Shown here piece by piece: positions 1-33,710 of a DNA stretch of 33,710 nucleotides (the first letter of the stretch is position 1; each line of letters opens with the position of its first letter). A model generated the notes under the pieces. It had not been told where the DNA came from. It was given only the letters and a program-made list of their open reading frames with translations, and made no database searches. The translations under genes and the position numbers were made by a program. The stretch comes from Paludibacteraceae bacterium (lineage in GTDB: Bacteria > Bacteroidota > Bacteroidia > Bacteroidales > Paludibacteraceae): contig JAGBZD010000062.1 in the NCBI GenBank assembly GCA_017628395.1, positions 1 through 33,710 on the forward strand, read 5' to 3'.

Positions 1-17
1 ACTTTTTCCACTAAAAA

Positions 18-49
18 TTTGCACATCCGCAAATGTTGTAGTACCTTTG
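18..49 (+). promoter_or_regulatory. Bacteroidota-type promoter for the leader and surface cassette
   Basis: A TTTG at 18-21 is followed after 20 nt by TAccTTTG at 42-49, which matches the Bacteroidota primary sigma consensus. No competing gene lies between it and the cassette, so it probably drives the structured leader and the three genes starting at 373. Confidence 0.75.
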
Positions 50-54
50 CACCG

Positions 55-345
55 TGAACCTGCGCTGGGGATGTCTGCACATCAGCGGCGAAGGGTAGCA
101 GACATAATAAAAGGCGTTTATTGGCGCTTGTTTTGGTACTCTGAAAACTGGAAACTTTCGTAACCCAAAGCAAGAGAGCGGTAAATGCCCCTTGGTGTGT
201 TTAATCCGTTGCGTTCCGCAATGATTAACATATCAGCGTGGGCATTCATTGTTTATTCTTGTTACAAGGTTTTCCAGTACCTCAGAGTAGAGAATAAGCA
301 AAAAGAGGTTCCACGCTTTTTCTTTTATATTCATGGGCAGTTAGG
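55..345 (+). ncRNA. Structured leader RNA candidate upstream of surface-protein cassette
   Basis: About 300 nt between the promoter and the first convincing gene are rich in nested inverted repeats. ATGTCTGC (71-78) pairs with GCAGACAT (98-105). ATGCCC (185-190) pairs with GGGCAT (240-245) and encloses a longer hairpin in which 198-213 pairs with 217-230 around a TTC loop, with one wobble and two bulges. TTATTCT (253-259) pairs with AGAATAA (291-297), enclosing CTTG/CAAG. AAAAAG (300-305) pairs with CTTTTT (316-321), followed by a T-rich tract like an intrinsic terminator. A 63-codon frame from 185 begins exactly on the stem and lacks protein-like character, so I read this as RNA. It matches no riboswitch class known to me. 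It could be a cis-regulatory leader or a separately terminated small RNA. Confidence 0.5.
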
Positions 346-372
346 AGCCAACTCCCGATTAATTTTGATACA

Positions 373-831
373 ATGAAGAATACACTCATTCTCATTTGTG
401 CTATGCTTTGCTCTTTGCAATGCATAGCGACAAACCTTGTGTTGTTGCAGACTGATGGAACACAACAATTGCAAGATATAGCAAAAATAGGCAAGTGGGT
501 ATTTGTAGAAGAAAATTTGCAACTGCTTGATAAAGTAGGAAACTTACTTGCAACAGAACCTATCTCAGAAATAAAAAATATCACATTCTCTATCAGCAAT
601 CCAGAAACAGCGACTGAGAATGTCCAAATGAATTCTATTGTCATTTATCCTAATCCCACTCAGGATATGTTATACATTAGTGGAACAACACCGCAAACTT
701 TGCGCGTATATGATTTGCAAGGTCGCTTGCTTATAAATGAGACCAGCATGCAAATTAATGTTAGCACATTGAATATGGGAACATACCTATTACAAATTGG
801 AACACAAGTTGTTCGATTTATTAAGCAATAA
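373..831 (+). CDS. Small secreted protein with T9SS type A sorting domain
   Basis: The 152-residue product starts with a signal peptide (MKNTLILICAMLCSLQC, then IA and T). Residues about 22-70 form a short segment (LVLLQTDGTQ ... EIKNITF) of a type often seen at the N-terminus of Bacteroidales surface proteins. Residues about 88-152 form a type IX secretion C-terminal sorting domain: YPNPTQDMLYI, then LRVYDLQGRLL, then LNMGTYLLQIG and VVRFIKQ. It is therefore probably exported through the T9SS and anchored at the surface. Almost nothing lies between the two parts, so it looks like a minimal sorting carrier with no recognisable catalytic domain. It is first in a three-gene cassette, 21 nt before the next gene. 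The T9SS call is firm; the function is unknown. Confidence 0.82.
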   Translation: MKNTLILICAMLCSLQCIATNLVLLQTDGTQQLQDIAKIGKWVFVEENLQLLDKVGNLLATEPISEIKNITFSISNPETATENVQMNSIVIYPNPTQDMLYISGTTPQTLRVYDLQGRLLINETSMQINVSTLNMGTYLLQIGTQVVRFIKQ

Positions 832-852
832 TAATTCTAGACAATAATAGCA

Positions 853-1815
853 ATGAAAAGATTTACAATTTTAGTGATGCTTATCGCAATGGTATCCATT
901 ACCTTCGCCCAAACACATATGTATGTTTGGAAAAACGGCGTAAAGACTAACTATGCCATTTCTGAAGTGGATAGTGTAACATTTGGAGAAGAAACATTCG
1001 ATTCTTCTCAAGGAATAGGAGTTTTTTCCGTGAGTGAAGACAAAAAAATCACATTTTCAAAAGGAAATTTACAATACACTCAATCTACGGACACTTGGTC
1101 TTTTGCGAGTACTCAGTATGAATTGTTAGGCACTGATAATGTGACAGGTGGTAGCATTTCTTCTAGTTCAGGATTTGGTGATATCAAAGATGGTAATGCA
1201 CTTGCAGATAAGATTGACCTGTTTGGTTGGAGCGGCAACTATGGCATTGCAAAATTTGGAGTGAGTACCTCCACCAATAACGGATCTTATTACGATGCTT
1301 TTGTGGATTGGGGAACAAACACAATAGATAACGATGCACCTAATACTTGGCGAACATTAACTATAAGAGAGTGGCATTATCTACTCGATGATAGGCATCC
1401 TGAGGATGATATATATGCCAAATTATATGGAATAGCTCAAGTTGCGGGAATAAATGGTTTGATATTGTTACCTGATAATTGGAATTGTCCAGAGGGTATA
1501 ACATTCAATTCTGGTTTCGAATTGGATGATGATACAGAATATTATGCCGCTCATCAATGTTTTACTATTGAGCAATGGTCTAAAATGGAAAATGCAGGGG
1601 CCGTATTTTTGCCTGCGGCAGGTGTTCGTGAAGGGACAAAGGTATATGCCGTGCAAGCTGCTGGTGGTTATTGGCTTTCTAATGTTCATGAGGGTAATAT
1701 GAATTATATTTATCACATTCGTATCTGTGCTAATTGTAGGGATAGTTGGTATGATTCTAGTCTCCGTTATTATGGGTACAGCGTCCGCCTCGTAAAAGAT
1801 ATAGTAACAGAATAA
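853..1815 (+). CDS. Secreted FISUMP / C-type-lectin-fold-like surface protein
   Basis: The 320-residue protein has a signal peptide (about residues 1-19, ending TFAQ) and a short N-terminal strand segment (MYVWKNGVKTNYAISEVDSV). From about residue 55 it carries the Bacteroidales motif run FSVSEDKKITFSKGNLQYT, with IDLFGWSG near 120 and RTLTIREWHYLLDDR near 170. Later come FLPAAGVRE and a C-terminal segment beginning GGYWLSN and ending YYGYSVRLVKD. This architecture belongs to the FISUMP/formylglycine-enzyme-like C-type-lectin group, some members of which are targets of diversity-generating retroelements. The C-terminus is rich in Tyr, Asn, Ser and Trp, as expected for a variable ligand-binding face. 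No T9SS tail is visible. Ligand binding or adhesion is inference; the fold assignment is moderately sure. Confidence 0.75.
   Translation: MKRFTILVMLIAMVSITFAQTHMYVWKNGVKTNYAISEVDSVTFGEETFDSSQGIGVFSVSEDKKITFSKGNLQYTQSTDTWSFASTQYELLGTDNVTGGSISSSSGFGDIKDGNALADKIDLFGWSGNYGIAKFGVSTSTNNGSYYDAFVDWGTNTIDNDAPNTWRTLTIREWHYLLDDRHPEDDIYAKLYGIAQVAGINGLILLPDNWNCPEGITFNSGFELDDDTEYYAAHQCFTIEQWSKMENAGAVFLPAAGVREGTKVYAVQAAGGYWLSNVHEGNMNYIYHIRICANCRDSWYDSSLRYYGYSVRLVKDIVTE
1663..1797 (+). other. Candidate variable-repeat-like C-terminal segment
   Basis: This stretch encodes the last part of the lectin-like protein, from GGYW to SVRLV. Many codons end in T or C and encode Asn, Ser, Tyr, Cys, Arg and Asp. That is the composition expected if an AAY-rich template had been adenine-mutagenised into it. 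No template repeat and no reverse transcriptase exist in this window, so a link to a retroelement would have to act from elsewhere, or the resemblance reflects only the conserved fold. Confidence 0.3.
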
Positions 1816-1836
1816 CTTTAATATCATCATTAAACT

Positions 1837-2469
1837 ATGGCAACAATACAGATCGTTAGCAATCTTAAATTGCATCCTCAAAAAGGTCTTTTGTCCAAAG
1901 ATTGTACAGGCAAGTGGATTAATGTACACCACCAACAAGGAGACTTAGACGGTGCATGTGCAGTTTATTCCGTTATAATGAACCTGCTCATATTGGGTAT
2001 GATTGAAAAAGAGGAAATATGTGTTTATAGTTCAATAGACAAAAGGACGCGAAAAGGTAAACTACTCTCATATCTTCTTGAAAAGCAAGGTCTTGTTCGT
2101 GATGGGTATTGTTTTAGAACTTTAGCGAAAGATATTCGTGATTACGCAAACTTTACTGCAAATCAGAAACTTGCTAAAAGTAGAGAAGACGCAATAAACA
2201 TCATTCAAAAAAGTATTGAAAACGATTCTCCTATCATTATTTCAGTATTTGGCGAAGAGTGGGCACATGCGTTATTAGCAATCGGTATCGAATATAATGA
2301 GAATGATGTGCCAACAAAAATCTTATGTCTTGACCCTGGTGCTCCTTCTCCTATTTGTACATATTGGAACTGCATAATAGATGTTTCCACTAAGACATTA
2401 TGGTACAAAACAGAGAAAAGCCAAACGAAAGCCGAGCTAGGAGATTTATTGGTCATTTCACAAGAATAG
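1837..2469 (+). CDS. Papain/C39-like cysteine protease family protein
   Basis: The 210-residue protein has no signal peptide or membrane segment, so it should act in the cytoplasm. A papain-like layout is visible: Gln33/Gln34 lie just before Cys41 in QQGDLDGACAVYS, His144 is in EEWAHALLAIG, and Asp166 is in KILCLDPGAP. That gives Cys-His-Asp order with a plausible oxyanion-hole Gln. The region between Cys41 and His144 is helical in character. It starts 21 nt after the lectin-like gene and is likely cotranscribed. Its substrate is not evident; acting on the two exported neighbours before secretion is only a guess. It could also be a catalytically active toxin-type or processing enzyme. Confidence 0.6.
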   Translation: MATIQIVSNLKLHPQKGLLSKDCTGKWINVHHQQGDLDGACAVYSVIMNLLILGMIEKEEICVYSSIDKRTRKGKLLSYLLEKQGLVRDGYCFRTLAKDIRDYANFTANQKLAKSREDAINIIQKSIENDSPIIISVFGEEWAHALLAIGIEYNENDVPTKILCLDPGAPSPICTYWNCIIDVSTKTLWYKTEKSQTKAELGDLLVISQE

Positions 2470-2561
2470 AGGTTTGCCGAAGTCCGACATGTGCCATTAA
2501 TCTATATGCACTCTCATAAACAAAGGTATGCAAAGAGTATACAACAGACAGGTAATTTCTT

Positions 2562-2766
2562 CGGCACAATCGTCGGCACACGAAAACTTTTTTCAAAAAA
2601 AACACTCACGCGGGAGGCGTTGGTAATCAACGCTTTCCGCTTGCTTTAAGCTCCTTTTTATAGCAAAATTTACAAATCTTCGGCACAAAAATACCAAAAT
2701 GCCGAAGATACGGCATTACTATATTATATATAGACATACTAAATCAGCGGCACAATTAGCGGCAAG
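2562..2766 (+). repeat. Paired CGGCACA direct-repeat motifs
   Basis: CGGCACA occurs in the same orientation at 2562, 2574, 2681 and 2748, with a near match (CGGCAAG) at 2760. Two pairs share an exact 12-nt step: CGGCACAAT plus three bases then CGGCA, at 2562/2574 and 2748/2760. The 2681 copy forms an inverted repeat with GCCGAAG at 2701-2707. The arrangement looks like a protein-binding array; which protein is unknown. Confidence 0.5.
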
Positions 2767-2886
2767 TGCAAAAAATATTTTTATCAGTATTCATCGTTCT
2801 TCACGAGCCATTAAACACAAATCGGCGGCAGCAAAACTTACATTTTCCGCTACTTTTTGCAGCATTATTATACAGGCACATATAAA

Positions 2887-3014
2887 ATGGGATTTATATA
2901 CCAATTGACACTTATAGCCATTATCAATCTCTTTATTTTTGTTGTTGGTGCCAATGCGCCCAGCGCATTCCTCCATTCCAACAAAATATACCCTTGAATT
3001 GACGATAATTGACA
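2887..3014 (+). repeat. Dispersed 130-bp hairpin repeat, copy A
   Basis: This segment aligns almost end to end with 33578-33708, at roughly 80 percent identity by eye. Both start ATGGGATTTATATA and end TTGAATTGACGATAATTGAC. The centre is a perfect AATGCGC/GCGCATT hairpin, flanked in this copy by outer arms TTGTTGG and CCAACAA. The outer arms differ between copies but remain complementary. Confidence 0.7.
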
Positions 3015-3098
3015 TCCCAGTTGACGCGAATTGTCTTTAATAGTTTTAGAGTCAACATATAATAGTTCTAAAAAACAACAAAATAATCTACATATTTC

Positions 3099-3129
3099 TT
3101 GTGTATTTGAAAAAATAACACTACCTTTG
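3099..3129 (+). promoter_or_regulatory. Promoter of the cobalamin operon
   Basis: TTG at 3099-3101 and TAccTTTG at 3122-3129 are separated by 20 nt, matching the Bacteroidota consensus. The riboswitch begins within about 10 nt downstream, as expected for a leader transcribed from this site. Confidence 0.75.
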
Positions 3130-3131
3130 CA

Positions 3132-3280
3132 CCCGCATTCAGTCAAGGGAAGCAGGTGAGATTCCTGCACAGACCCGCTGCTGTGATTTGCAATATCGTT
3201 TGTTTCGTATCTAAGTCACTGCCTATCAGGTGGGAAGGCTAAGCAAACGAGCAATAAGTCAGAAGACCTGCTGCATGCTA
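3132..3280 (+). ncRNA. Cobalamin (AdoCbl-type) riboswitch
   Basis: The conserved B12-box elements appear in order: AAGGGAAGCAGGTGAGATTC, then CCTGCACAGACCCGCTGCTG, then CACTGCC, GGTGGGAAGG, and finally AAGTCAGAAGACCTGC near 3256. It lies between a promoter and a cobalamin-binding surface-protein operon. Known members turn expression down when cobalamin is plentiful. The 3' leader (3281-3354) holds further short hairpins, including GCTCT/AGAGC just before the first ATG, which could be the expression platform. Confidence 0.93.
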
Positions 3281-3399
3281 AGGGTATCCCCACTCGCCCA
3301 CGAGGCTCGTCGGGGACCCCGAAGTTGAACGCTCTCGAGGAATAGAGCTTAGACATGACAAGCAGTTTTCCATATGGTCGTAGATACGCAAACGCGTAT

Positions 3400-4593
3400 A
3401 TGCTTGGTAAAAGTATCAAGCATCGGTTGCTACTATGCATGATAGTATCAGTTGTTTGGCTGCTGACTTCCTGCCGTGGTGATGAGATTGTCTTCCCTGC
3501 GGAGTATGAAGTTTTGCCGATGGAATCGAGAGAATTGAGCAGTTTTGCATCCAACGAACCCATTGGCATGTACCTGCTCAATGAAGGCAATATGGGTAGC
3601 AACAAAGCCACTATCGACTACCTCGACTTCAGCAAGGGCATTTATATCCGCAATATCTACGGCGAACGCAATCCGAATGTCATCAAAGAGTTGGGCGATG
3701 TAGGAAACGACATTCAAGTGTATGGCAATCGCCTCTATGCGGTCATCAACTGCTCGCACAAAGTCGAAGTAATGGACCTGCATACCTGCCGTCGCATAGG
3801 GCAGATAGACATCCCTAATTGCCGTTACATCCGTTTTCACGGGGATAAGGCGTATATCAGTTCGTATGTAGGTCCCGTGAGCATTGACCCCAATGCCCAA
3901 CTGGGTGCTATCTTTGAAGTAGATACTGCCACACTCCGCATAACTCGCCAAGTAACAGTGGGTTACCAACCCGAAGAATTTGAGATTATTGGCAATCACC
4001 TCTATGTCGCCAACTCAGGTGGCTACCGCGCACCAGACTATGACTCCACTCTTTCGGTAGTGGACTTAACAGACTTTCGCCAAGTCAAAAAGATTCCTGT
4101 CTGTGTCAACCCTCACCGTGTACGCAAAGACCCATACAACCGTCTATGGATCACCTCTCGCGGCGATCACAAAGAGGTGTCACAGCAACTAGTATGCTTC
4201 CAGCCTTTACACCCTACACTTTACACTCTACACCATATTTCACCATCCGAAATGGTGCTCCTCGGCGATTCCATGTACTACTACGGCGCGTATTGGAATG
4301 ATGAAACAATGTCCAACCAAATCACCTACGGTGTCCTCAATATCCAATCCCCAATCTCCAATAACCCACATCCAATATCCAATACCCAATCCCTCATCAC
4401 CGATGGAACCGAGCAAAACATCAAGATTCCGTACGGCATTCAAGTCAACCCCTATAACGGCGATATATATATTACAGATGCAAAAAACTATGTTTCAAGC
4501 GGTCAGCTACATTGCTACTCGCGCGATGGCAAACGCAAATGGTCTGTGCGCACGGGTGATATCCCTGCTCATATGTGCTTTGTCTATCGTTAG
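3400..4593 (+). CDS. btuG: BtuG-like cobalamin-binding surface lipoprotein (beta-propeller)
   Basis: The frame is open from 3355, but starting at 3400 gives a proper lipoprotein signal peptide (KSIKHR n-region, hydrophobic core, LLTS before Cys25). The mature part has YncE/DUF5074-type propeller repeats: GNDIQVYGNRLYAVINCSHK, FHGDKAYISSYVGP, EEFEIIGNHLYVANSGGY, then NRLWITSRGDHK and PYNGDIYITDA. Bacteroides BtuG proteins of this type bind cobalamin with very high affinity and cap the BtuB transporter. The riboswitch directly upstream supports the same role here. Two period-7 repeat arrays lie within the gene (4206-4233 and 4342-4390) and encode Leu/His/Thr and Ser/Pro/Ile/Asn-rich loops. The gene overlaps the next one by 68 nt. 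Confidence 0.85.
   Translation: MLGKSIKHRLLLCMIVSVVWLLTSCRGDEIVFPAEYEVLPMESRELSSFASNEPIGMYLLNEGNMGSNKATIDYLDFSKGIYIRNIYGERNPNVIKELGDVGNDIQVYGNRLYAVINCSHKVEVMDLHTCRRIGQIDIPNCRYIRFHGDKAYISSYVGPVSIDPNAQLGAIFEVDTATLRITRQVTVGYQPEEFEIIGNHLYVANSGGYRAPDYDSTLSVVDLTDFRQVKKIPVCVNPHRVRKDPYNRLWITSRGDHKEVSQQLVCFQPLHPTLYTLHHISPSEMVLLGDSMYYYGAYWNDETMSNQITYGVLNIQSPISNNPHPISNTQSLITDGTEQNIKIPYGIQVNPYNGDIYITDAKNYVSSGQLHCYSRDGKRKWSVRTGDIPAHMCFVYR
4206..4233 (+). repeat. Period-7 repeat array inside btuG-like gene (TCTACAC type)
   Basis: Four consecutive heptamers are TTTACAC, CCTACAC, TTTACAC and TCTACAC. They encode part of a loop (PTLYTLHH) between two propeller strands. The frame stays open because three units make seven codons and no stop is created. 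Confidence 0.75.
4342..4390 (+). repeat. Period-7 repeat array inside btuG-like gene (NNCCAAT type)
   Basis: Seven consecutive 7-nt units are ATCCAAT, CCCCAAT, CTCCAAT, AACCCAC, ATCCAAT, ATCCAAT and ACCCAAT. Forty-nine bases of strict heptad periodicity encode a Ser/Pro/Ile/Asn-rich loop of the propeller protein. Confidence 0.85.
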
Positions 4594-5782
4594 TTGTGAG
4601 CAACCCGAAATACCTATGGTTGGACTTGGTATAGATGACACCTATGCCATCGAGCGCATGCGTACCCTTGTTCTCCATCCTGAGTATGAGGGCGATTCCT
4701 ACGAGTGGCGTCTCATCTCCTCGCCTTTAGCCAGCGGGGTCCCCGAAAAATCTGCCGATTTTTGGGGTGCTCTATCGCCTGATACCCTCATCTCCTCTAA
4801 TCGCGACCTCATCTTCTGTCCAAAGGACACTGGCACATACTTCTTTCGATTGAACATTATCGACCAACAAAACCCTGTTACTCACCAATTCAAGGTAATA
4901 GTTTGGGAAGAACAAGTTGCCTATTCCCCATATATTTCTAAAGTGCTGGAGTACCATCCTGCCCCTGGTCAGTTTATCAATACTATGCCACAGTATGAGG
5001 AGGGTGATACCTATGCCACCATGCTGCAAAAAGTCGAAGAATCCATTGTAGGCACCAACCGCACACTTATCTCGCTTGGCGCATGGGGTGGATATGTCAC
5101 TTTCGCTTTCGACCATTCCGTAGTCAACTCTCCGAAGCTGGCTGACTTCCTCATCGAAGGCAACTCTTTCTACGCCTCTGCTACCAGCAAAGGTGGCAGC
5201 AGCGAACCAGGCATTGTAACGGTTAGCATCGACATCAATCAGAACGGTCTGCCTGACGACCCATTCTACCAACTCGCTGGTAGTGAGTACGCTAACCCCA
5301 ACACTCTACACCATTATTCCCTCACCTACCATCGTTCCCCCGCCGATCACACACCACAACCCGATAAGCAAAACTCCCTGACCGACACTACCTATATCCA
5401 TTGGACAGACAATCAAAACCAAACGGGTTATCTCCATAAAAACACCTTCCACACGCAGGAGTATTTCCCTCAGTGGCTTGCGGATTCCGCGCTCACTTTT
5501 ACTGGCACTCGCCTGCCTGATAATGCCTATGACCCCAACGGGAAAGGCGCATACTGGATACAACAACCCTTTGAGTACGGCTATGCCGACTGCCATCCTA
5601 ATGATAGCATCGCTCGCTGTTCGTTTGATATTGATTGGGCAGTTACGGACGAGGGCAAGCCAATCTATTTGCCCTGTGTGGACTTCGTGCGCGTTTATAC
5701 GGGTGTCTTCCAACAATGTGGTTGGACAGGCGAAATCTCCACCGAAATATCTCATGCTCGTGACTTACATATAACAGAATAA
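4526..5782 (+). CDS. PKD-like surface lipoprotein of the cobalamin operon
   Basis: The reading frame extends upstream to 4298, but ATG 4526 gives a compact lipoprotein signal (ANANGLCARV, a hydrophobic core, then SIVS before Cys24). The start lies 68 nt inside the preceding gene, and earlier ATGs at 4478 and 4490 are possible. A PKD-like segment follows (about residues 40-125, including DTGTYFFRLNI). A larger domain then contains SLGAWGGYVTFAFDHSVVN, FYASATSKGGSSEPGIVTVS, DINQNGLPDDPFYQLAGSEY and a C-terminal CVDFVRVYTGV. I recall this protein type as a regular neighbour of BtuB/BtuG genes in Bacteroidales. A role in surface capture of cobalamin is inferred from context. A 35-nt palindromic repeat is embedded in frame at 4736-4770. 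Confidence 0.75.
   Translation: MANANGLCARVISLLICALSIVSCEQPEIPMVGLGIDDTYAIERMRTLVLHPEYEGDSYEWRLISSPLASGVPEKSADFWGALSPDTLISSNRDLIFCPKDTGTYFFRLNIIDQQNPVTHQFKVIVWEEQVAYSPYISKVLEYHPAPGQFINTMPQYEEGDTYATMLQKVEESIVGTNRTLISLGAWGGYVTFAFDHSVVNSPKLADFLIEGNSFYASATSKGGSSEPGIVTVSIDINQNGLPDDPFYQLAGSEYANPNTLHHYSLTYHRSPADHTPQPDKQNSLTDTTYIHWTDNQNQTGYLHKNTFHTQEYFPQWLADSALTFTGTRLPDNAYDPNGKGAYWIQQPFEYGYADCHPNDSIARCSFDIDWAVTDEGKPIYLPCVDFVRVYTGVFQQCGWTGEISTEISHARDLHITE
4736..4770 (+). repeat. Palindromic element, copy 1 (inside a CDS)
   Basis: The element reads GGGGTCCCCGAAAAATC, loop TGCC, GATTTTTGGGGTGC, folding as a stem with one bulged G. It is in frame within the PKD-like lipoprotein and encodes about GVPEKSADFWG. 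Heptad-like sequences of the CTCGCCT/TTAGCCA and CTATCGCC type flank it on both sides. Related copies are at 28387 and 29675. Confidence 0.85.
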
Positions 5783-5794
5783 ATAAACAATTAT

Positions 5795-6706
5795 ATGAAA
5801 CATCTTCGTCTTATTGCCTTATTCCTCGCCTATAGCCTATCGCCTATAGCCAATCATCTTTTTGCTGAGCAAATAACTATGGATCTTACTACAGCAACCG
5901 ATTTCAACGGCAATCCTATCACCTACAGCCAATCGTATGGCGCAGGCTATTATGATCTTACACATGTATGGGAGCAAACCTACAACGATGCCGACTCTTG
6001 CCGCCAAATCCTCGTTAATGACGGAGTATTTCGCCTTTCTCACTTGCCCAGCGAGATGTCATACGGAGGGATGAGCTGGGAGGGATTTACCCTATCTACC
6101 GTAGCACAAGACACCGCCAATGTCTTTGGTTGCGTAGCTAAGGGAGGACTCACTGGTGTAGGTACACCCTATATCATAGGTTACTACTCCGAATGGGTAA
6201 GTTCTTCGTTAGGTTATTCCTCAAATATTGTCCAATTCAACGAAGAATACTACCCTGAATATGTATATATCTGCCAAAACAGCAACACCATGGAAGGCAT
6301 TACAAATGGCGTCTTCAATGCTCGTCCGTTCACGGGAGAAGATACCCTCTCTCTCATCATTCAGGCATTAGACACAGCCATGCGCCCCACTGCCACCACC
6401 ATCTACCACCTTGCGGTGAACGGAGAAAAAAACGACTGTTGGATACAAGTTCCGCTGACCTCATTAGGCAGAACGACCTGTCTAAGTTTCTCTATGACCA
6501 CTACTGACATGGGAGATTGGGGAGCCAACACCCCACTATACTTTGCAATGGATGCACTGACAGTCAATACTGAGCCACTAACTGCTCTGCCCAATATAAA
6601 TAACCCATTGTCAACAACCAGTCACCTGAAGATTATTCGCGATGGTCTTATGCTCCTTCTTCACAATGGCGAACTTTATACCATGGATGGTCGCAAAGTC
6701 CATTGA
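5795..6706 (+). CDS. DUF4465-like secreted protein, candidate cobalamin-binding (BtuH-like)
   Basis: The 303-residue protein has a signal peptide ending near LFAEQ. The body has the DUF4465 pattern: LTTATDFNGN at the start, SYGAGYYDLTHVW, GMSWEGFTLS, TPYIIGYYSEW, a Tyr-rich middle, and C-terminal CWIQVPLTSLG and YFAMDALTVN. As I recall, the BtuH surface cobalamin binders of Bacteroides are related to this domain; I am not certain of that. Position third behind a cobalamin riboswitch supports the role. The last residues (LLHNGELYTMDGRKVH) look like a shortened T9SS sorting tail. The signal peptide codons at 5825-5852 form a period-7 array. A strong terminator follows 10 nt downstream. Confidence 0.7.
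   Translation: MKHLRLIALFLAYSLSPIANHLFAEQITMDLTTATDFNGNPITYSQSYGAGYYDLTHVWEQTYNDADSCRQILVNDGVFRLSHLPSEMSYGGMSWEGFTLSTVAQDTANVFGCVAKGGLTGVGTPYIIGYYSEWVSSSLGYSSNIVQFNEEYYPEYVYICQNSNTMEGITNGVFNARPFTGEDTLSLIIQALDTAMRPTATTIYHLAVNGEKNDCWIQVPLTSLGRTTCLSFSMTTTDMGDWGANTPLYFAMDALTVNTEPLTALPNINNPLSTTSHLKIIRDGLMLLLHNGELYTMDGRKVH
5825..5852 (+). repeat. Period-7 repeat array in signal-peptide codons (ATCGCCT type)
   Basis: Four heptamers are CTCGCCT, ATAGCCT, ATCGCCT and ATAGCCA. They encode part of the signal-peptide core (LAYSLSPIA) of the DUF4465-like protein. The units match those of the arrays at 26518 and 29658. Confidence 0.75.
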
Positions 6707-6716
6707 GCAAAATAAT

Positions 6717-6742
6717 AAAATAGTACCCGCGGGTGCTATTTT
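6717..6742 (+). terminator. Terminator of the cobalamin operon
   Basis: AAAATAGTACCC pairs with GGGTGCTATTTT across a GC loop centre, with one G-T wobble, followed by ATTTGTTT. Loop geometry requires opening one or two central pairs. It lies between the DUF4465-like gene and the promoter of the transporter gene. Confidence 0.8.
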
Positions 6743-6743
6743 A

Positions 6744-6775
6744 TTTGTTTAATTCGAATAAAAGCAGTAATTTTG
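6744..6775 (+). promoter_or_regulatory. Promoter of the YidE-like transporter gene
   Basis: TTTG at 6744-6747 and TAatTTTG at 6768-6775 are separated by 20 nt. The start codon follows 25 nt later, giving a short leader. Confidence 0.8.
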
Positions 6776-6800
6776 CAGCCGAATTCAAACAATTGGTCAT

Positions 6801-8462
6801 ATGAATTGGATAAATAGTCTGTTTTTTGGTACGGGAGTTCCCCATTCCATATTTGTGCTTACTTTGGCTATCGCCTGCGGTATTTTTCTCAGTCATCGTT
6901 TGAAAATCAAAGGCATTACATTGGGTATCACATGGATACTCTTTTGTGCTATTGCCTTCTCGCATTTCGGCATGCACCTTGACCCTATGGTAGAAACTTT
7001 TGCCAAAGACTTTGGACTTATTCTATTTGTCTATTCCATTGGTTTGCAAGTAGGTCCGAGTTTCTTCTCTTCGTTTGGCAAGGGAGGTATAAAACTCAAC
7101 TTATTGGCCATGAGCGTTGTGCTATTGGGCTGTGCGACTGCCTATCTTATTCACCTTTTCTCGGGTGTAGATATCGCGACCATGACAGGTGTTTTGTTTG
7201 GTGCTGTGACCAACACTCCTGGTTTGGGTGCTGCGCAACAAGCGTTCTCGGACATCACTGGGCTTACTAACCCTAACATAGCCAGCGGTTACGCCATGGC
7301 ATACCCCTTGGGTGTGGTAGGTATCATTATGGTGATACTCGCTATGCGTTGGATCTTCCGCATAAAAATTGAGCAAGAAGAAGCACGCGTAAAATCCGAA
7401 AGTGAAGTGCAGAAAGAGATTGAATATATTGATATTCTTCTGGCAAATCCACAAGTAGAAGGTACACATATTCGCGATTTGAGCCAATTGTGCCATATGA
7501 ATTTGATTGTATCGCGTTTGGTTCGTCCGAATGGCGAAGATGAGTTACCCGATGTGGACACCGTGTTGCATGTGGGCGACCGTATTCGTGTGGTGGTAGA
7601 TAAAGAGAATGAGAAAAGTGTCCTCTTGTTAGGTATGGAAACTTCTCTCCCCACCGACCACAAAGCGCAAGCACACTTGGTTTCTCGCCATGTGGTAGTA
7701 ACCAAACCCGAACTCAATGGCAAACGCATTGGAGATTTGAATGTACGCGCGACCTACCATGTCTCTATCACGCGTATTCGCCGTGCAGGTATTGAGCTCT
7801 TGGCAACACGCGACTTACACTTGCAACTGGGCGACCGTATCACCGTAGTAGGTGAAGAACGCGCTGTAGAAAAAATAGAAAAACTCTTCGGCAACTCCAC
7901 CAAACGACTTGATATACCCAACTTGGCATCCATTTTCTTAGGCATTGCCATTGGTGTGGCATTGGGTATGCTACCTATTATGTTGCCTGGATTGTCACAA
8001 CCGTTCAAATTGGGTATTGCGGGCGGATCGTTGATTGTAGCTATTTTGTTAGGTTGCTTTGGTCCAAAGTTGCATATTGTCACCTACACGACAAGTAGTG
8101 CTAATCTAATGATTCGCGAAATAGGTATTGCCATGTTCTTAGCGGCAGTGGGCTTTGGCGCAGGCAAGACCTTTATTCCAACCCTCTTGGATGGTGGTTA
8201 TGTGTGGATTGGCTATGGCGTGATTATCACCTTATTGCCACTGCTGATTGTAGGCATTATAGGTCGTGTATGGCTCAAACTGGACTATTTCACCTTAATG
8301 GGACTGATAGCAGGTAGTACCACCGACCCACCTGCTTTGGCATACGCTACCACATTGTCTTCTGCCAATGATCGTGCAGCAGTGGCGTACTCTACCGTGT
8401 ATCCACTGACCATGTTCCTGCGCGTACTGACAGGACAAATGATGATACTATTCTTCTTATAA
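6801..8462 (+). CDS. YidE/YbjL-type (AspT family) transporter with two RCK_C domains
   Basis: The 553-residue inner-membrane protein has the family's arrangement. An N-terminal membrane half (about residues 1-185) contains LILFVYSIGLQVGPSFFSSF and TNTPGLGAAQQ. Two TrkA-C/RCK_C regulatory domains follow (about 205-290 and 295-370), including RIRVVVDKENEK and DRITVVGEERAVEK. A C-terminal membrane half repeats the first (FLAAVGFGAGKTF, GSTTDPPALAY). Length is normal for the family. Relatives include the aspartate:alanine exchanger AspT, but the substrate here cannot be read from sequence. It appears monocistronic, with its own promoter and a terminator at 8483. Confidence 0.88.
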   Translation: MNWINSLFFGTGVPHSIFVLTLAIACGIFLSHRLKIKGITLGITWILFCAIAFSHFGMHLDPMVETFAKDFGLILFVYSIGLQVGPSFFSSFGKGGIKLNLLAMSVVLLGCATAYLIHLFSGVDIATMTGVLFGAVTNTPGLGAAQQAFSDITGLTNPNIASGYAMAYPLGVVGIIMVILAMRWIFRIKIEQEEARVKSESEVQKEIEYIDILLANPQVEGTHIRDLSQLCHMNLIVSRLVRPNGEDELPDVDTVLHVGDRIRVVVDKENEKSVLLLGMETSLPTDHKAQAHLVSRHVVVTKPELNGKRIGDLNVRATYHVSITRIRRAGIELLATRDLHLQLGDRITVVGEERAVEKIEKLFGNSTKRLDIPNLASIFLGIAIGVALGMLPIMLPGLSQPFKLGIAGGSLIVAILLGCFGPKLHIVTYTTSSANLMIREIGIAMFLAAVGFGAGKTFIPTLLDGGYVWIGYGVIITLLPLLIVGIIGRVWLKLDYFTLMGLIAGSTTDPPALAYATTLSSANDRAAVAYSTVYPLTMFLRVLTGQMMILFFL

Positions 8463-8482
8463 CAATCATTTGCTCATTCGCT

Positions 8483-8511
8483 CAGTGGCGCCATACATAT
8501 GTGCGCCACTG
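8483..8511 (+). terminator. Terminator after the YidE-like gene
   Basis: CAGTGGCGC (8483-8491) pairs perfectly with GCGCCACTG (8503-8511) around an 11-nt loop, followed by TTTTGTT. It lies 20 nt after the stop codon. Confidence 0.8.
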
Positions 8512-8610
8512 TTTTGTTATACTCCAAACGATTTGGCACTGATTTTGCTGACTATTTATAAAGAAAAAGGTCAAAAAAGGGAGATTTATAATACAATTAT
8601 TTGTATTATG

Positions 8611-8641
8611 TTGTATATGTGAAGATTTTTTTGTAACTTTG
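8611..8641 (+). promoter_or_regulatory. Promoter of the mlaE-mlaF gene group
   Basis: TTG at 8611-8613 and TAacTTTG at 8634-8641 are separated by 20 nt. A leader of about 100 nt rich in A and C runs to the mlaE start at 8749. Apart from the terminator and this promoter, I see nothing else in the 286-nt gap. Confidence 0.75.
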
Positions 8642-8748
8642 CCGCGAAATTGGGGTAAAAGGACATATACGCTCCAAAAAAAACGATAGCATATAGAAGC
8701 TGTATATCACCAAAGAAACAACAACATTAACAACACAACCGATTACTA

Positions 8749-9489
8749 ATGAACGGAATAGAAAAAATAGGAGAGTATTTCATCCTCATGGGACGCGTCT
8801 TTCGTATGCCCGACCGCTGGCGTATGTTTTGGCGACAAATGAGTAAAGAAATGGAAAAGCAGGGGTTGGAGTCCATACTCATCACTCTGATTGTGAGTGT
8901 GTTTATGGGTGCGATTATGACCCTGCAGACAAAATTAAACACCGAAAATCCTTTGTTACCCGCCTACTCTACTGGTTTGGTAACACGCGATTGTATCTTG
9001 CTGGAGTTCTCCAGCACCATCCTCTGCTTGCTATTAGCAGGAAAGGTGGGCAGTAACATCGCATCCGAAATTGGCACCATGCGTATCACAGAGCAAATTG
9101 ACGCTATGGAAATCATGGGAGTAAATTCAGCCAACTATTTGATACTGCCAAAAATAGTAGCATTTATGGTTATGATGCCTCTATTGGTAACCCTGTCCAT
9201 GTTCATGGGATTGCTGGGCGGTTATGGCATTAGCGCGATTACCAATGTATTACCCATATCAGAGTATCTGCTGGGCATTCAGTATGCGTTTATACCATTC
9301 TATGTGTGGTACTCATTCATTAAGACCATTATATTCGCCTTCGTGATAGCCAGCATGTCCTCCTACTACGGTTACTATGCAAGAGGCGGCGCATTGGAAG
9401 TAGGTAAAGCCAGTACGAAAGCCGTGGTTAACAGCAGCATCGTAATTTTGCTACTGGATGTCGTACTGACCAACCTGATGCTTAACTAA
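8749..9489 (+). CDS. mlaE: MlaE-family ABC transporter permease
   Basis: The 246-residue inner-membrane permease belongs to the MlaE/YrbE family, which moves phospholipid between inner and outer membranes. Visible features are ESILITLIVSVFMGAIMTLQ (first membrane helix), GLVTRDCILLEF, LLLAGKVGSNIASEIGTMR, the family signature EQIDAMEIMGVN, and several later helices ending in IVILLLDVVLTNLML. Length is typical. The ATPase partner follows 28 nt downstream. No MlaD (MCE-domain) gene is adjacent. Confidence 0.93.
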   Translation: MNGIEKIGEYFILMGRVFRMPDRWRMFWRQMSKEMEKQGLESILITLIVSVFMGAIMTLQTKLNTENPLLPAYSTGLVTRDCILLEFSSTILCLLLAGKVGSNIASEIGTMRITEQIDAMEIMGVNSANYLILPKIVAFMVMMPLLVTLSMFMGLLGGYGISAITNVLPISEYLLGIQYAFIPFYVWYSFIKTIIFAFVIASMSSYYGYYARGGALEVGKASTKAVVNSSIVILLLDVVLTNLMLN

Positions 9490-9490
9490 C

Positions 9491-9511
9491 ATTCTTAATT
9501 CGCAATTCTAA
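9491..9511 (+). repeat. Period-7 repeat in the mlaE-mlaF gap (ATTCTTA type)
   Basis: Three heptamers, ATTCTTA, ATTCGCA and ATTCTAA, fill the short space between the two genes, directly after the mlaE stop codon. Confidence 0.6.
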
Positions 9512-9517
9512 ATCGTC

Positions 9518-10288
9518 ATGATTCAAGTAAAAGATATAGTCAAGAGTTTTGAAGGGAATGTGGTGCTTAACCATGTTTCTGCTGACTTTGAAGACGGAAA
9601 AGTAAATATGATTATTGGTCAGTCGGGAAGCGGAAAGACTGTGCTGATGAAATCAATGATCGGGTTACACCAGATTGATGCAGGAAAAATCATCTTTGAC
9701 ACAAGAAATGGTCAAGAGAATTTGGCTGAAATGCAAGAGAAAGAGGTGCGAATGTTGCACCGTGAGGTGGGAATGTTGTTTCAAGGTTCTGCATTGTTTG
9801 ATAGCATGACCGTGCAAGAAAATGTGATGTACCCATTAGAAATGTTCTCAGACATGTCGCATGATGAGATGATTGCACGAGTACGCTTTTGTTTGGAGCG
9901 CGTGAATATGCCCGAAAGAGCATTTGAATTGATGCCCAGCGAGATAAGTGGCGGTATGCAAAAGCGCGTAGCGATTGCCCGAGCGATTGCCCTCAACCCC
10001 CGCTACCTCTTCTGCGATGAACCCAACTCTGGACTTGACCCAAAAACAAGCCTCGTCATTGACCAACTAATTCAAGACATCACACAAGAGTACGGCATCT
10101 GCACTATCGTCAATAGCCACGATATGAACTCCATCATGGAGATTGGCGACAACATCGTATTCCTCCGTAATGGCGTGAAAGAATGGCAGGGGAGCAGACA
10201 TGATATCTTCCACGCGGAGAATGAAGCACTTAATGACTTCGTTTTCGCAAGTGATTTATTTAAGAAAATCAAAGCCGCCAATGTATAA
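9518..10288 (+). CDS. mlaF: MlaF-family ABC transporter ATP-binding protein
   Basis: The 256-residue ATPase has Walker A GQSGSGKT at 34-41, the Q-loop Gln at about 89, the signature SGGMQ at 144-148, Walker B YLFCDEP at 163-169 and the H-loop His at about 201. It pairs with the upstream MlaE permease to power lipid transport across the envelope. Its last codons overlap the start of the next small gene by 8 nt, so translation of the two is probably coupled. Confidence 0.93.
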   Translation: MIQVKDIVKSFEGNVVLNHVSADFEDGKVNMIIGQSGSGKTVLMKSMIGLHQIDAGKIIFDTRNGQENLAEMQEKEVRMLHREVGMLFQGSALFDSMTVQENVMYPLEMFSDMSHDEMIARVRFCLERVNMPERAFELMPSEISGGMQKRVAIARAIALNPRYLFCDEPNSGLDPKTSLVIDQLIQDITQEYGICTIVNSHDMNSIMEIGDNIVFLRNGVKEWQGSRHDIFHAENEALNDFVFASDLFKKIKAANV

Positions 10289-10586
10289 ACGATTGCTCTA
10301 TATACTATTATTGCTTGCTGCAACAACTATTGCTGCTCAAAAAAAGCCTGCACGCGTACCCGCTTATCATGGTTTGATTGAGCGTATCCAACCCAATGGC
10401 GATACGGTGTATGTTCGATTACACGGAGACGAACGCCGACATTGGATGACATTGGCAGATGGCAAAACACTGGTAAAAGAAAACAAAAAAGGATATATAT
10501 GCTACGCCAAAAAGAAAAAAAGCGGAATAATCGTAGCTACTTGTAAGAAAGTGAAAGGAAAAAACAAAAAAGAGAAAAATATTTAA
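10281..10586 (+). CDS. Secreted free-standing M6-propeptide-like protein
   Basis: Start ATG 10281 overlaps the mlaF end and gives a clear signal peptide (MYKRLLYILLLLAATTIAAQ). The frame itself is open further upstream from 10200. The 101-residue product resembles the propeptide of the protease encoded next. Both share a pattern of QP.G, then a GDE followed by HW (here) or HFHW (protease), then .T...G. An example is RIQPNGDTVYVRLHGDERRHW here against KTQPDGSQITIYQNGDEHFH in the protease. The C-terminus is very Lys-rich (KKVKGKNKKEKN). It ends only 4 nt before the protease start. An inhibitor or folding-helper role for the protease is inference. No enzyme motif is present. Confidence 0.7.
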   Translation: MYKRLLYILLLLAATTIAAQKKPARVPAYHGLIERIQPNGDTVYVRLHGDERRHWMTLADGKTLVKENKKGYICYAKKKKSGIIVATCKKVKGKNKKEKNI

Positions 10587-10590
10587 CGAA

Positions 10591-12213
10591 ATGAAAAAAA
10601 TAGGATTTATCGTATTATTAACTGCAATGGTATGCTCTGCATGGGCGATACCTGCACGCAGAGGTGGTGTAGTAAAGACACAACCAGATGGGAGTCAAAT
10701 CACCATATATCAAAATGGTGATGAACATTTTCATTGGCAGACCAACGAAAAGGGCGAGTGGTTAACAATAGATGCTGATGGTTTCTTCCGCGTAACCGAA
10801 GCGTTAAGCGCAAAAGAGATTCAAGCAAGACGAATGGCTTCTTCTAAGCGCGTGGAATACAGAGCTACACCACTAAACATTGCCCCACGCGGATTGGTGA
10901 TATTAGTTAACTTTACAGATATAGCTTTCGAAACCAGCAAAGCCGAACTTGACAGCATGCTGATAGGCAAGAACTACACACGCGACTACTCCTATACATA
11001 TAGAGGGAAGACATACAGAGTGACTTCGAACGGTTCAGCGCGTCAGTATTTTGAGGACGCATCCTTTGGTCAATACAATCCACAGTTGGATGTAGTGGGC
11101 CCAGTGACTGTGAGCAAGGCATCCACCTATTATGGAGGAAACAACTCCGCGGGCAACGATAAATACCCAGAAGTTATGATTAAAGAGGCATGCGAATTGG
11201 TGAACGACAGCGTAGATTATAGTCTATACGACAACGACAATGATGGTTATGTGGACTTCGTATATGTGATTTATGCTGGTTATGGCGAGGCTGATGGCGG
11301 TGGAGATGATACCATTTGGCCACATGCATGGTACCTCTATTCGGCTGCTGGAAGAAAATGCGAAGTAGATGGCAAGAAAATCGACTTGTATGCTTGTGGC
11401 AACGAATTGGATTACTATACGAAGCACCATACAGGCATCGGCACCTTCTGCCATGAGTTTAGTCATGTCTTAGGCTTACCCGACTTATATACAACTGAAG
11501 GAGAAACACACAAGACACTCGGAGAATGGTCTATTTTGGATTATGGACCTTATAATAACGATGGCAACACGCCTCCTACTTATTCTGCATACGAGCGATT
11601 CTTCATGGGTTGGCTGACACCAGAACTGATCGTTGACTCTGCGAACATTGTCTTGAAGGAACTAAATAATAGTCAACATGCACTGCTGATTAGCGAAACC
11701 GACCAACACAACTTAATAGGCAATGACCCTAACCCCGCAAATTTCTATCTGTTAGAAAACCGTCAAAAGGAAGGCTGGGATGAATATTTACCAGGGCACG
11801 GATTGATGATAACACATGTGCAATATAATGACAACTCTTGGCTCCAAAACACGGTAAACAATTCATCCAATCGCATGGGAGTGGATTTGATAGAAGCTGA
11901 CGGGAAAGAACCTGATTATGACAGCAATGGATATAGTGGCAAGCCTGGTGACTTATTTCCAGCAGGTGCAAAACAATACATGGAGATTGACAACCACGAA
12001 ATAGAAGAGATTAAGGAAGATAATGGAATTATCACCTTCAAATACAAAGGCGGCGTGATTGATACTGCCATCGAAGATATTGCTTCAAACGAGGAGATAA
12101 TTGCCATATACAATGTATTGGGACAAAAGTTACCTACCCACCGTATAGAAGACTTGACACATGGCACTTACATTGTAAAGACTGCTACGGGAACCAAGAA
12201 AATCGCGCTCTAA
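10591..12213 (+). CDS. M6 family zinc metalloprotease with T9SS sorting tail
   Basis: The 540-residue protein has a signal peptide (to about AWA, residue 19) and a propeptide of about 20-85 (GGVVKTQPDGSQ ... DADGFFRV). The M6 catalytic domain carries the zinc motif HEFSHVLGLPD, with His288, Glu289, His292 and Asp298. A calcium-site-like DNDNDGYVDF lies near residue 215. The C-terminal 50 residues (AIYNVLGQKLP ... DLTHGTYIVKTATGTKKIAL) match a type IX secretion sorting domain, so the enzyme is probably exported to the surface or medium. Relatives include immune inhibitor A-type proteases. The preceding gene encodes a separate propeptide-like protein, and xth begins 1 nt after the stop. Confidence 0.9.
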   Translation: MKKIGFIVLLTAMVCSAWAIPARRGGVVKTQPDGSQITIYQNGDEHFHWQTNEKGEWLTIDADGFFRVTEALSAKEIQARRMASSKRVEYRATPLNIAPRGLVILVNFTDIAFETSKAELDSMLIGKNYTRDYSYTYRGKTYRVTSNGSARQYFEDASFGQYNPQLDVVGPVTVSKASTYYGGNNSAGNDKYPEVMIKEACELVNDSVDYSLYDNDNDGYVDFVYVIYAGYGEADGGGDDTIWPHAWYLYSAAGRKCEVDGKKIDLYACGNELDYYTKHHTGIGTFCHEFSHVLGLPDLYTTEGETHKTLGEWSILDYGPYNNDGNTPPTYSAYERFFMGWLTPELIVDSANIVLKELNNSQHALLISETDQHNLIGNDPNPANFYLLENRQKEGWDEYLPGHGLMITHVQYNDNSWLQNTVNNSSNRMGVDLIEADGKEPDYDSNGYSGKPGDLFPAGAKQYMEIDNHEIEEIKEDNGIITFKYKGGVIDTAIEDIASNEEIIAIYNVLGQKLPTHRIEDLTHGTYIVKTATGTKKIAL

Positions 12214-12214
12214 C

Positions 12215-12976
12215 ATGAAAATCATTTCCTATAACCTCAATGGTATCCGCAGCGCCATCAGCAAGGGCTTGTTTGATTGGCTGGCAGTGGAGCAACCCGA
12301 TGTATTTTGCATACAAGAAAGCAAAGCACAGCCCGACCAAATAGATGTGATGACCATGCAAGAGTTAGGTTATCAGAGCTATATCCACTCAGCTGAGAAG
12401 AAGGGTTACTCGGGCGTAGCCATTTTCACGCGTATTCAGCCCGACCGCGTGGTGGTGGGTATGGGTAATCCGAAATACGACTGCCAAGGTCGCGTCATTC
12501 GTGCCGACTATGGCGATGTGACGGTTATTTGCGTGTATATCCCATCGGGTGAAGCCGAAGGACCTAAATACGAATACAAGATGGACTTCTTGGCGGACTT
12601 CATCGTGTGGATTAACGAACTGCGCAAAGAGCGTCCCAATATTGTCGTTTGCGGAGACTACAATATTGCGCACAAGCCCATTGACATCAATCACCCCGAA
12701 CGACAAGTGGGCGTGAGCGGCTTCCTTCCCGAAGAGCGTGCATGGTTGGATCAATGGGAAGCATGTGGCATGCTGGACACCTTCCGCATGTTCGACCAGA
12801 GTGGCGAGAAATACAGTTGGTGGAGTTTCCGCGCGGCATCCAGAGCAAGAAATGTAGGTTGGCGTATTGACTACCATTGGGTGAGCGAACCAATGCGCGA
12901 GCGCATCAAGGAGGCTAAGATTCTCGCCGAAGTAGTACATTCCGACCATTGCCCTGTGGCTATAACAATAGAGTAA
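12215..12976 (+). CDS. xth: Exodeoxyribonuclease III / AP endonuclease
   Basis: This 253-residue enzyme of the exonuclease III family cuts at abasic sites and trims 3' ends in base-excision repair. Catalytic motifs are present: Asn7/Asn9 in ISYNLNGIRS, Glu35 in CIQESK, Asp148 and Asn150 in VVCGDYNIAH, Asp219 in WRIDYHW, and Asp244-His245 in SDHCPV. Length is typical. It begins immediately after the M6 protease stop codon and looks cotranscribed with it, although the functions are unrelated. Confidence 0.95.
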   Translation: MKIISYNLNGIRSAISKGLFDWLAVEQPDVFCIQESKAQPDQIDVMTMQELGYQSYIHSAEKKGYSGVAIFTRIQPDRVVVGMGNPKYDCQGRVIRADYGDVTVICVYIPSGEAEGPKYEYKMDFLADFIVWINELRKERPNIVVCGDYNIAHKPIDINHPERQVGVSGFLPEERAWLDQWEACGMLDTFRMFDQSGEKYSWWSFRAASRARNVGWRIDYHWVSEPMRERIKEAKILAEVVHSDHCPVAITIE

Positions 12977-12988
12977 ATTTCAGCAGAG

Positions 12989-13010
12989 GATAAGCCGAAG
13001 ATAAGCCGAA
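12989..13010 (+). repeat. Tandem 11-mer before lptB
   Basis: GATAAGCCGAA occurs twice in tandem and is followed by a partial third unit (GATAGAA) just upstream of the lptB start codon at 13019. Its position in the ribosome-loading region suggests it could affect translation if copy number varies. Confidence 0.6.
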
Positions 13011-13018
13011 GATAGAAT

Positions 13019-13765
13019 ATGGATAAACTGAGAACAGAACATTTGTACAAGAAGTACGGCAAGCGCACCGTAGTGAACGATGTGAGCATCTACCTTGAGC
13101 AAGGTGAGATTGTGGGTTTGCTGGGTCCAAACGGTGCGGGCAAAACCACCACATTCTACATGACAACAGGTTTGGTCTTGCCCAATAGTGGAAAAATATT
13201 CCTCAACGACTTGGATATTTCCAATATGCCTATGTACCGCCGTGCAAAATTGGGCATTGGCTACTTACCTCAGGAGGCAAGCGTTTTCCGCAAGATGACG
13301 GTAGAGGATAATATCCGTTCGGTGTTGGAGATGACCGATTTCAGCAAAGAGTATCAGCAGGAGAAACTGGAGCAACTCATCAAGGAGTTCAACCTCGGTC
13401 ATGTCCGCCAGAATATCGGCGACCGTCTTTCGGGAGGTGAACGCCGCCGTACTGAGATTGCGCGCTGCTTGGCGATTGAGCCCAAGTTTGTGATGCTTGA
13501 TGAGCCATTTGCGGGTGTGGACCCTATTGCTGTGCAAGAGATTCAGGATGTGGTTTGGCGATTGAAAGATAAGAATATCGGTATCCTCATCACAGACCAC
13601 AATGTGGACGAGACGCTGATGATCACCGACCGCGCGTACCTCTTGTTCGAAGGCAAAATCCTCTTCCACGGCACCCCCGAAGAACTCGCTGCCAACCCAG
13701 TAGTGAGAAAGAACTACCTCGGTCGCGATTTTGAGCTAAAGAAGAAAACAAGAGTAGAAGAATGA
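13019..13765 (+). CDS. lptB: LPS export ABC transporter ATP-binding protein LptB
   Basis: The 248-residue ATPase drives lipopolysaccharide extraction from the inner membrane with LptFG. Walker A GPNGAGKT is at 36-43, the signature LSGGE at 137-141 and Walker B FVMLDEP at 157-163. The LptB-typical segment [19 protein letters not shown] is near 81-99, and [10 protein letters not shown] holds the switch His. Length and motifs are standard. It starts an envelope-polysaccharide gene run and overlaps the next gene by 4 nt. Confidence 0.95.
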
Positions 13766-14742
13766 AGTTGATACGCTACATATATTTTCTTCTCTTACAC
13801 ATACTATGTGTTAGTTGCCACTATACTCCTACTTTACATGTGCCAGTACACCCTTGTAGTCCCTTGCCTAATAGCGGACTTGCATGTGCTACAGCATGCG
13901 AGTTTAATGGGAAAGGATATGTTTTTGGAGGTAGGACACAAAATGGAAACTACACAAATAATTTATGGGAGTATAATCCACAAACAGATGATTGGACACA
14001 GATCAGCACATTCCCAGGCAAAGCACGTGTAAATGCCATAATGGTATCTGATGGTGAGTCAATATATGTCGGATTAGGGTTTTCAAAAGGAAGGGTATAT
14101 GTAGATAGTTGTTATTTACAAGACTTTTGGCGCTTCACACCCGAAGATGGCCAATGGGAAAAGTTGGCTCCCTACCCCTCTACAAACACGATACGAGGAG
14201 TTCCATATGTATTAAATCAACATATATACATCGCTTGCGGTACTGGCTGGTCACATACTAATGAATTGACATGTTATGATATCAGAACCAACCAATGGAG
14301 TATTATCAATCCTCACGAATCTCGTATTGATGCCCGCTTTGGAGGTGCAGGTGGTGTTTGTAAGGGGCGTTGCTTCTTCGGGACTGGTTTAAATAGAAAG
14401 AATACTTGTCAATGGTACGAAATAGATTTGCCAAATGATGAATGGTTCGTACGATCATCTATTCCTTGTAAGGGACGCACATTATGCGCTTATTGCGCAA
14501 CAGATGAATACATTTATCTCTTTGGAGGGCGTTATTTTGCTGGAGAACATACTGGTGGCGAAGTATTTGGCGATTATATGCGTTATCATATACTAAACGA
14601 TTGCTGGGAATTTTGCGGTGCTATGCCAAGCGGACGAGCAGAGAATATGATTGCTTTTACCATAAATGGAAAAGTATATTATGGCTTGGGGGAAAATGAA
14701 AATGGGCAATTAATAAACAAACTTTATCGCATTGAAGAATAA
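13762..14742 (+). CDS. Kelch-repeat lipoprotein
   Basis: The 326-residue protein begins with a lipoprotein signal (ILCVS before a Cys at about residue 19). The rest is Kelch-type beta-propeller repeats. Examples are [13 protein letters not shown] then [28 protein letters not shown] then [39 protein letters not shown] and [12 protein letters not shown]. It is probably anchored in the outer or inner membrane facing the periplasm or surface. It overlaps lptB by 4 nt and the following gene by 11 nt, so it belongs to the same operon. No catalytic residues are recognisable; a scaffolding role in glycan export is a guess. Confidence 0.75.
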
Positions 14743-16162
14743 GATACTTGTCATATTACTACTATGTTGTACCATGTATGTACACGCTTGGGATTGGTGG
14801 CCAGTGCCAATGGCTCAGATAGACACATGCCATGACACATTGATGTATGTCGGCGGTATGCAGGTATTATCTTCTAATAACACATACGCACCAACATGGC
14901 TATACGCCAATAGAAATGGAGAAATTGCTCTGCTACCACATAGCGGCAACCTCCGAGCGGGTATTGTAAAACCAGCCACACGCCCTAATCGATGGTTTGA
15001 CTATGATTTCGGCGTAGTACTATCTGGGCGAATAGCTGGTACACACATCTCTACAAATCCATACCAAATAGAAGGAACTGGTTTCTTCAGTTTGCTGTAC
15101 GCGCACGCACGGTTGTACATTGTAGATATTACTGTAGGTATCAAGCCTCTTTATTTTGGAGGAGGTGACGAAGAACTGACATGCGGTAGTTTATTACTAT
15201 CCAATAACGCTCATCCTTTCCCACGCATAAGTGTTGGCATTGATCAGTGGACTCCAATCCCTGGATTATTTGGATATATGGAATTAAGAGGAGGATTGAC
15301 ACACGGATGGTTAAATGACAATAATGGAAAAGTTAGCCATGCAAAACTGCACCACAAATATATCGGAATGCGTGCTGGCGGAAAACTTCCTATAAATCTC
15401 AGTTATGAATTTCACCATGCCGCTATGTGGGGAGGTTACAGATCTGATGGACTTGATTTCGGCAATGACTTTGATAGCTTTCGCAATATTTTTTGGGGAA
15501 GAGGAGGAGGAGCTACACTTAGCGATCAACTGAATAAACAGGGCAACCATATGCTAAGTCAGTTACTATGTCTTACCGCTAAGGGGAAGGACTGGCATGT
15601 GGATTTATATTGGCAGGATTTCCAAGAAGATGGCGGTATTAATTTTATAGGTTGTCGTGCTAATTCTATGGATGGGAGGTGGGGTATAAGTGCCGTCCAA
15701 AACTATTGGCCATTTATCAGCGGGCTGACATTTGAGATTATCCAAACTACGGATCAAAGTGGGCCTTGGCACGATCGTGATGGAATGGTATTTGGTGGAA
15801 ATGACTCCTATTATAGTAACAGTTCATATCCACAAGGTTGGACATATTTCGGACAATCAATCTGCTCAACACTACTATCGCCAACTAACAGTCGTATATG
15901 GGCATATCACACGGGAATAAAAGGCGATATATATGATTTTAAGTATAGAGTTCTATGCACCCACGCACGCAACTATGGTACTTATAACACACCTGAAGAA
16001 AGTCAAAACACAGCCTTCTTATTGGAGGTAAAAAAGATTGTACCACAAGCATGGGGATTAGAGTTTGGCATAAGTCTTGCCTATGATTTTGGCACACAAC
16101 ATGGAAATACTTTTGGAACCATGATTACTATAAGCAAACAAGGAATAATAAAACAATGGTGA
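14732..16162 (+). CDS. Capsule-assembly Wzi-like outer-membrane protein
   Basis: The 476-residue protein appears to start at TTG 14732, which yields a good signal peptide ([18 protein letters not shown]). The next in-frame ATG (14774) would cut the peptide in half. The mature part is a beta-barrel with strands rich in alternating aromatic residues: ARLYIVDITVGIKPLYFGGG, FGYMELRGGLTHGWLND, FHHAAMWGGY, the last strands ending GLEFGISLAYDFG. This pattern fits the Wzi capsule-assembly family, which holds exported polysaccharide at the cell surface. It overlaps the Kelch gene by 11 nt and DUF4254 by 7 nt. Confidence 0.75.
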   Translation: MKNKILVILLLCCTMYVHAWDWWPVPMAQIDTCHDTLMYVGGMQVLSSNNTYAPTWLYANRNGEIALLPHSGNLRAGIVKPATRPNRWFDYDFGVVLSGRIAGTHISTNPYQIEGTGFFSLLYAHARLYIVDITVGIKPLYFGGGDEELTCGSLLLSNNAHPFPRISVGIDQWTPIPGLFGYMELRGGLTHGWLNDNNGKVSHAKLHHKYIGMRAGGKLPINLSYEFHHAAMWGGYRSDGLDFGNDFDSFRNIFWGRGGGATLSDQLNKQGNHMLSQLLCLTAKGKDWHVDLYWQDFQEDGGINFIGCRANSMDGRWGISAVQNYWPFISGLTFEIIQTTDQSGPWHDRDGMVFGGNDSYYSNSSYPQGWTYFGQSICSTLLSPTNSRIWAYHTGIKGDIYDFKYRVLCTHARNYGTYNTPEESQNTAFLLEVKKIVPQAWGLEFGISLAYDFGTQHGNTFGTMITISKQGIIKQW

Positions 16163-16770
16163 ATATGAATTTTGTAGAAACAAGCAATTGCATTTTTGCA
16201 CAAGTTGTAAAAGATTACCATCGTACCAACGATGTAGACTACCCAATTAACAATCCTTACGAACAAGGTACCATTGAGCATGATTTGTACCTTAAGAATT
16301 GGATTGATGTCGTACAATGGCATTTGGAGGATATTATTCGTGACCCACAAATTAATCCCGTGGATGCATTGGCTTTAAAACGCAGAATAGATAAGAGTAA
16401 TCAAGATCGCACCGACTTGGTGGAGCGTATTGATACCTATTTTTGGAATATGTTCCACCATGTTCCTGCACAAGCCAATGCAAAAATCAACACGGAGAGT
16501 CCAGCCTGGGCGGTGGATAGATTAAGCATCCTCCACATCAAAATTTACCACATGCAAGAACAAGTAGATCGCACAGATGTTAGTGCAGAGCAACATGAAA
16601 AATGCGCACAAAAATTAGCCGTTCTTCTTGAACAATTGGACGACATGACCTCTTCTATTACTCAATTGCTGGAAGATTATGCTTCAGGTGAACGAGTAAT
16701 GAAGGTATATCGCCAAATGAAGATGTACAACGACCCAACACTAAATCCTGTTCTATACGGACAAAAGTAA
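16156..16770 (+). CDS. DUF4254 protein
   Basis: The 204-residue soluble, helical protein lacks a signal peptide. Conserved-looking features are NNPYEQGTIEHDLYLKNWID, WHLEDIIRDP, ALKRRIDKSNQDRTDLVE and a C-terminal YRQMKMYNDPTLNPVLYGQK. This is the DUF4254 family, usually found directly before a family 9 glycosyltransferase, as here (4-nt gap). An alternative start lies at 16165. The biochemical role is unknown; context suggests LPS-core assembly. Confidence 0.85.
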   Translation: MVNMNFVETSNCIFAQVVKDYHRTNDVDYPINNPYEQGTIEHDLYLKNWIDVVQWHLEDIIRDPQINPVDALALKRRIDKSNQDRTDLVERIDTYFWNMFHHVPAQANAKINTESPAWAVDRLSILHIKIYHMQEQVDRTDVSAEQHEKCAQKLAVLLEQLDDMTSSITQLLEDYASGERVMKVYRQMKMYNDPTLNPVLYGQK

Positions 16771-16774
16771 TAGC

Positions 16775-17758
16775 GTGAAACGCCTACTCATCATACGATT
16801 CTCCGCATTGGGTGATGTAGCAATGCTCGTGCCTATTGTTAAGCAACTGGCCCTTGCTTATCCGAATTGGCATATTACTATGCTCTCGCGTCAACAAACG
16901 GCACCCTTATTCAAAGATATGCCTAATAATGTGCACTTTGTTGGAGCAGATTTGAAAGGTAAGCATAAAGGTATAAAAGGGTTAAATCTGCTTTTACACG
17001 ACATTCATTACCAGCAATTCGATGCTATAGCCGACATGCACAATGTGTTACGGAGCAAGTGGTTATGTTGGCGAATGCGGCTGATTGGGAAACGCGTGGC
17101 AACTCTATGTAAGGGGCGTTGGCAAAAATGGCTTCTAACACATACTGCTTCTAACAAACCCTTACTTCCTACCACACAACGCTATATGCGTGTATTACAA
17201 CAGTTAGGGTTTTCGTTCTCGCTTTCTTGTCCCTCTCTTTCACAACCATCACGCAGAGGATATGGAATAGCACCTTTTGCTGCACATCAAGGGAAAATCT
17301 ATCCGCTTGACAAAATGGAAGTAGTGGTAAGAGAATTAGCTAAGAGTGGAGAACCTATTTACTTGTTTGGTGCAGGGAAAAAGGAAAAAGAGATTTTAGA
17401 CGCTTGGAGCGATAAATACGAAAATGTGTATTCCTTGGTCGGCAAATACGCTATGGATGAAGAGATAGCTTTTATGCGTACGCTTCGTTTGATGTTAACC
17501 ATGGATTCTGCAAATATGCACCTGGCTTCCATTGCAGGTACACGCGTTTTGTCCATATGGGGAGCCACACATCCGAATGCTGGCTTTTTAGGATATGGAC
17601 AAAGGGTACGCGATTGTATTCAGCAGAATGACCAACCTTGTCGCCCATGTTCTATATATGGAAACCGTAAATGTAAATGGGGAGACTATAGATGCTTAGA
17701 TATAGCTCCACATGAAATAGTTGAAAAATTAATCACTATATATGGAGATACACATTAA
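16775..17758 (+). CDS. Glycosyltransferase family 9 (heptosyltransferase-like)
   Basis: The 327-residue cytoplasmic enzyme starts at GTG and opens with KRLLIIRFSALGDVAMLVPI, the classic GT9 N-terminus. A GT-B-type C-terminal half contains PIYLFGAGKKEKE, a donor-site-like LTMDSANMHLASIAGT and LSIWGATHPN. Such enzymes add heptose or a related sugar to the LPS inner core. The 3' end overlaps the kinase gene by 17 nt. The exact donor sugar is not predictable. Confidence 0.9.
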   Translation: MKRLLIIRFSALGDVAMLVPIVKQLALAYPNWHITMLSRQQTAPLFKDMPNNVHFVGADLKGKHKGIKGLNLLLHDIHYQQFDAIADMHNVLRSKWLCWRMRLIGKRVATLCKGRWQKWLLTHTASNKPLLPTTQRYMRVLQQLGFSFSLSCPSLSQPSRRGYGIAPFAAHQGKIYPLDKMEVVVRELAKSGEPIYLFGAGKKEKEILDAWSDKYENVYSLVGKYAMDEEIAFMRTLRLMLTMDSANMHLASIAGTRVLSIWGATHPNAGFLGYGQRVRDCIQQNDQPCRPCSIYGNRKCKWGDYRCLDIAPHEIVEKLITIYGDTH

Positions 17759-18458
17759 TCCTCAATATGATTTTTTACGTCCTTGGATTATTACCATTCC
17801 GCAAATATTCTCTTCGCAGGGAACTATAATTTATCAAGGCAGGAATCAGATTCGTACATTTATCCTACCTAACGGTATGTATATCAATGTCAAACAATAT
17901 CGTCAACCTGCATTATACAACCGTCTTGCATATTCCTATATACGTGATCCCAAAGCAGTAAGGGCATACAACAATGCATTATACTTACAAGGAGTACAAA
18001 TTCCTACTCCTACACCTATCGCTTATATTTTATGCAATAAGTATTTATTAAAAGAAAGCTATTTAATAACGATTCAGTCCCCTTTGACCCGCAACTTTTA
18101 TGAATTCCGTTATAATTCTATAGATGACAACAAAGATGTAATCACCGAATTTGCAAAACTAACAGCAGATATTCATAAAAAAAACATTCTTCACAAAGAC
18201 TACTCTCCTGGTAATATTCTTTTTGACAGAGATTCAACAGGGAAAATTCATTTTTCGATACTTGACATTAATCGAATGCAATTGAATAAAGAGATTAGCC
18301 TACGTCGTGCATGTAAAAATTTTTGCCGCTTGTGGGGAAATGAAGATTTTTTTATATACTTAGCTCAAGAATATGCAAAAGCAAGAGGATGGGATGAAAA
18401 AAAAGTAAAATATTGGACTATATTCTATTGGAAACGCTTTTGGAAGAATAGAAAGTAA
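17742..18458 (+). CDS. LPS core kinase-like protein (Kdo/WaaP family)
   Basis: The 238-residue kinase-fold protein has the catalytic-loop motif HKDYSPGNILF (about residues 144-154) and the metal-binding LDINRM further on. An N-terminal lobe shows KQYRQPALYNRLAYSYIRDP with a candidate ATP-site Lys. Relatives phosphorylate Kdo or heptose in the LPS inner core. It overlaps the GT9 gene by 17 nt, which ties the two steps together. It is clearly more AT-rich than lptB and mlaF, as are the next two genes. Confidence 0.8.
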   Translation: MEIHINPQYDFLRPWIITIPQIFSSQGTIIYQGRNQIRTFILPNGMYINVKQYRQPALYNRLAYSYIRDPKAVRAYNNALYLQGVQIPTPTPIAYILCNKYLLKESYLITIQSPLTRNFYEFRYNSIDDNKDVITEFAKLTADIHKKNILHKDYSPGNILFDRDSTGKIHFSILDINRMQLNKEISLRRACKNFCRLWGNEDFFIYLAQEYAKARGWDEKKVKYWTIFYWKRFWKNRK

Positions 18459-18465
18459 TAGATAC

Positions 18466-19545
18466 ATGACAATTGCTTATTTTATAGCATCACCCACCTG
18501 GGGCGGCGGTGAGCAGTATATATACGATTTAGCCCGCCATATGAAGGAAAGATATGAAGTCTATCCATTCTTCTTGTTCCCAAATCATAGCGATGCAAAA
18601 ATGATTGCGCGGTTCGCAGAAATTGGTCCTTGCCATATCTTCACATATGCCAATAAACTATGGCGCTTTCTACCATTTTCAGGAAGAAAATTAGCAAGAA
18701 TTCTTGATCAATATTCTACGGATATAGTACATATCAATAGCCGTCAAACTTATTTTGTTGCAGCTTTTGCAAAATATTTTGTTCAACACCCCTTTCGATT
18801 AATCGCTACTCAGCATTTAGTTCGACAAGCAAAAACAGGGATATTTTGGGAATGGGCATATCGTCAAATAGACATCTTATCTTGTGTGAGCGATTGTGTT
18901 TGTAGCACATATCTTAAGGCATTAGGAAACCGCGCTTCTTTCTCTCGTGTACAAATAGTGCATAATAGTGCTCCCATATATAAAGAAGATATCCGTTGTC
19001 CTAAGCCGACACCATGTACGCACATTTTATATCATGGTCGCATATGCCGAGAAAAGGGAATTGTACCACTTTTTAAAGCATTATCACTAATTGCAGATTT
19101 ACCATTCCGCATAACATTTGCTGGAAACATTGATAAACGCGACAAACAATTGTGGAAACAATTATTAGCCTCGTCCTCCATAAAAGATAACATTGAATAT
19201 ATCGGATTTTGTACAGATATGAGCGATTTACTTAACACATGCCATATCGGTATTTCGCCATCCATTGTACGAGAAGCGGGACCATTATCTATCATTGAAC
19301 ATATGGCATATGGATTAGCTGTTGTTACATCCAACAATGGCGCCCAACCAGAAATTATTCAGAACGAAGTAAACGGAATACTTTGCCCGAGCAATGATCC
19401 ACAGGCAATAGCTACAGCATTGAGACGATTACTGACCGACTTCGAACTAACTAATCGTATAGGAAAACAAGCGCAAAAGGATTTTTTTGCGCAGCACTCA
19501 TACGACACATTTATTAAAGACATGTACCAATTATATACTCAATAA
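18466..19545 (+). CDS. Glycosyltransferase family 4
   Basis: The 359-residue GT-B enzyme has an N-terminal glycine-rich acceptor region (SPTWGGGEQYIYDLARHM). The C-terminal donor region has ILYHGRICREKGIVPLFKAL, the E..G..-type segment REAGPLSIIEHMAYGLAVVT and GAQPEIIQNEVNGILCP. It probably extends an LPS or surface-glycan chain. It starts 7 nt after the kinase gene and ends 3 nt before the ligase gene. Acceptor and donor are unknown. Confidence 0.88.
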   Translation: MTIAYFIASPTWGGGEQYIYDLARHMKERYEVYPFFLFPNHSDAKMIARFAEIGPCHIFTYANKLWRFLPFSGRKLARILDQYSTDIVHINSRQTYFVAAFAKYFVQHPFRLIATQHLVRQAKTGIFWEWAYRQIDILSCVSDCVCSTYLKALGNRASFSRVQIVHNSAPIYKEDIRCPKPTPCTHILYHGRICREKGIVPLFKALSLIADLPFRITFAGNIDKRDKQLWKQLLASSSIKDNIEYIGFCTDMSDLLNTCHIGISPSIVREAGPLSIIEHMAYGLAVVTSNNGAQPEIIQNEVNGILCPSNDPQAIATALRRLLTDFELTNRIGKQAQKDFFAQHSYDTFIKDMYQLYTQ

Positions 19546-19548
19546 GAA

Positions 19549-20835
19549 ATGAACAACTTTTTAGGAAGATACAAAAAAATAATAGAGCAGATCAATATAG
19601 CATCCTTTTTCCTACTATTGCTCTCACTTGCCTTACCATGGTGTTTTACCCAACCGTTATTCGCCATTTGGTTAATAACATGGTTTCTGGAATGTAGATG
19701 GCTTAAAAAAAAGAATATACATTTTGGTAAACATACTATTCCTATATTGCTATTGTGCGGGTTTGTCGCATGGGAAGCTCTGAGTTTGTTGTGGACTATA
19801 GATCGCGAACAAGGAATACTTGAATTACAAAAGCATTTACCAATATATGCCGTGCTTTTGGTAGCTCTATTTGGAATAAACAAATACTATCAATCACATC
19901 AGACAAAGGTGGCTCTTATATTGGGATGCTTATTAGCTATATTTGGTTATTGTATGATTATTTATTGGTACAGAGTACAGAACACTCTACCTATTTCTCT
20001 TAACCAATTTAATTTTTGGTCGATGTTTGGAAATGGACCAATCGGCGAAATAAAACACCGCAGCCATTTATGTATCATATTGCTTATCGCATTCCTTTTT
20101 TCTTTTGATGTTTATCAGTATTACAGCAAACAGTATTCCACGAAGCTAATAGGCAGTGTAATAAGTGTCATTGACATTATTTTTATAACTACTATTATAC
20201 TAACAGGGTCTCGAACTGCAATGCTATTATTACCTATATTACTCATCATTCTATTCCTCAAGTTCTATCAAGGTCGTTGGAAAAAAATTATTACATGTAG
20301 TATTGTTGTAGGAATTATAACACTCTTTTGCTTGGGAACTAATTACAACGATCGATTAAGTTCCGTTAAAAACGATTTATTACATCTACATCAAAATGGT
20401 TTAGAATCAATTTCATCGACTCAGGAGCCTCGTTTACAGATATATAGTTGCGCCTTACGTCATTGGAATGAGTTTGGTTTCTGGGGGGTTGGATACGGTG
20501 GATCTGAAAAAGAAATGATGAATTTATTCGCGAAAGACGGTCTTACCAACTGCTTAGCAAAACAATATGGCATTCACAACAGATACCTAAAAGTATGGAT
20601 GGAAATGGGACCAATAGCATTACTATTTATGCTTTTCATCCTAATTGGATCAGCCTTCTTCCATACAGGTCAAGTGCGAAAAAATGTAGCCTATATCTGT
20701 ATCGTGTTTGGTTGGAGTATGCTCACAGAAAATGTACTAACCATGATAGGAGCCTTGTATATTTTCTTCACCCTTATCACACTTGTTCAGATAGAACAAC
20801 ACGAACAAGATTTGCAGCGACTTGATCATCCCTAA
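19549..20835 (+). CDS. O-antigen ligase family membrane protein (WaaL/Wzy_C)
   Basis: The 428-residue polytopic inner-membrane protein has about ten hydrophobic segments. Its Wzy_C domain is recognisable by HRSHLCIILL, the GSRTAMLLLPILLIIL helix and a large periplasmic loop containing GFWGVGYGGSE and HNRYLKVWMEMGP. Such proteins join O-antigen or similar polymers to lipid A-core, or polymerise them. In a T9SS organism this could make the anionic LPS used to anchor cargo, but that is inference. The last 59 nt overlap the convergent GT4 gene, leaving no room for a terminator between them. Confidence 0.85.
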   Translation: MNNFLGRYKKIIEQINIASFFLLLLSLALPWCFTQPLFAIWLITWFLECRWLKKKNIHFGKHTIPILLLCGFVAWEALSLLWTIDREQGILELQKHLPIYAVLLVALFGINKYYQSHQTKVALILGCLLAIFGYCMIIYWYRVQNTLPISLNQFNFWSMFGNGPIGEIKHRSHLCIILLIAFLFSFDVYQYYSKQYSTKLIGSVISVIDIIFITTIILTGSRTAMLLLPILLIILFLKFYQGRWKKIITCSIVVGIITLFCLGTNYNDRLSSVKNDLLHLHQNGLESISSTQEPRLQIYSCALRHWNEFGFWGVGYGGSEKEMMNLFAKDGLTNCLAKQYGIHNRYLKVWMEMGPIALLFMLFILIGSAFFHTGQVRKNVAYICIVFGWSMLTENVLTMIGALYIFFTLITLVQIEQHEQDLQRLDHP

Positions 20836-21871
20836 AGTGTGTAGCTTGCTCTAATCCTTGAGAAATCATTTTTTCTCTCTCTGTTGCGTCGTCCAAAATA
20901 TGACGCAATTGTATACCAATATCTTCTGGAACAAGAGGATTAGCATAACGGGCAGCATCCCCACCTGTTTCTGCAAAACAACTGCCTGTCGAAGTGAGCA
21001 CTGGTGTTCCAACACACATCGACTCAAGAATAGGGATACCAAAACCCTCAAAGATAGAAGGATAACAAAATACTGTAGCCCCTTTATAAACAGCAGGCAA
21101 ATCGGCTAAAGGTATCCCATGTATAAACCTCAAATCAACCCCGTTTTCTTTCGCTAAAGTTGCCATTTGGGTGGCATAGGCGCTCTTACCTCCTACAGCA
21201 ATTAGCGGAATATCAATATGCTCAATCGCCATTGCCTTAATCAAATTTTGTAGGTTCTTACGTGGTTCAATCGCACCTACAGTAAGAATATATTGCTCTG
21301 GTAGGTTATAACGCAAACGGACAGAATTTATTTGACTATCAAGTATAGGCTCACGGTAGCAATTATTACACCCCTGATATACCACGCGTATTTTCGATTC
21401 ATCAGCGTGGAAGAACTTAATGATGTCTCGCTTTGTTTGTTCTGAAATAGCAATAATCACATCTGCACAATCGCATGCGTATTGTACTTTGCGAGCAAAG
21501 AGTGCTCTATAACTAACACTATATAATTCTGGATAACGAATAAAAATTGCATCATGAATGGTGACAATCTTTCGTATTGGTAATCGATGGATTCCGAATG
21601 GCAATTCGCCAGAAAGTCCCCAATAGACATCCATATCTCGCAGTTCTTTCACACAACCGCAACTACGCCATATAGAGGGGAAGAAAGACCACAATGATTG
21701 CGGAGAAATGGTTTTCGTATTCGGGAAAACATACTTGTTTGTCGGTTTTGCCAAAAGAAAATATTCATTATCTGGTGCATAAGATGTCAACAACCGAATA
21801 ACATCTCGGCTATAATTTCCCAATCCACGAGTATTATGGTATGCTCGTTTGGCGTCAAAAGCTATTCGCAT
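20777..21871 (-). CDS. Glycosyltransferase family 4
   Basis: The start at 21871 gives MRIAFDAKRAYHNTRGLGNY, the usual GT4 N-terminus; an ATG at 21883 would add four residues. The C-terminal domain has YILTVGAIEPRKNLQNLIKA, FCYPSIFEGFGIPILESMCV with the E..G...E motif, and GTPVLTSTGSCFAETGGDAA. It is probably involved in surface-glycan synthesis with the neighbouring ligase. The gene runs tail to tail with the ligase (59-nt coding overlap) and overlaps the upstream phosphoglycerol transferase gene by 10 nt. Confidence 0.88.
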   Translation of the reverse strand: MRIAFDAKRAYHNTRGLGNYSRDVIRLLTSYAPDNEYFLLAKPTNKYVFPNTKTISPQSLWSFFPSIWRSCGCVKELRDMDVYWGLSGELPFGIHRLPIRKIVTIHDAIFIRYPELYSVSYRALFARKVQYACDCADVIIAISEQTKRDIIKFFHADESKIRVVYQGCNNCYREPILDSQINSVRLRYNLPEQYILTVGAIEPRKNLQNLIKAMAIEHIDIPLIAVGGKSAYATQMATLAKENGVDLRFIHGIPLADLPAVYKGATVFCYPSIFEGFGIPILESMCVGTPVLTSTGSCFAETGGDAARYANPLVPEDIGIQLRHILDDATEREKMISQGLEQATHFRDDQVAANLVRVVLSEQV

Positions 21872-23826
21872 GGTTCTGTCCATTTATTATCAATTGCCAT
21901 TAGATTAACACGTTGCATATTCATTCCGAATGTCCTCATTTCAGTGGCGCGATCAGGTTCATCTGCAAGAATATTTTCTCCTGACCCCATACGATAAAGG
22001 ACTTCACGCTGAGTTTGAATGCCATAACACCAAAAATACACACCATCGGACACCCCTAAATAGTCATCGCTAACAAAGAATGCATAAGGACGATGATTAT
22101 GAAGAATGTCTATACCTAAGCTATTATTATTGTAATCTATGCCCAACATACTAAGCACTGTAGGCCATATATCTATCTGCGATGTTGGTTGTTCCACTAT
22201 CGAAGGAGTTATTCCTGCGCCAAAGATATATACGGGTATTTTATGATATGGTAGTACCATTTCATATGGGCAAGGTAAATTCGCTCCATGATCAGCCACT
22301 AATATAAACAAGGTGTTCTCACCCCATTGAGTTTGTTGAGCAGATTCAACAAAATGTTTGATTGCATCGTCAGCATAAGCTATTATCTGTTCTTGAGGAT
22401 TAGCTGCGCGACCAACATAAGCATCTGGAACGACAAATGGACCATGATTACTGACGGTAAGAAAAGAAGCAAAGAAAGGTTTGTTTTCTTGAGCGCGGCT
22501 CTCTAACTGCTGCAAACCAAAATCGAACATATAACCATCATTTACGCCAAAATTATTCACCGCAGCTTGAGGATCATAGTCATATATAGAATATATTTGA
22601 TCGATATGATTATCACGCCAGAAAGAGTTCATATTATCATACTGTGGGTTGCCTGTAACGAAACAAATTGTTTCATATCCATTTTGCTTCAGATGGTATG
22701 GCAAACCAGTATAAATATCTGCGTTGACATCCATAATAGGTTTAGAGAAATTAGGGACAAAACCGTAATGAACTCCCACTATACCATTATTAGTATGAAT
22801 ACCTGTGGAATAACAGTTTTCCCAGTAAATACTCGTATTGCGCAAATCACGCAAATAAGGTGTAAGCCATTGTCCATTTTCTTGACGCTCCAAATTCTCT
22901 GCGGCCATTGATTCCATAAAAATCAGAACAACATTAGGTTTCCCCTCTATCATTCGTTTCGCTTCATACGGACGTACTATTGGTCGAAGCGTATCGATTG
23001 GATAAATTGAAAGAACATTTTGTACATAGTCCAAGGCTTCGTGTTCGTCAATAGCCGCTATCTCCTTGGGTATTGGGGTGGTACCATGTTCTGCACTCTT
23101 AATAAAATTAAATACAGGATTGACTCCTATTTTATTATAAAATGGTTTGCTACAAAAATAAGCAAAACTAACACGAAGTGGATAGCGTTGTAAACTACCA
23201 CGAATACCTACAAAAATCAATCCCCAAAAGAGAACAAGTACTACGACAGAAGTTATATGCTGATTAACCCTCATCGTTACTACAGGGTAGTTTCTTCTCA
23301 CAAAAGATTTTGTCCAAGCCACAAGTGCAAACAGGAAAAGGGCTATCACTATGCATGCCAACAGTATAAACCACCAATTCGTCGTATCACCGAAAATCAT
23401 CCCCAGCGTATCACCAACGAATCCAAACCATGCAGTAGCACCTATATTGATATGGTTCTCAAAGAAATGATAATATCGTGCATTCGCTATATGAACGCAT
23501 AGTAGCAATGAATATATAATTCCATAATACCAAACTACACTACTTGTTGCATATTGTAACCATTTTTGGTAATTAGGATTATGTGAAGTACTCAACCCCC
23601 ATATTGGTAGTAGTAAAGCAGGAAGTGCAGAAACATAACAAGCTATGAGATTATCAAATTTTATCCCTATACATAGAGATGTCAATAATAATTGCCAATC
23701 TACACCTTCAGCAGGAATATTGGTTATAAATAATATTAACCGACATAATGTTAATGATAGTAAACAAAGTAAATGTACTACTACCAAATACTTTAATATA
23801 TGAAGATATGAAGGAATTGATTTCAT
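21862..23826 (-). CDS. LtaS-like phosphoglycerol/phosphoethanolamine transferase (sulfatase superfamily)
   Basis: About 654 residues from ATG 23826 (a GTG at 23832 is also in frame). The N-terminal 200 residues carry about five membrane helices. The periplasmic alkaline-phosphatase-superfamily domain has NVVLIFMESMAAEN with the metal-binding Glu, ENCYSTGIHTNNGIVGVHYG with the likely nucleophile Thr, FLTVSNHGPFVVP and FILVADHGANLPCPYE. Gram-negative relatives decorate membrane-derived glycans or LPS with phosphoglycerol or phosphoethanolamine. The exact group transferred is unknown. It sits 18 nt after the TonB-receptor-like gene, in the same direction. Confidence 0.88.
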   Translation of the reverse strand: MKSIPSYLHILKYLVVVHLLCLLSLTLCRLILFITNIPAEGVDWQLLLTSLCIGIKFDNLIACYVSALPALLLPIWGLSTSHNPNYQKWLQYATSSVVWYYGIIYSLLLCVHIANARYYHFFENHINIGATAWFGFVGDTLGMIFGDTTNWWFILLACIVIALFLFALVAWTKSFVRRNYPVVTMRVNQHITSVVVLVLFWGLIFVGIRGSLQRYPLRVSFAYFCSKPFYNKIGVNPVFNFIKSAEHGTTPIPKEIAAIDEHEALDYVQNVLSIYPIDTLRPIVRPYEAKRMIEGKPNVVLIFMESMAAENLERQENGQWLTPYLRDLRNTSIYWENCYSTGIHTNNGIVGVHYGFVPNFSKPIMDVNADIYTGLPYHLKQNGYETICFVTGNPQYDNMNSFWRDNHIDQIYSIYDYDPQAAVNNFGVNDGYMFDFGLQQLESRAQENKPFFASFLTVSNHGPFVVPDAYVGRAANPQEQIIAYADDAIKHFVESAQQTQWGENTLFILVADHGANLPCPYEMVLPYHKIPVYIFGAGITPSIVEQPTSQIDIWPTVLSMLGIDYNNNSLGIDILHNHRPYAFFVSDDYLGVSDGVYFWCYGIQTQREVLYRMGSGENILADEPDRATEMRTFGMNMQRVNLMAIDNKWTEPCE

Positions 23827-23844
23827 TGTCACAAGTAATATTTA

Positions 23845-26193
23845 TTACATTTCTCTTTTTAACCCAACACGCAATGTCAATAGTATTCCACGAGGAATGC
23901 ACAATGTCATTGCACGACGTTTGTCAGGTAAATACTGATCAAAACTATATTCCACTAACTCTGTTCCAAAATCATATAGGTTATATCCTGTCAATTGCAC
24001 CTCAAAAGGAATGGCGCCTTGCGCCCTTAATTGTTGATTGCGCATATTGATATTCCCGCGATAGCGCAAACGCAAATCCAAATTAAAGAAAGCATCCTTA
24101 CGCTTACCGAAATGACCATCTGACACATTAATACCCTTTGTGTCTGCTGGATAAATCACAATATCTTTATCCCCTACCTCATTCATCACCTCTTTGGTCA
24201 TATAATTGGCTATCGGCGTTCCATCCTTGAAATGAAAATTCATAGATAATCCCCAATTCTCGGTAATATTCACTCCTAACTGCATACGACAAATATATGC
24301 TCTGTCTTGATCTAAGCGCCCCAGTGCCTGTACTGGAGAATTAGAATTATCTGCATTAGTATATGTAATAGGATTGACCATCGAATAACTCAACGCATCT
24401 ACATTATTTGCTAATGGTCCGTTGCCTATCAACGATGTACCCGACATTTGGTAACTTTGCCATGAAAGCGAGAAGAACACCTTACATCCTGTATAGGTGT
24501 ATCGAATGGTATTCGACATATAGAATGGCGTATTATATAACACTCCTGCAGCCTCCATCTTGGGACGAGTTGTCAACACATATCCATCCTCAGTTCTATT
24601 GATTGTCTGGCAGTTATAATACTTACGAGCAGTTGATAATACCGCTATCTCATGTCTATCTGCCAATGTGAATCGAATAGGTATATCCAATACCACATAT
24701 TGTGGTTGTTGTAAACCTTTGTCCACTTGTATATATTCTCCACCCCATTTATCTGCTATACGCTGAGAACCAACATAATACGAAGAAGTATTCATATAAT
24801 CCGAACTCAACAACTGCACCATATTCCATCCATATCGGCTCCGATAATTACCCAGCATAATCTCGGCATCAAACCATTTAGCAGGGTGAAATGCAACACC
24901 CAGCTCTGCTTCCCATGACGGCATCACTAAATACTTATCCCTCAACACGATACCATCTAATGTAGCGGCCACATCACCATACACCGTCAGCCATGGCAAC
25001 AACTGCTTCTTTGCACTTAGGCGTGCTTCGTTCTCCAAGATACCTGCTGCAAAAGGCGATGACTCTGAACGATAATCATAATAATCATAGCGCACAGAAT
25101 CTTCGTATTGCATATAAATGCGATTCGACCAGCGAGTTGTACTTGGACGAAATACCATCAGTGAGTTATAGGCATCCACTTCAAAACGCAACCAAGAACG
25201 AATTGGCAGTGTGTACTTAACCGCCCAACTCAATTCATGCGTCTTGCCATCTGCATACCAAGGTTCTAAGCCCTCACCATCTTGGTCTATCACATTGCGC
25301 TCAAACTCCAATTCGTTGTGCTGAATATCATGCAACGCATACGACAATCCAGTAGTAAAATTCGCTCCTTTCTTCGCATATACCGATGCCGAATAATTGC
25401 GCAATGTCGCTTGTTCTTGAGGTGCGAATGTAAATTCAGCATTCCAGTCGGTTCTATATTGAGTAGATACGATATAATTCAAACTCCAATCTTTCACAAA
25501 TGGCAATTCTCCATCCAGCTGCACTGCATAATATGGTGCGTCATAAGTGCCACTGATACCCGTCTTATCACATGCAACTTGTCTGCGTTGACCATAATTG
25601 GCATACACGCGTTGGTATAGTGTCTTATCTTTATATGGTACAGCATATCCAACCGCCATCTGCCCTGAACCCAATATATGATTGCGCTCCGTAATAGGTT
25701 TCCATTGACGCTCAGAAGCAGTTTGGTGAAAGAGATGTATTAATTCTGCCGTTCCTGGCGATATTCCACCTACTCCGCCTATATTGCCACTCACCATCGC
25801 CATACTTTTGCGTTCTGCATCAGGTTGGAAATACAATCGTCCACGCTCATAATCCAAACGGAGCGATTGCTCATACATATCCATCTGAAATAATGTTCCA
25901 CCCTCTTGAAAACGCGAGTCAATACGAAAATCTTGGTAATAATATTTATTCCATTTATAGCTATTGCCTCGTATTGAAAACACCTTCTGCTCTGGTAAAT
26001 ACCATTCTCCTGTTGTCTCTGCTTCGTAGGTCACATAGTCAGTCATATTGTCCAAATAATGTACCAACTCGCCAGACTGATACCATTCTCTGAAGAAACT
26101 ACTCTCCACGCTATCCACCCCCATCAACGGACTTGCCCATGCCACCGCATGCGCACTACAAACAATCAAGACCAATAACCCGAAACGATTCAT
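23845..26193 (-). CDS. TonB-dependent-receptor-like outer-membrane beta-barrel
   Basis: The 782-residue protein has a signal peptide (ending near AVAWA). A plug-like region at about residues 60-170 includes VFSIRGNSYKWNKYYYQDF and GGVGGISPGTAELIHL. A long barrel follows, with many alternating-aromatic strands, ending in GILLTLRVGLKREM. It lacks the N-terminal carboxypeptidase-like extension common in SusC-type receptors, and no clear TonB box is visible, so the receptor call rests on overall layout. Its start lies 1 nt after the stop of the small outer-membrane protein gene, so they probably form a pair. The substrate is unknown; a link to the cobalamin operon is not supported by position. 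Confidence 0.65.
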   Translation of the reverse strand: MNRFGLLVLIVCSAHAVAWASPLMGVDSVESSFFREWYQSGELVHYLDNMTDYVTYEAETTGEWYLPEQKVFSIRGNSYKWNKYYYQDFRIDSRFQEGGTLFQMDMYEQSLRLDYERGRLYFQPDAERKSMAMVSGNIGGVGGISPGTAELIHLFHQTASERQWKPITERNHILGSGQMAVGYAVPYKDKTLYQRVYANYGQRRQVACDKTGISGTYDAPYYAVQLDGELPFVKDWSLNYIVSTQYRTDWNAEFTFAPQEQATLRNYSASVYAKKGANFTTGLSYALHDIQHNELEFERNVIDQDGEGLEPWYADGKTHELSWAVKYTLPIRSWLRFEVDAYNSLMVFRPSTTRWSNRIYMQYEDSVRYDYYDYRSESSPFAAGILENEARLSAKKQLLPWLTVYGDVAATLDGIVLRDKYLVMPSWEAELGVAFHPAKWFDAEIMLGNYRSRYGWNMVQLLSSDYMNTSSYYVGSQRIADKWGGEYIQVDKGLQQPQYVVLDIPIRFTLADRHEIAVLSTARKYYNCQTINRTEDGYVLTTRPKMEAAGVLYNTPFYMSNTIRYTYTGCKVFFSLSWQSYQMSGTSLIGNGPLANNVDALSYSMVNPITYTNADNSNSPVQALGRLDQDRAYICRMQLGVNITENWGLSMNFHFKDGTPIANYMTKEVMNEVGDKDIVIYPADTKGINVSDGHFGKRKDAFFNLDLRLRYRGNINMRNQQLRAQGAIPFEVQLTGYNLYDFGTELVEYSFDQYLPDKRRAMTLCIPRGILLTLRVGLKREM

Positions 26194-26194
26194 C

Positions 26195-27112
26195 TTATTT
26201 TTTTTTCAAAACAGCTATGTTGTACGCCACCCCCACACGCACCATATGAAATGGATAATCTTTTATGCCATATTGGTACTCCACATAGGGCTCAAATCCT
26301 TTGGTATGTCCGCACAAGCGCCCTTTGATAATCATCGGACGGTCACCCATATCCTCCCAACCTACATACCCGCTCCATGTGGTACGAAGCGATACATACT
26401 GCGACTTCACCAACATCTGCAAACCATACATCACCGCATCATTCTGTCTGCCATTGTCCGTTTGCCAACACAAGAAACCTGCCGAAACCGCCACTCGCAA
26501 CTCCAAACCTCTCGCCTTATCGCCTGATTGTCTTTCGCCTTTCGCCTTTAACCTTTCGCCTAAATACCACGACTTACCCAACGACAAGTCAAAGAAGTAT
26601 CCCGGACAATCATAATGTCGCGCCAATTCGTATTGGCCGCCACTGGCACTCTTGCATGCAGCACGCAAGGCAATATCAGGAGCCCATCTCTTATCGCGCA
26701 AAATCTGTATGTCGGTCGAGAAATACGCATCGCCAGCACCATGTCCAGCTATCGCTACCGAATCTTGCAAACGGCATACACGCTGCCGTTCTTGCGTCAT
26801 TTCATACCACTCCATCACGGGCATCCAAATGGTCAAATTCACGCGATCGGTAAACAGAGGAATATACACGCGGGCAAACGCGTCCGCCGTCTTATCCCCC
26901 TGAAAACCAAAATAACCATCTCCAGCTATTTCCACGCGGAGATGGTTCTGCACACGACCGTCCAACATATCGGGGACAGGAAATGCATTCGGTCCAAAAT
27001 ACATCGGAGCGATTCCTGTATCATCACGCAAGTTGGGCTTATCTACTGGCACAAGCGCATACGATGCAATTATAAACCCTAACAGTACACCAATTAATAA
27101 TAGACGCTTCAT
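26195..27112 (-). CDS. Outer-membrane protein of unknown function (probable beta-barrel)
   Basis: I chose the start at 27112 because it gives a clean signal peptide (MKRLLLIGVLLGFIIASYA); the frame itself runs further upstream into dnaJ. About 305 residues show alternating-hydrophobic strands (VNLTIWMPVMEW, LRVAVSAGFLCWQ, SLRTTWSGYVGW, EPYVEYQYGIK) and an end of FHMVRVGVAYNIAVLKKK. The segment LGERLKAKGERQSGDKARG, coded at about 26516-26563, derives from a period-7 repeat array and looks like an inserted loop. It precedes the TonB-receptor-like gene by 1 nt. I do not recognise the family. Confidence 0.7.
   Translation of the reverse strand: MKRLLLIGVLLGFIIASYALVPVDKPNLRDDTGIAPMYFGPNAFPVPDMLDGRVQNHLRVEIAGDGYFGFQGDKTADAFARVYIPLFTDRVNLTIWMPVMEWYEMTQERQRVCRLQDSVAIAGHGAGDAYFSTDIQILRDKRWAPDIALRAACKSASGGQYELARHYDCPGYFFDLSLGKSWYLGERLKAKGERQSGDKARGLELRVAVSAGFLCWQTDNGRQNDAVMYGLQMLVKSQYVSLRTTWSGYVGWEDMGDRPMIIKGRLCGHTKGFEPYVEYQYGIKDYPFHMVRVGVAYNIAVLKKK
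26518..26560 (-). repeat. Period-7 repeat array in outer-membrane protein gene (TTTCGCC/TTTAACC)
   Basis: On the plus strand the units are TATCGCC, TGATTGT, one extra base, then TTTCGCC, TTTCGCC, TTTAACC and TTTCGCC. The same unit types recur at 29658-29724 and 5825-5852. The array lies in frame and encodes a charged loop on the minus strand. Confidence 0.85.
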
Positions 27113-27117
27113 ACCAG

Positions 27118-27145
27118 TCTTGATTCTTGGTTCCTTGCTCCTGAT
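27118..27145. repeat. Period-7 repeat in the dnaJ-outer membrane gene gap (TCTTGAT type)
   Basis: Four heptamers, TCTTGAT, TCTTGGT, TCCTTGC and TCCTGAT, fill nearly the whole 34-nt gap between dnaJ and the next gene. The stretch looks purely repetitive. Confidence 0.65.
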
Positions 27146-27146
27146 T

Positions 27147-28304
27147 CTACCCAAACAGATTCTTAAAGAAATTCTTCTTATCGCTCGCTCCAGGGCGCAC
27201 ATTCTCGCTCTTTTGCAGTTGCTCTATCATCTTCTTCTCTTCCTTGTTGAGTGCCTCTGGAATATACACACCTACATTGATCAGCATATCGCCTGTACCG
27301 TACTGACGCGCATATTGGTCAATCATTGGCAGTCCTTTGCCGCGCATGCGTAGCACTTTGCCTGGCTGCGTACCCGGACTGATAGTAATCTTCGCCTCGC
27401 CTTGCAAGGTAGGTATCTGCACTTGACCACCCAAGATAGCTGTAGGCATATCCAGCAGCAGGTTATACACCAAGTCGCTTCCATCACGCAAGAAATCCTT
27501 ATGCTCCTCTTCCTCAATCAGCACCAGCAAATCGCCATTCACGCCACCATGTGGAGCTGCATTACCTTTGCCATGCACTGGAATCTGCATGCCACCAGCT
27601 ACACCCGCTGGGATATGAATCTCAATGATCTCCTCCTCGCGCACTACGCCATTACCTTGACAATGTGTACACTTATTCTTGATAATCTTGCCCTCGCCAT
27701 GGCAGTTCGGACACTCATTCTGCACCTGCATCATGCCAAAGATACTGCGTTGCGCACTCACTACGCGACCTGTACCATGACAAGTTGAACAAGTCTCCAC
27801 CTGACCGTCCGCACTACCCGAACCGTTGCAATGTGAGCAGTTCACGAGTTTCTTCACCTTGATCTTCTTGTCCACGCCTGTGGCTATTTCCTCTAAGGTA
27901 ACGCGCACACGCACACGCAAATCGCTACCGCGACGCACTCTCTGACCGCCGCCACGATTGCCACCGCCAAAGAAACTGGAGAATCCTCCGCCGCCCATGC
28001 CCCATGATTCGAAGAGGTCACCAAACTGCGAGAAAATATCTTCCATGTTCATTCCGCCGCCTCCGAAGCCTGCACCACCCATGCCAGCATGACCAAACTG
28101 GTCATAGCGTTGGCGTTTCTGTGGGTCAGACAACACTTCGTATGCCTCCGCGGCCTCTTTGAATTTCTCCTCAGCCGCTTTGTCACCAGGGTTCTTGTCA
28201 GGGTGATATTGCACCGCTTTCTTGCGGTACGCCTTTTTTATCTCATCTGCCGTCGCGGTCTTCGCCACGCCCAGCACCTCGTAATAATCTCTTTTCTCTG
28301 CCAT
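27147..28304 (-). CDS. dnaJ: Chaperone protein DnaJ
   Basis: This 385-residue Hsp40 co-chaperone stimulates DnaK ATPase and delivers unfolded clients. The J-domain is at 1-70 with HPD at 34-36, followed by a Gly/Phe-rich region ([21 protein letters not shown]). Four zinc-binding repeats appear ([32 protein letters not shown]), then the substrate-binding C-terminal domains ([29 protein letters not shown]). Length is standard. It lies downstream of grpE across a 225-nt gap containing palindromic element copy 2. Confidence 0.97.
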
Positions 28305-28370
28305 AATTATATTTTATTTTCTCCTTGCCCTTTGGGCAGAAATCCCAACTATCTAAACTATTTTCCTCAA

Positions 28371-28435
28371 GCGCGGCAGGAAGTGCGGGGTCCCCGAAAA
28401 AGCTTGCTTTTTGGGGTGCTATTTGATTGCCGCGC
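28371..28435. repeat. Long inverted repeat enclosing the palindromic element before dnaJ
   Basis: GCGCGGCA (28371-28378) and TGCCGCGC (28428-28435) are perfect inverted repeats bracketing palindromic element copy 2. Together they could fold into a long hairpin in the grpE-dnaJ intergenic transcript. Confidence 0.7.
28387..28419 (+). repeat. Palindromic element, copy 2 (between grpE and dnaJ)
   Basis: It reads GGGGTCCCCGAAAAAGC, loop TT, GCTTTTTGGGGTGC. Compared with copies 1 and 3, the inner pairs change from ATC/GAT to AGC/GCT, so base pairing is preserved. This is the intergenic copy. Confidence 0.85.
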
Positions 28436-28529
28436 AATGTTGTTTATGTTGTCTTCATTATTAACAAATACTCTTTGTCTTTAGTTTGGATTGTTTAGAT
28501 TTCGCGAGCTTTGCGAGCAGGAGGTTTCT

Positions 28530-29126
28530 TTACTCTCCCACAACCACTTTCGCAAAGCGAATCACTTTCTCGCCCAAGGTATAACCCTTTTGTGTACAAT
28601 CGATTACTTTGCCTTTCTTATCTTCTCCTGCAGCAAAAGTGGTGATGGCTTCGTGCAAATCGGTATTGAAATCTGCATCAGTAGTGTCGATTGCTTTCAC
28701 ATCATTGGCAGCCAAGAAACCTACGAACTTGCTATAAATGAGTTCAATACCTTGACGCACTGCCTCAATGTCATCTGTTTTCTCCATCGCTACTTTGGCA
28801 CGCTCAAAGTCGTCCACCAATGGCAACATATCTTTGAAGATACGCTCGCCAGCAGTAGTCATAAGTTCGAGTTTCTCTTTGTTGGTACGACGACGGAAGT
28901 TGTCAAACTCTGCCATTTGGCGTAGTTTAAGATCTTCCAACTCTGCCACGCGCGCCTCGAGTTCTGCCACTTTGGCTTGCAATGGGTCAGTCTCTGACAC
29001 TTCCTCAGCAGCAGTCGCTTCACCGTCATTTACCGCCTCACCGTTATTAACCGCTTCTACAGTTTCCTTTTCAACCTGATTTTCAACAGGTTGCTCTACA
29101 TGTTTTTTATCTTTATTCTTTGTCAT
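28530..29126 (-). CDS. grpE: Nucleotide exchange factor GrpE
   Basis: I chose ATG 29126 (MTKNKDKKHVEQPV) over an upstream frame extension to 29183, because GrpE proteins usually start with such a charged, disordered tail. About 198 residues: an acidic N-terminus, a long coiled coil (LQAKVAELEARVAELEDLKL), the conserved RQMAEFDNFRRRTNKEK, and a beta-domain ending KVIRFAKVVVGE. It releases ADP from DnaK. It forms a stress-chaperone pair with dnaJ downstream. Confidence 0.95.
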   Translation of the reverse strand: MTKNKDKKHVEQPVENQVEKETVEAVNNGEAVNDGEATAAEEVSETDPLQAKVAELEARVAELEDLKLRQMAEFDNFRRRTNKEKLELMTTAGERIFKDMLPLVDDFERAKVAMEKTDDIEAVRQGIELIYSKFVGFLAANDVKAIDTTDADFNTDLHEAITTFAAGEDKKGKVIDCTQKGYTLGEKVIRFAKVVVGE

Positions 29127-29137
29127 AATCCATGTTT

Positions 29138-29152
29138 TATTACTTCGTAATA
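29138..29152. promoter_or_regulatory. Inverted repeat upstream of grpE (possible operator)
   Basis: TATTAC and GTAATA are perfect inverted repeats separated by 3 nt, lying 11 nt upstream of the grpE start codon. It does not match the classical CIRCE element of HrcA. No clear TAnnTTTG promoter is visible in this gap. It could be a regulator site or a weak hairpin. Confidence 0.35.
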
Positions 29153-29187
29153 GTATTCTTACAATCTCTATGCCAACACACAAACAA

Positions 29188-29206
29188 CTGCCATTGTGGC
29201 AGTCAT
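29188..29206 (-). terminator. Weak hairpin after the HAD phosphatase gene
   Basis: ACTGCCA and TGGCAGT are perfect 7-nt inverted repeats around a 3-nt loop near 29189-29205, directly past the stop codon of the phosphatase gene. The following minus-strand sequence (TGTTTGTG) is only partly T-rich, so this may be an inefficient terminator. Confidence 0.4.
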
Positions 29207-29979
29207 TAGAGAATATTCATAATTTCAGATAATGTCTTCACTAAGTATGTAGCAGATTGCTCTTCTGGGAGTGGGTCTTTGTTCTTTCTAATCCAAATCT
29301 GGTCAATGCCCGCATTGATAGCCCCCTGAATATCCGAACTCCATGAGTCGCCTATCATCACCACCTCTTCGGCTTGCAAGCCATTCATACGCAACGCCTC
29401 CTCGAAAATACGCGGATTGGGTTTCTGACAACCGACCTCCTCACTCAATACGATATGCGCAAAGCAGTCGCGCAGTCCACTCTTGTCGAACTTCTCGTAT
29501 TGCACTTCCACAAAGCCATTAGTGACAACAGTCAACGGATATTTCTTCGCCAAATAACGCACCAGTTCCTCTGCCCCCTCCAACAGCGAGAAACGCGCAG
29601 TGGTCATATTCAGGAAGTCTTCGCTTAACTGCTCAGCGAGAGCAGCAACTTCTTGCATCTCGCCTTTAACCTGCGGGGTCCCCGAAAAATCTGTTGATTT
29701 TTGGGGTGCCCTTAACCTTTCGCCTACCCTACTTCCATGCATCAACGGATAGAAGAAGCGGTCAAAACTCAGATATTCTTTGGTCACAAGGTCCTTGCCG
29801 TATTTGTCCCAAAGTTCGATATTATGGGGTTTATAGAGCAAGAAGAACTCCTCAAACGAAGCAAAATACTCGCTGAGATTATATTTCTCATACATATCTT
29901 GAAGCGCCAGTTTTGCTGCCCCAAGAAAATCCCCTATCGTATCATCCCAGTCAATAAAGACGGCTTTATATTGCTTCAT
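29206..29979 (-). CDS. HAD superfamily phosphatase, YjjG-like
   Basis: ATG 29979 gives MKQYKAVFIDWDDTIGDFLG, with nucleophile Asp10 and Asp12 in motif I; the frame continues upstream into ruvB. Motif II is TVVTNGF, motif III lies in GCQKPNPRIFEEAL and motif IV is GDSWSSDIQGAINAG. About 257 residues. YjjG-type enzymes dephosphorylate nucleoside monophosphates, including damaged ones. The cap region contains an unusual segment (RVGERLRAPQKSTDFSGTPQ) produced by heptad repeats plus palindromic element copy 3. It starts 1 nt after the ruvB stop codon. Confidence 0.88.
   Translation of the reverse strand: MKQYKAVFIDWDDTIGDFLGAAKLALQDMYEKYNLSEYFASFEEFFLLYKPHNIELWDKYGKDLVTKEYLSFDRFFYPLMHGSRVGERLRAPQKSTDFSGTPQVKGEMQEVAALAEQLSEDFLNMTTARFSLLEGAEELVRYLAKKYPLTVVTNGFVEVQYEKFDKSGLRDCFAHIVLSEEVGCQKPNPRIFEEALRMNGLQAEEVVMIGDSWSSDIQGAINAGIDQIWIRKNKDPLPEEQSATYLVKTLSEIMNIL
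29658..29724. repeat. Heptad array interrupted by the palindromic element
   Basis: On the plus strand TCTCGCC and TTTAACC (29658-29671) are followed by 39 nt holding palindromic copy 3, and then CTTAACC and TTTCGCC (29711-29724). The interrupting 39 nt equals 13 codons, so the phosphatase frame is preserved. The simplest reading is insertion of the palindrome into a pre-existing heptad array. Confidence 0.75.
29675..29709 (-). repeat. Palindromic element, copy 3 (inside a CDS)
   Basis: The plus strand reads GGGGTCCCCGAAAAATC, loop TGTT, GATTTTTGGGGTGC, differing from copy 1 at only two loop bases. It is translated on the minus strand within the HAD phosphatase (about APQKSTDFSGTP). It is thus read in the opposite orientation to copy 1. 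Confidence 0.85.
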
Positions 29980-29980
29980 A

Positions 29981-31000
29981 TCAGAACTCCAATGTGATTT
30001 GACCATTGATGAGCGGCGTCTTGCCAAGGTGTTTGTACGCCAACTCAGTCGCCTCACGGCCACGAGGAGTGCGTTTGATGAAGCCCTCTTTGATGAGGTA
30101 TGGTTCATATACATCCTCTATCGTACCTGCATCTTCGCCCATAGCTGTAGCAATCGTGTTCAACCCCACAGGACCGCCTTTAAACTTATCAATAATCGTG
30201 CTAAGCAACTTATTATCAATCTCATCCAAACCAAAGGTGTCAATATTCAATGCCTCCAACGCATAGCGCGCAATCTCCAAATCAATGGCTCCGTTGCCCT
30301 TCACTTGTGCAAAGTCACGCACACGGCGTAATAGCGCATTCGCAATACGAGGGGTACCACGACTGCGACGCGAAATCTCCGCAGCCGCTTTGCTTTCAAT
30401 ATGAATACCCAGCAAACGCGCACTACGCTCCACGATGCCTGCCAATACATGTGCATCATAATATTCCAAGTGGCAATTGATACCAAAGCGCGCACGCAAT
30501 GGGCTGGTCAGCAAGCCACTACGGGTAGTAGCACCAATCAAAGTAAACTTATTCAAATCAATCTGAATCGTGCGCGCCGAAGGACCCTTATCTATCATAA
30601 TATCAATGCGATAGTCCTCCATCGCAGAATAGAGATACTCCTCCACAATTGGCGAAAGACGGTGAATCTCATCAATAAACAGCACATCGTTATCCTCCAA
30701 CGAAGTCAGCAATCCCGCCAAGTCACCAGGTTTATCCAACACAGGACCCGAAGTCACCTTAAAGCCCACGCCCAGTTCGTTGGCAATGATATTGCTCAAT
30801 GTGGTTTTACCCAATCCCGGAGGGCCAAACAGTAGCACATGGTCCAAACTCTCGCCACGCATGCGCGCTGCTTCCACGAAGATACGCAAGTTGCTGACAA
30901 TCTTAGATTGTCCCGCAAAATCATCAAAACGCAAAGGACGCAAGGCATTGTCTTGCTCCTTTTCCGTCATCTGTCCCCTTATATCAAAATTATCATTCAT
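29981..31000 (-). CDS. ruvB: Holliday junction branch-migration helicase RuvB
   Basis: This 339-residue AAA+ ATPase works with RuvA and RuvC in recombination. Walker A GPPGLGKT is at about 59-66, Walker B LFIDEIH at 107-113, and sensor/arginine-finger segment [18 protein letters not shown] follows. The C-terminal winged helix includes [20 protein letters not shown]. Length is standard. It overlaps the upstream ABC ATPase gene by 8 nt. Confidence 0.97.
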
Positions 31001-31694
31001 TTTTCGTCGCTTGTTTGAAGGTTTCTTCCAAATCCTCTATTTCGCTAATAGGTTTATCCACTTTTATTTCGCCATGGTCAATAATTATCACGCGGCTACA
31101 CATCTGCTTGACTTCCTGTAGTATATGCGTAGATAAAATCACTGTCCTTTCTTTACCCATTTCGCGAATCAACGCGCGAATATCCTCCAACTGATTTGGG
31201 TCAAGACCTGTGGTTGGTTCGTCCAAAATCAACAATTCAGGATCACCAATCATCGCTTGTGCCAAACCCACGCGCTGCTTATATCCTTTGCTCAACTGCC
31301 CCACTCGCTTGTTGGCTTCCGCAGTTAGTCCCACACGCTCAATCAATTCCTCCACCATCTCACCTTTTTCCTTATCGCCTAATCGCCTTATCGCCTTCAA
31401 ACGCAGTTCAACGAAAAACCGCAGATACTCACGCACATACATGTCTTCATACAGCGGATTTTGCTCAGGCAGAAAACCGATAGACTGAGGCACCTGCAAA
31501 ACCATCTCCTGCCCTTTAGGGAGGGTTGAGGTTGGCTCCCACACACCCACCATGATTTTCATCAAGGTCGATTTGCCTGCGCCATTAGGGCCCAGCAACC
31601 CAACCACCTCGCCATCGCCAATGGAAAGGCATATGTCTTTCAGCACATGTTGTTTGCCGATATGCTTATTCAAGTGGGATATGTTGATTGCCAT
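30993..31694 (-). CDS. GldA-like ABC transporter ATP-binding protein
   Basis: The 233-residue ATPase has Walker A GPNGAGKS at about 35-42, the family segment [20 protein letters not shown], signature [12 protein letters not shown], Walker B LLILDEP and the switch His in STHILQEV. It resembles GldA of gliding-motility and related exporters but is shorter at the C-terminus than I expect. The N-domain stretch after Walker A, normally a beta-hairpin (SGTV.I.G.DV), is replaced by [19 protein letters not shown], coded at about 31494-31550. That DNA contains a CCCTTTAGGG palindrome. It has its own promoter, so it need not depend on ispG. Confidence 0.85.
31376..31399 (-). repeat. Short 8-nt tandem repeat in the GldA-like gene
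   Basis: TATCGCCT, AATCGCCT and TATCGCCT follow one another on the plus strand within the coding region (encoding [13 protein letters not shown] on the minus strand). The unit resembles the ATCGCCT heptads elsewhere, but the spacing here is 8 nt. Boundaries are approximate. Confidence 0.6.
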
Positions 31695-31704
31695 AATTCG
31701 CCTA

Positions 31705-31736
31705 CAAAGGTACTACATTTTTTTCACATACGCAAA
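31705..31736 (-). promoter_or_regulatory. Promoter of the GldA-like gene
   Basis: On the minus strand TTTG (31736-31733) and TAccTTTG (31712-31705) are separated by 20 nt. The start codon is about 10 nt downstream. The promoter occupies the gap just past the ispG stop codon. Confidence 0.8.
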
Positions 31737-31739
31737 TAT

Positions 31740-33155
31740 CTATTGCTTATCCGCCTCAATGAGTGCCAGCAGCTGTGCCACCGCCTCTTCTTGTGGAATA
31801 TTTTTCAGCACACATTCTTTGCCTTTGTACAAACTCACTTTGCCACGCCCTGCGCCCACATAGCCGTAATCAGCGTCCGCCATCTCGCCAGGACCATTCA
31901 CGATACAGCCCATGATACCTATCTTTAAGCCCTGCAAATGGGCAGTAGCAGCTTTCACTTGGGCAATGGTTTGTTCCAAATCAAACAAAGTGCGACCGCA
32001 GCCGGGGCAGGATATATACTCCGTTTTATACATACGCACGCGCGCGGCTTGAAGAATGTCTTTGCTCAGGCGAATGAGGTCATCGGCTGCAAAATGGTCA
32101 TTATTGAGTACCAATTCGGTGCAATTGTAGTCCCACAAAAGGCGACCACATTCAGCGGCGGCATGCAGTTGAAACTGCTGCCAATCGGTATCTGCGTTGG
32201 AGAAACACACTGTTTTATCTTCAATCTTGACTTGGGTGGTAGCCCCATAGCGAACACTTTGGCTATCAGCAAAATAATCCACCAATGCTTTGGCTACGGA
32301 CAACTCTTTTTCGGGTGCTTCGCTCAGACTCACACGAATGGTGTCGCCAATGCCATCTGCCAGCAAGGCACCTATGCCCACAGCGGATTTCACGCGCCCA
32401 TCTTCGCCTTCACCAGCTTCCGTCACACCCAAATGCAATGGGAACGCCATACCTTCTTCCGCCATCTGCCAAACCAACAGGCGAACGGTTGTCACCATCA
32501 CACGGGTGTTGCTGGCTTTGATGGACAGCACAATATCCTTGAAGTCTTCTGCCACCGCCACACGCAAAAACTCCATACAGCTCTCCACCATGCCTTCGGG
32601 CGTATCGCCGTAGCGCGACATGATACGGTCGCTCAGACTGCCGTGATTAACGCCAATGCGCAAGGCAGTCTTGTGCTGTTTGCAGATATTCAGCAATTGC
32701 ACGAACCGCACACGCAGGCGCTCCAGTTCGGCTTGATATTCCTCGTCGGTGTAATCTATTTGCTTGAACTTGCGCGCAGGATCAATATAGTTACCCGGAT
32801 TGATGCGCACTTTCTCCACCACTTTCGCCGCAGCATCTGCCACATCCGACTGAAAGTGAACATCGGCTACCAACGGAACCACTCTACACAACTCCGAACC
32901 ACCCTGAACCAATCTACACAACGCCTCCCGTATCTGCGCCAGAGATTCTACCTCGCGCATGCCTTGCGTGGTAAAACGGAGAAGTTCTGTGCCAGCGGCG
33001 ATGCAACGCTCGGCTTGTGCCACGCTGCCCTCGATGTCGTTGGTCGAAGTATTCGCCATAGTTTGAATACGAACAGGGTGTTCGCTACCTATCTCCATAT
33101 TGCCCACTTGGGTGGTGGTGGTTTGTCTGCGGTTGTAAGTCAGTTGAATGTCCAT
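31740..33155 (-). CDS. ispG: 4-hydroxy-3-methylbut-2-enyl diphosphate synthase IspG
   Basis: ATG 33155 gives MDIQLTYNRRQTTTTQVGNM; an upstream ATG at 33176 is possible. About 471 residues. The TIM-barrel part carries GSEHPVRIQTMANTSTND, VPLVADVHF and KVRINPGNY. The reductase part carries the iron-sulfur ligands YISCPGCGRTLFDL and MGCIVNGPGEMADADYGYVG. The enzyme makes HMBPP in the non-mevalonate isoprenoid pathway. Between GVTEAGEGEDGRVKSAVGIG and the CPGC motif lies an extra segment. As I recall it is longer (proteins of about 600 residues) in most Bacteroidota, so this copy looks compact. Residues CRLVQGGSELCRVV lie on a repetitive DNA stretch. Confidence 0.93.
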   Translation of the reverse strand: MDIQLTYNRRQTTTTQVGNMEIGSEHPVRIQTMANTSTNDIEGSVAQAERCIAAGTELLRFTTQGMREVESLAQIREALCRLVQGGSELCRVVPLVADVHFQSDVADAAAKVVEKVRINPGNYIDPARKFKQIDYTDEEYQAELERLRVRFVQLLNICKQHKTALRIGVNHGSLSDRIMSRYGDTPEGMVESCMEFLRVAVAEDFKDIVLSIKASNTRVMVTTVRLLVWQMAEEGMAFPLHLGVTEAGEGEDGRVKSAVGIGALLADGIGDTIRVSLSEAPEKELSVAKALVDYFADSQSVRYGATTQVKIEDKTVCFSNADTDWQQFQLHAAAECGRLLWDYNCTELVLNNDHFAADDLIRLSKDILQAARVRMYKTEYISCPGCGRTLFDLEQTIAQVKAATAHLQGLKIGIMGCIVNGPGEMADADYGYVGAGRGKVSLYKGKECVLKNIPQEEAVAQLLALIEADKQ

Positions 33156-33173
33156 AAAAGCCCGAATTTGGTG

Positions 33174-33204
33174 CAAAGTTACGCAAATATTTTGGTATTA
33201 GCAA
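33174..33204 (-). promoter_or_regulatory. Promoter of ispG
   Basis: On the minus strand TTG (33204-33202) and TAacTTTG (33181-33174) are separated by 20 nt, ending about 18 nt before the chosen ispG start. It faces away from the tRNA-Lys promoter. Confidence 0.8.
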
Positions 33205-33241
33205 TAAAAAACACTAATTTTTGCATTTTTTTGTCGAAATA

Positions 33242-33273
33242 TTTGGTCATGTCAAAAAAAAGCAGTACTTTTG
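33242..33273 (+). promoter_or_regulatory. Promoter of the tRNA-Lys transcript
   Basis: TTTG at 33242-33245 and TActTTTG at 33266-33273 are separated by 20 nt. The next convincing gene on this strand is tRNA-Lys, about 170 nt downstream. Confidence 0.75.
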
Positions 33274-33277
33274 CACC

Positions 33278-33445
33278 CGCTTTCGAATGGAAGCGTGTTT
33301 TTATGCGCAACAATCGAATAAGTGTTCTTTTCGAATAACCGCTTAAAAAACATCCGAGAAGCTCGTGGCTTCGAGGATAGAGGAGGAATGGCGGCAAGCC
33401 AAACTCGCAGAGCGAGTTTCTTCTTGCAAGCCAATTCCGACGAGA
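33278..33445 (+). ncRNA. Structured 5' leader of tRNA-Lys transcript
   Basis: Three hairpins are visible. CGCTT/AAGCG (33278-33295) is followed by TGTTTTTA, like an early terminator. ATCC..GAAGC/GCTTC..GGAT spans 33352-33378. AAACTCGC/GCGAGTTT spans 33401-33419 with a 3-nt loop. A possible 11-codon frame (MRNNRISVLFE) starts at 33303. The length is unusual for a tRNA precursor, so attenuation or a second RNA product is possible. Confidence 0.4.
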
Positions 33446-33521
33446 GATTCAGTAGCTCAGCAGGTAGAGCACATCCCTTTTAAGGATGGGGTCCTGGGTT
33501 CGAGCCCCAGCTGAATCACCA
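33446..33521 (+). tRNA. tRNA-Lys (TTT anticodon)
   Basis: A complete cloverleaf is visible. Acceptor GATTCAG pairs with CTGAATC. The D arm is GCTC/GAGC. The anticodon stem CATCC/GGATG closes a CTTTTAA loop with anticodon TTT. The T arm CTGGG/CCCAG has a TTCGAGC loop. The discriminator A is followed by an encoded CCA. It reads lysine AAA/AAG codons. Confidence 0.97.
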
Positions 33522-33555
33522 AAAGAGCAGAAGTCATTGGCTTCTGCTCTTTTTT
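33521..33555 (+). terminator. Terminator of tRNA-Lys
   Basis: AAAAGAGCAGAAG pairs perfectly with CTTCTGCTCTTTT across a 7-nt loop and runs into more T residues. It directly abuts the encoded CCA. Confidence 0.93.
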
Positions 33556-33577
33556 GGTAATTTTGGTTTAATTTTCT

Positions 33578-33708
33578 ATGGGATTTATATAGCTATTGAC
33601 ACTTGTGGTTATTATCTATCTCTTCATTTTGTTTTGAGTTGCCAATGCGCCAAGCGCATTCTTCCAACTCAAACAAAATATACTCCTTGAATTGACGATA
33701 ATTGACAA
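33578..33708 (+). repeat. Dispersed 130-bp hairpin repeat, copy B
   Basis: This is homologous to copy A at 2887-3014 with the same ends and the same AATGCGC/GCGCATT core. Its outer arms are GAGTTG and CAACTC, continuing as ATTTTGTTT/AAACAAAAT with one bulge. It begins 23 nt after the tRNA-Lys terminator and reaches the window edge, so it may extend further. Confidence 0.7.
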
Positions 33709-33710
33709 CT

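Follow-up and report, generated by a model that had tools for sequence, protein, structure and literature searches.

A family of short hairpins dispersed in Paludibacteraceae genomes, with in-frame copies in protein genes, resembles the Rickettsia palindromic elements in behaviour

Rickettsia and Wolbachia have been reported to contain coding palindromes, as has one archaeon, and REPs within genes are on record for some other bacteria (PMC2996958, PMC3733652). The Rickettsia palindromic elements (RPEs), which occur in Wolbachia as well, are portrayed in the accounts cited here as a palindromic family with both intergenic and in-frame intragenic copies in conserved hosts, with orthologues that carry elements of different groups at neighbouring positions and with copies in structured RNA genes (PMC2229807, PMC3767692, PMC10969869), those of tmRNA and RNase P RNA being named in one of them (PMC2229807). 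An ATGAC motif is given for RPE-4/6/7 (PMC3767692). REPs of the GTAG and CGTC classes are described as dispersed hairpins of 20-40 nt, some of them intragenic; RPE-4 and RPE-6 are assigned by the same account to the CGTC class, whose repeats are presented as lacking a dedicated transposase (PMC3733652). Palindromic inserts in protein genes are also reported for Methanocaldococcus jannaschii (PMC2996958), palindromic intergenic candidate structured RNAs for the Bacteroidetes of the HMP2 human-microbiome data (PMC8040213), and short GC-rich mobile hairpins, the GC clusters, for yeast mtDNA, where one common type as described contains GGGGTCCCCG (PMC4478555). No description of coding palindromes in Bacteroidota was found in the open-licence literature.

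The window, that is the whole stretch of 33,710 nt analysed here, is the entire contig C51 of a Paludibacteraceae genome of 2.41 Mb in 129 contigs that is 81% complete. A first-pass annotation had reported three hairpins in it, and these are exact matches at 4736-4770, 28387-28419 and 29675-29709, all in the + orientation and of the form GGGGTCCCCG...GGGGTGC. The search pattern GGGGTCCCCGAAAAAN8TTTTTGGGG (at most 3 mismatches) has 3 matches in the window, as compared with a mean of 0.00 and a largest value of 0 in 100 dinucleotide-preserving shuffles. The features concerned are the following.

3123..3289, + strand: cobalamin riboswitch (Rfam RF00174, 81 bits), abutting the degenerate copy
3288..3320, - strand: degenerate fourth copy, GGGGTCCCCGACGAGCCTCGTGGGCGAGTGGGG, adjoining the cobalamin riboswitch
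4526..5779, + strand: host ORF of coding copy 1, lipoprotein-like from its SC motif
4734..4770, + strand: coding copy 1 (GC plus core; pattern span 4736-4770, an exact pattern match), read in sense as (S)GVPEKSADFWGA in the lipoprotein-like ORF
27147..28304, - strand: dnaJ, an ORF named from its protein reading, downstream of the intergenic copy
28364..28442, + strand: composite enclosing the intergenic copy, with outer arms GCGCGGCA...TGCCGCGC taken from the fold
28387..28419, + strand: intergenic copy in the grpE-dnaJ spacer, with AAAAAGC/GCTTTTT as its inner stem
29209..29979, - strand: HAD-superfamily hydrolase (Pfam HAD_2/Hydrolase), host of coding copy 2
29673..29709, + strand: coding copy 2 (GC plus core; pattern span 29675-29709), read in antisense as APQKSTDFSGTP in the HAD hydrolase gene

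Coding copy 1 is read on the + strand, as GVPEKSADFWGA, and coding copy 2 on the - strand, in the HAD gene, as APQKSTDFSGTP; the KS(A/T)DF core pointed out in the first annotation is common to both because the element is a palindrome and not through protein homology. The inner stem of the intergenic copy is altered as had been claimed; the lipoprotein-like ORF has no Pfam match at 1e-5. Two features were seen in addition, the degenerate copy at 3288-3320 (-) and the outer arms around the 28387 copy, which recur around other copies in the genome of the window. A transcription terminator reading of the window copies was ruled out, the hairpins having no following T-run. Tandem 7-nt repeats resembling CCAATAT/CCAATCC can be read from the sequence at about 4335-4400, inside overlapping ORFs.

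That further copies should exist in the genome was a prediction that held. The pattern with at most 3 mismatches has 17 occurrences in the whole genome of the window and GGGGTCCCCG has 26, with none for the reversed control of either, and the strict form, GGGGTCCCCGN{6,30}GGGGTGC, is found at 16 places in this genome and at 103 places in 17 of 200 genomes (own included; reversed control 0). All 17 carriers, whose assemblies span 1.3-2.9 Mb, belong to the genus of the window, of which 121 genomes were searched, and the strict form was found in 0 of 79 genomes of other genera. Copies occur one at a time, with both orientations represented, and lie between genes, within protein genes or, as in two genomes, within a riboswitch. 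A longer repeat whose core ends in GGGGAGA is present in six copies in the genome of the window (L014, L015, L016, L017, L035, L004), three of them within ~120 nt of a contig end; when aligned it looks like a composite of repeats.

The anatomy of the element was derived from 110 copies in 16 of the 17 genomes, collected with a net slightly wider than the strict form, copies with identical 30-nt flanks being counted once and the two places in G077 left out. The fixed ends are GC-GGGGTCCCC-G ... GGGGTGC, or equally CGGGGTCCCC-G...GGGGTGC, and the core measures 31-43 nt, mostly 33-36 nt (about 36). The GGGGTGC end is present in 99 of the 110 copies, and in these 99 positions -2 and -1 are G and C in 93-98%. 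The inner stem is variable in sequence and mostly paired: in 68 distinct cores a mean of 5.28 of six inner stem positions is paired, one G after CCCC being left as a bulge in the count, as against a mean of 3.70 of six with permuted 3' arms (maximum 4.10 in 2000 permutations), and all six positions are paired in 47 of the 68. Stems such as ATAACG/CGTTAT, ACGAAC/GTTCGT and AACAAT/ATTGTT are examples, and poorly pairing types, e.g. CAAGCA/CGCAGT, also exist. Folding as single-stranded DNA yields the bulged hairpin in 5/5 sequences (z -2.0 to -4.6). The inverted sequence at the very ends of the core, checked as for MITE-type terminal repeats, is GC only, and no Rfam match to the element reached gathering level in the window with 12 loci or in 7 further loci. 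An average of 5.30 of the six frames of the core is open, compared with 5.13 in a palindrome-keeping control and 4.56 when all letters are permuted; in view of the palindrome-keeping value no selection for open frames is claimed.

More than half of the copies (58/110, and 57 of the 99 with the GGGGTGC end) lie in a frame that stays open for 220 codons or more, a criterion under which some ORFs may be spurious or upstream extensions of genes. The proportion varies among genomes, from 13/14 in G099 and 11/14 in G014 to 0/8 in G039 and 2/25 in the genome of the window, where L005 is doubtful and the lipoprotein copy, severed at a locus edge, is additional to the two; the two window copies are the certain coding copies of this genome. 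Of the 57 ORF copies, 35 are antisense and 22 sense. Host naming covered 18 of the host ORFs of the relatives, and gave by NCBIfam and Pfam ValS, LigA, GltX, ArgS, RimO, PyrF, MutS2, RsmE, AroA and the dihydroorotate dehydrogenase electron-transfer subunit (AroA and the last being named below the equivalog cut-off), and by Pfam a GATase_7 protein, an ABC_tran protein, DXP synthase, PriA, the carbamoyl-phosphate synthase small chain, a CN hydrolase and an MBOAT protein. The predicted insert peptides include APQKSADFSGTP in ValS and GVPEKSADFWGA in GltX. The locus L266 was considered as a gene truncated by the core and was rejected, the region being a spacer.

Empty and filled sites were compared at 14 positions, among them sites in ValS, LigA, GltX, ArgS, RimO, PyrF, MutS2 and AroA, by aligning the orthologues of eight or nine genomes each; because the sites were picked among the long-ORF copies (at least 220 codons), their in-frame status is partly selected for. 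The core is present in 21 of the 120 orthologue rows and absent from 99. The length between fixed residues increases from 30 to 72 in PyrF (+42) and from 42 to 84 in the GATase_7 protein (+42), and by 39 in AroA (33 to 72), GltX (33 to 72), the first ValS site (60 to 99) and RimO (45 to 84, as compared with G000). In PyrF, AroA, GltX and the GATase_7 protein the core lies within conserved sequence and the empty relatives align without gaps. The cores at the clean sites are 33, 35 or 36 nt long, yet the gains are 39 or 42 nt, as expected if only in-frame outcomes persist, with a contribution from the choice of ORF copies. In MutS2, LigA, PyrK and others the gained segment exceeds the core and takes in flanking repeats, so that the mobile unit may be larger than the core.

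For the window itself, orthologues within the genus mostly do not carry the insert residues, in keeping with the first-pass annotation; its further suggestion of a clean in-frame gain holds for the HAD gene, where G054 has an empty site and is 39 nt shorter, and fails for the lipoprotein. The HAD insert is present in 3/15 aligned rows, own included (3/11 at the nucleotide level), with G000, G099 and G025 recorded as having it and the other 12/15 rows without it. In the one comparison outside the genus, that with solved HAD structures, the insert is absent: the match to the best-matching structure, PDB 3qnm, ends at its residue 81 and resumes at 86 while the query passes from 80 to 110, and since the matched stretches are thus 4 residues apart in 3qnm and 29 in the window HAD, the insert sits in a linker. 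The lipoprotein insert is found in 1/11 aligned rows, own only, and four relatives have different in-frame material at that place, for which reason the gain there is not clean. Orthologues of dnaJ were located in 11/11 genomes, and the core is in the grpE-dnaJ spacer of 0/10 relatives; the spacer (window 28305-28529) has a length of 225 nt, three relatives (G061, G025, G062) have 4 nt there, and the remaining seven have 30-182 nt. The relatives fill this spacer differently (L448-L457, L459).

The presence patterns of several inserts conflict with the site tree. The GATase_7 insert, in G014, G054 and G099 and not in G000, is one such misfit, and no donor for it was singled out from local identities. 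Copies have probably spread between species also by recombination of host genes, as judged from pyrF: G014 and G038 share 86% identity over the pyrF region that bears the insert, and 71% over the concatenated sites. The pyrF region of G014 is also 88-90% identical to those of G000, G099 and G054 over ~0.9 kb, a general conservation of pyrF that weakens the argument for transfer.

The surroundings of the coding copies are themselves repetitive, copies often lying next to an array of a 7-nt repeat (TCGCCTT-like) or inside one. At least two TCGCC occur within 35 nt of 25/57 ORF copies, while of 2547 positions drawn at random from these loci 1.1% have them. Degenerate 7-nt arrays (TCGCCTT, TCGCCTC, ATCGCCT) can be seen beside coding cores at window 4718-4733 and 29658-29672 and in many other flanks. 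Alleles free of the core also have 7-nt arrays (HAD in G054, RimO and ValS in G000, LigA in G000 and G099, ArgS in G054, RsmE in G014), and array first, core second is the simplest order, with loss of the core from arrays as another possible course. Short flanking repeats, such as AGTGC on both sides in the GATase_7 gene of G014 and GTAAT/GTTAT in PyrF, suggest target duplication. The putative duplications at some sites are ~3-6 nt, imperfect and of unequal length, and therefore do not prove transposition. Other recurring in-frame inserts, e.g. SLENASLQDGASAYSLE, PLNNASQPLNNATQ, QLTIDSEQLTAEG and SDLQPQGRSTGAADLQG, were noted at the same loops, in ABC-F (G000/G099/G058), PyrK (G099/G039), ValS (G025/G058/G099) and the lipoprotein (G039), and additional repeat families thus seem to enter genes in these genomes.

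Insertion has also affected a structured RNA. In G062 and G061 a core lies within the cobalamin riboswitch (L194 1333-1535 - and L303 1326-1535 -, respectively), and Rfam spans the whole aptamer across the inserted core with 73.5 and 72.0 bits (gathering 31.5). Beside the riboswitch in both genomes, ~0.2 kb from the inserted core, is a degenerate copy of the window type whose stem differs by few bases from the riboswitch-inserted stem; with so similar a copy nearby, the inserted one may be a local duplicate.

A dispersed family with a covarying stem, with empty and filled sites, with exact gains of 39 or 42 nt at the cleanest sites and with in-frame positions in housekeeping genes is thus present in these genomes. 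It is best explained, with a probability of roughly 0.85, as a family of ultrashort, non-autonomous mobile hairpins with a core of ~36 nt, whose ends are fixed and whose inner stem is free as long as it pairs. Mobilisation would be in trans, by a factor that reads the fixed ends and the hairpin shape. The copies seen within genes add a multiple of three bases, and the core, stop-free in most frames, would yield on translation a peptide 11-15 residues long (about 13 or 14) in a variable loop. Such a peptide is presumably tolerated and near-neutral, and insertions out of frame would be removed by selection.

The hairpins may extend beyond this genus. An exact scan of the named genomes (257 Gb) with the A/T-stem version gave, among the matches listed, 80 loci, of which 23 are from Bacteroidota, 46 from Clostridia and similar organisms, 6 from Pullulanibacillus, 3 from Nitrospirae/Nitrospirota and one each from Desulfarculus and Saccharibacteria; as ~8 chance matches are expected in 257 Gb at equal base frequencies, single hits mean little. 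Many of the Clostridia copies among the matches listed end in a GGGGAGAGGAG-like tail and are without a long ORF. In Pullulanibacillus pueri, hairpins of the form GGGGTCCCCGAAAAG stand in tandem with a 42-nt period (L073; also L074, L076, L169). It is a tentative proposal, and rather to be doubted than believed at present, that a mobilising system not yet described, distinct both from Y1 transposases and from classical IS, acts on GGGGTCCCCG-hairpins across phyla. Such a system would need only ~36 nt, that is the fixed ends and any paired stem, and the hairpins of Clostridia, Bacteroidales and others, many with a 3' tail of another kind, GGGGAGAGGAG, would be substrates of the same system. If this were true, the system would in Paludibacteraceae keep supplying essential proteins with in-frame insertions in their loops.

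The nature of the mobilising factor admits other explanations. The hairpins could be REP-like sequences moved by a RAYT, a Y1 tyrosine transposase perhaps present in some genomes only, for they are like REPs, as these are characterized in the cited accounts, in size and dispersal, in the bulged base of the hairpin and in the constant sequence on its 5' side (PMC6006769, PMC3733652). The genome of G008, a minor carrier in which the strict form occurs once, has a hairpin GGGGTCCCCG...GGGGTGT (core-like, at about 90-130 of L319) ~0.15 kb before a Y1 gene that scores 25.5 bits, above the cut-off, and this single case speaks for a RAYT origin. However, no GTAG/GGAG or CGTC tag is present in the fixed ends, and PF01797 is above cut-off in 0/11 main carriers, among them G014 (98% complete, 13 strict copies) and G099 (94%), in a scan of assemblies that are incomplete (81% for the genome of the window). 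Matches above cut-off were obtained in 3/23 genomes of the genus (G113, G008 and G109) and in 5/20 genomes from the wider pattern search, and G025 has one match below cut-off. The motif occurs at 2/20 Y1 loci, L319, where the match is above cut-off, and L321, where the motif is 1.4 kb from the below-cut-off G025 match. A RAYT must on this evidence be considered unlikely.

Copying through RNA and a reverse transcriptase is to be judged improbable as well. RVT_1 is found in 7/12 carriers and 1/12 non-carriers of the same genus (L461-L468), a comparison that is not independent because the chosen carriers are mostly close relatives, and RNA-mediated copying is considered in the cited account of the yeast mitochondrial GC clusters, which are similar GC-rich hairpins (PMC4478555). 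Against this, carriers G014 (98% complete), G054, G039, G066 and G047 have no RVT_1 match.

Hairpin bypass elements are known in some yeast mitochondria. Were the cores here likewise left untranslated and skipped by the ribosome, short hairpin elements within genes would be accounted for, but the cores at the 14 compared sites are stop-free and in frame, which would be needless under bypass (though the sites were chosen by ORF), and of the 42 copies that end in GGGGTGC but lie in no long ORF, none was seen clearly to break the frame of a gene; such skipping is thus very hard to credit. That no mobile element is involved, the copies being hypervariable low-complexity loops made alike by convergence, agrees with the several sites that are loops with other in-frame material in relatives, but is already contradicted by the clean empty sites in PyrF, AroA, GltX and the GATase_7 protein and by the recurrence of the fixed ends in intergenic DNA and a riboswitch, and has almost no chance of being correct.

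Taken as mobile hairpins, the copies share with the RPEs a dispersed palindromic repeat family and in-frame insertion in conserved protein genes that have element-free orthologues. The resemblance to Rickettsia palindromic elements in behaviour proposed in the first annotation is sustained by the in-frame housekeeping inserts, by the different inserts at the same loops and by the insertion in a structured RNA, and is supported as an analogy; it would be a likeness of kind, with no claim of descent. RPEs are ~100-150 nt with a long stem-loop and terminal inverted repeats, whereas the core here is 31-43 nt, although composites such as 28364-28442 are longer. The ends here are fixed and the inner stem covaries freely, unlike in RPEs, and the ATGAC motif is absent from the fixed ends and present in some variable stems. 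The hosts of RPEs are obligate intracellular Alphaproteobacteria, those of the present family gut Bacteroidota (ruminant according to matching records).

Other described hairpins differ in other ways. REPs have a GT[AG]G tetranucleotide 5' of the hairpin, whereas the fixed 5' end here is GCGGGGTCCCCG and the tag is absent; the CGTC tag of CGTC REPs is likewise absent from the fixed ends. REPs are mostly intergenic, whereas in several genomes the copies here are mostly in ORFs, as in the G099 and G014 counts given above. The coding palindromes of M. jannaschii are archaeal, and their likeness to the hairpins here is one of description. The HMP2 palindromes named in the cited account are 80-132 nt as against ~36 nt here and are set apart by description, with overlap possible. 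The yeast GC clusters are mitochondrial with AG target sites, and no common origin with the hairpins here is claimed.

The behaviour of the RPEs is now met with in gut Bacteroidota, in a much shorter unit and in many related species, so that empty and filled sites can be read directly. The mode of insertion, the recognition of hairpin shape as opposed to sequence, and the neutrality or usefulness of the added peptides become testable, and caution is called for with short in-frame indels in proteins from metagenomes, since they may be mobile DNA. By their behaviour the hairpins may be placed among the protein-coding palindromic elements, in which comparison the RPEs share their behaviour but not their size, and the REPs their size but not their tag.
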